NCBI GenBank assembly: GCA_001179885.1
Contig: CVSD01000036.1
Span: forward strand, 1 to 62,015
Direction: 5' to 3'
From: Candidatus Pelagibacter communis
GTDB taxonomy: Bacteria > Pseudomonadota > Alphaproteobacteria > Pelagibacterales > Pelagibacteraceae
Length of the DNA: 62,015 bases
Shown here: one piece after another, positions 1 through 62,015 of the stretch
How the letters are laid out: each line of letters starts with the position of its first letter
Position numbering within the stretch: position 1 is the first letter of the stretch
Notes under the pieces: generated by a model
Databases searched by the model: none
What the model saw: only the letters and a program-made list of their open reading frames with translations
Told to the model about the DNA's origin: nothing
Translations under genes and position numbers: made by a program

Positions 1-861
1 TCAGGAATTAAAGAAATAATTATAAAAAAAGAAATAGATGATGAAAACTTAAACAAGATAGAGGAATTTTTAATTCAATCAGATGTAGGTGTAGAAGCGG
101 CATCAGAAATCAAAGAAATTATTTCAACAAAAAAAATTGAACCTAAAAAAGATTTATCAAATGAAATAAATCTAATTTTAAAAGAATACATTATTTCATT
201 AATGAAACCTTTGGAAAATAATTCCTTTTTTGAAAAGAAAGATAAACTTAATGCAACTTTAATTTCAGGTGTAAATGGTGTTGGTAAAACAACCACTATT
301 GGGAAAATTGGTAAAATTTTAAAAACTAATGGAAATAAAGTTATGTTTGCTGCCTCAGATACTTTTCGAGCTGCCGCAATTGAACAATTAGAAGATTGGG
401 CAAACAAAATAGATGTTCAAATAACTAAATCATCACAAGGGTCTGATCCGGCATCTGTTGCTTATAAAGCGGTCGATGAAGCTATAAAAAATAATTTTAA
501 TCAAGTTTTGATTGATACAGCTGGGAGACTTCAAAATAAAAAAAATTTAATGGAGGAATATAAAAAGATAGCTAATGTAACAAAAAAAATTGACCCAGAT
601 GCACCACATAATGTAATTTTAGTTTTGGATGCAACTTCTGGGCAAAATGTAATCAATCAAGTTGAAGAATTTAATAAAATTATTCCTATAACAGGTGTTA
701 TTATGACAAAATTAGATGGAACAGCAAAAGGTGGTATTCTTTTAGCTTTAGCAAAAAAATATAAACTCCCTATCATTGCATTAGGTTTAGGTGAAAAAGA
801 AGATGATTTACAATTATTTGACGCTGAAAAATTTGCTGAAGCTTTTACACAAATTAATTAA
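1..861 (+). CDS. ftsY: Signal recognition particle receptor FtsY (5' partial)
   Basis: GTPase that receives SRP-bound ribosomes at the inner membrane and hands them to SecYEG. The frame is open from base 1 with no start codon, so the gene begins outside the window; the ATG at 202 lies inside the protein and is not the start. Bases 1-200 encode a helical N domain (IEEFLIQSDVGVEAA). The G domain follows: P-loop GVNGVGKTT (268-294), DTFRAAA (358-378), DTAGR (514-528) and TKLDG (706-720), ending in the usual GLGEKEDDL region. No acidic A domain is visible in the part present. The 3' end overlaps the convergent gene at 854 by 8 bases. Identification is firm. Confidence 0.97.
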   Translation, partial: SGIKEIIIKKEIDDENLNKIEEFLIQSDVGVEAASEIKEIISTKKIEPKKDLSNEINLILKEYIISLMKPLENNSFFEKKDKLNATLISGVNGVGKTTTIGKIGKILKTNGNKVMFAASDTFRAAAIEQLEDWANKIDVQITKSSQGSDPASVAYKAVDEAIKNNFNQVLIDTAGRLQNKKNLMEEYKKIANVTKKIDPDAPHNVILVLDATSGQNVINQVEEFNKIIPITGVIMTKLDGTAKGGILLALAKKYKLPIIALGLGEKEDDLQLFDAEKFAEAFTQIN

Positions 862-1417
862 TTAAATTACTTGAAATTAAAGGTTTATAGATATTGCACT
901 TATACTTATCTTTAAATTTATAATATCCACAATCTTTTGAAAAAGATGAAATAATAAAATCAAATTTACCAGTAGTTGGATATAGTTCTAATCTTTTATT
1001 AATTATGTCATATTTGAAATTTGCATTTAAACTTTTTACTGCACTAATCATTACTAGGGTTTTATCGTCTTTTAATAAGTAGTATGCAAAATCATCAGGA
1101 AATACTGGAAAGTCGTATTCTTGTAAGAAATATTTAGCTTGCGCAGGAAACCAATCATAAGAAATAAGGGGAGAAGATGATTTGGATGAATGATTATAAA
1201 TATAAAGATCTTTTGGATAATCATTTATATAATTGCTTTCTTCACCTCTAGCTAAAATAGATTTTTCTCTACCCTTAAAATATAACGTAAATTCTTTATT
1301 ATGTGAGTCCATGTGGTCTATATGGAATAAATCATCAGGTTGAAAAAACTTATCTTGAGAATAAGCAAAATTTATTAAAAAAAAATAAGAAACAAAAAAT
1401 AAATAAATTTTTTTCAT
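854..1417 (-). CDS. Exported protein of unknown function
   Basis: A 187-residue protein with a clear N-terminal signal peptide (MKKIYLFFVSYFFLINFAYS, cleavage expected after about residue 20), so probably periplasmic. The mature part is rich in aromatic residues (Tyr, Phe, Asp) and has two cysteines near the C terminus (DCGYYKF and KCNIY), which could form a disulfide. I recognise no domain. It converges on ftsY with an 8-base overlap and is the most downstream gene of the minus-strand series that includes the hydrolase at 1467. The start is the only ATG preceding a signal peptide in this frame. Confidence 0.75.
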   Translation of the reverse strand: MKKIYLFFVSYFFLINFAYSQDKFFQPDDLFHIDHMDSHNKEFTLYFKGREKSILARGEESNYINDYPKDLYIYNHSSKSSSPLISYDWFPAQAKYFLQEYDFPVFPDDFAYYLLKDDKTLVMISAVKSLNANFKYDIINKRLELYPTTGKFDFIISSFSKDCGYYKFKDKYKCNIYKPLISSNLIN

Positions 1418-1466
1418 AATTCTAGGTTAAAAAAAAAATTTGAAATATCTTTGTTTGGATTATGGC

Positions 1467-2285
1467 TTAATTTATACTTTTAAGAAAAGAATTGAGAGCT
1501 TTTATAAGATTTTCATCATATTCCATCATATGATTGTCATGTTTTGTAAAATAAGAATATTTTGGTTCATTTGCAATTTCGTACATTTTTTTACCCATAA
1601 AAAAAGGTACTATTTGATCAACTTCACCATGCATTATTAAAACTGGAATACTTATATTTTTAATCTTACTTTTATTGTCAAACTTATCTTTCAATAGCAA
1701 GCCTACAGGTATGTATGGATAAAAGGTTTTTGCTGCATCAATCATAGATGTAAAAGGAGTTTCTAAAATGAGACCACCAAAATTCTTGTTTTGTGACAAA
1801 TGGGTAGCTACGCCAGTACCTAGCGACTCACCATAAATAACAATATCTTTTTCCTGAACACCTTTATCAAGCAACCAATTAATTGCACTTTTGCCATCTT
1901 CGTATAAACCTTTTTCTGTCGGTTTTCCTTTGTTACCACTAAAGCCTCTCCATGCAATAATTAAAAAATTAACATCCATATCACGAAAATGATTTAATTT
2001 ATGGATCCTATTTTCTAATGATCCTGCATTTCCATGAAAAAAAACAATTGTTTTATGTTTTTTTAAATCTTTTTTATGATACCAGCCTAATAACTCAATA
2101 TTATCACTAGTATTAATTTTAACTTTTTCAATATAAACAGACAATTGATCATCGAAATAATTATTTTCATTAGGATGATACATTAGGTTTCTTTGGTAAA
2201 AATACAGAAAGATTAAAATTATAAAATAAATTAAAATAACTATTTGAAAAAATAACAACAAATTAATCCTAAGCTTTTTTAACAT
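1467..2285 (-). CDS. Alpha/beta hydrolase, membrane-anchored (BEM46/YfhR-like)
   Basis: Serine hydrolase of the alpha/beta fold, 272 residues. Residues 8-30 form one hydrophobic N-terminal segment that should anchor it in the inner membrane with the catalytic part outside or at the surface. The oxyanion-hole motif FFHGNAG (residues 82-88), the nucleophile elbow GESLGTG (Ser154), an acid candidate in MHGEVDQIVP and the C-terminal HDNHMMEY histidine are all present. This matches the BEM46/YfhR group, whose substrates are mostly unknown. Its start overlaps the end of the upstream EamA gene by 17 bases, so the two are probably co-transcribed. Confidence 0.88.
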   Translation of the reverse strand: MLKKLRINLLLFFQIVILIYFIILIFLYFYQRNLMYHPNENNYFDDQLSVYIEKVKINTSDNIELLGWYHKKDLKKHKTIVFFHGNAGSLENRIHKLNHFRDMDVNFLIIAWRGFSGNKGKPTEKGLYEDGKSAINWLLDKGVQEKDIVIYGESLGTGVATHLSQNKNFGGLILETPFTSMIDAAKTFYPYIPVGLLLKDKFDNKSKIKNISIPVLIMHGEVDQIVPFFMGKKMYEIANEPKYSYFTKHDNHMMEYDENLIKALNSFLKSIN

Positions 2286-3174
2286 TGTTTTTCTTTGCTA
2301 AGTATATGCCAATAAATACTAAAATTGTTCCTATGAAATGATAATTTTCAAATTTCTCATTGAATAAAAAGTATCCATAAATTGCTCCATAAACTGTGAA
2401 AACATAAAGTGTAAATCCTGTTAAAGATGCACCTAGTTTTTTTTGGGCCATAGTATAAAGTGTAAAAGCAATTATTCCTGGTGAAATCGCTGCAAAAAAT
2501 ACCCATAAATAAAACTCAGGTATAAAAACTGTCTGTTTATAAAATATCTCTTCCCCGATATAAAAAGGTAATAAACTTAAAGCTCCAAAAAATGATATTA
2601 GGGTAAATCTTTCAAAAATTTTTAATTTAGAGTTCCAATAAAATAAATAGATAGAATATAAAGCCCAGCCAATAGCTGCGGCTAACATCCATAAGTCACC
2701 AATTGTGAATTGCAAATTAATTAATAAATTTAAATCACCTTTAATAATAATTGTAAAAACACCAATTAAACAAGCAATCAAACCAACTATTTTTGTAAAA
2801 TTGATATTTTCATTAAAGAAAAAATATGAAATCAAAATTATAAATACTGGTGATGATGTATAAATAATACCCATATTTGTAACTGTTGTAGTTTCTCCAG
2901 CTAAAAATGGGAAGGCCCCACAAACCCCACATCCCATAGAACCTAAAAAAAATAGTTTTTTGTACTCTTTTTTAATTACATGAAAATTTTTTTTCAAACT
3001 CAAATAAGTAAAGGGAAGTAATAAAAGAAAAACAACTGTCCATCTCCAAAAAGCCAAAGAAATAGGTGGCACAAACTCTACACCTCCTCTTGCTACTACC
3101 AAATTACTTGCCATAAAGATTGGTTGAATAAATAATAATGAAAGTGGAAAGAAATTAATCTTAAAGTTTTTCAA
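2269..3174 (-). CDS. EamA/DMT-family permease
   Basis: Drug/metabolite-type transporter of 301 residues with about ten hydrophobic segments arranged as two EamA repeats. The first repeat begins with the typical PIFMASNLVVARGG and SLAFWRW pattern. The C-terminal repeat ends with the lysine-rich cytoplasmic tail KKNNVKKA. Family members export or import amino acids, nucleotides and other small metabolites; the substrate here cannot be told from sequence. It lies just after the small membrane gene at 3186 and overlaps the hydrolase downstream by 17 bases. Confidence 0.9.
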   Translation of the reverse strand: MKNFKINFFPLSLLFIQPIFMASNLVVARGGVEFVPPISLAFWRWTVVFLLLLPFTYLSLKKNFHVIKKEYKKLFFLGSMGCGVCGAFPFLAGETTTVTNMGIIYTSSPVFIILISYFFFNENINFTKIVGLIACLIGVFTIIIKGDLNLLINLQFTIGDLWMLAAAIGWALYSIYLFYWNSKLKIFERFTLISFFGALSLLPFYIGEEIFYKQTVFIPEFYLWVFFAAISPGIIAFTLYTMAQKKLGASLTGFTLYVFTVYGAIYGYFLFNEKFENYHFIGTILVFIGIYLAKKNNVKKA

Positions 3175-3185
3175 TTTAGCTAAAA

Positions 3186-3362
3186 TTAATTTTTATCAAA
3201 GAAAGCTTCGTAAACCATCATCACTATCGCAATACCCATAAGTATATAAACTGGCAAAACATCTAGAAAACCAATCATCATTGATCTAGTTAATGTGGTT
3301 GCTAAACCAACCAAAAAAAAGATTGCAAAAGATAAACCAACAATTGTAGTTATTTTATTCAT
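3186..3362 (-). CDS. Small two-helix membrane protein (58 aa)
   Basis: A reading frame too short for most ORF lists. ATG is at 3362-3360 and TAA at 3188-3186, giving 58 residues. It starts MNKITTIVGLSFAIFF and ends VMMVYEAFFDKN, with two hydrophobic stretches (about residues 5-24 and 34-51) separated by a short loop with one Arg. The start lies one base after the amidase stop codon at 3364, and the frame fills an otherwise gene-free 189-base gap, which supports it as a real translationally coupled gene. No family is recognised. Possible roles are a transporter accessory peptide or a regulator of membrane proteins; neither is shown by the sequence. Confidence 0.7.
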   Translation of the reverse strand: MNKITTIVGLSFAIFFLVGLATTLTRSMMIGFLDVLPVYILMGIAIVMMVYEAFFDKN

Positions 3363-3363
3363 T

Positions 3364-4689
3364 TTATTCCTGACATTCCTTTTCTAACCATTTAGCTACT
3401 CCCAAAAATCTATGATCATCATATCGATCACCGACTAATTGAACACCTAATGGTAAATTATTTTCACCCTCAAGTAAAGGAAGAGAAATACACGGGGTGC
3501 CTAGATAAGACCAAACTTTATTGAATTCTGCTGTACCTGTGCTCTTTAATCCCTTAGGAGCAACACCAGGACTAGAAGGGGTTAAAACACCATGATAATC
3601 TTCAAACACTTCCTTGTATGACTCGTAACTTTGTTTTTTAAAATCAATTGCCTCAGCGTATTCTTTTGCAGAATGTTTATTACCCTTCGCAATAGCAGTT
3701 TGCATATATTTTGATAATTTTGATTTATATTTTTTATAATAAATCCCAAAATTATTTGCTAAATCTGTTTCATGAATTATCTGATGATATTTGTGTATAT
3801 CTTTAAAATAAGAAGGGGTATCAAAGACTTCAATATTTTTGAATGATTTTATAAAATATTCAAAAGCCTCTCTTGATTTTTTATCAATTATCTTCCAATA
3901 GTCAGTTTTATAAAAAATAAATTTAGGTTCAAACAAAGGACCTTTTTTAGTTTCATTTAAAATATTTTCAGCAGAATAGTAAATCGTTGCTGGATCATAA
4001 TTATCTTTTTTAATCAATATTTTTGCTAATAGGGCAACATCTTCTACTGTTCTACCAAACATCCCTATATGATCTAAAGTATATGACGTCCTTAACACTC
4101 CGTTTCTTGAAATCAAACCATAGCTTGGTTTATATCCAACTACGCCACAATATGATGCTGGTCTAATAATTGAACCACCTGTTTGCGAACCAATTGACAA
4201 TGGTGCCATTAAAGATGCCACGGATGCAGCTGAACCACTAGAAGATCCACCTGGTGTTCTTGAATAGTCATGTGGATTAGTAGTTTTTGGAGGTCCTAAA
4301 TATGCTAGTTCAGATGTTGTTGTTTTGCCCATAACTATTGCACCTGCTGCATACAACAAATCAACTATCTCAGCATTTTGAGAATAAGATTTACCTTTTC
4401 TTATAACAGTCCCACATTCAGTTGGCATATCTATTGTGCCCACAATATCTTTAACAGCTACAGGAATTCCATGTAAAGATCCGACTGGTTTTCCAGATCT
4501 TCTATATTCATCTGCCTCTAAAGCTTTTTCTAATAATATTTTTTTATCAAAGTGAGCCCAAGCCTTAACATCTTTTTCAAATTTATTTATTCTTTCGATA
4601 TACTTTTCACAAACTTCAACTGAAGTAATTTGTCCATCCTTAATTTTTGATGCCAGTTCTTCAACGCTTAAAGAAAAAATATCTATCAT
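3364..4689 (-). CDS. Amidase (amidase-signature family)
   Basis: Hydrolyses carboxamides to acid and ammonia. The 441-residue protein carries the whole amidase signature: Lys80 in GIPVAVKD, the serine-rich loop TPGGSSSGSAAS (residues 146-156) that supplies the cis-Ser, and the nucleophile Ser173 in QTGGSIIRPASYCG. It resembles stand-alone amidases rather than GatA: no gatB or gatC lies nearby and it sits in a catabolic cluster. It is 13 bases downstream of dctM, suggesting that the TRAP system imports its substrate or that it releases an acid used by the neighbouring dehydrogenases. Substrate unknown. Confidence 0.9.
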   Translation of the reverse strand: MIDIFSLSVEELASKIKDGQITSVEVCEKYIERINKFEKDVKAWAHFDKKILLEKALEADEYRRSGKPVGSLHGIPVAVKDIVGTIDMPTECGTVIRKGKSYSQNAEIVDLLYAAGAIVMGKTTTSELAYLGPPKTTNPHDYSRTPGGSSSGSAASVASLMAPLSIGSQTGGSIIRPASYCGVVGYKPSYGLISRNGVLRTSYTLDHIGMFGRTVEDVALLAKILIKKDNYDPATIYYSAENILNETKKGPLFEPKFIFYKTDYWKIIDKKSREAFEYFIKSFKNIEVFDTPSYFKDIHKYHQIIHETDLANNFGIYYKKYKSKLSKYMQTAIAKGNKHSAKEYAEAIDFKKQSYESYKEVFEDYHGVLTPSSPGVAPKGLKSTGTAEFNKVWSYLGTPCISLPLLEGENNLPLGVQLVGDRYDDHRFLGVAKWLEKECQE

Positions 4690-4702
4690 TTAAGTCTCAA
4701 AA

Positions 4703-6064
4703 TTAATTTGCAAATAATGTTTCTGGTAACCATAAAGCAATTCCTGGGAACCAGTACATTAAAACCATCGCTAATATTACAATAGCTAAAAAAGGCATTA
4801 TACCTCTAAAAATATCCATTAATTCAACATTTCTAGACTGAACACCTTTTAAATAATAAGCAGACATTGCCATTGGTGGTGTCAAAAATGATGTTTGTAA
4901 ATTTAAAGCAATTAACATTGCAAAGAAATATGGATTTACTCCAAAAAATTCTACTAGTGGTAAGAAAATTGGAACAAAAATAATTAATATTTCAGTCCAC
5001 TCTAACGGCCATCCTAATAAGAAAATAATTATTTGAGTAATAACTAAAAACTGCCAAGGTTGAAGATCTAAAGATTTAAAGAAATGTTCGAACACTTCAT
5101 GACCACCTAAATATGAAAATACAGAAGCAAACGTCCAAGAACCAATAAACAACCACATTATCATTGCAGTTGTTTTAGCTGTTAAAAACACTGACTCTTT
5201 AAAATTCTTCCATTTCAATGTTTTATAAAAATAAGATAGCACTAAGGCTCCAAATGCTCCTACTGCTGCAGCTTCTGCTGGAGTAGCAATACCCGCAAGT
5301 ATCGTGCCTAAAACTAAAATAATTAATGAAAACAACGGTAAAAATGAAACTAAAACTTCTTTCATAATTACTGCAGTTGGTGGAATTTCTTCTGCTGCTG
5401 GTTTTGGTGCAATTGATGGATTTAACCAAGCTCTAAAAACTGCATAACCTATGTAAAGTCCTGCCAACATCAATCCTGGAAATATTGCAGCAGCAAATAA
5501 TCTTAATGGAGACAATTGTGCAATAACTGAATAAACGATCAACATGATGCTAGGTGGTATCAAAATTCCTAAACATCCACCTGCACAAATAATTCCTGAT
5601 GCAAATTTTTTATCATATCCTGCTTTAACCATTGCTGGCCAAGCTAAAAGTCCCATCAAAGTAACTACCGCACCAATGATACCTGTTGCAGTCGAAAATA
5701 ATGTACAAGTTATTAAGGCTGCTACTGCCATAGAAGCTGGAAGTTTGTGTGAAGCTAATCTTATTGCAAAAAATAATTTTGCAACTATCCCCGCTCTTTC
5801 AACCAAGTAACCCATGAATAAAAATAAGGGCACGGCGGTAAGTACATTGTTATCCATTACCGTATAAGTATTTTGTACAAATAATTGGAAAATCCTATTA
5901 TCAAATAGATGCTCCATCTTTGTTGGGTCAAAATAAGCGTAGTAACCAAATCCCAAACCCATTGCCATTAACGTGAAGGCAATTGGGAAACCCAATAGAA
6001 CTGCAAACAAAAATATTCCCATCATTAAAATTGCAACTTCAGGATTTGTAAGACTAAATAACAT
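4703..6064 (-). CDS. dctM: TRAP transporter large membrane subunit (DctM)
   Basis: Twelve-helix, sodium-coupled channel subunit of a tripartite ATP-independent periplasmic transporter. The 453-residue length, the N-terminal MGIFLFAVLLGFPIAFTLM segment and the central ATGIIGAVVTLMG and GGCLGILIPPSIMLIVY motifs are characteristic. The C-terminal half holds the second repeat with LNLQTSFLTPPMA. It begins inside the last codons of dctQ (11-base overlap), so both membrane subunits are made from one message. Confidence 0.96.
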   Translation of the reverse strand: MLFSLTNPEVAILMMGIFLFAVLLGFPIAFTLMAMGLGFGYYAYFDPTKMEHLFDNRIFQLFVQNTYTVMDNNVLTAVPLFLFMGYLVERAGIVAKLFFAIRLASHKLPASMAVAALITCTLFSTATGIIGAVVTLMGLLAWPAMVKAGYDKKFASGIICAGGCLGILIPPSIMLIVYSVIAQLSPLRLFAAAIFPGLMLAGLYIGYAVFRAWLNPSIAPKPAAEEIPPTAVIMKEVLVSFLPLFSLIILVLGTILAGIATPAEAAAVGAFGALVLSYFYKTLKWKNFKESVFLTAKTTAMIMWLFIGSWTFASVFSYLGGHEVFEHFFKSLDLQPWQFLVITQIIIFLLGWPLEWTEILIIFVPIFLPLVEFFGVNPYFFAMLIALNLQTSFLTPPMAMSAYYLKGVQSRNVELMDIFRGIMPFLAIVILAMVLMYWFPGIALWLPETLFAN

Positions 6065-6644
6065 CGTCAGTATTACCTTTCTGTGCAGTTCTCATTAATA
6101 ATTTTTCTGTCTCTTCGGCATCTGCTGAATCTCTCTCTGGCCAATTTCCAGTTTGAATACAAATAATACATCTAAAAACTTCACTAACACCCTGAATAGT
6201 TAAAAGTGCACCCGATAAAGGTATTAAAGATTTGGCCATATAAATTTGAATTTGCGCAGGACTGTTCCAACTTGTTTCCTTAATCTTCCAAGCTAAAGCT
6301 GCATATTCATAACCATAAAATGCAAGAGCAACAACACCAGGAAAAAAGAAAATAAAGTACAAAACTAAATCAACATAAGCCTGTGTTTTTTGTGAAAATA
6401 ATCTATAAATTACGTCTCCTCTAACATGTGCTTCCGTTGATAATGTATAAGCTCCAGCCATCATAAAAATAGCACCATACATTTGAAGACTAAAGTCAAA
6501 ATTCCATAAAGTGGGAGCATTTAATGCATAAGCCATAAAAACTTCATAGCAAGTTCCTCCCATCAAGATCACTATGCACCATGAAAAGGCTTTACCCATC
6601 GAGATACTTAATCTGTCTGCAAATTTTATAAATGATCTCATCAT
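6054..6644 (-). CDS. dctQ: TRAP transporter small membrane subunit (DctQ)
   Basis: Four-helix membrane partner of DctM, 196 residues. The hydrophobic segments are at about residues 18-37, 50-68, 92-112 and 140-157, with the usual DctQ features near the middle (EAHVRGDVIYRLFS, then TSWNSPAQIQIYMAK). It is separated from dctP by an 83-base gap that contains a strong terminator hairpin, and overlaps dctM by 11 bases. Two adjacent ATG codons (6644 and 6641) could serve as start. Confidence 0.94.
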   Translation of the reverse strand: MMRSFIKFADRLSISMGKAFSWCIVILMGGTCYEVFMAYALNAPTLWNFDFSLQMYGAIFMMAGAYTLSTEAHVRGDVIYRLFSQKTQAYVDLVLYFIFFFPGVVALAFYGYEYAALAWKIKETSWNSPAQIQIYMAKSLIPLSGALLTIQGVSEVFRCIICIQTGNWPERDSADAEETEKLLMRTAQKGNTDDVI

Positions 6645-6683
6645 AAAACTTAAGTTTTATTGAATTGTAGTAAATTAATCAAA

Positions 6684-6712
6684 TAAAAAAGGGGGCCGAA
6701 GCCCCCCTTTTA
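6684..6712 (-). terminator. Intrinsic terminator with UUCG tetraloop after dctP
   Basis: On the minus strand the RNA reads GGGGGC-UUCG-GCCCCC followed by a run of six U. The stem is six G/C pairs (6691-6696 with 6701-6706) closed by the very stable cUUCGg loop. It is by far the most GC-rich element nearby. It lies between dctP and dctQM in the direction of transcription, so it should end most dctP transcripts and let only some continue into the membrane subunits. Confidence 0.93.
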
Positions 6713-6727
6713 AAATTTTAAAAGTTA

Positions 6728-7885
6728 TTAGATTTTAACTTTTCCAATTGGTCCAAACTCATTTTCATATGCAAGTTTGTAATTAGGCTGATTCATCAGC
6801 AAGTATTTCATTACTTTCTTCGCATATGCTTTTTGAGAATCAACTATCTTCTTAAAGAAAGGATCTTTCTTATTGAAGTCACCGATTACTTTATCCCAAC
6901 CTTTTAATTGTTCAGCAAGGATAGCATCTGAAGTTTGGTAAACATTTACTTTATGCTCATTCATTAACTTCGCAAGATCGTTTGAGTATCTTACTAGAGC
7001 TTTAAAGTAGTTATCACTGTTTGCAGCATAAGCAGCATTCTTCAATATTGCTTGGTGTGCAGGTGATAAGCTATTGTATGTTTTTTTGTTAACTGGAATC
7101 TCAAACATCTCTTGAGATTGGTGGAAGCTTCCTAAGTGATAATGCTTAGAAACGTCTTGCATACCAAATTGAGAGTCTGAAGTTGGGTTGTTAAACTCAG
7201 CTGCTTCAATCAAACCAGTTTTCATTGCTGGTTGGATTTCACCACCTGGTAATTGTCTAACTACCATTCCCATTGCAGTTAAAACGTTAGTCGCAAGACC
7301 AACCGTTCTATACTTCATACCTTTAACATCAGACACTTTAGTTACGTTCTTTTTGAACCAACCAAAAGGCTGTGCAGGCATAGGCATATGGAAGAATCCA
7401 ACATAATCGAAACCAACTTTTGCAAGTGTTTCGTCATATAATTTTCTTCCTCCACCATACTCCATCCATCCCATAACTTCTTGAGATGACATTCCGTATG
7501 AAGGACCAGTTCCAAATAATGATGCAGCAGGATTTTTACCATACCAATATGCAGTCACCCAGTGACCCATATCTACTACACCAGAACTTACTGCTTGTCC
7601 GATTTCTGAAGTTTTAACAACTGCTCCAACCGGCTGAAGATCAATCTGAAGAGAACCACCAGACATTTCTTTAACCATGTTACAGTAGTCACCAGCCATT
7701 TCAAAAAAGATGTTTGCTCCACTTGGCCATGCAGCTTGCATCTTTAAAGTTTTATGACCGCTTGCAGTTGCGATGTTTGGCATTGCAACTGTAGCTGCAG
7801 CTACAGCACCAGCTTTAGCAGCAGTTTTAAAGAACTTACGTCTTGAAGATGTTTTAATCTTCAATGATTTATTTTCTTTTGTCAT
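6728..7885 (-). CDS. dctP: TRAP transporter substrate-binding protein (DctP, TakP-like)
   Basis: Periplasmic solute receptor that delivers substrate to DctQM, 385 residues. The N terminus has a twin-arginine-type signal (SSRRKFFKTAAKAGAVAAA, then MPNIATASG). The mature part has the TRAP receptor pattern: GDYCNMVKEMSGG, VDMGHWVTAYWYGKNP, KGMKYRTVG (the conserved Arg that pairs with the ligand carboxylate) and GLIEAAEFNNP. It resembles the TakP/TtLacT branch that binds 2-oxo acids or lactate; here the Trp of the AAEW motif is Phe. An AGGAG Shine-Dalgarno (7895-7891), uncommon in this window, and C-ending codons suggest very high expression. Confidence 0.95.
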   Translation of the reverse strand: MTKENKSLKIKTSSRRKFFKTAAKAGAVAAATVAMPNIATASGHKTLKMQAAWPSGANIFFEMAGDYCNMVKEMSGGSLQIDLQPVGAVVKTSEIGQAVSSGVVDMGHWVTAYWYGKNPAASLFGTGPSYGMSSQEVMGWMEYGGGRKLYDETLAKVGFDYVGFFHMPMPAQPFGWFKKNVTKVSDVKGMKYRTVGLATNVLTAMGMVVRQLPGGEIQPAMKTGLIEAAEFNNPTSDSQFGMQDVSKHYHLGSFHQSQEMFEIPVNKKTYNSLSPAHQAILKNAAYAANSDNYFKALVRYSNDLAKLMNEHKVNVYQTSDAILAEQLKGWDKVIGDFNKKDPFFKKIVDSQKAYAKKVMKYLLMNQPNYKLAYENEFGPIGKVKI

Positions 7886-7890
7886 TATTA

Positions 7891-7895
7891 CTCCT
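7891..7895 (-). promoter_or_regulatory. Strong Shine-Dalgarno of dctP
   Basis: The minus strand reads AGGAG five bases before the dctP ATG (7885). Most genes in this window have no visible Shine-Dalgarno, so a near-consensus site at ideal spacing marks this gene for strong translation, as expected for a periplasmic binding protein. Confidence 0.75.
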
Positions 7896-8005
7896 ATTAA
7901 AGTTAATTAACTGTATATGAATTTAAACATAGAATTAGATTAGAGTCTTTCTAAAAAAAAGCGTAGATGTCGCAGAAATTTGATTTTTTACAATCTTAAG
8001 TAGAA

Positions 8006-8959
8006 TCAATTGACTTTATTGATACACTTACCTGTTTTAAAAAACTGATCAATATTATCAATTGCTAAGTTAGCCATAGCAATTCTTGTATCTTTAGTTG
8101 CACTCCCTAGATGAGGTAAAATAAAGGCTGATTTTATTTTAAAATATCCTGGATTAAGATTAGGTTCATTTTTATAAACATCTAAACCAACTGCATAAAT
8201 TTTTCTTCTATTCAGAGCATCAATAAGAGCTTCATCATCTACTATATCTCCTCTTGCAACATTGGTAATTACCGCTCCCTTTGGAAAATACTCTACTGTT
8301 TCTCTATTAATCATATTCTCTGTTTCCTTAGTTGCAGGACAGCAAATAGATAATACATCGGAAACTGAAAAGAGACTTTTAATATCGTCATGATAAACAG
8401 CACCTAATTCTTTATCTTCACTCAGCTTTGATCGATTGTGATAATGAATTACCATCCCCAGTGACCTTGCTATTTTTGCAATTTTTTGACCTATTCTACC
8501 CATTCCTAATATACCTAATCTAGTTCCTGTAAGTTGTTTTCCAATTAAATAATCTGCAGACCATATCCAACCGCCTTCTTTAGCAGACTCAATTCCCTCT
8601 GAAGCTCTTCTGCAAGCACCTAATATTAATAAAACCCCAATTTCTGCGGTCGCATCTGATAAAACTTCTGGAGTATTGGTAACAATAATTCCTTTTTTTT
8701 TTGCAGCATCTAAATCAATATTTCCAAAACCAACAGCAAAATTAGATATGATCTTTATTGTATCAGGTAATTTATCAATAGTTTGTTTATCTATTTTCTC
8801 AGTAAGAGATGTAAGAATACCATCACAACCTTTACTCAATTCAATAATCTTTGATTGTGAATATAATTCATCATTATTGTTAAATATTGGATCAAAAGTT
8901 TTTGTTGCTTTTTCTTCACTTTCTCTAATAAGTTTCCTTGTAATTAAAATTTTTTTCAT
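8006..8959 (-). CDS. D-isomer specific 2-hydroxyacid dehydrogenase (glyoxylate/hydroxypyruvate reductase-like)
   Basis: NAD(P)-dependent enzyme interconverting D-2-hydroxyacids and 2-oxo acids, 317 residues. The Rossmann motif is LGMGRIGQKIAKIARSLGM; the catalytic Arg is in NVARGDIVDDEAL and the catalytic His in LPHLGSAT near the C terminus, with the Glu in VYKNEPNLNP. The N-terminal part shows FAVGFGNIDLDAAKKKGI as in the GhrB/GyaR group. It lies downstream of the FAD-linked dehydrogenase (18-base gap) and upstream of the TRAP operon, and probably acts on the same pool of 2-hydroxy/2-oxo acids. Confidence 0.92.
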   Translation of the reverse strand: MKKILITRKLIRESEEKATKTFDPIFNNNDELYSQSKIIELSKGCDGILTSLTEKIDKQTIDKLPDTIKIISNFAVGFGNIDLDAAKKKGIIVTNTPEVLSDATAEIGVLLILGACRRASEGIESAKEGGWIWSADYLIGKQLTGTRLGILGMGRIGQKIAKIARSLGMVIHYHNRSKLSEDKELGAVYHDDIKSLFSVSDVLSICCPATKETENMINRETVEYFPKGAVITNVARGDIVDDEALIDALNRRKIYAVGLDVYKNEPNLNPGYFKIKSAFILPHLGSATKDTRIAMANLAIDNIDQFFKTGKCINKVN

Positions 8960-8977
8960 AAAATATTCTTCAGATTA

Positions 8978-10351
8978 TCAGTTAAGATCGAATATCTTAC
9001 CTGGATTCATTATATTGTTTGGATCTATTGTTCTTTTAATTGATTTCATTATGGGGATATTATCAGGATGTTGCTCTAGTAAATACTCTTTTTTATGAAG
9101 CCCTACACCATGTTCACCTGTAATAGTTCCGTTAAGCTCTATTGATTTTTTTATTAGTGTGTCATTAAAAGACCTAATTTTTTTATAACTTTCTTTATTT
9201 TTTGGATCGAAAGGTAAAATCACATGAAAATTACCATCACCCATGTGACCAACCATTGGAGCTCTAACTCCAAATTTTTCTGCTTGTTCTTCTGCAAATT
9301 TTACACACTCTGTGATCTTTGAGATAGGAACACATACATCAGTTGAATAAACTCTACCATTATTGATTAAAGCTTTAACTGAATAATATACATCCCACCT
9401 CGCCTTCCAAATCTTGTTTCTCTCCTCTAAATCCTTAGCCCACTTAAATGAGCTACCATTGTTGTCTTTTGAAATTTCCTCTACAATTTTTATATTTTCA
9501 TTATTAGAAATTTCAGATCCATGAAATTCAAAAAATAAAGTTGGTACTGCCTGAATGTCTTTTAGTTTAGAATAATTAATGCTAATTCCCATTTGTTCTT
9601 TATTGAGCATCTCAATTCTTGCTATTGGGACACCATACTGAATTACTTGTTGAGCAGTCATTACAGCATCCTCCAAAGAAGGAAAATGGCAAACAGCACT
9701 CATTATATTTTCTGGTATTGGGGATAATCTTAAATGAACTTCAGTGATAACACCTAAAGTTCCCTCTGATCCAATAAATAGATTTGTCAAATTATATCCT
9801 GCAGATGTTTTTTTAGTTCTACCACCAGTTTTTATAATATCACCATTAGGCAAAACTACAGTAAGACCTGAAATAACTGTTTTCATGGTTCCATATTTTA
9901 CCGCCATTGTACCTGACGCAGAGGTCGAGGCCATTCCACCTAAAGCAGCATTAGCTCCAGGATCAATTGGAAAAAAAACTCCATCCTCTCTTAAATACTC
10001 ATTCAATTGTTCTCTTGTTACACAAGCTTGAACTCTACAATCAAAATCCTCAACATTAACACTTAAAATTTTATTCATCTTTTCCAAACAAATAGTTATG
10101 CCATTTTCATTACCCACTACATTGCCCTCCAAAGAAGTTCCTGTTCCAAATGGAACAACAGGAATTTTATGTTCATTACATAATTTTAGTATTTTTGAAA
10201 CTTCTTCATTAGTTTCAGGGAAAACAACTGCCTGAGATAAAACTGGATCATAAGTATCTTCACCTCTAGCATAATTAGCTCTCGCAGACTCAGAAGTCGA
10301 AAACCTTCCATTAAGCATTTTTTTTAACTCTGCTTGGACTTGTTCATTCAT
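8978..10351 (-). CDS. FAD-linked D-2-hydroxyacid dehydrogenase (GlcD / D-lactate dehydrogenase family)
   Basis: Flavoprotein that oxidises D-2-hydroxyacids such as D-lactate or glycolate and passes electrons to the respiratory chain; 457 residues. The FAD-binding PCMH domain is at about residues 35-215 (PVVPFGTGTSLEGN, DPGANAALGGMASTSASGTMAVKYG, GSEGTLGVITE). The C-terminal cap ends with the family motif TGEHGVGLHKKEYL and PNNIMNPGKIFD. No GlcE or GlcF subunit is next to it, so the single-subunit D-LDH-cytochrome type fits better than glycolate oxidase GlcDEF. It is a neighbour of two L-specific oxidases. Confidence 0.92.
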   Translation of the reverse strand: MNEQVQAELKKMLNGRFSTSESARANYARGEDTYDPVLSQAVVFPETNEEVSKILKLCNEHKIPVVPFGTGTSLEGNVVGNENGITICLEKMNKILSVNVEDFDCRVQACVTREQLNEYLREDGVFFPIDPGANAALGGMASTSASGTMAVKYGTMKTVISGLTVVLPNGDIIKTGGRTKKTSAGYNLTNLFIGSEGTLGVITEVHLRLSPIPENIMSAVCHFPSLEDAVMTAQQVIQYGVPIARIEMLNKEQMGISINYSKLKDIQAVPTLFFEFHGSEISNNENIKIVEEISKDNNGSSFKWAKDLEERNKIWKARWDVYYSVKALINNGRVYSTDVCVPISKITECVKFAEEQAEKFGVRAPMVGHMGDGNFHVILPFDPKNKESYKKIRSFNDTLIKKSIELNGTITGEHGVGLHKKEYLLEQHPDNIPIMKSIKRTIDPNNIMNPGKIFDLN

Positions 10352-10388
10352 ATATCTAATATTATTAAAGAATTAGAAAAAATACAGC

Positions 10389-11555
10389 CTATTTAGTAAG
10401 CATTTTCTTTATATTCTCTAGGGCTTGGGAAATATTATCTCTAGATGCTGCAAAACTAAATCTTACATAATTACTACAAGTTTTTCCAAAAGCAGTACCA
10501 GGAACTATAGCAACTCCTGCTTCATGCATAGCTTTTTTACAAAACTCAGAACCATTCATTCCAGTTCCAATTACTTTTGGAAAAGCATAAAAAGCACCAC
10601 CAGGCAAACTACATTCAACACCTGGTAAATCATTTAATCCTTTATGAATTAAATCTCTTCTTGCTGTAAACTTTTCCATCATCTCATGTATTGAGTCATC
10701 TGGACCATCCAAAGCTGCTATTCCTGCAAATTGTGCTGCAGCATTAACACAAGATACGCTATTTATTAAAAGTTTATTTACATGTGGCACTAATTCCTTA
10801 GGCCAAAAACTCCAACCTAATCTCCATCCAGTCATTGAATATGCTTTACTCCATCCTTCTAAAACAATTAATCTCTCTCTCAACTCTGGATAATTAAAAA
10901 AAGATGGCATTTCTTTATTATCAAAAATTTGTCTACTATAAATTTCATCACTCAAAATAGTTACATGTGGATGTTTCTTTAAACCTTCAGCTAGTACGTC
11001 TATATCTGATTTTTCTACGAAACTTCCAGTAGGATTATTTGGATTTATTAATATTAATAATCTTGTTTTATCCGTTATTAATGACAAAATTTTTTCTGGG
11101 TTAAACTTTAAATCTTTGTCTTCTGTCAAATCATAAGGCACAGAAGTTGAACCAGTATAGTTAATCATCGATTCATAAATTGGAAAAGCAGGTATTGGGT
11201 GAATAATTTCTGCACCGGGCTCTCCAAAACATTGAATCGCATAACTCATCGTAGGTTTGCCGCCTGGCATGATCAAAATTCTTTCAGCGTCAACTTCTGT
11301 ATTATATCTTTTTTTAATCCATCTTGTAACAGCTTGTCTACACTCTAAAATTCCATTAGATAAAACATAGCCGTGATGACCGTCATCTAAAGCTTTTTTT
11401 GCAGCTTCAACAACATGCTTAGGTGTTTTAAAATCTGGCTGACCTAAACCCAAATGTATCATTGGATTTCCTTTAGCTTCTAATGCCTTTGCTTCTGCTA
11501 AAACAGAAAAAGCTGTCTCTGTACCTAAATTATTTAAATTTTTTGCTAGCTTCAT
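10389..11555 (-). CDS. Class I/II pyridoxal-phosphate aminotransferase
   Basis: Fold-type I aminotransferase of 388 residues that moves an amino group between an amino acid and a 2-oxo acid. Seen are the substrate-side GLGQPDFKTP, NPNNPTG (171-177), SDEIY (202-206), the PLP lysine Lys237 in LEGWSKAYSMTGWRLGW, and the C-terminal carboxylate-binding Arg in NYVRFSFAAS. It resembles the aspartate/aromatic/methionine aminotransferase group; the exact substrate is not evident. Between the hydroxyacid oxidases and dehydrogenases it could convert the 2-oxo acids they produce into amino acids. Confidence 0.93.
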   Translation of the reverse strand: MKLAKNLNNLGTETAFSVLAEAKALEAKGNPMIHLGLGQPDFKTPKHVVEAAKKALDDGHHGYVLSNGILECRQAVTRWIKKRYNTEVDAERILIMPGGKPTMSYAIQCFGEPGAEIIHPIPAFPIYESMINYTGSTSVPYDLTEDKDLKFNPEKILSLITDKTRLLILINPNNPTGSFVEKSDIDVLAEGLKKHPHVTILSDEIYSRQIFDNKEMPSFFNYPELRERLIVLEGWSKAYSMTGWRLGWSFWPKELVPHVNKLLINSVSCVNAAAQFAGIAALDGPDDSIHEMMEKFTARRDLIHKGLNDLPGVECSLPGGAFYAFPKVIGTGMNGSEFCKKAMHEAGVAIVPGTAFGKTCSNYVRFSFAASRDNISQALENIKKMLTK

Positions 11556-11572
11556 GACAATATTCCTCTAAT

Positions 11573-12730
11573 TTATAATCTATTTCTATAAATTAATTTC
11601 GAACTATTCAACTCTTTTAAACTTTTACAGCCCATTAAAACCATATTTCTATTTATTTCATCGTGCATGTTTTTAAGTAAATGTTCAACACCTTGTTGAC
11701 CTCCTGCGGCCAAAGAGAACAAAAACATTTTACCAAAACTACATGCTTTTGCACCAGCGGCAATAGCTTTTAATACATGTGACCCCCTTCTAACACCTCC
11801 ATCAAGAATAATTTCAAGCTTATCTCCTACAGCATCTGAAATAGCTTTAACTTGATCAAAAGGAGATCTAGATCCATCAAGTTGTCTTCCTCCATGATTT
11901 GAAATCATTATAGCCGTACACCCAATATCAATAGCTCTTTTTGCATCTTCAACTGACATAACTCCTTTTAATGCAAAAGGTCCGTTCCATTTTTTTACAC
12001 AATACTCTGCATCTTTCCAGTTCATTGCCGGATCGTATTGTTCATTAATATATTCAATAACAGATTTTGCAATATTAGTACCTTTATCAGTTTTTGAAGC
12101 TACATTCGCTAATTTAAATTTGCTATGAGTAAGATAATTAAAGACCCAGCTTGGATGAAGAGCAAAACTCATTAAACTTTGTAAAGTTAATTTGGGAGGA
12201 GTTGTAAAACCTGTTCGGTGATCTCTTTCTCTATTGCCTGCAACCAAAGTATCAACTGTTAAACACATTCCATCAAAACCTGATCGTCTGCAACGATCAA
12301 TCAAATCATCAGTTATAGATTGATCTTTGTGAACATAAAGTTGAAATAATTTTGGACCACCAGAGATATTTGAAATCTCCTCAATAGTATTATTGGCCAT
12401 TGTAGACATGCTGTAAAATGTTCCAAATTTATCTGCTGCTCTAGCTGAAGCCTTATCCCCCTCATGGTGATAAAGTCTTTGCATAGCGCATGGTGATAAA
12501 AAAATTGGTATATCAATTTTTTTTCCAAAAATAGTTGTAGATAGGTCTGGTTTTCCAACACTTGCAAGAATATTGGGAACCAAATCACATTCATCAAATG
12601 CTTGTGTATTTCTTTTTAGAGTAATTTCGTCATCAGCTCCGCCATCTATATAATGAAAAATTGGCGAAGGTAATTTTTTTTTAGCAAGATTTCTAAAATC
12701 CTCAAAGTTATAACAATTTTTTAAGACCAC
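11573..12730 (-). CDS. FMN-dependent L-2-hydroxyacid oxidase/dehydrogenase, copy B
   Basis: Member of the LldD/glycolate oxidase/mandelate dehydrogenase family, 385 residues, a TIM barrel oxidising L-2-hydroxyacids to 2-oxo acids. Catalytic and FMN residues are canonical: FHYIDGGADDE (24-34), QLYVHKD (130-136), Lys255, SNHGGRQLDGSRS (277-289, His279 as base, Arg282), and DGGVRRG (310-316) with Arg314 for the FMN phosphate. The start is GTG at 12730, overlapping the TAG stop of copy A by one base (TAGTG), so it is translationally coupled. It aligns with copy A without gaps over about 320 residues. Confidence 0.93.
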   Translation of the reverse strand: MVLKNCYNFEDFRNLAKKKLPSPIFHYIDGGADDEITLKRNTQAFDECDLVPNILASVGKPDLSTTIFGKKIDIPIFLSPCAMQRLYHHEGDKASARAADKFGTFYSMSTMANNTIEEISNISGGPKLFQLYVHKDQSITDDLIDRCRRSGFDGMCLTVDTLVAGNRERDHRTGFTTPPKLTLQSLMSFALHPSWVFNYLTHSKFKLANVASKTDKGTNIAKSVIEYINEQYDPAMNWKDAEYCVKKWNGPFALKGVMSVEDAKRAIDIGCTAIMISNHGGRQLDGSRSPFDQVKAISDAVGDKLEIILDGGVRRGSHVLKAIAAGAKACSFGKMFLFSLAAGGQQGVEHLLKNMHDEINRNMVLMGCKSLKELNSSKLIYRNRL

Positions 12731-13881
12731 TATCTTCTAAATCTTAAATTGTTTCTACTAAGTTCTGAAATTTTTGTACAACCCATTAATTTCATGTCTC
12801 TTACTAATTCAGATTTATATTTCTCTAAAGCTCGTTCGACACCTGCTTGCCCAGCTGCAGCTAATGCATAAAGGTAAAGTCTTCCTCCTGAACACGCTTT
12901 TGCTCCTAATGACAGAGCTTTTAACATGTGTGTTCCTCTATGAATTCCACCTTCACAAATCACATCTAATTTATCACCAACCGCGTCAACAATTTCAGCA
13001 AGCTGATCAAAGGGAGATCTCGAACCGTCAAGTTGTCTTCCTCCATGATTTGAAACCATAATTCCAGTGCATCCTATATCAACTGCTTTCTTTGCATCCT
13101 CAACGCTCATAATTCCTTTCAAAGCAAAATGACCACCCCATTGAGCACAAAGTTTTTCTGCATCTTTCCAGTTCATAGATTGATCCAACATAGTTGAAAA
13201 ATAATTTCCGATTGAAGTATTTGTGCTGGTTCCTTCTTTTACATAATCTTGAAGATGAGGTAGTTCAAATTTACCTTTAGTTAGATAATTTATTCCCCAC
13301 ATTGGTTTAGTCGCAAAACTGAACAAACTAGAAAGTGTAAGTTTAGGAGGGGATGTAAAACCTGTTCTCAAATCTCTTTCTCGATTACCACCAGTAATAG
13401 TGTCAACAGTTAAAGCCATTACGTCAAATTTAGCTGCTTTAGCTCGCTCTAAACAAGAGTCATTTAAACCTCTATCTTTATGAAAATAAAATTGAAACAT
13501 CTTTGGAGTATCAATCATAGAAGATATCTCTTCAACACTTACTGTTGCCAGGGCTGAAACACCAAACATCGTATTAAATTTTTTAGCTGCTTTTCCAACA
13601 GCTCTCTCACCATCATAATGAAAAAGTCTTTGAAGTGCAGTGGGTGCCAAATAAAAAGGTAAATCTAATTTCTTACCAAAAATTGTAGTCGATAAGTCAA
13701 CATTCTCAACTCCTCTTAAAACATTTGGAACTAAATCAACATCATCAAATGCACTTGTATTTCTAGCATAAGTAATTTCATCATCTGCTGCACCATCAAT
13801 ATAGTGAAAAATTGGTGAAGGCAGTTTTTTTTGCGCAAGTTTTCTAAAATCACTAAAATTGTGACAATCTTTTAATTTCAT
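12730..13881 (-). CDS. FMN-dependent L-2-hydroxyacid oxidase/dehydrogenase, copy A
   Basis: Tandem paralogue of the gene at 11573, 383 residues. It keeps Lys255, the catalytic SNHGGRQLD (His279, Arg282) and the LTVDT and NRERDLRTGF segments. It departs from the family pattern at several flavin-site positions: DGAADDE for DGGADDE, QFYFHKD for QLYVHKD, FGVSALATVSVEE for YSMSTMANNTIEE, and EGGIHRG (310-316), where Arg314 of copy B is His. The two copies therefore probably differ in substrate or in electron acceptor. It is the first gene of the minus-strand catabolic block. Confidence 0.93.
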   Translation of the reverse strand: MKLKDCHNFSDFRKLAQKKLPSPIFHYIDGAADDEITYARNTSAFDDVDLVPNVLRGVENVDLSTTIFGKKLDLPFYLAPTALQRLFHYDGERAVGKAAKKFNTMFGVSALATVSVEEISSMIDTPKMFQFYFHKDRGLNDSCLERAKAAKFDVMALTVDTITGGNRERDLRTGFTSPPKLTLSSLFSFATKPMWGINYLTKGKFELPHLQDYVKEGTSTNTSIGNYFSTMLDQSMNWKDAEKLCAQWGGHFALKGIMSVEDAKKAVDIGCTGIMVSNHGGRQLDGSRSPFDQLAEIVDAVGDKLDVICEGGIHRGTHMLKALSLGAKACSGGRLYLYALAAAGQAGVERALEKYKSELVRDMKLMGCTKISELSRNNLRFRR

Positions 13882-13890
13882 TTTTTCAAT

Positions 13891-14403
13891 TTAGAATTTT
13901 TTAAGAAAGTTAAACATATAACTATTTGCCCCAGGATTCTGGTCTCCTAAACTTGCGTTAGATAAATGATTATATGAAAAACCAAACTGACTATCTTTTG
14001 GTAAATCTAATGAGAGTTGAACTTCACTTTTGAATTCCAACATATGTCCTAGATCTTTACCATCACCTTGCTCATAAAGACCAGGAGTAAAGCTTGGAAT
14101 TATATTTAGTATACCTAGAGAATAATGAGCTTGAACACCTGTATAAACATAAGCTGCATTGTCAGCAGTAAACATGGCACCTGTAATAGGAGATAAATTT
14201 CCTAAAAATGTATCTCTATTTAAATCTACATTTTGATGTTGAAACCCAATTAATGTTGATCTCTTACCATCATCACTAAAATCAAACATTCCTGTATAAA
14301 TGTTAAACTTTGTATTGTTGTCACTAACTTTAGATTCTTCAGCAATTGAGGAAAAATTGATAAAAAATATTATTAACAAAATTTTTATAATTCTTAAATT
14401 CAT
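13891..14403 (-). CDS. PagL-like acyloxyacyl hydrolase / lipid A 3-O-deacylase family protein
   Basis: Outer membrane beta-barrel protein, 170 residues. A signal peptide (MNLRIIKILLIIFFINFSSIAEE) is followed by alternating polar/apolar strands and a C-terminal Phe (LKKF), as in small outer membrane barrels. Near the C terminus it has the PagL pattern YNHLSNASLGDQNPG, where His and Ser are the catalytic pair and NPG is conserved in the family; the catalytic Glu of known PagL proteins is not obvious. The likely action is removal of an acyl chain from lipid A. It lies between the oxidase pair and the ccm genes. Confidence 0.78.
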   Translation of the reverse strand: MNLRIIKILLIIFFINFSSIAEESKVSDNNTKFNIYTGMFDFSDDGKRSTLIGFQHQNVDLNRDTFLGNLSPITGAMFTADNAAYVYTGVQAHYSLGILNIIPSFTPGLYEQGDGKDLGHMLEFKSEVQLSLDLPKDSQFGFSYNHLSNASLGDQNPGANSYMFNFLKKF

Positions 14404-14415
14404 AAATAAAAAAAA

Positions 14416-14781
14416 TTATTTTTTTCTAAATATAAATAATTTAAATATAATTGCACCACCTAATAAGAATATAAAAATTGGTAATAACCAGAGAAAATAG
14501 GTATTTTTATTAAATTCTGGATCATATAAAATCCATTCGCCATATTTATCTTTTAAAAAATCGTAAATTTGTTTTTCATTGAGGCCTTCCTCTAATTTTT
14601 CTTTCACTAATATTTTTAAACTATTTGCAAACTCAGAGTCCGAGTCGTAAATTGATTGGCCTTGACAAATTAAACATCTCAAGTTTTTAGTAATTTTATT
14701 ACTTTCATTTTCTGATTGAGCATTTAAAAAACTAAAATTAAACAAAAAAAAGAAAATAGTTAAAAATTTTAATAATTTCAT
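14416..14781 (-). CDS. ccmH: Cytochrome c-type biogenesis protein CcmH
   Basis: Thiol oxidoreductase of the System I haem ligation complex, keeping apocytochrome CxxCH motifs reduced. The 121-residue protein has a signal peptide (cleaved near LNAQS), the redox motif RCLICQGQS, the conserved helical region EGLNEKQIYDFLKDKYGEWILYDP, and a C-terminal membrane helix (YFLWLLPIFIFLLGGAIIF). It is the short form; no CcmI-like TPR region is fused or adjacent. Its start overlaps the ccmG stop by 4 bases. Confidence 0.95.
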   Translation of the reverse strand: MKLLKFLTIFFFLFNFSFLNAQSENESNKITKNLRCLICQGQSIYDSDSEFANSLKILVKEKLEEGLNEKQIYDFLKDKYGEWILYDPEFNKNTYFLWLLPIFIFLLGGAIIFKLFIFRKK

Positions 14782-15296
14782 TTAATGATATCTTTAATTT
14801 CTAATAATGATTTTTTATTTATTGGTCCAATAATTTTTTTGATAATCTTTCTATTATAAATTAAAAAAGACTCAGGCACCCCATAGGCACCCCATTCGAT
14901 TGATATTGTTCCATCTTCATCTGTATAAATTTTATCATAAGGGTTATTTAACTCGTCTAAAAAATTCTTAGCATTTCTATATTTATCTTTATAATTAATT
15001 CCAATTAATTGAATTTTATTTTCTTTACTAAGTTTCATTAAATATTTATGTTCTTCCCTACAAGGTACACACCAAGAAGCCCAAATATTAAATAAATAGA
15101 ATTTGTTGTGTTCAAAAATTTGATCTGAATTTTCTATTTTGTTTGAAGCGAAATTCTTAACTTCAAATGAAGGAATTTTTTTTTCAATATTATTTTCTGG
15201 AATATAAATATTAGAATTTTGTAATCCTTTATAAAAAATAAAAAAAACAGTTATGAAAATAACAAATAAAATTATTGGTAAAATTTTACTTTTCAT
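14778..15296 (-). CDS. ccmG: Thiol:disulfide interchange protein CcmG/DsbE
   Basis: Membrane-tethered periplasmic thioredoxin that supplies reductant to CcmH, 172 residues. One N-terminal membrane helix (residues 5-23) is followed by a thioredoxin fold with the active site WASWCVPCREEH and the cis-Pro loop GAYGVPESFLI. It overlaps ccmF by 11 bases upstream and ccmH by 4 bases downstream. Confidence 0.95.
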   Translation of the reverse strand: MKSKILPIILFVIFITVFFIFYKGLQNSNIYIPENNIEKKIPSFEVKNFASNKIENSDQIFEHNKFYLFNIWASWCVPCREEHKYLMKLSKENKIQLIGINYKDKYRNAKNFLDELNNPYDKIYTDEDGTISIEWGAYGVPESFLIYNRKIIKKIIGPINKKSLLEIKDIIK

Positions 15297-17163
15297 ACTT
15301 CCTTTGAATAAAGCTTAACAAACCACTTAAACTTAACATTATTGTAGAAAGCCAAATCCAAATCATAAAAGGTTTAAATTGGTATCTAATATTAAAATAA
15401 TCTTCATTCTGAACATAGTTCATGGTCATAAATTTATCATAAAATAAATTAACTTTGATATCTGCTTCACTTGTAATTATATTAGGTTGGTTATAAATTC
15501 TTAATTCTGGTTGCATTAATTCAATATCTCTACCAAATTCCTCTATAGTAAATTTTCCAATAATTGATTTAAAATTTTGTTTATTTTTTTGATCAATACT
15601 CTCAAAACTTATTTTAAATTTTTCTGTTTCAAAAGTTTCATTGACTTTTAAATTAGTAATCAATTCATAGGAAAATATATTATTAAATAGAATACTAAGT
15701 ATTAATAAACTAAAACTAAAATGTGCAAAGTTTTGAGAAAAATTTATTAATTTTTTATTAAAAAACTCCTTAATCGATATAAAAAATAAAAAAATTGCCG
15801 ATGCAACTAAAACAGTATTTAAAAGAAAATTTATTTTTAAATCCTTAATTATAATTGTCGATAAAATTAAAGAAATTATAAAAAATAAAAATAAATAAAA
15901 TTTATCCTCTATATTTGATTTGATCCATTTAAGTTTTGGACCAATAGCCATGGCAATTAGAAAAGGAAATAAAAAAGGTATTATCAACTTATTATAAAAT
16001 GGTGGCCCTACAGAAATTTTTTCTGAAGATATAACTTCTAAAAAAATTGGATAAGTCGTTCCAACTAAAACTACAGACAAAAAATACATCATAAACCAAT
16101 TATTAATCAAAATTGATGTTTCTTTACTTAACCCAATAAAGTTTTTTGTATTTTTAGTTTCATCTTTATAAAAGAATAAAAAAACAAAAAATGATAAAAA
16201 AATTAAAATAAATAAAAAAATTAAAATAAATAATCCTCTTTCTGGATCATTAGCAAAAGTGTGAACAGAATTTAAAATTCCAGATCGCACTAAAAATGTA
16301 CCACACATACTTAAAGCAAAAGTGGTTATTGATAGTATTACCACCCAAGAAGTAAGAATTAACCTTTTTTCCAAAACTAATATACAATGTAATAATGTGG
16401 TCAGTGCAAGCCACGGCATTAAAGATACATTTTCAACTGGATCCCAAAACCAAAATCCTCCCCATCCTAACTCATAATAAGCCCAAATTGAGCCAAGTAG
16501 AATTCCCAAAGTCAAAAAAATCCAAGCAACTAAAATCCACTTTTTTATATGTGAAGCCCATATTTGTGAAATGTAATTTGAACAAATAGCGGCAAGAGCA
16601 GAGGAAAATATTATAGATGTACCAACATATCCTAAATATAAAATTGGTGGATGAATTGCTAATAAAGGGTCTTGTAAAATTGGATTTAAACCTAGTCCTT
16701 CTTGTGGCACTGGAAAGATATAATTAAATGGATTTGAAGTTTTTAATAAAAAAATAAAAAAACCAAAAATAATAATTTGCTGAAATAATAATGTTAAAAT
16801 TTTATATTTTTTTGGTTGATCTTTAGATTTTATCAAAAATAAAAATAAAAATAATGTTAAGACTAACAACCAAAGTAAGAGGCTGCCCTCATGATTTCCC
16901 CACGTTCCAGCTATTTTATAAAAAAGTGGTTTAGTTGTATGCGAGTGGTTAAAAACAGTCTCATTACTGAAATCTGATTTAATAAATGAAAAAATTAATC
17001 CAAAAAAACTAATTGCGACAAGTAAGAATTGCAAAAAAACTAATTTAATAATTTTAGTATCTAGTTTTTGGGTATCATTTAAGTTTTTAATTGAAAAAAA
17101 GTATATAAAAAAAGATAAACAAATGCCAAAAATCAAAGAATAATATCCAATCAAACTGGGCAA
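15286..17163 (-). CDS. ccmF: Haem lyase subunit CcmF
   Basis: Large multi-helix membrane protein (625 residues) that catalyses attachment of haem to apocytochrome c. The tryptophan-rich WWD region is present as ELGWGGFWFWDPVENVSLMPW, with the characteristic GTWGNHEGSLLLW segment upstream and HPPILYLGYVG nearby. Several His residues flank the WWD loop as expected for haem ligation. The final periplasmic domain (EKFKISFESIDQ to RIYNQP) and a last membrane helix are complete. Confidence 0.97.
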   Translation of the reverse strand: MPSLIGYYSLIFGICLSFFIYFFSIKNLNDTQKLDTKIIKLVFLQFLLVAISFFGLIFSFIKSDFSNETVFNHSHTTKPLFYKIAGTWGNHEGSLLLWLLVLTLFLFLFLIKSKDQPKKYKILTLLFQQIIIFGFFIFLLKTSNPFNYIFPVPQEGLGLNPILQDPLLAIHPPILYLGYVGTSIIFSSALAAICSNYISQIWASHIKKWILVAWIFLTLGILLGSIWAYYELGWGGFWFWDPVENVSLMPWLALTTLLHCILVLEKRLILTSWVVILSITTFALSMCGTFLVRSGILNSVHTFANDPERGLFILIFLFILIFLSFFVFLFFYKDETKNTKNFIGLSKETSILINNWFMMYFLSVVLVGTTYPIFLEVISSEKISVGPPFYNKLIIPFLFPFLIAMAIGPKLKWIKSNIEDKFYLFLFFIISLILSTIIIKDLKINFLLNTVLVASAIFLFFISIKEFFNKKLINFSQNFAHFSFSLLILSILFNNIFSYELITNLKVNETFETEKFKISFESIDQKNKQNFKSIIGKFTIEEFGRDIELMQPELRIYNQPNIITSEADIKVNLFYDKFMTMNYVQNEDYFNIRYQFKPFMIWIWLSTIMLSLSGLLSFIQRKYEK

Positions 17164-17165
17164 AT

Positions 17166-17585
17166 TTATTTCTCCTCTAATGCAGCTTTTACTTCAGGCG
17201 GCATGTAATTTTCATCATGTTTTGCTAAAATTTTTGTAGCTGAAAAAAAATTTTTATCTTTTAAATATCCCTCTGCTACAACTCCTTTACCTTCAGTAAA
17301 AAGATTTGGAACTACTCCAGAATAAACTACATTAATTTCATTTTTAAAATCTGTAATTATAAAATTCAATTTTTTATCAATAATACTAATAGAATCTTTT
17401 TTAACCATTCCACCAATTCTGATCTTATTTTTATTCAGTTCTGATATTACTTGAATATCCGATGGTGATTTAAAAAAGACCACATTTTCCTCTAGAGATT
17501 TTAAAATTAAAAATACTGATAACGTTAAGGTAGCTAAAATTAATATAATGTAAAAAAATCTTAATTTAACTTTGCGACCATACAT
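17166..17585 (-). CDS. ccmE: Haem chaperone CcmE
   Basis: Periplasmic haem chaperone that binds haem covalently through a His before passing it to CcmF. The 139-residue protein has one N-terminal membrane anchor ([20 protein letters not shown]), an OB-like beta domain ([33 protein letters not shown]) and the haem-binding motif [12 protein letters not shown], in which the His is the attachment residue. Confidence 0.96.
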
Positions 17586-17595
17586 GGTTTAAAAG

Positions 17596-17823
17596 TTAGA
17601 TATTTGTTGAGTTAGATAAAATTTCTTTATTAATATTCTGTAGTCTTGCAGAAGCTGCTCTTTCAGAGTTTAGGTTTCCAAATTTTGCTATAAACTTATT
17701 TTTTTCTTTAATGTATTGAGTCTTAATAATGAGATACAAAGATAAAAAACTTAAAAAAGTAAAAAGAAATGAAGACCAAACATACAATCCATAGCCATTC
17801 ATTATTAGTATTTCATTTATCAT
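17596..17823 (-). CDS. ccmD: Haem exporter protein CcmD
   Basis: Small single-helix protein (75 residues) needed for release of holo-CcmE. It has the family's NGYGLYVWSSF start of the helix, then a basic cytoplasmic tail. The first ATG (17823) overlaps the ccmC stop by 4 bases; an internal ATG at 17802 would also fit the family's usual start. Identification rests on motif plus position between ccmC and ccmE. Confidence 0.88.
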   Translation of the reverse strand: MINEILIMNGYGLYVWSSFLFTFLSFLSLYLIIKTQYIKEKNKFIAKFGNLNSERAASARLQNINKEILSNSTNI

Positions 17824-18527
17824 AGTCTATCTAAACCTTTATTTTTTATTTTTATCAGTTCTGTATTATATTTCATTAAAAAAATAAGCAATGAAAATAG
17901 AGCAAATGCCGCAGTCATAATCAATAAAGGAAACAGCATAGAAGAATGAATTGATGATTTTGTAAAAATATTTATTGATGCTGGCTGATGAAGTGTATTC
18001 CACCAATCTACTGAATATTTAGTTATCGGCACATTAATTATTCCTAAAATTGTTATAATAGTACTTACTTGAAAAACTTTTTCTTTATCCTCATAAATTC
18101 TCCAAGAAATTAAATACATTCCATAAAATAAAGCTAATATAAGCATTGAAGTGATTCTAGCATCCCATGCCCACCATGTACCCCATGTTGGTTTACCCCA
18201 AATTGAACCGGTAACTAAAGCAACTATATTAAAAACAAAACCAGAGGGTGCTAGACTTTTTGCAATTAAGAAAAAATTTTTAAATTTCGTAATATAACCC
18301 AAGATTGATAATAAGGTAACTGCTGAAAAAATTCCTAAAGCAATCCATGCAGCAGGAACATGAACATACATAATTCTTACTGAGTGACCTTGCTTGTAAT
18401 CTTCAGGAGATAATATTAGTGCCTCAGTTAATCCAACTGACAAGACAATCACAAATAAAAACAATACATATTTTGGAGCTTTTGAAGTAATTGAAAATAT
18501 TTTATTTGGTTCAAATAATTTAAACAT
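17820..18527 (-). CDS. ccmC: Haem transporter subunit CcmC
   Basis: Six-helix membrane protein that loads haem onto CcmE, 235 residues. The tryptophan-rich motif GKPTWGTWWAWDARITS is present, with the flanking His residues in MYVHVPAAW and WNTLHQPAS. It is the first gene of the ccmCDEFGH run. ccmA and ccmB are not here and must lie elsewhere. The upstream gap (18528-18700) carries an unexplained inverted repeat. Confidence 0.96.
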   Translation of the reverse strand: MFKLFEPNKIFSITSKAPKYVLFLFVIVLSVGLTEALILSPEDYKQGHSVRIMYVHVPAAWIALGIFSAVTLLSILGYITKFKNFFLIAKSLAPSGFVFNIVALVTGSIWGKPTWGTWWAWDARITSMLILALFYGMYLISWRIYEDKEKVFQVSTIITILGIINVPITKYSVDWWNTLHQPASINIFTKSSIHSSMLFPLLIMTAAFALFSLLIFLMKYNTELIKIKNKGLDRL

Positions 18528-18574
18528 AAATATTTTATTTATTTTTTTTTGAATTTTTAATACGAAAAGATTAC

Positions 18575-18632
18575 CTGATCAAGAATGCAGAGGGAGATAA
18601 TAACGAAGGGTATAATTAACACTCTTGATCAG
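18575..18632. other. Long hairpin element upstream of ccmC
   Basis: Perfect 10-base inverted repeat CTGATCAAGA (18575-18584) and TCTTGATCAG (18623-18632), extended by two further pairs after one mismatch. It encloses about 34 bases that are richer in G than the surroundings (AGGGAGATAATAACGAAGGG). It sits in the 173-base gap between hspQ and ccmC, 48-105 bases before the ccmC ATG. No U-run follows on either strand, so it is not a plain terminator. It may be a 5' leader structure of the ccm mRNA, an operator, or a small RNA. No known riboswitch class was matched. Confidence 0.5.
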
Positions 18633-18700
18633 AATTGACTATAAATTATTAAACTCCTGTGACCAACTTTTGAACTAAATGTGTTTAAAGTGTGATTTTC

Positions 18701-19021
18701 TTAATTTGATGGCTTAAAATAAGCAGACCCTTTTTTGCCTGAAAAAATCTCCTCTATCAAAGGATGTTTAATTGGCTCATCTGAGTCATCCATTAATAAA
18801 TTTTGTTCTGAAACATAAGCTTCATAAGTAATTTCGTCATTTTCAGCTAACAGATGATAAAATGGCTGATCTTTTCTTGGCCTAACATTTTTGGGAATAG
18901 ATTGATACCATTCTTCAGAATTGTTAAACTCAAAATCAACATCATAAATTACTCCTCTAAACTCGAAGTGTTTATGTTTTACAATATCACCAATTGAAAA
19001 TTTAGCTTTTATAGTTGCCAT
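18701..19021 (-). CDS. hspQ: Heat shock protein HspQ (YccV family)
   Basis: Small beta-barrel protein of the hemimethylated-DNA-binding/YccV family; in enterobacteria HspQ modulates Lon-dependent proteolysis. The family hallmarks are clear: FSIGDIVKHKHFEFRGVIYDVD, then QPFYHLLAENDE and YVSEQNLL. I take ATG at 19021 (MATIKAKF, 106 residues), since the preceding nine codons from the ATG at 19048 are not family-like. It is divergent from yciB with about 87 bases between. Confidence 0.93.
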   Translation of the reverse strand: MATIKAKFSIGDIVKHKHFEFRGVIYDVDFEFNNSEEWYQSIPKNVRPRKDQPFYHLLAENDEITYEAYVSEQNLLMDDSDEPIKHPLIEEIFSGKKGSAYFKPSN

Positions 19022-19108
19022 AGATTTAGTATGGGTATTTAGAAACAAAAATCAATAAGAAAAATTTAAAGTTTCTTTGAAAATATTATTTATGTTAATA
19101 TCTTTTGA

Positions 19109-19660
19109 GTGAATAAATCTTTTTTAAAGTTTCTTACTGATTTTGGGCCTTTAGTAATTTTTTTTTACTACTATTACGATAGTGGAAAAAACTTAAAAGT
19201 TGCGATACCTCCATTTATAATTGCGACAATTTTAGCATTAGGGATAATTTGGTTTTTAGAAAAAAAAATACCAAAAGTTCCTTTATTGAGTGGTGTGTTA
19301 ATTACTTTTTTTGGAGGTTTAACAATTTATTTTAACAATCCAGTTTTTATCTATATCAAACCAACAATAATAAATGCTATGTTTGGTCTGGCTCTTATAT
19401 TTGGAAGATATTTTACAAATGAACCTGTTTTAAAAAAGATAATGGGTAAATCAATTTCTTTAACTAATGAAGGTTGGGAATTATTAAACAAAAGATGGAT
19501 TTATTTCTTTTTTGGTTTAGCAATTTTAAATGAGTTAGTTTGGAGAACACAGTCTGAAGAATTTTGGGTGAATTTCAAAGTTTGGGGATTATTGCCAATA
19601 ACTTTTATTTTCACAGCTTTTCAAATAGGATTAATAAATAGATATAAAACTAATGAATAA
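19109..19660 (+). CDS. yciB: Inner membrane septation protein A (YciB/IspZ)
   Basis: Five-helix inner membrane protein of 183 residues, linked to cell envelope synthesis and septation. It shows the typical KFLTDFGPLVIFFYYY start, the KPTIINAMFGLALIFGR motif and NEGWELLNKRWIYFF, ending with TAFQIGLINRY. The start is GTG at 19109; an ATG at 19092 is in another frame and runs into a stop. In many alphaproteobacteria this gene follows ftsY directly, whereas here about 18 kb separate them. Confidence 0.95.
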   Translation: MNKSFLKFLTDFGPLVIFFYYYYDSGKNLKVAIPPFIIATILALGIIWFLEKKIPKVPLLSGVLITFFGGLTIYFNNPVFIYIKPTIINAMFGLALIFGRYFTNEPVLKKIMGKSISLTNEGWELLNKRWIYFFFGLAILNELVWRTQSEEFWVNFKVWGLLPITFIFTAFQIGLINRYKTNE

Positions 19661-20000
19661 TAACTTACGTCTTGTTGTAAATAATACTGATATTAAAAAA
19701 CTTGAAGCTAACCATTTTTTTGAAAAGGATGAGTTAAAAATTATATTAGATCTATATGCAAAAATGGTTTCTGAAGGATCTTGGAAAGATTATGGACTTA
19801 GTATTTCAAGTAAACAGGTGGGCTTTAGTGTTTTTAAAAATGCAGCCGAAAATGCACTTTATAAAATTTGTAAAAATTTCAAACCAAAGAATAAAAATCT
19901 CAAATACTTAATAACAGATACTAACGGAAAAATATTGAAGAATTCATTTGACTTGAGCTTGTTGTTAAAAAATACTAACTGGAAAAAGCTTCAGAAATAA
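19653..20000 (+). CDS. DUF2794 family protein
   Basis: Soluble 115-residue alphaproteobacterial protein of unknown function. The family pattern is recognisable: FEKDELKIILDLYAKMVSEG, WKDYGLSISS, VGFSVFKNAAENALYKICK, and the C-terminal TDTNGKILKNSFDLS. It overlaps yciB by 8 bases and converges on the gene at 20003 with a 2-base gap. Confidence 0.85.
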   Translation: MNNNLRLVVNNTDIKKLEANHFFEKDELKIILDLYAKMVSEGSWKDYGLSISSKQVGFSVFKNAAENALYKICKNFKPKNKNLKYLITDTNGKILKNSFDLSLLLKNTNWKKLQK

Positions 20001-20002
20001 AA

Positions 20003-20764
20003 TTATCTTCTTTGACCAAAAAGTCTTAGAAGCATAATAAAAAGATTAATGAAATCTAAGTAAAGAGTTAAAGCACCCATCACAGCTTTTTTACCCATCA
20101 ATTCGCCCGAGTCTGAAGCTACGTACATATTTTTAATTTTTTGAGTATCGTAAGCAGTCAAACCAACAAATATTAAAACTCCTAATATTGAAATAACAAA
20201 ATACATCATAGAAGATTTCATAAAGATATTAACTATTGAAGCTATAATGATCCCTATTAATCCCATCATTAAAAAAGATCCTAATTTTGTTAAATCTCTT
20301 TTAGTTGTATATCCATAAATACTCATTGCCCCAAAAGTTGCTGATGTGATAAAAAACACTCTTGTTACACTCATTCCAGTATAAACTAATAAAATTGAGG
20401 ACAAAGATAATCCCATTAGAGCCGCAAACACCCAAAAAGTTGTTTGTGCTTTTGATGCACTCATTTTATTAATTCCGAAACTCATATAAAAAACAATTCC
20501 AAGTGGCGCTAACATGACTAGCCATTTTAATCCGGATAAATAAATTGTATTACCCATTTGAGTAAGACCCACAATTGATCCGGAAGCATCTGTAACAACA
20601 GACATTTTAAAGGTTAACAATGCAATTATTCCAGTAAGCAAAACTCCTGTTGCCATGTAATTATAAACTTTGAGCATATAAGCTCTCAAACCTTCATCAG
20701 TTACCGTTGTTTCTTGAGCTGCTGCTCTTGCTCTTGCTAATATGCCTTTTTTGTCAAATTCCAT
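20003..20764 (-). CDS. Bax inhibitor-1/YccA family membrane protein
   Basis: Seven-helix membrane protein, 253 residues, of the BI-1/TMBIM family. Seen are the cytosolic N terminus, YNYMATGVLLTGIIA, then YDTQKIKNMYVASDSGE in the last third (the Asp residues proposed to gate calcium or pH in family members) and the C-terminal LYLDFINLFIMLLRLFG. In bacteria the family is tied to FtsH-dependent membrane protein turnover or ion leak; the role here is not shown. It is divergent from the aldo/keto reductase. Confidence 0.94.
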   Translation of the reverse strand: MEFDKKGILARARAAAQETTVTDEGLRAYMLKVYNYMATGVLLTGIIALLTFKMSVVTDASGSIVGLTQMGNTIYLSGLKWLVMLAPLGIVFYMSFGINKMSASKAQTTFWVFAALMGLSLSSILLVYTGMSVTRVFFITSATFGAMSIYGYTTKRDLTKLGSFLMMGLIGIIIASIVNIFMKSSMMYFVISILGVLIFVGLTAYDTQKIKNMYVASDSGELMGKKAVMGALTLYLDFINLFIMLLRLFGQRR

Positions 20765-20845
20765 AATGGGATAAATATATAGTCTTTTACTAATTATTCA
20801 AGATGCCTTAAAAGTTTGTAAAAAAATTAATACAAAAAAACCTTA

Positions 20846-21883
20846 ATGAATTACAAAAAATTGGGAAATACTGATCTTGATGTGAGTACAATTTGTCTCG
20901 GTACTATGACTTGGGGTGAACAAAATACTGAAGCAGAAGGGTTTGAACAAATGAATTTTTCTTTAGATCAAGGTGTAAATTTTTGGGATACTGCAGAAAT
21001 CTACTCTATTCCACCGAAAGAAGAAACTTTTGGTAGCACTGAGGAAATTATAGGTAATTGGTTTCAAAAAACAAAAAAGAGAGACAAAGTTATTCTTGCC
21101 TCAAAAGTTTGCGGACCAATGAGAGAATATGTAAGAGGTGGTGGAAATCAATTTGGAAAAAAAAATATTACTGAAGCTTTAGAGGGAAGCTTAAGAAGAC
21201 TAAAAACTGATTATATTGATTTATATCAACTTCACTGGCCTGAAAGAAATACAAATTTTTTTGGTAAATTAGGGTATGAACATGGTGATGATGGTGATTG
21301 GACTAAATTTGAGGATATTTTAGAGAGTCTAAAAAAATTTATAGATCAGGGAAAAATAAGGTATGTTGGTTTATCTAATGAAACTCCATGGGGCCTGTCT
21401 AAATTTTTAGAAATTTCTAAAGACGAAGATCTTCCCAGAATGCTTTCAGTTCAAAACCCATACAATCTACTTAATAGGTCTTATGAAGTAGGTCTAGCTG
21501 AAATATCAGTGAGAGAACAAACAGGACTCTTAGCATACTCTCCTCTGGCTTGTGGGTATCTTTCAGGCAAATATAGAAACAATCAATTACCTAAAAAATC
21601 TAGAATTGCACTCCACAAGGATTTCTGGACTAGATATAGTAAACCTAATGCAGGGAAAGCAATCGAAGCCTACTATAAGGTAGCCAAAAAATATAAATTG
21701 GACTTGGCACAAATGTCTTTAAAATTTTTGGAGATACAACCTTTTGTGACTTCTGTAATAATTGGTGCTACTACAATGGAGCAGTTGAAAACTAATATAG
21801 AAAGTGTAAATATAAATTTAACAGAAGAAATAATAAATGAAATTAATGAAGTGCAAAAAATTTATCCAAATCCATGTCCATAA
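20846..21883 (+). CDS. Aldo/keto reductase (Tas-like)
   Basis: NADPH-dependent oxidoreductase with a TIM-barrel fold, 345 residues. It carries LGNTDLDVSTICLGTMTWGEQN, the catalytic Asp/Tyr in FWDTAEIYS, the Lys in VILASKV, the His in DLYQLHWPER, and the cofactor-site IIGATTMEQLKTNI. The WGEQNTEAEG start and overall length match the Tas subgroup. It overlaps the IalB-like gene by 10 bases. Confidence 0.94.
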   Translation: MNYKKLGNTDLDVSTICLGTMTWGEQNTEAEGFEQMNFSLDQGVNFWDTAEIYSIPPKEETFGSTEEIIGNWFQKTKKRDKVILASKVCGPMREYVRGGGNQFGKKNITEALEGSLRRLKTDYIDLYQLHWPERNTNFFGKLGYEHGDDGDWTKFEDILESLKKFIDQGKIRYVGLSNETPWGLSKFLEISKDEDLPRMLSVQNPYNLLNRSYEVGLAEISVREQTGLLAYSPLACGYLSGKYRNNQLPKKSRIALHKDFWTRYSKPNAGKAIEAYYKVAKKYKLDLAQMSLKFLEIQPFVTSVIIGATTMEQLKTNIESVNINLTEEIINEINEVQKIYPNPCP

Positions 21884-22386
21884 TTAAAAAAATTTTATTT
21901 TTAACAGCAATTCTTTCGGTAACACTGATTTCAAAAACATTTGCAAATGATTTAAAAAAAATTGGTAAATATAAAGATTGGGAAGTTATGGTTGTATCTG
22001 AACAATCTGGCAAAGTATGTTTTGCTCAATCAACTCCTGTTTTACAAGCACCTAAATCGAATAAAAGAGAAGCAAGATTATTTGTAACTTTTAGACCAAA
22101 CGAAAAAATTTCTAATGAAATTAGCACTACGGGTGGTTATGAATTTAACAAAAATAATTCAGTTTTAGCGACTTCAGGAAATAACAAATTTAAATTTGAT
22201 ATAAAACAGCAAGGCTTTGCCTGGATGACAAGCAATAAAAAAGAAAACATAATGGTTAAAGTTATGAAAAAAGGATCACGAATTATGGTTACTGGCTATA
22301 ATGAAAAAGGATCTCAAACTATAGATCATTATTCACTACTTGGATTTACAAAAGCATATAATACTGCAAAAAAATCCTGCAGTTAA
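21874..22386 (+). CDS. Invasion-associated locus B (IalB)-like exported protein
   Basis: A 170-residue periplasmic protein with a signal peptide (cleaved near SKTFAND). The IalB-type core is visible: IGKYKDWEVMVVSEQSGKVCFAQS, then KREARLFVTFRP, FAWMTSNKKE, and a C-terminal Cys that could pair with the first. In free-living alphaproteobacteria its function is unknown despite the family name. It starts inside the aldo/keto reductase gene and ends 3 bases before argG. Confidence 0.82.
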   Translation: MSIIKKILFLTAILSVTLISKTFANDLKKIGKYKDWEVMVVSEQSGKVCFAQSTPVLQAPKSNKREARLFVTFRPNEKISNEISTTGGYEFNKNNSVLATSGNNKFKFDIKQQGFAWMTSNKKENIMVKVMKKGSRIMVTGYNEKGSQTIDHYSLLGFTKAYNTAKKSCS

Positions 22387-22389
22387 TAA

Positions 22390-23577
22390 ATGAAATCAAA
22401 AAAAAGAATTGTTTTAGCTTACTCGGGAGGGTTAGATACATCTATAATTTTAAAATGGCTTCAAGAAAATTATAATGCTGAAGTCATTTGCTATACAGCA
22501 GACATAGGCCAAGAAATTGATAGAAAAAAAATTATATTAAATGCAAAAAAATTTGGAGTTAAGAATATAATTATTAATGACCTAAAAGATATTTTTGTAA
22601 AAGATTATGTTTTTCCGATGATCCGTGGTCATGCAATTTATGAAGGTGTATATTTATTGGGAACTTCAATCGCGAGACCACTTATTGCAAAAGATCAAAT
22701 TCAAGTTGCAAAAAAATATAAAGCTTATGCAGTTTCTCATGGTGCTACTGGCAAAGGTAATGATCAAGTTAGATTTGAACTTGGATATCATTATTTTAAT
22801 CCAAGAATAAAAATCATTACACCTTGGAGAATTTGGAAATTAAAATCTAGAACAGATTTAATTAGTTATGCAAAAAAACATAGTATTCCTATTCCAAAGG
22901 ATAAAAAAGGTGCACCACCTTTTTCAGTAGATGATAATTTATTTCATACTTCAACTGAGGGAAAAGTTTTAGAAAATCCAAAAAATTCAGCTCCAGAATT
23001 TATTTTTCAAAGAACTATTTCTCCAGAAAAAGCTCCTAATAAACCTACCTTTGTTACTATTAATTTTAAAAATGGAGATCCGATTGGGGTTAATAGAAAA
23101 AAATTAAGACCCTCAAAACTGCTTGAGAAGTTAAATCAATTAGCTGGAAAGAATGGAATTGGAAGAGTTGATCTAGTTGAAAACAGATTTCTAGGAATAA
23201 AATCAAGAGGAGTTTATGAAACTCCAGGAGGAACATTATTAATTCATGCTCATAGAGCAATTGAGTCTGTTACTTTAGATAAAGAAACAATGCATAAAAA
23301 AGATAATATTATGTCTAGATATGCAGAGCTAATTTACAATGGCTATTGGTACTCAAAAGAAAGGTTTAAACTTCAAAAAATTGTAGATCTCAAAAAAAAC
23401 AAGGTTAATGGATCAGTTAAACTTAAACTTTATAAAGGCAACATAACTATTCAATCTAGAGTTACTAATAGTAGTGCTTATTCTATGAAGAAAGTTTCTT
23501 TTGAAGAAAATAAATCTTTTAATAAGTCAAATGTTGAGAAATTTATAAACTTTCATAAAAAAAAGTTAAGAAACTAA
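22390..23577 (+). CDS. argG: Argininosuccinate synthase
   Basis: Condenses citrulline and aspartate with ATP to argininosuccinate in arginine synthesis. The 395-residue protein has the PP-loop VLAYSGGLDTSII, the citrulline/aspartate site region GTSIARPLIAK, the SHGATGKGNDQVRFE motif and GIGRVDLVENRFLGIKSRG. Length and motif order are normal. Confidence 0.98.
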   Translation: MKSKKRIVLAYSGGLDTSIILKWLQENYNAEVICYTADIGQEIDRKKIILNAKKFGVKNIIINDLKDIFVKDYVFPMIRGHAIYEGVYLLGTSIARPLIAKDQIQVAKKYKAYAVSHGATGKGNDQVRFELGYHYFNPRIKIITPWRIWKLKSRTDLISYAKKHSIPIPKDKKGAPPFSVDDNLFHTSTEGKVLENPKNSAPEFIFQRTISPEKAPNKPTFVTINFKNGDPIGVNRKKLRPSKLLEKLNQLAGKNGIGRVDLVENRFLGIKSRGVYETPGGTLLIHAHRAIESVTLDKETMHKKDNIMSRYAELIYNGYWYSKERFKLQKIVDLKKNKVNGSVKLKLYKGNITIQSRVTNSSAYSMKKVSFEENKSFNKSNVEKFINFHKKKLRN

Positions 23578-23636
23578 CAATTATTTACGGACAATTTGGG
23601 CATTGTTTATTATAAAAAAAACTTTAATTATTTCAT

Positions 23637-24089
23637 ATGGATGGATTAAAAAAATGGATGCAAGAGTCAGCTAATATACTATTTGATGATAGTAAAAATG
23701 ACCTTAGATCTTTGCCCAAAGCAGTAAGATTACAAATATTGTTAGTATTAAGTTTTATTTGGACGACTGTATTCAGTTTATACGTTTTTTCTTATACAAC
23801 TTTTGCTTTTGGATGGGCCGGAACATATATTGCTCACGTAGGACTAATATTTGCAGTGTATATGACATTTAAGCAATTTCATAAAGCAGAAGAAAAATCG
23901 AGCAGTGTTTTTGAAACAAAAAATTTTGATCCATTTAAAATTATGGTTATTGTTTTTGTAATTGTTTTTATCTTCGTTTTTTCGAAAGGTATTGAGGTTT
24001 TAACAAATACTAACTCATATTCGATACCTTATGATGGACCATCAAAATCAGTATTTGAAAAATGGTTACCATTTAGTAAAGATAAGTAA
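23637..24089 (+). CDS. Membrane protein of unknown function
   Basis: A 150-residue protein with a charged N terminus and three hydrophobic segments (about residues 34-54, 60-80 and 104-124), then a short hydrophilic tail ending PFSKDK. No family is recognised. Its TAA stop overlaps the ATG of the PsiE-like gene by one base (TAATG), so the two are translated together and may form one membrane complex. Confidence 0.75.
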   Translation: MDGLKKWMQESANILFDDSKNDLRSLPKAVRLQILLVLSFIWTTVFSLYVFSYTTFAFGWAGTYIAHVGLIFAVYMTFKQFHKAEEKSSSVFETKNFDPFKIMVIVFVIVFIFVFSKGIEVLTNTNSYSIPYDGPSKSVFEKWLPFSKDK

Positions 24090-24469
24090 TGGAAAAAATA
24101 GCAAAAAATTTACAACTCATACTGATGGTTATCATTTTGATAAGCACAGTAATCGCTGTTGGAATTGAAATAGGGAAAATGTTTCAAAATCGATCTGTAA
24201 CTTTAGCTGATTTGTTATTAATGTTTCTATATTTAGAAGTACTTGCAATGGTAAGGGTTTTTTGGCATCAACAATCAATTAGTATTACATTGCCATTGTT
24301 AATTGCAATTACTGCACTAGCGCGGTTCATTATTCTTCAAGGAAAAGAGATGGATCCAGCTGCCTTAGTTTATGAAGCTGTTGCGATCGTATTAATTGCT
24401 GGAGCTATTGTAATCTTAAGATTAAGACACAGTGATAAATTGGGTCTAAAGAAAAAAAAATCAAAATAA
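24089..24469 (+). CDS. PsiE-like membrane protein
   Basis: A 126-residue protein with four hydrophobic segments and the pattern of phosphate-starvation-inducible PsiE: LADLLLMFLYLEVLAMVRVFW, then LLIAITALARFIIL and a last helix before the basic tail KLGLKKKKSK. The biochemical role of PsiE is unknown. It is coupled to the gene before it and lies 6 bases ahead of the photolyase-like gene. Confidence 0.82.
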   Translation: MEKIAKNLQLILMVIILISTVIAVGIEIGKMFQNRSVTLADLLLMFLYLEVLAMVRVFWHQQSISITLPLLIAITALARFIILQGKEMDPAALVYEAVAIVLIAGAIVILRLRHSDKLGLKKKKSK

Positions 24470-24475
24470 TTTAAA

Positions 24476-25615
24476 ATGAATTTTGAAGCTTCAAGGGCGA
24501 AGGCCTTAGACAAATTAAATTATTTTATAGAAAATAATCTTTCAGAATATTCTAAGTTAAGAAATTTTGATTTTGGACCAGAGAATAGATCCAATATTTC
24601 ATGTTTATCTCCTTATATTACTCATGGAATAATTAATGAGAATGAAATTGTTAAAAAATCACTAAGTAAGTTTTCCTTTTCAAAAAATGAGAAATTTATT
24701 CAAGAAGTTTTGTGGCGTACGTATTGGAAGGGTTGGTTAGAATTAAGACCAAATGTTTGGTCAGACTATTTAATAGAATTAAATAAAATCAGAGAAGATT
24801 TCAAAAACAATCAGAATTACATTAATGCTGTTGAGGGTAAAACAAATATTGAATGCTTTAATACATGGGTAAATGAACTTAAGGAAAATAACTATTTACA
24901 TAATCATACAAGGATGTGGTTTGCTAGTATTTGGATTTTTACTTTAGAACTACCTTGGCAATTAGGTGCAGAATTTTTTATGAAACATCTTTATGATGGT
25001 GATGCTGCATCAAATACTCTTGGCTGGAGATGGGTTGCTGGAATTCAAACTCAAGGAAAACATTATTTAGCAAGCGAATGGAATATCAAAAAATTCACCA
25101 ATAATAGGTTTAATAATATTAAATTAAATGAAAATGCTCATCCAAAAGTTTCTGAAAAAACTTACTCGATCAATAAACAAGATTTTAACAATCCGCAAAA
25201 TATAGAGGATAAAGATCTTTTAATTTTTGAGAACAATCTCTCTTTTGAAATCACAGATTTTCAGGATAATAAATTTAAAAAAATTTATTTAATTTCTAAT
25301 AAAAATGATAATCGATCAATCCAACTTAGTGAAAAAGTAGTGAAATTTAAATCCCTTTTGATTGAAGACCAAAAACAAAGATTAAAAGCTAAGTCTTTTG
25401 ATTGTGAAGTAATAAATATAAGTGAAATTAAAAAAATTGAAAACTGCTATGCTTTATATCCAACAGTAGGTGAAAACTTGGACTATTTAAATTCAAATAA
25501 TATAAAAATAGATTTTTTATATAGAAAACTTGATCAGTATTCTTGGCAATATTGCAATAAAGGTTTTTTTAATTTTAAGAATTATATTCCTAAAATTATT
25601 TCGACTTTTAATTAA
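24476..25615 (+). CDS. Photolyase/cryptochrome-like protein with FAD domain at the N terminus
   Basis: Flavoprotein of 379 residues. Residues 1-215 match the FAD-binding helical domain of photolyases: LRNFDFGPENRSNISCLSPYITHG, EVLWRTYWKGWLE, then HNHTRMWFAS, DGDAASNTLGWRWVAG. Residues about 228-379 form an alpha/beta-looking region (DLLIFENNLSF, FKKIYLISNK, NCYALYPTVGENLDYL). Ordinary photolyases have the alpha/beta antenna domain first and the FAD domain second, so this looks circularly permuted. DNA repair or light sensing is inferred from the FAD domain only. Confidence 0.82.
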   Translation: MNFEASRAKALDKLNYFIENNLSEYSKLRNFDFGPENRSNISCLSPYITHGIINENEIVKKSLSKFSFSKNEKFIQEVLWRTYWKGWLELRPNVWSDYLIELNKIREDFKNNQNYINAVEGKTNIECFNTWVNELKENNYLHNHTRMWFASIWIFTLELPWQLGAEFFMKHLYDGDAASNTLGWRWVAGIQTQGKHYLASEWNIKKFTNNRFNNIKLNENAHPKVSEKTYSINKQDFNNPQNIEDKDLLIFENNLSFEITDFQDNKFKKIYLISNKNDNRSIQLSEKVVKFKSLLIEDQKQRLKAKSFDCEVINISEIKKIENCYALYPTVGENLDYLNSNNIKIDFLYRKLDQYSWQYCNKGFFNFKNYIPKIISTFN

Positions 25616-25833
25616 AACCACCTAAACATTCCAATAATGCCAGCTGTTGCATAAAAGAATTGTAAAAATAATATTCCTCTATGACCACCCCTATAAGCCC
25701 AAATTCCAATTAAGATTGCAGATATAAGTAATAAGCAAAAACCAAAAAACTCTATACCAATATTCATAGCTACAAATAACGAGTACAATATTGCGGTGAT
25801 AACCCCTGCCCATTCAAAAATTTTATTATTCAT
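25612..25833 (-). CDS. Small membrane protein (DUF6552-like)
   Basis: A 73-residue protein with two to three hydrophobic segments (EWAGVITAILYSLFVAMNIG, FGFCLLLISAILIGIWAY) and a glycine-rich GGHRGILFLQFF end. I choose ATG at 25833, preceded by AAGGA; an in-frame GTG at 25854 would add seven residues and a longer overlap with the gene before. It converges on the photolyase-like gene, sharing the 4-base stop TTAA. Family assignment is tentative. Confidence 0.7.
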   Translation of the reverse strand: MNNKIFEWAGVITAILYSLFVAMNIGIEFFGFCLLLISAILIGIWAYRGGHRGILFLQFFYATAGIIGMFRWF

Positions 25834-26017
25834 AGTCCTTATAAATTTCTTCACGATCGACTTTATTCATACCTTTTGTTTTTTCTATGAATTCATTTCT
25901 CAAATCTCTAGTTTTAAATATGTAAAAACAGACAGTATCTTTGCTGTGATAAATTGCCTTTAACTCATCATTAATACTATTCAGCTCTTCAGGTATTTCA
26001 GCTTTAATGCAAATCAT
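25826..26017 (-). CDS. Small protein of unknown function (63 aa)
   Basis: Soluble, charged 63-residue protein beginning MICIKAEIPEELNSINDEL. No domain is recognised. Its start overlaps the stop of the amidotransferase-like gene by 4 bases and its end overlaps the following small membrane gene by 8, so it sits in a tightly coupled minus-strand operon downstream of the PhrB-type photolyase. Confidence 0.65.
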   Translation of the reverse strand: MICIKAEIPEELNSINDELKAIYHSKDTVCFYIFKTRDLRNEFIEKTKGMNKVDREEIYKDYE

Positions 26018-26733
26018 AAAAGTTTTTTAAAATTATTATAAAGAATCTTAGAATAATTATTCATATCTATCATATTATCTTTTGCAGATTGATCAAATTT
26101 TTCTAATGCTCCATCGCCTAATTGATCTTCTAAAGCTTTTTTATATTCTGGCACACATCCCCACTCGTTAACAGTTGTATCCTTTATTTCAATATGAAAT
26201 TGAATGCCATAAGCATGATTTTGGTATTTAAAAATTTGATATTTAGTAACAGGTGATGAAGCTAACAAAGTAACATCTTTATTATTCTCTATTCCTTGAA
26301 CCTCATACGAATGCCATTGCAAACTCTTAATTTTATCTGGAAATTTAGAAAACAGATTATCTTGATTTTTTTCTTTTGTAAAATTGATATCCATCATACC
26401 AATCTCCGCTGGACTTGATTTAACAACCTTGCCACCAATAACCTCACCTAATAACTGACAACCTAAACAAAAACCTAGATAAGGTTTTTTTAGATCAACA
26501 ACAAACTCTTTAATTTTTTTTTTTTCATTAATTAACCAAGGATATTCTTTTTCCATATAAGTATCCATTGGACCACCCATACAAAACATTCCGTCAAATT
26601 TGCTTAAATCATTTGGAATTTTTTCACCTTCATCCAGCTCAATGGTAGTAAGATTTAATCCATCAGTTAACATAAGATCTTTTATATAACCAGGATCTTC
26701 AATTTTAATATGTTGTAAAATTATTATGTTCAA
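26014..26733 (-). CDS. Class I glutamine amidotransferase-like protein
   Basis: A 239-residue stand-alone GATase-1 domain. The nucleophile Cys89 lies in GFCLGCQLLGEVIGG and the His/Glu pair in GIQFHIE. It resembles the GMP synthase-like/GuaA N-domain group, which may hydrolyse gamma-glutamyl substrates. No synthetase domain is attached or adjacent. It sits between the small genes and DUF2256 in a photolyase-containing operon; the partner reaction is unknown. Confidence 0.88.
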   Translation of the reverse strand: MNIIILQHIKIEDPGYIKDLMLTDGLNLTTIELDEGEKIPNDLSKFDGMFCMGGPMDTYMEKEYPWLINEKKKIKEFVVDLKKPYLGFCLGCQLLGEVIGGKVVKSSPAEIGMMDINFTKEKNQDNLFSKFPDKIKSLQWHSYEVQGIENNKDVTLLASSPVTKYQIFKYQNHAYGIQFHIEIKDTTVNEWGCVPEYKKALEDQLGDGALEKFDQSAKDNMIDMNNYSKILYNNFKKLL

Positions 26734-26738
26734 TAATC

Positions 26739-26867
26739 TTAGCTTAACTTAGAACACTTCTTAGAACAATATTTTACTCTTTCCCAATTTAACTTCCATT
26801 TCTTACGCCAAACAAAAGGTCTTTTACAAACAGGACAAATTTTTGAGGGAAGATTTTCTTTTTTCAC
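26739..26867 (-). CDS. DUF2256 zinc-finger-like small protein (42 aa)
   Basis: Found by reading the gap between the amidotransferase and photolyase genes. GTG at 26867 to TAA at 26739 encodes 42 residues: [20 protein letters not shown], then KYCSKKC near the end. The CxxC and CxxxC pairs and the RPFxWRKKW core are those of DUF2256, a family of tiny putative zinc ribbons commonly found beside photolyase/cryptochrome genes. The GTG overlaps the TAG stop of the photolyase gene by one base (TAGTG). Function unknown. Confidence 0.85.
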
Positions 26868-28357
26868 TAGATTGTATTTTGTTTAATAAATTTATCTGCA
26901 GCTGATAAAATCAATTTTTTTCTATCGGTTTTCATTTTATCAAAAATTCTTACCATCATAGAAAGTCTTGGATTTTTTGAAAAAAATTTTCTATTTCGAT
27001 CAATAAATCTCCAGTACAGCCCATCCATAATGTTACACCAATCACCTTTTTTAAAATCCATCATTTTCATAAAGTAACTAGAGCCACATATATAAGGTTT
27101 GGTAGCAAATATTCCTCCATCACTAAACAATCCCATTCCATAAACATTAGGTACCATTACCCAATCTGAAGAGTCTACAAACATCTCCATAAACCATTTG
27201 TAAACAATAGTAGGTTTTATTTCACAAAGATTCATAATATTGGATAAAATCATTAATCTTTCGATATGATGAGACCATCCATGGTTTAAAGCATTCTTAA
27301 TTGCATAATCAAGTGGAGGCAATCCAGTTGTGCCCTCATACCAAGATTTTTTCATTTTTCTATTTTGTTTGAAGAAATTTCTAGTTTCCATTTCGTTTGA
27401 ATAACTTTGATAAATTCCTCTCATAAATTCTCTCCAACCAATTACCTGACGTATGTAACCTTCTAGTGAGTTTAATCTTATCTTTTTACTTTTGTGAAAT
27501 TCTAAAACTTTTTTAATAATAAATTCTGGAGTGATCAAACCTAAATTAATATATGGACTTAACGCACTATGAAACAAAATATTATCTTTTTGATCAACAG
27601 CATCTTCATAATCACCAAATAAGTTTGATTTTTCTTTAATAAAAAAATTTAAAAGCTTAACGACATCATTATATTCAGTAGCAAACCAAAAATTTTCAGT
27701 TTCACCTGGATGCTCTTTAAATAATTTCTCAATAATCGGCTTTAACTTTTTAGTATGATTAGTTTCATTTATTTTTGGAAATTTTGGTATTGAAATATTT
27801 TTTGGTAATTTGTTTCTATTATCTTCATCAAAGCTCCATTTACCTCCATAAGGATTTCCATCTGAACCCATTAATATTCCTGATTTTTTTCTGACATCTT
27901 TATAAAAAGTTGCCATAAAAGGTTTTTTTGATTTAGATAGATATTGTTTAAATTCCTCTCTTGAGTTTAAAAACATTGGAGTTTGTACAACATTCCATTT
28001 TATTTTTTCTTTTTTAAGAAATTGATTTATCTTTTTTTCAAAAAATTTATCTTCAACTTCAAAACTTGAAATCTCTTTTATTTTTTTTGAGCTAATTACT
28101 TTTTTTAATTTTTTTAAATAATCATCCTTAAATTCTTTATCCTCAATTTTGATATACTCTAATTTAAATTTATTTCTTTTAAGACTATCTGCATGTGAGC
28201 GCATTGATGATAAGAAAAGAAGTATTTTTTGTTTATGGTGTTTTTCATAAGTGCATAATTGGTAATCTTCAGCCATAAAAAATAGGTGATCCTTTTTGAA
28301 GCGGTCTAAGTATTTTGATGGAAATAATTGATTACCCAGTATAAAAAATAACTTCAT
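26867..28357 (-). CDS. Photolyase/cryptochrome-family protein of the PhrB (FeS-BCP) type
   Basis: A 496-residue flavoprotein. The N-terminal Rossmann-like part ([36 protein letters not shown]) and the C-terminal FAD domain ([55 protein letters not shown]) follow the bacterial (6-4) photolyase order. PhrB proteins hold a 4Fe-4S cluster on four Cys. Here the loop that carries two of them seems shortened to DFKKGDWCN, leaving Cys in LCEIKP, YICGS and DWCN. It repairs or senses UV damage by inference. It is divergent from the SDR with only 27 bases between. Confidence 0.88.
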
Positions 28358-28384
28358 AGTTAAATATAACGAATAAAATTTTTT

Positions 28385-29095
28385 ATGTCAGAAAAATATC
28401 TTATTTTTGGTGCGACAGGTTCAATCGGATCTAGCTTAGCTGAACAATTGATAAACTCAGGAAATTCTATTCATTTAGTTGGAAGAAATGAAAATGAAAC
28501 AAAAAGTATTTCAGAAAAACTTGGTTGTACTTTTACTATTGTTGATGTTTTAGAAGATGGATTTATTGAAAAGGTTAAAAATGACATTTCAGATATAAAA
28601 GGTGTTGCTTATTGTGTTGGTTCAATAGATTTAAAACCTTTGAGAATGGTTAATGAAAATGATTTTAATAAATGTATGAAATTAAATCTCTATTCGGCAG
28701 TTGAAGTTATTAAAGGTTATCAAGAAAGTTTAAAAAAAAATAAAGGTTCGGTAGTTTTATTCTCTACAGTAGCAGCACAAAGAGGATTTACCAATCATGC
28801 AATAATTGCTTCAACTAAAGCTGCTGTTGAAGGATTAACCGTTTCATTGGCAGCCGAATTTGCTCCAAACATTAGAGTTAACTGTATAGCGCCCAGTTTA
28901 ACGAATTCAAAAATTGCAGAGCCAATGTTAAAGAATAAAGTATTAGCAGATGGGATAGCAAAAGCCCACCCTTTAAAAAGATTAGGTGAGGGAAAAGACT
29001 CTGCTTCTCTTGCAAAATTCCTGATTACTGATGACAGCTCTTGGGTTACAGGTCAAATTATTGCTGTTGATGGTGGTAGATCAAAACTTTCTTAA
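28385..29095 (+). CDS. Short-chain dehydrogenase/reductase (SDR)
   Basis: NAD(P)-dependent oxidoreductase, 236 residues. The cofactor motif is GATGSIGSSLAEQL near the N terminus. The catalytic Ser lies in VVLFSTVAAQRG. At the usual Tyr-xxx-Lys site it reads IIASTKAAVEG, so the Lys is present but the Tyr position appears to be Ala. SPAV-type ends (VTGQIIAVDGG) are normal. The unusual active site may mean altered activity. It is divergent from the PhrB-type gene and followed after one base by the PQQ-enzyme gene. Confidence 0.88.
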   Translation: MSEKYLIFGATGSIGSSLAEQLINSGNSIHLVGRNENETKSISEKLGCTFTIVDVLEDGFIEKVKNDISDIKGVAYCVGSIDLKPLRMVNENDFNKCMKLNLYSAVEVIKGYQESLKKNKGSVVLFSTVAAQRGFTNHAIIASTKAAVEGLTVSLAAEFAPNIRVNCIAPSLTNSKIAEPMLKNKVLADGIAKAHPLKRLGEGKDSASLAKFLITDDSSWVTGQIIAVDGGRSKLS

Positions 29096-29096
29096 A

Positions 29097-30161
29097 GTGA
29101 GAAAATTTTTTGTTTCTATATTCTTATTTTTAATTTCTATAAATGTTTCATTTGCAGAAAATTTTAATTTTGAAAAGATTGTAGATTTAAATGATCCATG
29201 GGGCTCTACATTTATCAATAATAATGAACTAATGGTCTCAGAAAAAGGTGGAAAAATTAAGTTAATTAATCTTAATTATAAAAAAATCTCTGAAGTTGAT
29301 CATGATCTTAATTATCTAGAACACGGTCAAGGAGGTTTGTTAGACATCTTATTTAAAGATAGTTTTGTTTATATTTCTTATTCAGAAAATAGAGGAAATG
29401 GAAAAACTAGTACTTCAATAGCTAAAGCAAAATTTAATAAAAAAAACTTAACTTTTAAAAATATTTTTCAAGCAAACCCACCTATTGACTCTGGATATCA
29501 CTTTGGATCAAGATTGGCGATTAAAGATAATTTTCTTTTTGCTTCAGCTGGTGAAAGAGGAGAAGGTATGATTGCACAAGATCCAACCAAACATCCTGGA
29601 AGTATTATTAGAATTAATATTGATGGAACTATTCCAAAAGATAACCCAAAATTTGAGGGCAAATCAGATTGGTTACCAGAAATTTATCAAATAGGAATTA
29701 GAAATCCTCAAGGTTTAACTTTATCTCCATATGATAAAAAAATTTATTTAAGTAATCACGGTGCAAGAGGTGGGGATTGGTTTGGTGAAGCAAAAAAAGG
29801 TGAGAATTATGGATGGAAAATTTTAGGGTGGGGAGGAACAAATTATTCTGGTTTTCCAATTGGTCCAAAATGGAAACCAGGCTTTACAAAAGCAATACAT
29901 TACTGGGTACCTTCAATCGCAACAAGTGCTATAACTATTTATAAAGGTGAAGAATTTAGTGAATGGAATGGACATGCTTTAATTACTTCACTTAAAGATC
30001 AATCCTTAAGAAAATTAATATTCAATGACTTGTCAAATGTTAAGGAAGACATCATTTTTAAAAATAAAATTGGAAGAATAAGAGATATACAAGTACATCC
30101 TGGTAACGGAAAAATTTACTTTTTAGGAGAAGGGGCTTTATGGCTAATGGAAAAAAATTAA
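29097..30161 (+). CDS. PQQ-dependent sugar dehydrogenase-like protein
   Basis: Periplasmic six-bladed propeller of the soluble aldose/glucose dehydrogenase family. I place the start at GTG 29097, which gives a clean signal peptide (MRKFFVSIFLFLISINVSFA) one base after the SDR stop; the upstream in-frame ATG at 29031 lies inside the SDR gene. Motifs are NDPWGSTFI, GGLLDILF, GYHFGSRL, IYQIGIRNPQGLTLSP and GENYGWKILGWGG. Oxidation of an aldose or aldehyde group with PQQ is the known family activity. No PQQ synthesis genes are present in the window. Confidence 0.87.
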   Translation: MRKFFVSIFLFLISINVSFAENFNFEKIVDLNDPWGSTFINNNELMVSEKGGKIKLINLNYKKISEVDHDLNYLEHGQGGLLDILFKDSFVYISYSENRGNGKTSTSIAKAKFNKKNLTFKNIFQANPPIDSGYHFGSRLAIKDNFLFASAGERGEGMIAQDPTKHPGSIIRINIDGTIPKDNPKFEGKSDWLPEIYQIGIRNPQGLTLSPYDKKIYLSNHGARGGDWFGEAKKGENYGWKILGWGGTNYSGFPIGPKWKPGFTKAIHYWVPSIATSAITIYKGEEFSEWNGHALITSLKDQSLRKLIFNDLSNVKEDIIFKNKIGRIRDIQVHPGNGKIYFLGEGALWLMEKN

Positions 30162-31207
30162 TTAAAATTTTATATTTTTTGATTGGAATTACTTTTTATA
30201 ATTGTATTAGTTTAGCAATGGCAGAAAAACCATATCATCATTTACCAGACGGAACTTTTAGAAATCCTGAAGGATCTCCTATAAGATCAAAAGATGTAAA
30301 ATTTTCCTACAGAACATTTACTAAAGAAAAAAAGAAAATTGATATTACAGTTCCAAAAGATCATGTCATCGATAAAAAAATTGTTAAAGAAAATTTAGAG
30401 AAATTTAAAGATGACGATTATATTGCTTGGATAGGGCATGCTACATTCTTAATTAAATTAGGTGAGACAACAATTATTACAGATCCAGTTTTTTCAAAAA
30501 ATGCAGGACCTTTGATTTTTGGACCAAAAAGGTATGTAGAGCCCGCACTTCAACTTAACGAAATTCCAAAAACAGATATATTTTTATTAACTCATAATCA
30601 CTATGACCACCAGGATATGTCGACTATTAGAGGGTTTCCCTTTAAAGATACAAAAGTTTTACTTCCACTTAAACTTGGTAAATATTTTAAAAGATACAAA
30701 GATGTTAATGAAATGGATTGGTATGATGAAATAAAAATAAATGATAACCTAAAGATTACATTATTACCTGCTGTCCATTGGTCAAAAAGAAGTCTTACAG
30801 ATACCAATAAAACATTATGGGGAAATTTCCTCATCGAATACAAAGATAAAAAAATATTTTTTGGATGCGATACTGGATATGGGAACATTTATAAAGAGCT
30901 TGGAGAAAAATATGGTCCTATTGATTTATCAATGATTAATATTGGAGCGTACGATTTTAGACCGATGTTTGATAAATCAATTTATCACACGACACCTGAA
31001 GAAGCTCTAAATATTGCACAAGATTTAAAAAGTAAAAAAGTTTTAGGAACTCATTGGGGAACTTTTGTTTTATCTTTGGAACCAATTATGGAACCACCAG
31101 TCAGGTTTAAAGATAATGCAGAAAAATATGGGTTTAAAAAAAAAGATGCTATTATTTATAAAATAGGTGAGTTTGGATCATTAAAAAAATTACTAAATTA
31201 TAATTAA
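30140..31207 (+). CDS. Metallo-beta-lactamase-fold hydrolase (NAPE-PLD/UlaG-like), exported
   Basis: A 355-residue protein with an N-terminal hydrophobic signal (KILYFLIGITFYNCISLAMA). The binuclear metal motif THNHYDH (30590-30610) is preceded by WIGHATFLIKLG and TDPVF, and followed by AVHWSKRS, CDTGYG and GTHWGTF, as in the NAPE-PLD-like phosphodiesterase group. The substrate, perhaps a phospholipid or cyclic ester, is not known. It overlaps the PQQ-enzyme gene by 22 bases and shares its stop (TTAA) with the convergent SHOCT gene. Confidence 0.9.
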   Translation: MANGKKLIKILYFLIGITFYNCISLAMAEKPYHHLPDGTFRNPEGSPIRSKDVKFSYRTFTKEKKKIDITVPKDHVIDKKIVKENLEKFKDDDYIAWIGHATFLIKLGETTIITDPVFSKNAGPLIFGPKRYVEPALQLNEIPKTDIFLLTHNHYDHQDMSTIRGFPFKDTKVLLPLKLGKYFKRYKDVNEMDWYDEIKINDNLKITLLPAVHWSKRSLTDTNKTLWGNFLIEYKDKKIFFGCDTGYGNIYKELGEKYGPIDLSMINIGAYDFRPMFDKSIYHTTPEEALNIAQDLKSKKVLGTHWGTFVLSLEPIMEPPVRFKDNAEKYGFKKKDAIIYKIGEFGSLKKLLNYN

Positions 31208-31467
31208 TTATCTAATAATTTTTTTTTTGCTTTTTCGAATTCTTCTTGAGTTAAAATTCCATCATTCAAAAGTTGATTTAATCTTTCAATTTCATCACTA
31301 AGTTTACTTTCATTTATTGAAAGATTATCATTATATTCATCCTCAATACTTTCGTTAGATTTTATAGCATTTTTGGCACTAAAGCCTTTCATTATAGCTG
31401 TAGCGCCTAAATATAAAACAAATCCAAAAATTGGTATTACTAAACTAAAAAAAATAATCTTTTCCAT
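31204..31467 (-). CDS. SHOCT-domain small membrane protein
   Basis: An 87-residue protein with one N-terminal membrane helix (IIFFSLVIPIFGFVLYLGATA), an acidic linker and a C-terminal SHOCT motif (LNQLLNDGILTQEEFEKAKKKLL). SHOCT is a short oligomerisation-type helical hairpin found at the ends of many bacterial membrane proteins. It lies 3 bases after the small membrane gene at 31471. Confidence 0.82.
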   Translation of the reverse strand: MEKIIFFSLVIPIFGFVLYLGATAIMKGFSAKNAIKSNESIEDEYNDNLSINESKLSDEIERLNQLLNDGILTQEEFEKAKKKLLDN

Positions 31468-31470
31468 TAA

Positions 31471-31689
31471 TTAATCCTCATCTTCTTCTCTCCAATTTTT
31501 TTCATACATCAACCAGGCTGCAAATATTACTGAAAATGTTCCAACTATCATACCATAATCAAATCCTGTTTGTTGATCATAAAGATACCAGCCTAATTGT
31601 GTTGCACCAATGGGAGGAATTGTAAGTATAGCCATAAGAATCGCTATTCTGTATGGATATCTGGGTTTCTTCATACCCCAATCTATCAA
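31471..31689 (-). CDS. Small membrane protein of unknown function (72 aa)
   Basis: Two hydrophobic segments (RIAILMAILTIPPIGATQLGWYL and YGMIVGTFSVIFAAWLMYE) with a basic N terminus and an acidic tail (REEDED). No family is recognised. It lies between folD (22-base gap) and the SHOCT gene, on the same strand as both. Confidence 0.68.
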   Translation of the reverse strand: MIDWGMKKPRYPYRIAILMAILTIPPIGATQLGWYLYDQQTGFDYGMIVGTFSVIFAAWLMYEKNWREEDED

Positions 31690-31711
31690 AAATTGTTTGT
31701 TGATTTAAATG

Positions 31712-32557
31712 CTAAATTTGCGATCTTTTGAAACAGTCGATTGTATTTTTAAGTAAACATGCGATTGTCATGGGGCCAACACCTCCTGGCACCGGTGTTA
31801 ATGCTTTTGCATTCTTTGAAACCTCATCAAATGCTACATCGCCTACTATTCCTTTATCTGTTTTATTAATCCCCACATCAATCACAATCGTATCTTTTTT
31901 TACCCAGTCGCCTTTAACAAGCTCTGGTATACCCACTGCAGCTACAATTATGTCCGCCTCTAAACATTCTGCTTTTAAATCTTTAGTTCTTGAATGAGTA
32001 ATAGTAACAGTGCAATTATCTTTCAATAAAAGTTGAGTCATTGGTTTACCATTTAAGTTTGATCTACCTACCACTACAGCCTTTTTTCCATTTAGATTTG
32101 GCTCAATTTTTTTTATTAACAAATAGCAGCCTAATGGGGTACATGGCACAGAACTCTCATAACCTGAGGATAAGTTTCCCACATTCACTGGATGAAAGCC
32201 ATCAACATCTTTTGTAGGGTCAATAGCTTCTATAACTTTTTGTTTATCGATGTGTTTAGGTAACGGAAGTTGAACTAAAATACCTGATACTGTTTCATCT
32301 TTATTTAATTCTTCTATTTTGTTTAAAACAGTTTTTTCCTCCACACTGTCTGGATATTTGATTACATCAGATTTAAGTCCTACTTCATTTGCTGATTTCT
32401 CTTTATTTCTCACGTAAATTTGGCTAGGGGTTAAATCTCCAATTAAAATTACAGTCAATCCTGGAACTTTGTTATACTTAGCTTTTAAACTAGAAACTTC
32501 TTTCTTTAACTCTTCTCTTAGTAACGCAGCTTCTTTTTTACCATCAATTAAAATCAT
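31712..32557 (-). CDS. folD: Bifunctional methylenetetrahydrofolate dehydrogenase/cyclohydrolase
   Basis: Cytosolic C1-folate enzyme, 281 residues, interconverting 5,10-methylene-, methenyl- and 10-formyl-tetrahydrofolate. Motifs: SQIYVRNKEKSANEVGL (catalytic Lys), GILVQLPLPKHID, DVDGFHPVNVG, VVGRSNLNGKPM for NADP, and the C-terminal TPVPGGVGPMTIACL. It lies 8 bases after the yggT gene. Confidence 0.97.
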   Translation of the reverse strand: MILIDGKKEAALLREELKKEVSSLKAKYNKVPGLTVILIGDLTPSQIYVRNKEKSANEVGLKSDVIKYPDSVEEKTVLNKIEELNKDETVSGILVQLPLPKHIDKQKVIEAIDPTKDVDGFHPVNVGNLSSGYESSVPCTPLGCYLLIKKIEPNLNGKKAVVVGRSNLNGKPMTQLLLKDNCTVTITHSRTKDLKAECLEADIIVAAVGIPELVKGDWVKKDTIVIDVGINKTDKGIVGDVAFDEVSKNAKALTPVPGGVGPMTIACLLKNTIDCFKRSQI

Positions 32558-32564
32558 AATTATT

Positions 32565-32855
32565 TTAGAATATTATTGGTGCAATGTAGAGCTTCATACA
32601 CATTTCTATAAACCAAATCAATAGCAGTAAAATAATTGGTGATATGTCTAAAGCACCTAAATTAGGAAGAAAACGTCTTATTCTACTTAAAAAAGGTTCT
32701 GTTAATTTATAAGTTAACTCCAAAAGAGCATAAACAAACCTATTTTGTGTATTTAATACATTAAATGCAATTAACCAACTAACTATAACGTTTGCTACGA
32801 CTATATAAGAATAAAATTTCAATATTTGTAAAACTAAATAAAAAATCGCGATCAT
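32565..32855 (-). CDS. YggT family membrane protein
   Basis: A 96-residue protein with two hydrophobic segments. It has the YggT pattern NRFVYALLELTYKLTEPFLSRIRRFLPNLGALDISPIILLLLI in condensed form: TEPFLSRIRRFLP and LDISPI. The family is linked to membrane organisation and osmotic or cation homeostasis. Its start overlaps the mscS-like stop by 4 bases. Confidence 0.88.
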   Translation of the reverse strand: MIAIFYLVLQILKFYSYIVVANVIVSWLIAFNVLNTQNRFVYALLELTYKLTEPFLSRIRRFLPNLGALDISPIILLLLIWFIEMCMKLYIAPIIF

Positions 32856-33937
32856 TTTTTTTCAATATAAATTGAAGAACTAGGAAATGCGAATGAAGCT
32901 TTGTTATTTTCTACAATTTGTTTAATCTCAATCGCAAGTTTTTCTTTCACAGATAACCACTCATTCCAACTATTAGACTTAGTAAAACATCTTACATACA
33001 TATCTATTGAGCTATCTGAAAACTTATCAACTCTGACTGCTAAACCAATTTTTGTATTAAAATCATCACTTTTATTTATGTGATTTTCAATTTCATCTCT
33101 TATAGTTTTTAATTGATCAACTGTAGTGTCGTATTGAAGAGTAATAATCCAACTTATCAACCAGTTTGAAGTTTCACTTACATTAATCACTGCATTTTCT
33201 GCAAACTGAAAATTTGGTATTATAGCTAAAGATTTATCAAACTTTCTTATTGTTGTTGAACGAAAACCAATTTTTTCAACTATACCTTCAATAATTCCAT
33301 CAACCAAAATCCAATCACCTATCTTAAATCTTTTTTCAACGAGAACTAAAATTCCAGAAATCAAATTTTTAAATAAATCTTGTGCACCTAATGCAACTGC
33401 TACACCAAATAATCCTAATCCAGCAATGATTGGACCTATTTTAATTCCCCATAATTCTAAAACAGCTGCGAGGCCTAGTATAAATATTAATATTTTTAAT
33501 GATTTAATAATCCATCCAATTAATTCTCTTGTTAAAAGTTTATCAAGCCCACTCAAAACATATGAAACGGGTTCAATGATCTGATGAATTACCCAAAAAA
33601 TTAATATGGTGATTAAAGTTCTGTTAATTGTATCAATAATTTCTCTGCCCTCTAACGAGAAAGACATGTAATAACTCGCAATAAAGAAACCTAGAACAAT
33701 TGGTAAAAATCTTGCTGGTCCGACTAATGATGAAACAAAAGTATCATCTAGTTTATTTGTAGTTCTTTTTGAAATAATTTCTAATTTTTTAATTACAAGT
33801 TTACTTATTAGTCCTCTAAATATTAAAAAAACTAAAAAAATTCCTATTCCAATTAATATTTGAAAAATATCTACACCTAAAATGCCTTTATTCCAGACTG
33901 ATAAAAACAAGTCAGAAAAATTATTTAATACTTCCAT
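32852..33937 (-). CDS. MscS-family mechanosensitive channel
   Basis: A 361-residue membrane protein. Several N-terminal helices precede the pore helix GLGLFGVAVALGAQDLFKNLISGI, the beta domain FKIGDWILVDGIIEGIVEKIGFRSTTIRKFD, and a C-terminal alpha/beta cage region. It is one of the longer MscS homologues, with extra N-terminal helices. It is expected to release solutes on hypo-osmotic shock. It overlaps yggT by 4 bases. Confidence 0.93.
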   Translation of the reverse strand: MEVLNNFSDLFLSVWNKGILGVDIFQILIGIGIFLVFLIFRGLISKLVIKKLEIISKRTTNKLDDTFVSSLVGPARFLPIVLGFFIASYYMSFSLEGREIIDTINRTLITILIFWVIHQIIEPVSYVLSGLDKLLTRELIGWIIKSLKILIFILGLAAVLELWGIKIGPIIAGLGLFGVAVALGAQDLFKNLISGILVLVEKRFKIGDWILVDGIIEGIVEKIGFRSTTIRKFDKSLAIIPNFQFAENAVINVSETSNWLISWIITLQYDTTVDQLKTIRDEIENHINKSDDFNTKIGLAVRVDKFSDSSIDMYVRCFTKSNSWNEWLSVKEKLAIEIKQIVENNKASFAFPSSSIYIEKK

Positions 33938-33939
33938 AT

Positions 33940-34638
33940 TTAAATTTTATATAACAAAAATTCTTCTTCTCCAGGATTAAAAAGAAATATTTTCTTCCAT
34001 TTAATTTCATTAAGTATAGATGATGATTTTTCACCAATACACAATAAATTAGTGTCCATCCATAAGCTTTCTAATTGGTAATTTTTTATAAAACTAAGAA
34101 AACTTAACGAGCTATTTTGAGAATAGACATAAACCATATCAGGCATATTTAATTTAAGTTCCCTAATAAAACTTTCATCAAAATTTTGATTATGAGTTGT
34201 TTTATAATTTATTAATCTCTTTACATTAAAACCTTCTTTTAGAAGTTCTTTATCTAAATCTACTGAAACTAATTCCCCACTAACATATAGTAAGTTTTTA
34301 TTTTTAGATTCATAATTTTGTATAATTAATTCTTTCAAATTCGATACATTTCCTTCAGCAGAAATTGTATTTTTAAATCCTACACTTCTTGCTTTTTTTT
34401 CAGTGATATCGCCTACACAAAAACAATCAATGTTTTTAACTTGATCGTCTAACTCTAAAAATTTTATTGCATTAACACTGGTAAAAATAATACCTCCGTA
34501 ATCAGAAAATTTTACTTTTTCATATTCAACTTTATTAATATTTAATAATGGAAGATGAGAAACCTTATGACCTAAAGACCGAAATTTTAAGATAATCTCA
34601 GAACAATCTTCCAATGGTCTAGTTAATAAAATATGCAT
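33940..34638 (-). CDS. hemD: Uroporphyrinogen-III synthase
   Basis: Closes and inverts ring D of hydroxymethylbilane in tetrapyrrole synthesis, 232 residues. The sequence is poorly conserved in this family, but MHILLTRPLEDCSEI, GIIFTSVNAIKFL, FCVGDITEKKARSVGF and the final GEKSSSILNEIKWKK fit. Position right after hemC (1-base gap) makes the call firm. Confidence 0.92.
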   Translation of the reverse strand: MHILLTRPLEDCSEIILKFRSLGHKVSHLPLLNINKVEYEKVKFSDYGGIIFTSVNAIKFLELDDQVKNIDCFCVGDITEKKARSVGFKNTISAEGNVSNLKELIIQNYESKNKNLLYVSGELVSVDLDKELLKEGFNVKRLINYKTTHNQNFDESFIRELKLNMPDMVYVYSQNSSLSFLSFIKNYQLESLWMDTNLLCIGEKSSSILNEIKWKKIFLFNPGEEEFLLYKI

Positions 34639-34639
34639 A

Positions 34640-35557
34640 TCACCTTTTATATGAATCTTTTGATTTTATTTTTAAAGTTTGACCAACCTCTGTTCCAATT
34701 TTTTTAAAATCATTCACATTGGTAATTCTTTTTTCATAAAATCTATGGGATCCATCTAAAGAAAAAAGTTCTGCTTCTAAAATAATTTTCCCCTCTTCGA
34801 TTATTGCGTGGGCTCCAATCGCTGTTTCACAATCTCCTTCTAACACTTTTAAAATGTTTCTTTCTGCATGTGCTTTTTTATATGTCTCATTATGGTTTAT
34901 TTTATTTAAGATAGATATAATTTCTTCATCATTTTCTCTACATTGAAGTGCTATAATTCCCTGGCCAGCGCTTGGTATAAGTTCATCTGAAGGAAAAATC
35001 TCAGATATTTCATTTTCAAGATTTAAAAATTTTATTCCAGCATAAGATAAAATTATTCCATCATAAATACCATCTTTTAATTTTTTTATTCGAGTATCTA
35101 TATTTCCTCTAATTAATTTACATTGCATGTCTGGTCTGATTTTTTTAATTTGAAATTCCCTCCTATATGATGAAGTACCAATAGTTGATTTTAAATTTAA
35201 ATCTTTTAATTTTTTTTTATCGATTGTTATTAAAATTTCTCTTGGATCATTTCTTTCTAAAAATGTATCAGTTTTAAGTCCATTTGTTTCTATAGCTGGC
35301 ATATCCTTAAGTGCATGAACAGCTATATCAATGCTCTTGTTTTTAAGCTCAGTTTCTATATTACCTGAAAATAAACCTTTTCCTCCAACTTCAGACAATC
35401 TTGTATTCTGTACTTGATCACCTTTTGTTGTAATAGGTTTAATGTGAATATCATGATCACTCAAATTTGTATTTTCAATAATTTTATCTTTAGCTTTTTG
35501 AGCATAAAGCAATGCTAATTTGCTACCTCTAGATCCTATTGTTATTTTCTTATTCAT
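34640..35557 (-). CDS. hemC: Porphobilinogen deaminase (hydroxymethylbilane synthase)
   Basis: Polymerises four porphobilinogens into hydroxymethylbilane, 305 residues. It has ITIGSRGSKLALLYA, the Asp motif HALKDMPA, the Arg-rich GTSSYRREFQIKKIRPD and IRGNIDTRIKKL, and the dipyrromethane-cofactor Cys in LEGDCETAIGAHA. It is divergent from tsaD with a 56-base intergenic region that must hold both promoters. Confidence 0.97.
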   Translation of the reverse strand: MNKKITIGSRGSKLALLYAQKAKDKIIENTNLSDHDIHIKPITTKGDQVQNTRLSEVGGKGLFSGNIETELKNKSIDIAVHALKDMPAIETNGLKTDTFLERNDPREILITIDKKKLKDLNLKSTIGTSSYRREFQIKKIRPDMQCKLIRGNIDTRIKKLKDGIYDGIILSYAGIKFLNLENEISEIFPSDELIPSAGQGIIALQCRENDEEIISILNKINHNETYKKAHAERNILKVLEGDCETAIGAHAIIEEGKIILEAELFSLDGSHRFYEKRITNVNDFKKIGTEVGQTLKIKSKDSYKR

Positions 35558-35613
35558 AAATTAATTTATTTCTTACTTGTATTGGGATTGTACAATTATT
35601 AAAAACTATTTGA

Positions 35614-36687
35614 ATGAGTAAAAAACCCTTAATTCTTGGAATAGAGTCGAGTTGTGATGAGACAGCAGCGTCTTTAATAACAGAAAATGAACAGGGAATT
35701 CCAATAGTTTTATCTAGCATTGTATCTAGCCAGGAAGATGTACACAAAGAATTTGGTGGAGTTGTGCCTGAATTAGCGGCCAGATCTCATATAGAAAAAA
35801 TAGATTTGATTGTTCAAAAAGCTATTAAAAAAAGCGGAAAAAGTATAGATGATATTGATGCTGTTGCTTCAACTGCAGGACCTGGGTTGATAGTATGTTT
35901 ATCAGTTGGGTTAAGTTTTGGTAAAGCTTTTGCATGTGCAATCAAAAAACCATTCATAGCTATTAATCATTTAGAAGGTCATGCATTGAGCCCTAAAATA
36001 AATTCAGATATAAATTACCCATATCTTCTTTTATTAATTTCGGGAGGTCATTCACAATTTTTAATCGTTAAAGGTCTCGGAAATTATAAAAGATTAGGAA
36101 CAACAATAGATGATGCTTTAGGTGAAGCGTTTGATAAAACTGCAAAACTTTTGGGAATTGATTTTCCTGGTGGACCGCAAATAGAAATCTTAGCTGAAAA
36201 AGGGAATCCAAACAAATATGATTTACCCAAACCAATTTTTAACAAAGGGGGATGTAATTTATCATTTGCAGGTCTTAAAACAGCAATACTAAAAATCTCA
36301 AAAAAAATTAAAACCAAACAAGAAAAATTTGATTTAGCTGCATCATTTCAACAAAAAATAATAGAAATTTTATTTAAAAAAACAAAAATAGCTTTTAGTG
36401 AGTTTGAAAAACAAATTAAACCAAAAGAAAAAAAATTTGTTGTTGCAGGTGGTGTTGCTGCAAATAAAGAAATAAGAAAAATGTTAACTAATCTTTGTAA
36501 GAAAGAAAAATATGAGCCAATCTTTCCACCACTTAATTTATGTGGGGACAACGCAGCTATGATTGCAATGGTTGGATTAGAAAAATTTAAATTAAAAAAA
36601 TTTAATAACTTAGATTTTCCAGCAAAACCAAGATGGCCTTTAGACGAAGAAGCTGCATTTTTAAAAGGTGCTGGAGTTAAGTTATGA
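35614..36687 (+). CDS. tsaD: tRNA N6-adenosine threonylcarbamoyltransferase TsaD
   Basis: Transfers threonylcarbamoyl to A37 of ANN-decoding tRNAs. The 357-residue ASKHA-fold protein has ILGIESSCDETAASL, the metal-binding His119/His123 in NHLEGHALSP, LISGGHSQ, DDALGEAFDK and the third metal ligand in LCGDNAAM. The last 4 bases overlap the EVE-domain gene. Confidence 0.98.
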   Translation: MSKKPLILGIESSCDETAASLITENEQGIPIVLSSIVSSQEDVHKEFGGVVPELAARSHIEKIDLIVQKAIKKSGKSIDDIDAVASTAGPGLIVCLSVGLSFGKAFACAIKKPFIAINHLEGHALSPKINSDINYPYLLLLISGGHSQFLIVKGLGNYKRLGTTIDDALGEAFDKTAKLLGIDFPGGPQIEILAEKGNPNKYDLPKPIFNKGGCNLSFAGLKTAILKISKKIKTKQEKFDLAASFQQKIIEILFKKTKIAFSEFEKQIKPKEKKFVVAGGVAANKEIRKMLTNLCKKEKYEPIFPPLNLCGDNAAMIAMVGLEKFKLKKFNNLDFPAKPRWPLDEEAAFLKGAGVKL

Positions 36688-37103
36688 GTAAAAAATATTG
36701 GTTACTTAAATCTGAACCAGATGTATGGTCTATTGAACAACAAAAAAAAGCTGGAAGTAAAGGAGCACCGTGGGATGGTGTTAGAAACTATCAGGCTGCA
36801 AAAAATTTAAAAGCAATGAAAAAAGGTGATCAATGTTTTTTTTACCATTCAAACATTGGCAAAGAAATAGTGGGAATTGTTGAGGTTATTAAAGAGTATT
36901 ATATAGATAAAACAGACCAATCTGGTCGGTTTGTTGCAGTTACTGTAAAATTTATAAAAAAACTTGATAAACCAATTACACTTGAAAATATTAAGAAAAA
37001 TAAGGAATTACAGCATTTATCACTAATTAAACAAAGTAGATTATCTGTAATGCCTATTGACTCTAAAAGCTGGAAAATTTTATATAACTTGAGTAAAATT
37101 TAA
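36684..37103 (+). CDS. EVE-domain protein
   Basis: A 139-residue single EVE domain (PUA-like fold): [57 protein letters not shown], then [15 protein letters not shown]. Such domains are thought to read modified bases in RNA or DNA. Coupling to tsaD, a tRNA-modification gene, is common in alphaproteobacteria and fits a role in RNA modification; this is inference. Confidence 0.92.
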
Positions 37104-37113
37104 ATATCCATTT

Positions 37114-39213
37114 ATGCCAAAAAAAAAGAAAAAAACAAAATCAAAAAAAAAAGCTTCAAAAAAAAGAAGAAAAAAAATAAAGAGAAGATCTCCTAAAAAA
37201 AGAAAAGTTTTTAAAAGAAAAAAAAAGACAAGTAAAAAACTTCTGAAAATAACGAAAAAAAAAGATGACTCAACATCTTCTGAGCTAATTTTCAAAACTA
37301 AACCTGAATGGGTAAAAAGCAGTCTTGCAAATAAAGCCCAATATCAAAAAAAATATAATGACTCTATTAAAAATAATAATGCTTTTTGGAAAAAGGAAGG
37401 AAAAAGAATTACTTGGATAAAGCCTTATAAAAAAATTAAAGATATAAAATATAGTAAAGATGAAGTTAGAATTAAGTGGTTTGAGGATGGCACATTGAAT
37501 GCTTCGGCTAACTGTATTGATAGACATTTAAAAGATAAAAAAGATAAAACAGCAATTATTTGGGTTGGTGATGATCCAAAAGACTCTCAAAAAATTTCAT
37601 ATAAACAACTTCATCAAAAAGTTTCGAAGGCAGCAAATGGGTTAAAAAAATTAGGTATAAAAAAAGGAGATAGAGTAACGATTTATCTAACTATGATACC
37701 TGAACTTGCAATTTTGATGTTAGCTTGTGCGAGAATTGGAGCTGTTCACTCAATAATTTTTGGAGGTTTTTCAGCAGAATCTATTTCTGGAAGAGTTAAT
37801 GATTGTGAATCAGAATATATTATTACTGCTGACGAAGGTGTAAGAGGAGGAAAGACAATTCCATTAAAAGCAACAACAGATGAAGCGTTAATGAACTGCC
37901 CTAATGTGAAAAAATGTATTGTTGTAAAAAGAACAGGTAATTATGTTTATTGGAATAGTGATCGAGATGTATGGTATCACGACTTAATTAAAGATGTCTC
38001 AAATACTTGCGAACCAGAGGAAATGAATGCTGAAGATCCTCTTTTTATTCTTTATACTTCAGGATCTACAGGCAAACCAAAAGGAGTTCTGCATACGACT
38101 GGTGGATATATGGTCTATGCATCAATGACTCATCAATATATTTTTAATTATAAACCAAAAGATATTTATTGGTGCACTGCTGATATTGGATGGGTAACTG
38201 GACACAGCTACATAATATATGGGCCTTTATCAAATGGTGCTACAACCATAATGTTTGAAGGTATTCCTAATTATCCTGACAGTTCAAGATGGTGGCAAAT
38301 AGTTGATAAGTTCAAAGTAAATACTTTTTATACTGCTCCAACTGCAATTAGAGCTCTTATGAGAGAAGGGAGCGATCCAGTAAATAAAACATCAAGAAAA
38401 TCATTAAAACTTCTTGGAACAGTAGGTGAACCAATAAATCCAGAAGCATGGATGTGGTATTATAAAACTATTGGAAATTCAAAATGTCCAATTGTTGATA
38501 CTTGGTGGCAAACAGAAACAGGAGGAATATTAATTGCTCCTCAAACAGGAGCTATCCCTTTAAAACCAGGGTCTGCAACTAAACCTTTTTATGGAATAAA
38601 ACCTTGTCTTGTTGATAAAGATGGGAAAGAAATTAAAGGTGCTGGTGAGGGCAGATTGTGTATTTCTCAATCTTGGCCAGGTCAAATGAGAACAGTTTAT
38701 GGTGATCATCAAAGATTTATTGATACTTATTTTTCTCAATTTGATGGAAAATATTTTACTGGTGATGGATGTAGAAGAGATAAAGATGGATACTATTGGA
38801 TTACGGGAAGAGTAGATGATGTAATTATTGTTTCAGGTCATAATCTTGGAACAGCAGAAATTGAAAGCGCATTTGTTGCACATTCAAAGGTAGCTGAAGC
38901 TGCAGTTGTAGGTTACCCACATGATATAAAAGGAAATGGTTTATATTGTTATGTAACTTTGAATGCTGGAGAAACTGAAACAGGAGATCTTGAAAGGGAA
39001 CTTAAACTTTGGGTTAGAAAACAAATTGGACCATTGGCTACTCCAGATTTAATTCATTTTACTCCGGGTCTTCCAAAAACAAGATCTGGAAAAATAATGA
39101 GAAGAATTTTAAGAAAGATAGCTGCTAATGAACATGATCAATTAGGTGACACAACAACACTAGCTGACCCAAGTGTTGTAGATAGTTTGGTAGAGAATAG
39201 AAAAAACACTTAA
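37114..39213 (+). CDS. acs: Acetyl-CoA synthetase with polybasic N-terminal extension
   Basis: Activates acetate to acetyl-CoA through acetyl-AMP. From about residue 58 ([11 protein letters not shown]) the protein is a normal Acs: [56 protein letters not shown], and the regulatory acetylation Lys in [15 protein letters not shown]. The first 50 residues carry 33 Lys/Arg, with no acidic residue, unlike any Acs I know. No in-frame ATG, GTG or TTG exists between the start and the Acs body, so the tail is either real or the start is non-standard. Total length is 699, against about 650 usually. Confidence 0.95.
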
Positions 39214-39833
39214 AAGTTTATTCTTTCATTAAATTCTTTTTTAACAACATCCCATTTTAGAATTACAGAATTTAAAACAATCTTTCGATCAAGATTTTTT
39301 AATTCATCAGCTATCGGAGCCCATTCATAAAGAGATAAAGCACTAGGATTAAATGGTAAATCTTTATAATAAATTTCCCAATTTATTTTTTGTAATCTTT
39401 CATCAAAATTTTTTTTTGATTTTTCAACAATATCTAGTGGCATTTTATTTGATATTTCATCATCAAGAATTTTTAAAAAAATTTCTTTTGCTTTATTAAC
39501 TTCATTATAATTATTATTTACTTTTAAATGAGAAAATGTAAAAAAAATTAGATCTTGAAGAGCAACCGCATAGATATTCCATTTGGCAAGATTTACAGAA
39601 GACATAAACTCATCATTGTCAAAATGGAGAACATATCTGGTTCCCATTCTAGTTTTTAAATAACTATAAAGTGTAACTTGGGACACCCAAGCTGACTTAG
39701 TTTGTATAAAAATCTCAAGATCATCTAAATTTTTAATTTTTTTCTTAGGGATAAAAGCTTTAAATAATGCAAATAGGTAAATCTTAAAATCATTCCAAGT
39801 CAGGTCTTTCCAGGATAATTTATATTTCGACAT
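39210..39833 (-). CDS. Conserved-looking protein of unknown function (207 aa)
   Basis: Soluble protein, rich in aromatic and charged residues ([22 protein letters not shown] at the start; [13 protein letters not shown] near the end). A central stretch mentions [14 protein letters not shown]. No known domain is recognised. It is convergent with acs, sharing the 4-base stop TTAA, and divergent from the DUF4212/symporter operon, so it may be functionally tied to acetate metabolism, though only position suggests this. Confidence 0.72.
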
Positions 39834-39854
39834 AAAATGCGCTATTTTGCATAC

Positions 39855-39946
39855 TTATAACTCAAAAAGTCCCTTAATATGAACAATTTTAATACTTTAA
39901 ATCTCTTTCATAATGGTTATGGTTTTTGCCAGTTATAACTAAAAAG
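39855..39946. repeat. Pair of direct repeats upstream of the DUF4212/SSS operon
   Basis: TTATAACTCAAAAAG (39855-39869) recurs as TTATAACTAAAAAG (39933-39946), identical apart from one extra C, 78 bases apart, in the gap between the divergent genes at 39210 and 39959. The second copy runs into the purine-rich ribosome-binding stretch. They may be operator half-sites or chance similarity in AT-rich DNA. Confidence 0.35.
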
Positions 39947-39958
39947 AGAGAGGTATAT

Positions 39959-40219
39959 ATGTCAAAACAAGCACAACACTGGGAAAAAACCAGGGGATTG
40001 CTATTTGTTACATTAGCAATTTGGTTTGTATTCTCAATGGGCATCTTCCTTTTTGGAGCAGAAATGAACGAAGTTACAGGACCATTTGGTTATCCATTAA
40101 CTTATTGGTTCACTTGTCAAGGTTCTCTTGCAATTTTCGTAATCCTAATTTTCTGGTTTTCGAATAGACAAGAAAAAATTGATGAAGAGTTCGGCTTCAG
40201 CGAGAGAGGAGATGACTAA
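39959..40219 (+). CDS. DUF4212 protein, small partner of a sodium:solute symporter
   Basis: An 86-residue protein with two membrane helices (GLLFVTLAIWFVFSMGIFLFG and FTCQGSLAIFVILIFWFS) and the family start AQHWEKTRG. I use ATG at 39959, preceded by AAGAGAGAGG; an in-frame TTG at 39926 would add eleven residues that do not fit the family. DUF4212 proteins are encoded directly before VC_2705-type acetate symporters, as here (1-base overlap with the next gene). Confidence 0.92.
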   Translation: MSKQAQHWEKTRGLLFVTLAIWFVFSMGIFLFGAEMNEVTGPFGYPLTYWFTCQGSLAIFVILIFWFSNRQEKIDEEFGFSERGDD

Positions 40220-42033
40220 TGATAAAAGGTAATTTTATAGACAATTTGCCTAAAGTTTATGGAATCTATACTGGAGGATTCATAGGTTTCATAATTATTA
40301 TGGCAATTGCAGAGCAGATGGGTATGAGTGCTAAAGCAATTGGTATTGCTTTTGTAGCATTCACAGTAGCCATCTATGCTATAATTGGTTATCTATCACG
40401 TACAGCACAAGCAGATGCGTATTACGTAGCTGGAAGACAAGTGCCAACCGTGTTCAATGGAATGGCGACAGCAGCTGACTGGATGTCTGGTGCATCGTTC
40501 GTTGCAATGGCAGGTGGTATTTACTTCAAAGGCTATGGTTATATGGCACTACTTGTAGGTTGGACTGGTGGATACGTGTTGGTTGCATCTTTATTAGCAC
40601 CATACCTAAGAAAATTTGGCTGTTACACAGTTCCAGATTTTATCGGTACAAGATACGGTGGTAATTTAGCTAGATTTTGCGCAGTTGTAGTTTTAACTGT
40701 TGCATCATTTACTTATGTGACTGCACAAATTAACGCGACTGGAACTATTGCATCTGTTGCTTTAGATATTCCATTCCAATACGCTGTTTATGTTGGATTA
40801 GTAAGTATCTTATTATGTTCAATGTTAGGTGGTATGAGAGGAGTAACTTGGACACAGGTTGCACAGTACATCGTGTTGATTATAGCTTATCTACTTCCAG
40901 TATTCTGGATCAGTAACAAAATTGGTGCAGGGTTCTTCCCTCACTTCATGCTAGCAGATGAAGTAGCTAGAATAGCTGATTTAGAACAACAGTTTGGTTT
41001 TGTAGCTAACTCGAAAGAGAATCTTGCTATGGTGCCAAAAGGTTTAGCTGGAATAACTAAAGCTCACTCAGCGGTTAACGCTACACCTTGGGCATTTATT
41101 TCATTAGCACTAGCGATGATGATGGGAACAGCTTCATTGCCACACGTGATGATGAGATATTTCACTACTCCAAGTGTAAAAGCAGCTAGAAAATCTGTAG
41201 GTTGGTCAGTATTTTTCATCTTCCTACTTTATTCTTCTGCACCAATGTTAGCGACGCTGTCTAAATTAGCATTGATTGATCCGTCATTACCAACTGGTAT
41301 TATCGGTAAATCAGTAGCAGATGTTCAAGCGATTGATTGGTATCAAAACTGGAACCAAGCTAATCTGATGTTTATCAGCGACTTTAACGGAAATGGAACT
41401 GTTGAATTAAACGAGTTCTTCATGGGTGGTAAAGCCGTTGTATTAGCAACACCAGAAATAGCAGGATTACCATATGTAATCTCAGGTCTAGTTGCAGCCG
41501 GTGGTATGGCAGCTGCTATGTCAACAGCAGATGGTTTAATTCTAGCAATTGCAAACGCTATATCACATGATGTTTACTATAAGATCATTGATCCAAAAGC
41601 GGAAACTGCAAAAAGACTAGTTGTTGCAAGGGTACTACTTGTAGTAATTGGTTTTGCTGGAGCAACAATCGCAGCTATGGAGATCCAAGGTATCTTAGGT
41701 TCAGTTATCTGGGCTTTTGACTTTGCGATGTCTGGTTTATTCTTCCCACTTGTACTAGGTGTATGGTGGAGTAGAGCTAACAGAGAAGGTGCAATAGCTG
41801 GTATGGTTCTAGGATTGCTTTCAGGATTGGGTTACCTAATTTGGGTACGTAATGGTGGAAGTGGATTCTTAGGTATTACACAGTTAACATTCGGTATCTT
41901 TGGATCAGCTGTTAGTTTAGTAGCTATGGTTGTTGTAAGTTTAGCGACTTCAGCTCCAAGCGCTGCTACACAAAGAATGGTTGATGAGTGTCGTATACCA
42001 TCAGGTAAATCGATACTTGGAAAACAACACTAA
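40219..42033 (+). CDS. Sodium:solute symporter, VC_2705-type (acetate permease-like)
   Basis: A 604-residue, about 13-helix SSS transporter. Motifs: AQADAYYVAGRQVPTVFNGMATAADWMSG, YVLVASLLAPYLRKFG, MGTASLPHVMMRYFTTPS, and AAAMSTADGLILAIANAISHD in the sodium-site region. With acs upstream, acetate or a related short acid is the likely substrate. Between two helices it holds DFNGNGTVELNE (residues 388-399), a perfect-looking EF-hand loop. Codons are noticeably more C-ending than in neighbours, suggesting high expression. A strong terminator follows. Confidence 0.93.
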   Translation: MIKGNFIDNLPKVYGIYTGGFIGFIIIMAIAEQMGMSAKAIGIAFVAFTVAIYAIIGYLSRTAQADAYYVAGRQVPTVFNGMATAADWMSGASFVAMAGGIYFKGYGYMALLVGWTGGYVLVASLLAPYLRKFGCYTVPDFIGTRYGGNLARFCAVVVLTVASFTYVTAQINATGTIASVALDIPFQYAVYVGLVSILLCSMLGGMRGVTWTQVAQYIVLIIAYLLPVFWISNKIGAGFFPHFMLADEVARIADLEQQFGFVANSKENLAMVPKGLAGITKAHSAVNATPWAFISLALAMMMGTASLPHVMMRYFTTPSVKAARKSVGWSVFFIFLLYSSAPMLATLSKLALIDPSLPTGIIGKSVADVQAIDWYQNWNQANLMFISDFNGNGTVELNEFFMGGKAVVLATPEIAGLPYVISGLVAAGGMAAAMSTADGLILAIANAISHDVYYKIIDPKAETAKRLVVARVLLVVIGFAGATIAAMEIQGILGSVIWAFDFAMSGLFFPLVLGVWWSRANREGAIAGMVLGLLSGLGYLIWVRNGGSGFLGITQLTFGIFGSAVSLVAMVVVSLATSAPSAATQRMVDECRIPSGKSILGKQH

Positions 42034-42044
42034 ATAATCTTTTT

Positions 42045-42072
42045 AAGGGGCGATTAATTTCGCCCCTTTTAA
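42045..42072 (+). terminator. Intrinsic terminator of the DUF4212/SSS operon
   Basis: Nine-base stem AAGGGGCGA (42045-42053) and TCGCCCCTT (42060-42068) with a six-base loop, then TTAATTT. It lies 11 bases after the symporter stop and before the gene at 42102, so it separates the two transcription units. Confidence 0.92.
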
Positions 42073-42101
42073 TTTCTCAATTTTTCCAATATAAATTTTA
42101 A

Positions 42102-42458
42102 ATGTCAGCTAACTTTCATCCTTTAGTTTATATAATCGATTATATTCTTGGAGTAATTATGTGGACTTTAATTGGAAGAGTGGCTATGAATATTTTTCAA
42201 AGAGAAGATTCTCAATTCTTTTTTATGAGGGTGTTTGTAAAATTTACAAACCCTTTGATTAATTTATTTAAACCAATAACTCCTTCTTTCATAATCGGGC
42301 CTATAGTGCCTTTATATGTGGCATGGTTTTTCTTTATGATAAGATTTTATCTAATGCCTTGGATTTTAGGATATTCGGTAATGGGGATGTTATCCTTTCC
42401 ATTGGAAAGTGAAATTTCGAGACAAATTTATCAATTTTTTAATTCAATTAAATTTTAA
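42102..42458 (+). CDS. Membrane protein, distantly YggT-like
   Basis: A 118-residue protein with about three hydrophobic segments (residues 8-28, 66-86 and 90-106). The stretch FVKFTNPLINLFKPITPSFI resembles the YggT motif in which a loop with Pro-Ile-x-Pro precedes the second helix. Function unknown. It has a 28-base gap to rpe and the same strand. Confidence 0.7.
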   Translation: MSANFHPLVYIIDYILGVIMWTLIGRVAMNIFQREDSQFFFMRVFVKFTNPLINLFKPITPSFIIGPIVPLYVAWFFFMIRFYLMPWILGYSVMGMLSFPLESEISRQIYQFFNSIKF

Positions 42459-42486
42459 AAATTGATACTAGTTATTCTGGTTATCA

Positions 42487-43146
42487 ATGAAAAAAATACA
42501 AATTTCACCTTCGATTTTATCGGCTGATTTTAGTCAGCTAGGTAATGAAATTAAAAGATTAGAAGAAGCTGGTGCGGACATGATACATGTAGATGTTATG
42601 GATGGCCATTTTGTTCCAAATTTGACTATTGGTCCTCCGGTAATAAAGGCATTAAAAAAACAATCATCAATGATTTTTGATGTCCACTTAATGATTTCTC
42701 CAGTTCATAAATATATCGAGGCCTTTTCAGATGCTGGTGCAGACATAATCACAATTCATCCTGAAGCCACTGATGATTTAACAGCTTCAATTTCTAAAAT
42801 AAAAGAGTTGGGAAAAAAAGTAGGTGTTTCTCTAAATCCTGGAACCGAAATTAAAATGATTCTGGATCAACTAGATAAAATAGATTTAGTTCTAATCATG
42901 AGTGTTAATCCTGGATTTGGTGGTCAAAAATTTATGCCAGAAGTATTGGATAAAATTAAAGATTTAAAAAAAATACAAGATAGTAAAGGATTTAATTTTG
43001 ACATTGAAATAGACGGAGGGATTAATTTTGATAATTCTAAAGATGCAATAAATGCTGGAGCGAATATATTAGTTTCGGGAACCACAATTTTTAAAGGCAA
43101 TAATGGAGATATTAAAAAAAATATTGAATTATTAAAATCAAAATAA
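42487..43146 (+). CDS. rpe: Ribulose-phosphate 3-epimerase
   Basis: Interconverts ribulose 5-phosphate and xylulose 5-phosphate. The 219-residue TIM barrel has ISPSILSADFSQLG, HVDVMDGHFVPNLTIGP (metal His/Asp), DVHLMI, MSVNPGFGGQKF and DGGINFDN. All metal and phosphate ligands are in place. Confidence 0.98.
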   Translation: MKKIQISPSILSADFSQLGNEIKRLEEAGADMIHVDVMDGHFVPNLTIGPPVIKALKKQSSMIFDVHLMISPVHKYIEAFSDAGADIITIHPEATDDLTASISKIKELGKKVGVSLNPGTEIKMILDQLDKIDLVLIMSVNPGFGGQKFMPEVLDKIKDLKKIQDSKGFNFDIEIDGGINFDNSKDAINAGANILVSGTTIFKGNNGDIKKNIELLKSK

Positions 43147-43150
43147 TTTC

Positions 43151-44758
43151 ATGGTTTATATAAATCGATTATTTTTTAATTTCATCAATCGTATAAGAAA
43201 TATTTACCTCAATTCAAATTTTTATGACCGTAAAATTTCTAAGATATATAGCAACAATTTAATATACAAACCTAGTCCACATTTACTTTCATCATTAATT
43301 GAATATCAAAAACAAAAATTTAAAATTGAAGATTTTGCATTAGACGAGATTTGGGATAATAAAAATATCAGCACTAAAGATTTTAAACGTCTAAATAATT
43401 TTTATTGGTTTTTTAGCCTAGATCTAAAATCATCAAAAAAAAATACACAATCAATATTAAAAAATTGGATTAAATATAACTCTAAATATAATGAAGAAAG
43501 TTGGAACTTTGATTTAACAGCCAAAAGAATAATTGCTTGGTTATCCTGTCATAATCTCACTTATAGTGATAATAACGAAAATTATAAAAATAATTTCAAT
43601 AAGATTATTCAAAAACAAACCAACCATCTGATTAATGAAATAAATAGATCAAAGTTAATTGATGATAAAATAATTGGTTGTGCATCAATTATATTAGTTG
43701 GTCTTTGTTATCAAAATCAAAATAAATACTTATCATACGGATTGAATTTATTAAAAAAAATATCTAGAGAAACTTTAGATAATTATGGTTTTCCTAAATC
43801 AAGAAATATTAAACAATTAATTTTTTACTTAAAATATTTTATCTTAATTAGGGAATGGTACAAAGAGTCTCAAATTAAAGTACCAGAACATATTGATGAA
43901 ACTATTTATTATCTTGGACAGGGATATGCTTTTATTTGGCAAAATATAAATTTTGATATTTTATTTAATGGAAACAATAATTCTGATAACGATAATTTTG
44001 ACAATTACCTAAAGAGACTTGGATATAAATTTAAAAATGAGAGTCAAGATTTTGGTGGATATGTAATCTTAAAAAATAAAAAAGTTTGCCTTACAATGGA
44101 TGTAGGATCAACACCCATTTCTACATTTTCTAAAGATTACCAATCTGGCGCTTTATCAATTGAAATAGTCTCTAATGGAAAAAAACTGATTACTAATTGT
44201 GGTTATTCAAAAAAAAATAATATTAAATTAAATAAATTATCAAAATCAACTGCTGCACATAATACTCTTGTAATTGATGACAATTCATCTTGTAAATTTG
44301 ATGAAGTAGATGAATTATTGTTTGTAAGAAAAGGACTAAAAATATTAAAAAAAAATATAGTTTATGAAAAAAATTATTGGAAAATTAATGCCTCACATGA
44401 CGGATATAAAAAAAAATATCATACAATTCATGAGAGAGAAATTGAATTTTTTCCAGAACAAACAACTTTTATTGGTAGAGATAAGATAATAAAAAAAATT
44501 AATAAAAACTATAAATTCGATATCAGATTTCATGTAGAACCTGATGTTAAATTAATGAAGACACAAGATAACAAGTCTATCTTAATTCAGTTAGAGAAAG
44601 AAGGATGGAAATTTACTTGTGATAACTTTGATATAAATATTGATAATGGCTTATATTTCGGTAATAAAAATTCTTATACAAATAATCAAAATATTTTTAT
44701 ATCTGGTATCTCTAATAATCAGATTGAGAATATAAAGTGGGAAATTAAAAGAATATAA
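43151..44758 (+). CDS. Heparinase II/III family protein
   Basis: A 535-residue protein with an alpha-helical toroid N-terminal half (WNFDLTAKRIIAWLSCHNLTY, RETLDNYGFPKSRN) and a beta-sheet C-terminal half with the family motif AAHNTLVIDDNSS and SHDGYKKKYHTIHER. No signal peptide is seen. It lies between rpe and purH, a setting shared by many alphaproteobacteria; it probably acts in envelope polysaccharide turnover, which is inference. Its stop overlaps purH (TAATG). Confidence 0.88.
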   Translation: MVYINRLFFNFINRIRNIYLNSNFYDRKISKIYSNNLIYKPSPHLLSSLIEYQKQKFKIEDFALDEIWDNKNISTKDFKRLNNFYWFFSLDLKSSKKNTQSILKNWIKYNSKYNEESWNFDLTAKRIIAWLSCHNLTYSDNNENYKNNFNKIIQKQTNHLINEINRSKLIDDKIIGCASIILVGLCYQNQNKYLSYGLNLLKKISRETLDNYGFPKSRNIKQLIFYLKYFILIREWYKESQIKVPEHIDETIYYLGQGYAFIWQNINFDILFNGNNNSDNDNFDNYLKRLGYKFKNESQDFGGYVILKNKKVCLTMDVGSTPISTFSKDYQSGALSIEIVSNGKKLITNCGYSKKNNIKLNKLSKSTAAHNTLVIDDNSSCKFDEVDELLFVRKGLKILKKNIVYEKNYWKINASHDGYKKKYHTIHEREIEFFPEQTTFIGRDKIIKKINKNYKFDIRFHVEPDVKLMKTQDNKSILIQLEKEGWKFTCDNFDINIDNGLYFGNKNSYTNNQNIFISGISNNQIENIKWEIKRI

Positions 44759-46293
44759 TGAAAAAAATTCAATCAGCATTAATTTCTGTTTCAGACAAAT
44801 CAAATCTAAAACCACTTCTTAAAATACTAAAAAAAAATAAAATACATTTAATTAGTTCTGGTGGAACATTTAAATTAATAAAAAAGTTAAAATTTAAATG
44901 CACTGAGGTTTCAGATTATACTGGATTTAAAGAAATTCTTGACGGTAGAGTTAAGACATTACATCCAAAAATTCATGCAGGAATTTTGGCAAAGCGAGGA
45001 AGAAAATCTCACCTCAAAGAACTAAAAAATAATAATTTTAAAAATATTGATTTAGTGATTGTAAATTTTTATCCATTTCAAAAAACCTTAAAATTGACAA
45101 ATGATATAAACAAAATTTTAGAAAACATTGATATAGGCGGACCAGCACTGGTGAGGGCAGCGGCAAAAAATTATAATGATGTAACTGTAATTACTTCTAC
45201 AAATCAATATGCAAAACTTATAAATCAATTAAAAAAAAATAATGGAAGTACATCATTAAAATTTAGAGAAGAAATGTCCAAAATGGCTTTTGCGGAGACA
45301 GCATATTATGATTCTGTAATATCAAATTATCTAAATTTTAAATCTAACACTTATTTTCCAGAAAAAAAAATTGTTTATGGTAATTTAATCGAAAAATTAC
45401 GATATGGGGAAAATCCTCATCAAGAAGCTGCTCTATATTCACAAGATAAAAATTTGAAGTTTAATAAAATTCATGGAAAACAATTAAGCTACAATAACTA
45501 TAATGATATTTTTTCAGCATTAACTCTCTCTAAAAGTCTACCAAAAAATATAGGTACCGTTATAGTAAAGCATGCCAATCCTTGTGGTGTATCAAGCTTA
45601 AAAAATAAAATAGATAGCTTTAAATCTGCTTTAGCTTGTGATCCTATTAGTGCTTTTGGTGGTATTGTTTCTTGTAATTTTAGAATTAACAAAAAATTAG
45701 CGAAAGAAATTAATAAAATTTTTTTTGAAGTAATTATTGCTAATGGTTTCGATAAAGATGCTCTTAAAGAATTAAAATTAAAAAAAAGTTTAAGAATTAT
45801 TGATGCTTCAAATCTTTCATTTAATGAAATTTTCAAATTCAATTCTGTAAATAATTCACTTTTGGTACAATCTGAAGATAATAAAATTTTTTCAAAAAAA
45901 GATTTCAGAATTGTTTCTAAAAAAAAACCAACGAAATCCCAATTTGAAAATTTAATATTTGCTTTTAATGTTTGTCGCTATGTGAAATCCAATGCAATAG
46001 TGCTTGCAAATAACAAAAGTACAATTGGCATTGGATCTGGTCAGCCAAGTAGAGTTGATAGTTGTCAGATTGCAATTGATAAGATGAATAAATTTAATTA
46101 TGACAAAAAAGAAATTGTCAGCGCATCTGATGCTTTTTTTCCTTTTGTGGATGGGTTTGAAAAATTAGTTCAATCTGGTGTTTCAGCAATAATTCAACCA
46201 AGTGGATCTATCAGGGATAAAGAGATTATTAAATTTGCTAATTTAACTGATACAGTTTTAGTTTTTTCTAAGACTAGACATTTTAGACACTAA
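44758..46293 (+). CDS. purH: Bifunctional AICAR transformylase/IMP cyclohydrolase
   Basis: Last two steps of IMP synthesis, 511 residues. The N-terminal cyclohydrolase domain has ALISVSDKSNLKPL, GRVKTLHPKIHAGIL and DIGGPALVRAAAKN. The C-terminal transformylase has LRYGENPHQEAALY, VKHANPCGVS, DPISAFGG and the final GSIRDKE. It converges on the pterin dehydratase gene with a 4-base shared stop (CTAA). Confidence 0.98.
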   Translation: MKKIQSALISVSDKSNLKPLLKILKKNKIHLISSGGTFKLIKKLKFKCTEVSDYTGFKEILDGRVKTLHPKIHAGILAKRGRKSHLKELKNNNFKNIDLVIVNFYPFQKTLKLTNDINKILENIDIGGPALVRAAAKNYNDVTVITSTNQYAKLINQLKKNNGSTSLKFREEMSKMAFAETAYYDSVISNYLNFKSNTYFPEKKIVYGNLIEKLRYGENPHQEAALYSQDKNLKFNKIHGKQLSYNNYNDIFSALTLSKSLPKNIGTVIVKHANPCGVSSLKNKIDSFKSALACDPISAFGGIVSCNFRINKKLAKEINKIFFEVIIANGFDKDALKELKLKKSLRIIDASNLSFNEIFKFNSVNNSLLVQSEDNKIFSKKDFRIVSKKKPTKSQFENLIFAFNVCRYVKSNAIVLANNKSTIGIGSGQPSRVDSCQIAIDKMNKFNYDKKEIVSASDAFFPFVDGFEKLVQSGVSAIIQPSGSIRDKEIIKFANLTDTVLVFSKTRHFRH

Positions 46294-46625
46294 ATCTTAT
46301 CAATTTTAGCTGCTAATATAAAATCATTTTCAGATAAACCTTCTATTGCATGGGTTGTAATATTTATTTTAGCATAACCCCAACCAAAAGTAATGTCCGG
46401 ATGATGACCTTCTTCCTCAGATATTTTTCCCACTTCGTTAATAAACTTCTGACTTTCTAAAAAATTTTTAAATGTAAATTTTTTTTCTAAAAAATATATA
46501 TTTTTTTTATCATTTACTATATTCCAGCCATCAATTTTTTTTTGATATTTATGAATTTCTGAAATATCAAATGGTAAAGCACCACCTTCGCATGGAACAC
46601 ATTTCTTATCTGAAAGTTTATTCAT
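46290..46625 (-). CDS. Pterin-4a-carbinolamine dehydratase (4a-hydroxytetrahydrobiopterin dehydratase)
   Basis: Dehydrates 4a-hydroxytetrahydropterin, 111 residues. The motif EEGHHPDITFGWGYAKINITTHAIEGLSENDF in parts: GHHPDI holds the catalytic His pair and THAIEGLSENDF the third. An N-terminal CVPCEGG precedes the domain. No phenylalanine hydroxylase gene lies nearby, so the pterin partner is not obvious from context. The 179-base gap upstream of it (46626-46804) contains no gene. Confidence 0.92.
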   Translation of the reverse strand: MNKLSDKKCVPCEGGALPFDISEIHKYQKKIDGWNIVNDKKNIYFLEKKFTFKNFLESQKFINEVGKISEEEGHHPDITFGWGYAKINITTHAIEGLSENDFILAAKIDKI

Positions 46626-46804
46626 AATTGTTAATTATAATGTTCTTTATACACCATAATATCTTAAGATTGATAAGTTTTTTATTTAAAACTTAATGAT
46701 TTCATTTTAAAGTTAAATTCTATTTTTCAATTCAAATTATTCTTGAAAAATGCTACAAAGTTCCGTGTGTATTATAATCACTACTTTAATGATAAAAATT
46801 TTAT

Positions 46805-47443
46805 ATGAATTCAAAATTAACATATAAAATTAAAATTATTGACAATTTTCTTGATAAAGATGATTTTGACGCATTGTGTAATCTCAAAATTGAAAAAAAA
46901 GATAATGAAAAATTTAAAGTATTCCACAACGAAATTACTGGAAATAAAATTTTAAAATCCTCTATAGACGAAAAATTATTAATAAGATTAAATAAGTATC
47001 ACCTCAGAACAATGGAAATTTTGAGAGAGCTATGTCCAGAAAAATTTGATTTGTATGATTATTCTGATTTTGTAATAATTTTAACAGATAAAGATGCAAA
47101 ATTTCCTTTTCATGATGATACACCCAATAAATTATTATCTGGAGTAATTTATCTAACTCCTGAAAAAAACTCAGGTACTATTTTTAGTAATAACAAAAAA
47201 GGATCTAACTATGAAAAGGTTGATTGGAAACAAAATAGAGCAGTTTTTTTTTCTAGAAAAGAAAGAGAAACTTGGCATGCTTACGAGGGTGATGGTGTAA
47301 ATAATAGATTAGCTTTGGTATATAATCTTAATAGTAAACGACTTAAAGAAGTTTATAAGGCAGAGAAAAAAAATTACTTTTACGGAAATCTAAGATATAA
47401 AATAAATCCTTATTTATCACGATTTTTTAAAATCACAATTTAG
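46805..47443 (+). CDS. 2-oxoglutarate/Fe(II)-dependent oxygenase-like protein
   Basis: A 212-residue protein with the double-stranded beta-helix iron site: FPFHDDTPNKLLSGVIYLTP supplies the His-x-Asp pair, ETWHAYEG the distal His, and NNRLALVYNL the Arg that binds 2-oxoglutarate. The substrate is unknown; related proteins hydroxylate small molecules or sugar/protein targets. It stands alone, upstream of tRNA-Gly on the other strand. TATAAT at 46773-46778 may be part of its promoter. Confidence 0.8.
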   Translation: MNSKLTYKIKIIDNFLDKDDFDALCNLKIEKKDNEKFKVFHNEITGNKILKSSIDEKLLIRLNKYHLRTMEILRELCPEKFDLYDYSDFVIILTDKDAKFPFHDDTPNKLLSGVIYLTPEKNSGTIFSNNKKGSNYEKVDWKQNRAVFFSRKERETWHAYEGDGVNNRLALVYNLNSKRLKEVYKAEKKNYFYGNLRYKINPYLSRFFKITI

Positions 47444-47458
47444 TGTAATAATTTTACT

Positions 47459-47533
47459 TGGAGCGGGCAAAGGGGTTCGAACCCTCGACCTTCTCGTTGG
47501 CAACGAGACGCTCTACCACTGAGCTATGCCCGC
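47459..47533 (-). tRNA. tRNA-Gly (GCC anticodon)
   Basis: Minus-strand RNA begins GCGGGCA and ends TGCCCGC (7-base acceptor stem), discriminator U and an encoded CCA (47461-47459). D arm GCTC-AGTGGTA-GAGC, anticodon arm TCTCG-TTGCCAA-CGAGA with anticodon GCC, and T arm with TTCGAAC are all present. The T stem has one G-U pair. Confidence 0.97.
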
Positions 47534-47542
47534 AAAAGATTT

Positions 47543-47571
47543 AATATAGTGTGTCGTTTTTTTTAATTCAA
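47543..47571 (-). promoter_or_regulatory. Sigma-70-type promoter of tRNA-Gly
   Basis: On the minus strand, TTGAAT (47571-47566) and TATATT (47548-47543) are separated by exactly 17 bases. The -10 box ends 9 bases before the mature tRNA 5' end, so transcription would start almost at the tRNA. Confidence 0.75.
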
Positions 47572-47588
47572 GTAATATTAAATATGTT

Positions 47589-48245
47589 ATGTTTTTTATG
47601 ATGAAAAAAGAAGATCTTCCTCAAGTATTATCAATTTTTCCTTTAAGCAATTTTATAATTTTTCCTAAAACCACAGTGCCCTTAAATATTTTTGAACCAA
47701 GGTACATTGACATGATTAATGATAGCATAGGCTCAAACAAACTTATAGGAATGATACAACCAAAAAATTCTAAAGAACATAATATTGTTCCTAAGCTATA
47801 TGATGTTGGCTGTATGGGAAAAATAACAAGCTTTAAAGAAAATGAAAATGGTCAATTTTTAATTGAATTACAAGGTATTATTAGATTTAAAATAATAAAT
47901 GAAATTAAATCAGTAAAAAAATACAGAGAGTGTAAAATAGAATTTAAGAACTTCTATGAAGATTTAAATGTACAAAATGAAAATGTAGAATTCTCTGACT
48001 TAAAATTAATTTTTAAAGATTTAAAGACTCTTTTTGAAAAAAGAGGATTTATTATTAATTGGAAAGGATTAGAGAAACAAAGCTTAAACGAAATAATAAA
48101 TGCTTTGGCTATGGCATCCCCATTTACACTTGAAGAAAAACAAATTTTATTAGAAGCTAAGAACTTAGAATTAAGAAAAAACAAAATTTCTCAAATTTTA
48201 ACTACTTATTCATTTGACAACTATAATAATACTACTGTTCAATAA
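47589..48245 (+). CDS. Lon-protease N-terminal-domain protein
   Basis: A 218-residue stand-alone LON substrate-binding domain, without ATPase or protease parts: LSIFPLSNFIIFPKTTVPLNIFEPRYIDMINDS, KLIGMIQP, GCMGKITSF and GIIRFKII. The helical C-terminal part has NALAMASPFTLEEKQILLEA. Its role is unknown, possibly a protein-binding adaptor. Three in-frame ATG codons (47589, 47598, 47601) could start it. Confidence 0.92.
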   Translation: MFFMMKKEDLPQVLSIFPLSNFIIFPKTTVPLNIFEPRYIDMINDSIGSNKLIGMIQPKNSKEHNIVPKLYDVGCMGKITSFKENENGQFLIELQGIIRFKIINEIKSVKKYRECKIEFKNFYEDLNVQNENVEFSDLKLIFKDLKTLFEKRGFIINWKGLEKQSLNEIINALAMASPFTLEEKQILLEAKNLELRKNKISQILTTYSFDNYNNTTVQ

Positions 48246-48253
48246 TATTAGAT

Positions 48254-49318
48254 TTATAATCCGTTATTAGCTATTTCTTCAAAAGATTTAATTAAAAACT
48301 TATTTTTTCCAATGATCCGAACTGACTTACTTAAAATATTATTATTTATTTTACTTTCCAAGTTAAAAAACTCGTAAATAAAATCTATCCCACTAGAAAA
48401 AAGATAATTTTTATGTTTAGTTTTTTTTTCAAAATCATTACATATAGATCTGTCTAATTCTAATCCATTATCTTTTCTAAAATTTATTAATTCACATAAA
48501 ATATTAATATCTCTTATATTCATATTGAAACCTTGTCCTGCAAGTGGATGTATGCGATGTAATAAATCCCCGAATGCCAGAATATTCCCGTGAAAGTAGG
48601 ATCTTAAATTAACTGATTTCAACTTAAATGAGGCTAATTTTTCAAATAAAACTATTTCATATTTAGAGTTGTATTTTGTGACTATTTTTTTTAGGTCAAT
48701 ATTCTTTTCACCTCTAGCTGAGTATACAATAGAAGTCTCTGTTTCCGATAAAGGTAAGAAAGCCAAAGGGCCTTTTTGAGTGAATATTTGTGAAGCAACA
48801 TTATTTTTTATTTTTTTATGTTTAATAATTGTAGTGTGGGCAAAGCTGTCATAATCTTTTTTCAATTTTTTGGAAAAAAATTTTTTTGTTATTTGATTTC
48901 TACTGTCACAATTTATAACTAAATTATATTTATTTAAATTTGAATTTTTGTAACTTAATATTTTTTTAAAATTACATAATTTATTCTTTATTAATTTTGA
49001 AAATAATTCAGTTTGCAAATCAAAATTTTTAATCATTGAAAAAAGTACACGACTTTTATTTTCAAAATTTAAAATTTTTTCACTCTGTAAATTTTCAGAA
49101 TAAATTTCTATTTTTTTAATATCCCATGAAAATTTTTTGATATTTAAAATTTCTCGATTAAAAAAATCAATGTTTTTTTTTGATAAACCTATAGTTCTAT
49201 TTTTATTTATATCTATTTTTTTTTGATTTGAAAAAATGTCAACAAATATTCCTTTATTAACCAAAGATTTAGCTAAACTTAAGCTTGTTAATCCATTTCC
49301 CAATATAGCAAGTTTCAT
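48254..49318 (-). CDS. UbiH/UbiF/Coq6-family FAD monooxygenase
   Basis: FAD-dependent hydroxylase of ubiquinone ring synthesis, 354 residues from the ATG at 49318 (MKLAILGNGLTSLSLAKSL, the dinucleotide fold). The upstream in-frame ATG at 49411 would add 31 non-family residues and extend across the ftsK start, so it is rejected. GDLLHRIHPLAGQGFNMNIRD is the second FAD motif. Which ring position it hydroxylates is not evident. It is divergent from ftsK. Confidence 0.9.
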   Translation of the reverse strand: MKLAILGNGLTSLSLAKSLVNKGIFVDIFSNQKKIDINKNRTIGLSKKNIDFFNREILNIKKFSWDIKKIEIYSENLQSEKILNFENKSRVLFSMIKNFDLQTELFSKLIKNKLCNFKKILSYKNSNLNKYNLVINCDSRNQITKKFFSKKLKKDYDSFAHTTIIKHKKIKNNVASQIFTQKGPLAFLPLSETETSIVYSARGEKNIDLKKIVTKYNSKYEIVLFEKLASFKLKSVNLRSYFHGNILAFGDLLHRIHPLAGQGFNMNIRDINILCELINFRKDNGLELDRSICNDFEKKTKHKNYLFSSGIDFIYEFFNLESKINNNILSKSVRIIGKNKFLIKSFEEIANNGL

Positions 49319-49380
49319 AATATTTTTAATTTTAACAACAAAAATTAGATGATACAAAGTGTTAAATTGATTCATCTGAT

Positions 49381-51471
49381 ATGGATATAAAACAAGTATC
49401 AAACACAGCATTAACTTTTATTACTAAAAGGTTAATTGAGGTATTTGGAATTTGTATTTTTTTATTTGGTATTATAATAATTTTTGCTTTATTTTCATAT
49501 TCTCCTGAAGATCCAAATTTTATTTTTCCTGAAAATACTGAAATCAAAAATATATTAGGTTTTAAAGGTAGTTTTGCATCAGATCTGATTTTTCAATCTA
49601 TCGGAATAATTGCTTATTTGATACCTATTACTTTTATTTTTACTGGATTAAATATATGCAAAAAGAAACAGGTTTTACTTATAATAGAAAATTTTTTTTT
49701 AATAATAATTTATTCCTCTATAGGATCTCTATTTTTTAATTTTTATTATCCCAATAATTTTATGTTTCATATTAATGGCAGTGGAGGATTTGTTGGTAAT
49801 TATTTTAATGAAACATTTATAAATAGTGTTATAAAAACTCAACCAATTCTTTTTTACTATATACTTCTAATATTAACATCAATTTTTTTTTTATTAAGTA
49901 TTAATTTTAATTTAAAAAACTTTTATGAAGGCTTAAAAAAATTAATCCTATTTTTTTTTAATAAAAATTCAAAAAACTATACGAATAAGAATGAAATTAT
50001 AAATGAGTTCATTCCACAAGATGAAATAAAAGATTTGATACAAGAAGATTTGCCATTTATTAAAACAGAAAACAACAAGCTATCTAATAAAATTAAATTT
50101 TCAATACCTTCAATAGATCTTTTAAAGATCCCAACAAAAAAAGAAAGAGAACACTCAGAAAAAAATGAAAATAATGATCCAGAATTTCTTGAAAAAATTC
50201 TTTTAGACTTTGGTGTAGATGGAAAAATAAAAAAAGTTAGCAATGGGCCAGTTGTTACTTTAAATGAGTTTGAACCAGCCGCAGGTATTAAAGTTTCAAA
50301 AATAATAAATCTTTCTGATGATATTGCTAGAAATACAAGTTCTGAGTCTGCTCGAATTGCAACAATTCCAGGAAGTAATACTATAGGAATCGAACTTCCA
50401 AATATTCAAAGAGAAAATGTTTATTTAAGTGAAATAATAAATCATTCAGATTTTAAAAAAAAAGATATCAAATTACCGATAGCTTTAGGCAAAAGTATCT
50501 CTGGTATACCACTAATTGGAGATTTGTCATCAATGCCCCATCTGCTTATAGCTGGTACTACTGGTTCAGGTAAATCAGTATGCATCAACACTATAATATT
50601 GTCTCTACTCTACAAACATCCACCTGAACGATGTAAATTTATTCTTATAGATCCTAAAATGTTAGAACTCTCTACTTACGAGGGAGTTCCACATTTATTG
50701 TGCCCGGTGATCACTGAAGCTAAAAAAGCAGCTTCTGTCTTAGGATGGGTTGTAAAAGAAATGGAAAGTAGATATCGATTAATGACTAAAGAAGGAGTGA
50801 GAAACATAGATGGCTACAACTCGAAACACAAACTTCCCATGCCTTATATCGTAGTTGTTGTGGATGAAATGTCTGATTTGATGTTAGTGGCTGGAAAAGA
50901 AATTGAAAACTATATTCAAAAATTATCTCAAATGGCTAGAGCTGCTGGAATTCATATAATTATGGCTACTCAACGTCCAAGTGTTGATGTAATAACAGGT
51001 ACGATCAAAGCAAATTTTCCGACTAGAATATCATTTCAAGTAACTTCAAAAATAGATAGTAGGACAATTTTAGGTGAACAAGGTGCTGAACAATTATTAG
51101 GTAAAGGTGATATGTTATACATGTCATCTGCAAATAAGATTATTAGAATTCATGCCCCTTTTGTTTCAGATAATGAAATTGAAAAAATAAATAATTTTTT
51201 AAGATCTCAAGCAGAACCAGATTATGTTGATGAAATTTTAAATTTTGCAGATGAAAAAGAAATGAATGATTCTTCAAAAAATCAGGGCGATAAAGATGAA
51301 TTATATCAATCTGCTGTAGAAATTATTAAATCTGAAGGTAAAGCATCGACCTCTTTTTTACAAAGAAAACTTCAAATTGGATACAATAGAGCTGCTAGAA
51401 TTATCGATATGATGGAAGCTGAAGGTATTGTTAGTAAAGCAAATCATGTTGGAAAAAGAGATGTACTTTAA
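49381..51471 (+). CDS. ftsK: DNA translocase FtsK
   Basis: Septum-bound ATPase that pumps chromosome termini and activates XerCD at dif. The 696-residue protein has four to five N-terminal membrane helices, a short linker instead of the usual long one, then the motor: Walker A AGTTGSGKS (50551-50577), Walker B VVVVDEMSDLM, TQRPSVDVITGTIKANFPTRISFQV. The C-terminal gamma winged helix (SFLQRKLQIGYNRAARIIDMME) reads KOPS sites. It overlaps lolA by 11 bases. Confidence 0.97.
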   Translation: MDIKQVSNTALTFITKRLIEVFGICIFLFGIIIIFALFSYSPEDPNFIFPENTEIKNILGFKGSFASDLIFQSIGIIAYLIPITFIFTGLNICKKKQVLLIIENFFLIIIYSSIGSLFFNFYYPNNFMFHINGSGGFVGNYFNETFINSVIKTQPILFYYILLILTSIFFLLSINFNLKNFYEGLKKLILFFFNKNSKNYTNKNEIINEFIPQDEIKDLIQEDLPFIKTENNKLSNKIKFSIPSIDLLKIPTKKEREHSEKNENNDPEFLEKILLDFGVDGKIKKVSNGPVVTLNEFEPAAGIKVSKIINLSDDIARNTSSESARIATIPGSNTIGIELPNIQRENVYLSEIINHSDFKKKDIKLPIALGKSISGIPLIGDLSSMPHLLIAGTTGSGKSVCINTIILSLLYKHPPERCKFILIDPKMLELSTYEGVPHLLCPVITEAKKAASVLGWVVKEMESRYRLMTKEGVRNIDGYNSKHKLPMPYIVVVVDEMSDLMLVAGKEIENYIQKLSQMARAAGIHIIMATQRPSVDVITGTIKANFPTRISFQVTSKIDSRTILGEQGAEQLLGKGDMLYMSSANKIIRIHAPFVSDNEIEKINNFLRSQAEPDYVDEILNFADEKEMNDSSKNQGDKDELYQSAVEIIKSEGKASTSFLQRKLQIGYNRAARIIDMMEAEGIVSKANHVGKRDVL

Positions 51472-52018
51472 TAAAAAAGTTTTATTCGTTATAATTTTTA
51501 GCTTTATAATGAACAATGTTTCAGCCTCAGTCAAAGAAAATATACTTAACAAATTTAAAAATATTGAAAATATCTCATTTAACTTTGAACAAAATATAAA
51601 TGGAAAAATAGAAAATGGTAAATGTACCATAAAATATCCAAAAAAAATTTATTGCAAATATAATCTCAGTAATAAAAAAATTCTGGTCTCAAATGGTAAT
51701 TCTTTAGTAATTAAAACTTTAAGTAGTTATTATTTGTACCCATTAAAAAAAACTCCTTTAAATTTCATTCTAAATAAAAACTTTTTACTAAAAAAAATAG
51801 AAAATTTAGAAGAAAGAAATGTTGGTGAAAACTTCATAAATTATAAATTTGTTGAAAATGAAAATGAAATCAATTTATTTTTTGACAAAAAAACTTTTAA
51901 TTTAATTGGTTGGCAAACTGTTGATTTATATCAAAATATTAGTATTACATATCTTTCATCTATAAAAAGAAATCAAAAACTAAGTAAAGATTTATTTGTT
52001 TTGCCTAAGCAAAATTGA
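51461..52018 (+). CDS. lolA: Outer membrane lipoprotein carrier protein LolA
   Basis: Periplasmic chaperone carrying lipoproteins to the outer membrane. I use ATG at 51461 (185 residues), which starts a signal peptide (FNKKVLFVIIFSFIMNNVSA); the upstream ATG at 51428 would put eleven extra residues before it. The LolA core is degenerate but visible: FKNIENISFNFEQNINGK, GKCTIKYPKKIYCKY, LVSNGNSLVIK. The ftsK-lolA order is conserved in alphaproteobacteria. Confidence 0.9.
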   Translation: MYFNKKVLFVIIFSFIMNNVSASVKENILNKFKNIENISFNFEQNINGKIENGKCTIKYPKKIYCKYNLSNKKILVSNGNSLVIKTLSSYYLYPLKKTPLNFILNKNFLLKKIENLEERNVGENFINYKFVENENEINLFFDKKTFNLIGWQTVDLYQNISITYLSSIKRNQKLSKDLFVLPKQN

Positions 52019-52019
52019 T

Positions 52020-52523
52020 TTATAAAAATACAGTTTCGGTTTTAAAAACTTTCATACCTCTGGCAATGTAGTTATTTAACGCGTTCTTATGATCCAATGA
52101 ACATGTATGCACCCAAACTCTTTTAGGTTTATTTAAAAATGAATTTTTTATAGCTTTTGATAATAAATATGAACCTAATTTTCTATTCTGATATTCTTCC
52201 AATAAACCTAAGTAGGCTATCTCAACTTCATTTTTTTCTTTATGTAAATTAAGCTCAAAATATCCTGCAAAATCATCTTTGTTTTTTAAAACATAAGTTT
52301 TTACATTTTTACTAGAAACATAATCAATCCATTGTTTTTCAGTCCAAACTAACCGATCTATCCAATTGTGTTTTTTTCCAATATTCTTGTAAAAAAATTT
52401 ATTTAATTGAAAATCAACTGGATCTACAAGATTTACAGAATACATTTCTGAAAAATCAGAGGTCTCCCTCAAGTCTTTTAAAAAAATTATTTCTAAATAA
52501 TTTCTTTGAACTTTTTTATTCAC
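52020..52523 (-). CDS. GNAT-family N-acetyltransferase
   Basis: A 167-residue acyl-CoA transferase fold. The acetyl-CoA pyrophosphate loop is EYQNRKLGSYLLSKAI, preceded by the strand EVEIAYLGL and followed by VWVHTCSLDHKNALNNYIARGMKVFKTE. Substrate unknown. It overlaps the HIT gene by 4 bases and converges on lolA with a 1-base gap. Confidence 0.9.
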   Translation of the reverse strand: MNKKVQRNYLEIIFLKDLRETSDFSEMYSVNLVDPVDFQLNKFFYKNIGKKHNWIDRLVWTEKQWIDYVSSKNVKTYVLKNKDDFAGYFELNLHKEKNEVEIAYLGLLEEYQNRKLGSYLLSKAIKNSFLNKPKRVWVHTCSLDHKNALNNYIARGMKVFKTETVFL

Positions 52524-52885
52524 TCAACCATCTTACCCACTCTTTCACCTCCAAATAAATGAAAGTGTAAATGAGGTACCTCTTGTCCTCCATGCTCACT
52601 AATATTAACTAGAGCTCTATAGCCTTTTCCAGTATCAACCGAAATCTTGAGTTTTTTTGCTACTATATTTATTCCTTTTAATAAACCTATCATTTCATCT
52701 GGTGATGCGTTCATACTAAAATCATCTAGATCAATATATTTTCCTTTTGGTATTACAAGGGCATGAATTTTTTTTTGAGGGTTTATGTCATGAAATGACA
52801 ATACAAAATCATCCTCATAAATTTTTTTACAAGGAATTTCTCCTCTTAATATTTTGGCAAAAATATTATTATTATCATATTCCAT
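52520..52885 (-). CDS. HIT-family nucleotide-binding protein
   Basis: A 121-residue HINT-type hydrolase acting on nucleoside phosphoramidates. It has NIFAKILRGEIPCKKIYEDD, FHDINPQ, HALVIPKGKYIDLDD and the histidine triad HGGQEVPHLHFHLFGG. It lies downstream of the FkbM-type gene. Confidence 0.95.
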   Translation of the reverse strand: MEYDNNNIFAKILRGEIPCKKIYEDDFVLSFHDINPQKKIHALVIPKGKYIDLDDFSMNASPDEMIGLLKGINIVAKKLKISVDTGKGYRALVNISEHGGQEVPHLHFHLFGGERVGKMVE

Positions 52886-52930
52886 AAAATTATTTATTTT
52901 CTAGTTGTATATTTATAATCAAACATTATT

Positions 52931-53626
52931 TCAATTTATCTGTTTGTTCGCCAACAAAAATGCAAACCCATAATGATCTACTAATTTAAAATTTTTTTCC
53001 AATATTTTATATATATCACTTTCAAAAAAAAGTTGATGTACTGAACTAATATTATTATTATTTTTTTTTATAAAAACACCTGACTTATATAAGAATTCTA
53101 CACTTAAAAAGTTAATTTTGTATTTTGAAAAATTTATTGTTTTTATTATCGATAAATCCATGCCCTCGCAATCAATTTTAAGAAAATCGACCTCGGAAAT
53201 ATTATTTTCTTCAAAAAGCTGGTCTATAGTTTGTGTTTGAATTTTTCTTATAAATTTTTTTTTTTCTTTTAATTTATCTTCTAAATAATCCTTTTGAATA
53301 GAATTTATAGTAGATATTTTTTTACTGAAATAAAAATTTTCTGAACCTGCTTTGTTCGATATCCCAATGTTTAAATTTTTATCTTTGGGTCTAAAACGTT
53401 TAAACAAATCAACACTTTCCTTTGAAATATCTAAATTAATACCAGACCATCCTAATTTATGTAATTTGTAGGTTTGGGAATACTTTAATGGATGATAACA
53501 GCCTATATCAATATAAAAACCTTTTTTTTTAAAAGGCCAAATATAGTTATTTGCGAACCAAGCATCACCTTCGTAGCCAAGCCCATATCTTAAAAAAGTT
53601 TTATAATAATTAATAAAGTTGATCAC
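52931..53626 (-). CDS. FkbM-family methyltransferase
   Basis: A 231-residue SAM-dependent O-methyltransferase-like protein: FYIDIGCYHPLKYSQTYKLH is the SAM motif, then GINLDISKESVDLF, EVDFLKIDCEGMDLSII, and LSVEFLY. Family members methylate sugars or lipids and are typical of surface polysaccharide loci. It follows hisE after an 8-base gap, although it has no evident link to histidine synthesis. Confidence 0.88.
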   Translation of the reverse strand: MINFINYYKTFLRYGLGYEGDAWFANNYIWPFKKKGFYIDIGCYHPLKYSQTYKLHKLGWSGINLDISKESVDLFKRFRPKDKNLNIGISNKAGSENFYFSKKISTINSIQKDYLEDKLKEKKKFIRKIQTQTIDQLFEENNISEVDFLKIDCEGMDLSIIKTINFSKYKINFLSVEFLYKSGVFIKKNNNNISSVHQLFFESDIYKILEKNFKLVDHYGFAFLLANKQIN

Positions 53627-53634
53627 AATTTAAA

Positions 53635-53907
53635 TTATTTTTTTCTCTTATCTAATTCTTTTTGAATGTCCTCTATTTTAATTTCATTTGCTTCTAAATA
53701 CATTATTAAATGATAAAAAACATCTGCTGCTTCATGAATTTTGTTAGAATTATTTTCTACAGCCTCTATAAGTTCATTAATTTCTTCACGCACTTTTTCT
53801 TTACTCAAAGACTTATCGATAAGTAATTTATTTGTATAAGATCCATCAATAGGAGATTTTTTTCTTTCTCTCGCAAGATTAAATAAATTTTCTAGAGTGC
53901 TTAACAT
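53635..53907 (-). CDS. hisE: Phosphoribosyl-ATP pyrophosphatase
   Basis: Second step of histidine synthesis. I take ATG at 53907 (90 residues, MLSTLENLFNLA), one base after the hisF stop; the longer frame to 53976 runs antiparallel into nothing family-like and overlaps hisF. The MazG-like core is EKVREEINELIEAVENN and EAADVFYHLIMYLEA with the expected Glu/Asp metal ligands. No HisI is fused. Confidence 0.95.
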   Translation of the reverse strand: MLSTLENLFNLARERKKSPIDGSYTNKLLIDKSLSKEKVREEINELIEAVENNSNKIHEAADVFYHLIMYLEANEIKIEDIQKELDKRKK

Positions 53908-53908
53908 A

Positions 53909-54664
53909 TTAAATTCTAACAGGTATTCCTTTTGAGTCCAAATATTCCTTCGCTTCTTTGACTGAATATTTCCCATAATGAAAAATAGATGCAGCTAGAA
54001 CAGCGCTGGCTTTACCTGATTGAATACCATCTACAAGATGATCTAAATTACCTACTCCACCTGATGCGATTAGAGGGATATTTACCTTAGATGAAATTTT
54101 AGACATTAAATCAATATCATAACCAACTTGTGTTCCATCTCTATCCATTGAAGTGACTAATAACTCACCAGCACCATTTTCTTCCATTTGTTTGGCATAC
54201 TCTAAAGCATCAATACCACTATTATTTCTTCCTCCATGGGTAAATATTTCCCACTTATCTCCATTTTTCTTTGCATCGATTGCAACAACAATACACTGAG
54301 ATCCAAACTTTTTTGAACTATCAAGAACTACTTTTGAATTTTCAACAGCTGCGGTATTTATTGAAACTTTATCAGCACCACAATTAAGTAACTTATTTAT
54401 ATCTTCTATACTTCTAACTCCACCTCCTACTGTCAAAGGAACAAAGCATTTTTTTGAAGTTTTTTCTACAACATCATAAATAATATCTCTATTTTCATTA
54501 GAAGCTGTAATATCTAAAAAACAAATTTCATCCGCCCCACCATCACTATAAATTTTAGCTTGCTCTACAGGATCTCCGGCATCTTTAAGATCAACAAAGT
54601 TAATACCTTTTACAACGCGACCATTTTTTACGTCTAAACAAGGAATTATTCTGTTTTTAAGCAT
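53909..54664 (-). CDS. hisF: Imidazole glycerol phosphate synthase subunit HisF
   Basis: Cyclase subunit forming imidazole glycerol phosphate and AICAR with ammonia from HisH. The 251-residue TIM barrel has [18 protein letters not shown] (catalytic Asp), [41 protein letters not shown] (second catalytic Asp) and [10 protein letters not shown]. It overlaps hisA by 8 bases. Confidence 0.98.
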
Positions 54665-55385
54665 CTTCTTTTACCAACTCTTCTAATTTTATATCACCAT
54701 CATAAATAGCTTTGCCCACTATTATACCTTCAACATTTTGTAAATTCTTTGCTTTTTTAATGTCGTCTAATGATGAAACACCGCCTGAAATAATTACAGG
54801 GCAATTTGATATCTCGGCAACTTTCATTGTTTCATCAAAATTTGGACTTTGCTTCATACCATCCCTGTTAATATCAGTATAAATCAATCTACTAACACCA
54901 TAATCGTTAACTTCTTTTAAATAATCTAAAGTCATTTGATTAGAACTTTCTTTCCAACCAGATACTGACAAGTATCCATTTTTAGCATCTAAACCTAAAG
55001 CAATTTTATCCGTAAATTTTTCACATGCTTCTTTTAAAAAATTTTTATCTTTTATAGCAGCACTCCCTAAAATTGTTTTCTCAGCACCAGCATCAATATA
55101 TTTTTGAACGCTATCAAGATTTCTAATACCACCACCTATCTCAACCTTTAGATCAAATTTAACAACTATGTCTTTAATAATATCTTGATTGACTGTCTCA
55201 CCAGTCAAAGCTCCATCTAAGTCAACAATATGAATATTCTTAAAACCGTGATCTTTATATTTTCCTGCTTGTTCAACTGGGGACACTTCATATTCAGTTT
55301 TATTATCAAAGTCTCCTTTAACCAATCTTACACACTTTTTATTTTTAATATCTATAGCAGGAAATATTTTCAAATTATTTGCCAC
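54657..55385 (-). CDS. hisA: ProFAR isomerase HisA
   Basis: Amadori isomerase of histidine synthesis, 242-residue TIM barrel homologous to His[61 protein letters not shown] and [11 protein letters not shown] are present. It begins inside the exported protein gene (11-base overlap). Confidence 0.98.
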
Positions 55386-55755
55386 AAACTCTCTTAATTA
55401 TACCTTCCCATGCAGATTTAGGGGGTGCAGGAATCCACTTTATATCTGGGTTTTCAATCCTTTCTAGTAAGGAGCCTTTGCCCATATTTTTTGGGTAATA
55501 AACTATTGTTACGACTTGAAATTGTTTTAATTTACATTTGATTGGTACATAAGATTTAACTGACATTTCATTGTATTTACCAATACTACTGTAATCAGTT
55601 AAAATCCATACATACGTGATATCTCCATCTTTTACAATTGACGAACTCTCATAATACCAAGTATCTTCTTTTGTTTTTGAGCCCAACAACCAATCTGCAA
55701 AACTAGTATTAGAAAAAAATGTAGCTAAAAAAATATACAAAAAAAATTTTTTCAT
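55375..55755 (-). CDS. Exported protein inside the his operon
   Basis: A 126-residue protein with a signal peptide (FFLYIFLATFFSNTSFA) and a mature domain DWLLGSKTKEDTWYYESSSI, YVWILTDYS, KSYVPIKCKLKQFQVV, ending KRVCGK. The pattern resembles surface-adhesin-E-like periplasmic domains. Two Cys may pair. It lies between hisH (1-base gap) and hisA (11-base overlap), so it must be co-expressed with histidine enzymes though it is exported. Why is unknown. Confidence 0.8.
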   Translation of the reverse strand: MKKFFLYIFLATFFSNTSFADWLLGSKTKEDTWYYESSSIVKDGDITYVWILTDYSSIGKYNEMSVKSYVPIKCKLKQFQVVTIVYYPKNMGKGSLLERIENPDIKWIPAPPKSAWEGIIKRVCGK

Positions 55756-55756
55756 C

Positions 55757-56383
55757 TTATAAGTTTATAAAATTATTAATAATTTGTAATCCTAATTTAT
55801 CACTCTTTTCTGGATGAAATTGAGTTCCAAAAATATTTTCTCTATCAATCGAACAAACAATATTTGATGAATAATCTGTTGTAGCTGAAATCACATTTTT
55901 ATCTTCTGGAATAAACTCATAACTATGTACGAAATACATATGAGAATTATTTTCTATATTTTGAAAAATCTTACTATCCTTAACAATATTAATTTGATTC
56001 CAGCCAATATGAGGAAGTTTAAATTTTCCACCTTGATTATCAATTTTTGAAACTTTACCTGAAATCCACCCTAACCCTTTAGTTTCGGTTTCTTCGTAAC
56101 CAATATCAGCAAACATTTGTAAGCCAACACAAATTCCGAAAAGAGGTTTTTTATTTATTATCGCAAATTCATTTAATATATCTGTAAGCCCATTAATTTT
56201 ATTTAAAGCATCTATACAGCTTTTAAATGAGCCCTGCCCCGGCAAAACTACTTTATCACTCGATTTAATCTTGTTTAAATCTGAAGTAACTTCAATATTT
56301 ACTTTATCTTGAGCAACTTCTTTAAAAGAATTTATTACCGAACTTATATTGCCCGAATTGTAATCAACAATTATAACGTTCAT
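55757..56383 (-). CDS. hisH: Imidazole glycerol phosphate synthase subunit HisH
   Basis: Glutaminase subunit that feeds ammonia to HisF. The 208-residue class I amidotransferase has IVDYNSGNISSV, VVLPGQGSFKSCIDAL, the nucleophile in FGICVGLQMFAD and the His/Glu pair in GTQFHPEKSDKLG. It starts 5 bases after hisB. Confidence 0.98.
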   Translation of the reverse strand: MNVIIVDYNSGNISSVINSFKEVAQDKVNIEVTSDLNKIKSSDKVVLPGQGSFKSCIDALNKINGLTDILNEFAIINKKPLFGICVGLQMFADIGYEETETKGLGWISGKVSKIDNQGGKFKLPHIGWNQINIVKDSKIFQNIENNSHMYFVHSYEFIPEDKNVISATTDYSSNIVCSIDRENIFGTQFHPEKSDKLGLQIINNFINL

Positions 56384-56388
56384 TAAAC

Positions 56389-56979
56389 TTATAAAGAACC
56401 TTTAGTCGAAGGAATTGATTTTTTATTCCTTGGGTCCATTTCCAATGCGGTTCTTAAAGATCTTGCCAACCCTTTAAAGCAAGACTCGATAATGTGATGA
56501 CTGTTATCACCATAAATATTTTCAACGTGTAAAGTAATTCCAGCAGCTTGTGAAAATGCCTGAAACCATTCTTTAAATAATTCTGTATCCATCTCTCCAA
56601 GCTTTTCCACCCTAAGCTTTACTTTCCAAATCAAATACGGTCTATTAGATACATCAATTGCTACTCTAGTTAATGTTTCATCCATGGGGATCATTGCGTG
56701 AGCATATCTTCTAATTCCCACAAATTTTTTAGATGCTTTTTTTAAAGCTTCTCCAATAGCAATTCCTGTGTCTTCAGTTGTGTGATGTAAATCAATATGA
56801 GTATCACCTTTAGCTTTAATATTCATATCTATCGAAGAATGCTTTGATAATTGTTCAAGCATATGATTTAAAAATCCAATCCCAGTATCTACTTTATATT
56901 TTCCCTTACCATCAATGTTAAGTTCAACGCTGATGCTAGTCTCTTTGGTTTTTCTACTAATTTTACCTTTACGCTTCAT
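56389..56979 (-). CDS. hisB: Imidazoleglycerol-phosphate dehydratase HisB
   Basis: Sixth step of histidine synthesis, monofunctional (no phosphatase domain). It has [18 protein letters not shown], the metal motifs [17 protein letters not shown] and [19 protein letters not shown], and the C-terminal IPSTKGSL. I place the start at ATG 56979; the in-frame TTG at 56985 is less likely. First gene of the his series on the minus strand, divergent from hslV. Confidence 0.97.
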
Positions 56980-57070
56980 AATCAAAAAGAGGTATACATA
57001 TATTATTCAATTATGGCAATAATACTAAACCTGGGCTTGAACTATAAAATTTAGTATCCATCTAAGTATT

Positions 57071-57586
57071 ATGACAACAATTGTATTGGTTAGAAAGAAC
57101 AATGAAGTAGTAGTTGCTGGTGATGGCCAAGTAAGTATGGGAAACACCGTTGTGAAAAGTACTGCTTCAAAGGTAAGAAAAATTGAAAAAAGAGATGTTG
57201 TAGCTGGTTTTGCAGGTTCTACTGCAGATGCTCTAACATTATTTGAAAGATTAGAAGCTAAAATAGAAAAGCATGCGGGAAATTTATCTAGAGCAGCTGT
57301 TGAGTTAGCTAAGGACTGGAGAACAGATAAATATTTGAGAAGACTTGAGGCATTAATGGCGATTGGAGATAAAAATAATAGTTATATTATTTCTGGTACA
57401 GGAGATGTTCTAGAGCCCGAAGGTGATGTTATCGGAATAGGTTCTGGTGGAAACTATGCATTAGCTGCGGGAAAAGTTTTAATGGGTACAGATATGAGTG
57501 CTGAGGAGGTAGCCAAGAAATCTATTGAGGTAGCTTCTGAAATTTGTGTATTTACGAATAATAATATTAAAATCGAAAAAATTTAA
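57071..57586 (+). CDS. hslV: ATP-dependent protease subunit HslV
   Basis: Proteolytic subunit of the HslVU (ClpQY) protease, 171 residues. After Met removal Thr2 (TTIVLVRKN) is the N-terminal nucleophile. [36 protein letters not shown] and [14 protein letters not shown] are family motifs. Its TAA overlaps the hslU ATG (TAATG). Confidence 0.98.
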
Positions 57587-58959
57587 TGGAAAAATCAAAC
57601 GTAACACCGCTGGTTCCTAAAGATAAGGCATCTAAAAGAGATGAAGCTTTAGTCAGTTCTTTATCACCAAGAGAAATTGTTTCTGAGTTGGACAGATTTG
57701 TGGTTGGTCAAAACAAAGCAAAAAAAGCTGTTGCTGTAGCACTTAGAAATAGATGGAGACGACAAGCTCTAAAAGGTGAGATGAAAAATGAAGTCTTACC
57801 AAAAAATATACTTATGATCGGACCTACTGGAGTTGGAAAAACTGAAATTTCTAGAAGACTATCAAAACTTGCTGAAGCGCCTTTTGTTAAAGTTGAAGCT
57901 ACAAGATTTACTGAAGTAGGTTATGTAGGAAGAGATGTTGAACAAATAGTAAGAGATTTAGTTGAAATTGCAATTTCAATGGAAAAAGTAAAGAAAAGAA
58001 AAGAAGTTTATGCGAAAGCACAAAAACTTGCAGAAGAAAAAGTTTTGGATGCTTTAGTGGGTAAAAAAGCGAGTCTTGCAACAAGAGAAAGTTTTAGAAA
58101 AAGACTTAGAGATGGCGATTTAGATAATAACGAAATAGAAATTGCTGTAAGTGATACTGGAGGAAATAATACCTCATTTGAAATTCCAGGAATGCCAGGA
58201 GCAAATGTAGGGATGATTAATATTGGTGAAATGCTTGGTAAATCAATGGGGACTAAAGAAAAAAAGAAAAAAATGACTGTAAAGGAATCTCACGATATCT
58301 TAATCAATGATGAGTCTGACAAATTAATTGAACAAGACAAGATTGTTAAAGCCGCGAAAATTTCTACCGAAAATAATGGAATAGTTTTTTTAGATGAGAT
58401 TGATAAAATATCTGGAAGAACAGATAGAGTTGGAGGAGACGTTTCTAGAGAAGGAGTACAAAGAGATTTATTGCCTTTAATTGAGGGAACAACTGTTAAT
58501 ACAAAATATGGACCAATTAAAACTGATCATATTTTATTTATTGCCTCAGGAGCATTCCAGCTTGCAAAACCTTCAGACTTGTTACCTGAGCTTCAAGGAA
58601 GATTGCCAATTAGGGTTGAATTAGAGGCTTTAACAAGTGATGATTTTAAAAGAATATTAAGAGAACCAGACTATAGTTTAATTAAACAATATGTTGCTCT
58701 ATTAAAAACTGAGAATGTTGATCTTGAATTTTCTGATGATGGAATTGATGCAATTGCAAAAATTGCGTCTGAAGTTAATTCAACTGTAGAAAATATTGGG
58801 GCTAGAAGACTGCATACAATTATAGAAAAAATATTAGATGAAATAAGTTTTACAGCGACTGATAGAGCTGGAGAAAAAATTGTAATAAATAAAGAATATA
58901 TAAATAAAAATTTGGATACTCTTGTAAAAGATACTGATTTATCTAAATTTATTCTTTAA
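57586..58959 (+). CDS. hslU: HslU ATPase subunit
   Basis: AAA+ unfoldase of HslVU, 457 residues. About 25 residues precede the normal start [17 protein letters not shown]. Walker A is GPTGVGKTE (79-87), Walker [12 protein letters not shown], with the I domain between and [15 protein letters not shown] in the C-terminal part. The HslV-activating C-terminal tail ends DLSKFIL. Bases 58788-58830 recur inverted at the right end of the window. It overlaps the convergent Smr gene by 11 bases. Confidence 0.98.
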
Positions 58960-59371
58960 AATTATTTTTTTTTAAATATATATAAAAAGCTCCACTTCCA
59001 CCATCCTCAATGCTTGCTTCTTCTATATTGGAAATTATGCTCATAAGTTCAGAATTATTTTTCAAAAACTCAGGTATTGAGTATTTCAAAATACCTAGAT
59101 CTTTTGAGACATAAGGATTTTTTTCATTATCTGAATGAATGCCCTTACCAGTAACAACTATTAATTTATTAATTTTATCGTCATATGATCTCTTAACAAA
59201 ACTATCAACAACTTTATTTGCTTCGTCTAATGAATAGCCATGCAAATCTAAAATTTTTATTTTTTTACTTTTTTCATCTTTATTTTTTTTATCCTTATTT
59301 GGCAATTTTTCTTTTTTTAATAAAAAGTTTTCCCAATCTTTTTTATCTTGATTTGAAATTTTGCTATTCAC
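58949..59371 (-). CDS. Smr-domain protein
   Basis: A 140-residue protein with a charged, lysine-rich N-terminal half and a C-terminal Smr (MutS2-related) domain: [47 protein letters not shown]. The DLHG and TGKG motifs are those of Smr nucleases. It begins one base before the stop of the Tim44-like gene. Confidence 0.94.
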
Positions 59372-59968
59372 TTAGTTAAGAGTATTAACTAATAACCAAT
59401 TTGGATTTGATGATCGCATATCTCTCGAGAATGTCCAGGTATCATATATGGTTTTAATTTTTTCTGGACTTCCTGATACAATTTTCTTTTCTTTATCTCT
59501 TATACAAGTAATAATTTCACTTACAAAATCTACTGTAACTTGTAGAGCTTTATCAATTTTTTTATGTTCTTTTATATTAGCTGACTTAATTCCTATAAAT
59601 GTTATCTCAGCAAAATGTCCACGTTCATTTCTTTCTTTTAAAGCCTTATTAAAATCTTCATAAATTTTTTTACTCAGTAATGGTTTGCTGGCAATAAGTT
59701 TATTATCATTGTCGCTAAAATCTGTGATGATTGTTTCATAAGCAATTTTGGCACCTTTTAAAAACTCATTTTGTGCACTCTCATCAAAATCCTGTTTTTT
59801 ATTTACTTTATTTTCTTGATGAACTTTCTTAAGAATATTATCAAATTGCGGTGAAGGTTTGCCCTCAAAACCAGTTCTTTTTCCTAAAATTCCTCTTAAT
59901 CTTAAAAAAATAAAACCCGCAATCATAGCTAACAAGATAATATCTATGTATTCAAAACTATAATTCAT
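59372..59968 (-). CDS. Tim44-like domain protein
   Basis: A 198-residue protein with one N-terminal membrane helix (YIDIILLAMIAGFIFLRLRGILGKRTGFE) and a C-terminal Tim44/MRPL45 fold: EFLKGAKIAYETIITDF, LISSKPL-like region, AEITFIGIKSANI, DTWTFSRDMRSSNPNWLL. This is the alphaproteobacterial relative of mitochondrial Tim44 (TimA). It is divergent from fxsA. Confidence 0.92.
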   Translation of the reverse strand: MNYSFEYIDIILLAMIAGFIFLRLRGILGKRTGFEGKPSPQFDNILKKVHQENKVNKKQDFDESAQNEFLKGAKIAYETIITDFSDNDNKLIASKPLLSKKIYEDFNKALKERNERGHFAEITFIGIKSANIKEHKKIDKALQVTVDFVSEIITCIRDKEKKIVSGSPEKIKTIYDTWTFSRDMRSSNPNWLLVNTLN

Positions 59969-60025
59969 AATAATAACTTAATTACTATGTTGATTAATTT
60001 CAACTAGCAATTAGATTAAAGACAA

Positions 60026-60451
60026 ATGAACTCAGTACTAATTGCTATTATTCTTATACCAATCATTGAGATTTATTTGTTTATAAAGATTGGTGGTCAA
60101 ATTGGAGCTTTTAACACTATTTCCCTAATATTTGTCACTGCAATTATTGGTTTAATATATGCAAGGTATGAAGGTTTAAATACTTTGAGATCAGGATTTT
60201 CTCAATTAATTAAAAATGAAACACCTGCTTTTGAGATAATTTCAGGTGCTGCAATAGCTTTTGCTGCTTTACTTTTAATTATACCTGGATTTTTAACTGA
60301 CATCTTTGGATTTATATTGATATTTCCTGTAACAAGAAAAATTCTTTTTAAAAAATTTTCAAAAAAATTTAATAATGAGACAAAAATTAAAAAACCTTAT
60401 ATAGAAGGTGAATTTGAAGATATCGAGGAGAATGATGAGCGAAAATTATAA
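60026..60451 (+). CDS. fxsA: FxsA family membrane protein
   Basis: A 141-residue protein with three to four hydrophobic segments. IPIIEIYLFIKIGGQIGAFNTISLIFVTAIIGLIYARYEGL and GFLTDIFGFILIFP are the family motifs, given here in pieces: IEIYLFIKIGGQIG, ARYEGLNTLRSG, IPGFLTDIFG. FxsA in E. coli suppresses F-plasmid exclusion of phage T7; the native role is unclear. It overlaps secB by 17 bases. Confidence 0.92.
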   Translation: MNSVLIAIILIPIIEIYLFIKIGGQIGAFNTISLIFVTAIIGLIYARYEGLNTLRSGFSQLIKNETPAFEIISGAAIAFAALLLIIPGFLTDIFGFILIFPVTRKILFKKFSKKFNNETKIKKPYIEGEFEDIEENDERKL

Positions 60452-60857
60452 AATAATGTTTAAATTTATAAAAGATATATCTGGTGAAACTCCTGATGTT
60501 GAAACATATATATACGCAAAAGATTATATTTCAAAATATCAGCTAAATATTGAAATCAACTCAAAACCTCTTAAGCCTCAAATAGTCGAAGTGAACACAA
60601 TCCTCAAATTTGGTGATACAAGTGATACCAAAAAAAAAGCCCATTTTGAAATGACCTATACAACAGTTGTAAAATTAAATGATGAGATAAAAGATAAAAA
60701 AATATTACAAAAAATTATCTTATGTGAAGTCCAAAAAGATATTTATCCAGAAATGGAAAAAGCTTTATTAAATCTTCTTCATACATCGGGTTATCCACAT
60801 ATTAAATTTGAGAAGAAAATTGATTTTGAAGAACTTTATAATAAAAAATTTAATTAA
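60435..60857 (+). CDS. secB: Protein-export chaperone SecB
   Basis: Tetrameric cytosolic chaperone that keeps preproteins unfolded for SecA. I place the start at ATG 60435 (140 residues), with GAGGAG at 60425-60430 upstream. FIKDISGETP, IYAKDYISKYQLNIEINSKPL, FEMTYTTVVKL and LLHTSGYPHIKFEKKIDFEELY match the family. The fold and the typical C-terminal length are complete. It converges on dnaQ with an 8-base overlap. Confidence 0.94.
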   Translation: MSENYKIMFKFIKDISGETPDVETYIYAKDYISKYQLNIEINSKPLKPQIVEVNTILKFGDTSDTKKKAHFEMTYTTVVKLNDEIKDKKILQKIILCEVQKDIYPEMEKALLNLLHTSGYPHIKFEKKIDFEELYNKKFN

Positions 60858-61518
60858 AAAAATTTTTTTTTAAAGATGAACTTAAATATTTAGTATGTTT
60901 TAATTTTTCTTCTTTAGAAGGTTTAATTATTTTTTTAAAATATAAAACATTTTTTGGGTTAATTTTTTCTTCATCATGCTTTACTTCTTGGTTAAAATTC
61001 AAACTTGGCTCTTTTTGATCAATTAAATTTATATAAACTTTAGATAAAAGCTCACAATCTATTAAAGCAGTATGTTTAGTTCTTCTTGAATTATCAATCC
61101 TGTATCTTTTGCATAAAGCATCTAAGCTTATGGAAGATCCTGGAAATTTATCTCTAGCCAAAACTAATGTGTCAATTAAATCATTTTTTACGGATTCCTT
61201 ACCTGCTATTTTTAACTCATTGTTTAAATGGGATAGATCAAATTCAGCATTATGAATGATTAATCTTTTGTCCTTAATAAAATCTAAGAATTGATCTGCT
61301 ATATCTTTAAATTTTACTTTATCAGATAAAAATTTATCAGTGTAACCATGAACTTCCAAAGCTTTTTCAGAAACTTTTCTTTCCGGATTTAAATAACAAT
61401 GAAAATTATTTTTAGTTGGGACTAAATTTTCTAACTCAATACATCCTATTTCTACAATTCTATGTCCATCTTTAACTGACAATCCTGTTGTTTCAGTATC
61501 TAAAATAATCTCTTTCAT
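60850..61518 (-). CDS. dnaQ: DNA polymerase III epsilon subunit (3'-5' exonuclease)
   Basis: Proofreading exonuclease of the replicase, 222 residues. Exo I LDTETTGLSVKDGHRIVEIG, Exo II IIHNAEFDLSHLN and Exo III RTKHTALIDCELLSKVY supply the DEDDh metal ligands and the catalytic His. The C-terminal tail binds the alpha subunit. It directly follows coaE (the two stop/start codons abut at 61518/61519). Confidence 0.97.
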   Translation of the reverse strand: MKEIILDTETTGLSVKDGHRIVEIGCIELENLVPTKNNFHCYLNPERKVSEKALEVHGYTDKFLSDKVKFKDIADQFLDFIKDKRLIIHNAEFDLSHLNNELKIAGKESVKNDLIDTLVLARDKFPGSSISLDALCKRYRIDNSRRTKHTALIDCELLSKVYINLIDQKEPSLNFNQEVKHDEEKINPKNVLYFKKIIKPSKEEKLKHTKYLSSSLKKNFFN

Positions 61519-61971
61519 TTATAATATTTCTCTCAAAATATTTTTTATATCTTTTTTAATTGAATTTCTTGTAAAATTATTTTTTATGATAAAACTTGCT
61601 TTTTTCTTTTTATAATCTAATGGAAGTTGAATTTTTCTAAATTTCTTTAATAAAGGATAATTAAAATTAGTTCTTTTTTTTATTCTTCTGAATGCATCAA
61701 TTTTACTTGATTGAACAAAAATTAAAATATCATTTTTTTTATTTATTTTATTTTCTAATAATAATGGAATGTCTAAAATAATTATTTTTTTTTTTTTATT
61801 TTTAATCAAAAAAACATTCAATTTTTTCCTTACTTCAAAATGAACAATTTTTATTATTTTTTTTAAACTAGCTTTATTTTTTAATATTGCATTTGAGATT
61901 TCTTTTTTATTTATTGGAAAGGAAGTAATGTACTTTGGAAGGCTTTTTTTTAATTTATTAAAAACTTTTCT
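61519..61971 (-). CDS. coaE: Dephospho-CoA kinase CoaE, 5' end lost at a chimeric junction
   Basis: Phosphorylates dephospho-CoA in the last step of CoA synthesis. About 150 C-terminal residues are present: SLPKYITSFPINKKEISNAI, KIIKIVHFEVRKKL, then IIILDIPLLLE (the conserved DVPLLFE-type motif), RRIKKRTNF. The P-loop start (LTGxxGSGKS) is missing. A frame start at TTG 61821 is not a gene start; the coding frame continues up to 61971, where it meets foreign sequence with an in-frame stop (61978-61980). The neighbour order coaE-dnaQ is normal for alphaproteobacteria. Confidence 0.88.
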   Translation of the reverse strand, partial: RKVFNKLKKSLPKYITSFPINKKEISNAILKNKASLKKIIKIVHFEVRKKLNVFLIKNKKKKIIILDIPLLLENKINKKNDILIFVQSSKIDAFRRIKKRTNFNYPLLKKFRKIQLPLDYKKKKASFIIKNNFTRNSIKKDIKNILREIL

Positions 61972-61972
61972 A

Positions 61973-62015
61973 TTTTTCTATAATTGTATGCAGTCTTCTA
62001 GCCCCAATATTTTCT
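61973..62015 (-). other. Inverted 43-base copy of hslU at the window end (chimeric junction)
   Basis: Read on the minus strand these 43 bases are identical to hslU 58788-58830, and end in AAAAA exactly where the coaE frame begins. They replace the 5' part of coaE. Identity without a single mismatch and an inverted orientation 3 kb away are typical of amplification chimeras or a false contig end. Confidence 0.9.

Follow-up and report, generated by a model that had tools for sequence, protein, structure and literature searches.

A predicted NewPHL-type photolyase with reversed domain order in a SAR11 bacterium

Genes at the photolyase locus

The window is the whole stretch of DNA analysed here, 62,015 nucleotides of Candidatus Pelagibacter communis (contig CVSD01000036.1 of assembly GCA_001179885.1). 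The gene under study encodes a photolyase-like protein, referred to below as the window protein, and is preceded by a gene for a PsiE-family membrane protein and followed by a convergent PhrB-type gene (Table 1). The ORF starts with ATG, and its 379 aa translation contains all three motifs listed in the initial annotation of this sequence, LSPYITHG and HNHTRMWFAS among them. Pfam analysis identified FAD_binding_7 at residues 74–198 with an E value of 8.5e-17, which exceeds the curated cut-off. No second Pfam family was found in the protein at E ≤ 1, so the C-terminal part is left without a Pfam family; neither PF00875, the class I N-terminal antenna domain, nor PF04244, the DPRP N-terminal domain of FeS-BCP/PhrB, exhibited a Pfam match. 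No NCBIfam model reached its curated cut-off with the window protein, and a PDB sequence search returned matches confined to residues 3–209, with no full-length relative.

Table 1. Features of the photolyase locus and the evidence for each
Feature	Position in window	Strand	Evidence
NewPHL-type photolyase gene, 379 aa	24476..25615	+	ORF, Pfam, trees, family alignments
N-terminal FAD-binding catalytic domain, residues 1–212	24476..25111	+	Pfam match 74–198, model, VIA
C-terminal alpha/beta domain, residues 228–379	25157..25612	+	Pfam-negative; model, fold searches, profile comparisons
PsiE-family membrane protein gene (context only)	24089..24469	+	ORF, Pfam, locus comparison
PhrB-type ((6-4)-photolyase class) gene, 496 aa (context)	26867..28357	-	Pfam, PDB match, locus comparison

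The reading frame 5' of the ATG is open for two extra codons only (381 codons in total), and the PsiE-family gene stops 6 bases ahead of the photolyase ATG. An upstream in-frame antenna domain, a possibility raised in the initial annotation, is absent from this frame and from the preceding gene. A scan for promoters and terminators between positions 23500 and 28500 gave 23 promoter-like sites against a shuffle mean of 32.3, and the result was set aside.

A species scan gave 592 confirmed matches, and the surroundings of the gene were compared over the best 80 of them, all SAR11 loci. The neighbours checked include argG (69 loci), the PsiE-family gene (49), a second membrane protein gene (47) and a PhrB-type gene (57). 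Of the 76 loci with a downstream flank of 3,500 bases or more, 55 have an entire PhrB-type ORF inside that flank, a count that excludes copies cut by the end of the flank. The PhrB-type product of the window matches Pfam DPRP (E 8.1e-65) and Agrobacterium tumefaciens PhrB (4dja, E 1.4e-82). It is without the stretch that bears the CxxC of the Fe-S site in A. tumefaciens PhrB, and CxxC was found in that region in 0 of 35 SAR11 PhrB ORFs; these were selected on motif and length among the 80 loci, 57 of which have a PhrB-like ORF. The Prochlorococcus relative is described as lacking the Fe-S cluster in the available text of PMC9426592. Proteins with the PF00875 antenna domain are encoded in 44 of 61 genomes (relatives and own genome counted together), with no match in the own genome, which is 55% complete.

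The N-terminal FAD-binding domain

AlphaFold modelling of the whole protein predicted two domains with a mean pLDDT of 89.9 and a pTM of 0.90; residues 31–37 fall below 50. The VIA table for the full model covers residues 1–223 only, and its top row is the Thermus photolyase 1iqr, residues 173–411 (Z 15.8, rmsd 2.6, 207 residues aligned). The 50 rows (Z 13.1–15.8) match mainly residues 1–222 and are nearly all photolyases or cryptochromes; one row is the mitoribosomal chain 7pub_Ff. The class I/III CPD photolyases, such as those of E. coli (1dnp) and Agrobacterium (4u63), share the FAD-domain residues and the fold of residues 1–222 with the window protein, but place the antenna domain first and have PDB chains of 471 and 498 residues.

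In the PDB sequence search residues 4–197 align to residues 201–395 of E. coli photolyase. Conservation was scored over 68 NewPHL-type rows (47 SAR11, 21 other), comprising 64 from two alignments plus four named proteins. The first alignment holds 22 rows, with near copies from the genus and loci L023 and L042 left out, and the second consists of the window protein together with 42 SAR11 ORFs, kept out of 78 of full length after thinning to below 90% identity. Residues E77, W80, M147, W161 and D174, corresponding to E. coli E274, W277, M345, W359 and D372, are identical in 68/68 rows, as are D176, N180 and W184 (E. coli D374, N378 and W382), and W186 (E. coli W384) is identical in 67. The mapped E. 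coli residues, from E274 to W384, include those of the CPD contact and the FAD pocket.

The class I photolyase of E. coli uses a Trp triad. The position of its third Trp, W306, is occupied by F109 in the window protein and carries Trp in 0/68 rows. The remaining dyad of W184 and W161 is present in all 68 rows, as reported for the NewPHL of D. shibae, which has “a mere Trp dyad” according to the text available from PMC8948257. The FAD-pocket residues listed in the available text of PMC9426592 are also retained, with Y25, S45, R81 and N143 found in 68/68 rows and S42 in 67/68. An asparagine controlling FAD redox chemistry is stated to be kept in NewPHL in the portion of PMC12083526 at hand.

The C-terminal alpha/beta domain

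The initial annotation placed a FAD-binding helical domain at the N-terminus and an alpha/beta region after it, an arrangement that agrees with the position of the Pfam match, the two-domain model and the C-terminal strands. Modelled alone, residues 214–379 are predicted to form an alpha/beta domain (mean pLDDT 88.0), and the strands of the C-terminal part are at residues 247–250, 270–274, 310–314, 324–327 and 346–348. Foldseek analysis of this domain alone gave nothing at E ≤ 0.001; ranks 1, 2 and 4 were PhrB (6-4) photolyase (E 0.015–0.056, probability 0.99–1.00), and rank 3 was the unrelated Cam1 (probability 0.91). In the VIA comparison of the domain alone, the N-terminal domains of (6-4) photolyases were best (Z 7.3–8.5), followed by shikimate dehydrogenases and universal stress proteins (Z 7.3 or lower). 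The margin of the (6-4) photolyases is small, because unrelated Rossmann-type folds reach Z 7.3.

The C-terminal region is thus predicted to be an alpha/beta fold that best matches the N-terminal domains of (6-4) photolyases, which speaks against the lack of any Rossmann-like fold there. Where the initial annotation had offered either a circular permutation or an FAD domain joined to a new partner, the permuted order is supported and the new partner is not. The order of domains in FeS-BCP/PhrB, the source of the best fold match, is opposite to that of the window protein, and a profile comparison between the C-terminal domain and PhrB N-termini gave no match (0.54).

Profile comparison of the C-terminal domain with the ordinary antenna domain was not significant: the first alignment used gave 0.75, and a second, of greater diversity, 0.045. 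Against the partner ORFs of the split form described below, the domain scored 0.1 at first. The diverse alignment, picked after that first partner comparison had failed, brought the value to 0.0006 (probability 29%); the first C-terminal set was made without L121 (pattern mismatch). Negative controls for the domain, consisting of three unrelated families and two reversed alignments, gave 0.11–0.54. The partner ORFs themselves matched the ordinary antenna domain at 9e-7 and then at 1.4e-6 (probability 90.5%). When NewPHL loci were supplied to the partner profile, it missed their C-terminal domains, the best being L030 at 0.8, and produced a chance-looking 0.0004 in L047 and 0.005 in another frame of L034. 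The antenna link of the C-terminal domain is thus weak, and the domain may be tied, loosely, to the ordinary antenna domain by way of the separately encoded partner ORFs.

Distribution and conservation

SAR11 is an abundant bacterial group of the surface ocean. The best 80 of the 592 matches all belong to it (Pelagibacteraceae, Candidatus Pelagibacter and strain HIMB114), with identities of 54–93%. ORF length is 360–400 aa at 78 of these 80 loci and 407 aa at one, and because it is kept in this way a gene-calling or assembly artefact is ruled out. The domain order and length are kept at 79 of the best 80 loci. One SAR11 copy (L127:4001–5144) is split into two ORFs of 296 and 96 aa.

A match spanning at least residues 3–377 was found in 25 of 61 genomes, own genome included, and fragments were found in two more. 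Apart from the own genome, the 25 comprise 22 from the genus, for which 36 further genomes were covered, and two from another family of the order, for which 24 were covered; absences from the 61 genomes weigh little because many are incomplete. In a sample of 289 genomes from the class, 21 (own included) have matches with E values no higher than 2e-57, and the eight next-best genomes (E 2.8e-37 to 8.4e-28) carry the split type (L043–L050). Seven plasmid-borne alphaproteobacterial homologues exhibit 32–35% identity to the SAR11 protein over its full length. Four named plasmid homologues, from Peteryoungia, Novosphingobium, Asticcacaulis and Ruegeria TM1040, bear the sole annotation “FAD-binding domain-containing protein”. 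Both domains are under purifying selection, with a dN/dS of 0.05–0.12 in each of four SAR11 pairs. SAR11 joins the carriers of the NewPHL-type enzyme. The available text of PMC13274461 and PMC9426592 makes no mention of SAR11 or Pelagibacter; the class may have been reported from SAR11 elsewhere.

A scan of viral contigs gave eight pattern matches and no confirmed ones. Ten phage records match approximately half of the query, the FAD region, at 25–30% identity, and in a viral structure library the one hit at E ≤ 0.001 was a Tetraselmis virus photolyase, matching part of the protein. Unannotated Listeria, Staphylococcus and Enterococcus “phage” records (OR848178.1, OR846764.1, OR850038.1 and others) encode a photolyase-like FAD region, which may be host DNA.

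Split and fused relatives

In the eight genomes of the class sample with the split type, a FAD-only protein is encoded. A relative of the small second protein follows on the same strand in 8/8, overlapping the FAD-only gene or starting no more than 20 bases past its end. The partner profile was built from L043, L044, L047, L048, L050 and a Deinococcus sequence, so all of these match by construction; independent finds were made at L045, L046 and L049 (E 8.7e-34 to 2.5e-23). A CxxC..C motif is present in three of the eight split photolyases, L045, L046 and L049. A plasmid of Deinococcus sp. AJ005 (L147:1315–2685) encodes a fused protein, 456 aa long, in which the FAD domain comes first and a CxxC..C motif is present. 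Its residues 300–395 match PF00875 at E 7.2e-4, below the Pfam cut-off, and its sole annotation is “FAD-binding domain-containing protein”.

Two trees were built. With the longest branches included, the NewPHL branch holds 29 rows (support 99/99) and the split branch, with Persicobacter in it, has 94/94. The second tree leaves out the two longest branches, PhrB and Persicobacter, and recovers NewPHL with 29 rows at 99/99, split and fused forms with nine rows at 97/91 and class I with five rows at 100/100. In both, the window protein groups at 99/99 with the proteins of Ruegeria TM1040, Novosphingobium and Asticcacaulis, which are homologues from named organisms and not the characterised members of the class.

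Class assignment and predicted activity

The available text of PMC9426592 reports the NewPHL/Phr7 class as CPD photolyase and describes Prochlorococcus Phr7 as having an N-terminal FAD domain, a C-terminal Z-domain and no Fe-S cysteines. NewPHL, to which Phr7 belongs, is further described as having an inverted domain topology and as repairing CPD in single-stranded DNA. The SAR11 protein likewise has the FAD domain first, an extra C-terminal domain, the inverted topology and the Trp dyad, features shared with NewPHL as reportedly described by Emmerich et al. (2020, NAR 48:12845). By description too, Phr7 resembles the SAR11 protein in its FAD domain and C-terminal Z-domain, its lack of Fe-S cysteines and its origin in a surface-ocean bacterium, although the Phr7 host is a cyanobacterium. 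The domain order, conserved residues, predicted fold and family grouping are results of this analysis, and the window protein agrees with every reported NewPHL/Phr7 point that was checked. With high confidence, the gene is best explained as coding for a SAR11 member of NewPHL, the short photolyase-like enzymes, with predicted activity. Its placement in the class draws on the domain plan, the residues and its relatives in named organisms, rather than on comparison with the characterised D. shibae A8LJA9 and M. mesophilicum M7YZC8. The reversal of the domains is genuine, maintained by selection and in keeping with a described enzyme class. It is not new, because the NewPHL/Phr7 class is already published.

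From the sequence features, we infer an active CPD photolyase, and by analogy with the class its substrate is probably CPD in single-stranded DNA. FAD would be held by the N-terminal helical domain. Once reduced, it would be excited by blue or near-UV light and pass an electron to a CPD in the pocket, which would split before the electron returned to FAD. Oxidised FAD would be photoreduced via two Trp residues, W184 and W161, where other photolyases normally use three. The C-terminal domain may substitute both for the antenna domain found at the N-terminus of ordinary photolyases and for the stretch that normally ends their FAD domain. It probably packs against the FAD domain, closing off the flavin site, and would not serve as the carrier of an antenna pigment. 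The C-terminal domain of NewPHL is reportedly one that seals the FAD site.

A light-sensing cryptochrome, in which FAD and photoreduction are kept and signals take the place of repair, is improbable. Photolyase and cryptochrome cannot be told apart with certainty by sequence, and the C-terminal domain is no usual antenna domain by Pfam; the mapped CPD-contact residues are nonetheless each retained in at least 67 of the 68 rows, the NewPHL class is reported as CPD photolyase (available text of PMC9426592), and there is no evident signalling gene among the neighbours checked over the best 80 of 592 loci. The sensing function suggested in the initial annotation found no support.

A short photolyase type with Fe-S (SPL), said to have been described in 2021 by Xu et al., is a considerably less probable identity for the protein. 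SPL is also treated in PMC9649867 and PMC13274461, and the available text of PMC9426592 describes Phr4/Phr5 and Phr6 of marine Synechococcus and Cyanobium, which like the SAR11 protein have the FAD domain first and an antenna-type domain second. This FAD-first plan is shared, and proteins of the Fe-S-containing SPL/Phr4/Phr6 type sit in the adjoining tree branch, where a CxxC..C motif occurs in 4/9. The Fe-S-containing type has four Fe-S cysteines, and Phr4 and Phr6 carry such cysteines in that account, whereas the window protein has no CxxC (found in 1/68 rows, L028, in the C-terminal domain), none of its five cysteines is fixed over the 68 rows (the commonest is present in 58), and it falls in the other tree branch at 99/99. 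Phr4/Phr5 are moreover two ORFs, where the SAR11 protein is one. Breakage or truncation of an ordinary photolyase, with loss of its antenna domain, to which the class I/III type of the best N-terminal matches might point, is the least credible reading and can be set aside, as length and order are kept at 79 of the best 80 of 592 SAR11 loci and in the four named alphaproteobacterial homologues, and purifying selection acts on both domains in 4/4 pairs.

Origin of the reversed order

The NewPHL class is said to have been suggested as close to the origin of the photolyase family. For the NewPHL enzyme of SAR11, a different history, less likely than not, may be considered: the C-terminal domain would be a worn antenna domain, the two domains having been separated into adjacent genes and later rejoined in reverse, and NewPHL would then be derived and not a near-root relic. 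Split pairs persist in other Alphaproteobacteria, and Deinococcus has a fused protein with the FAD domain first. Both trees carry a long-branch warning between the class I photolyases and the rest and are midpoint-rooted, so they do not tell which domain order came first. The split pairs have a bearing on the origin of the NewPHL class, and those of the Alphaproteobacteria resemble Phr4/Phr5 of marine Synechococcus as described in the available text of PMC9426592.
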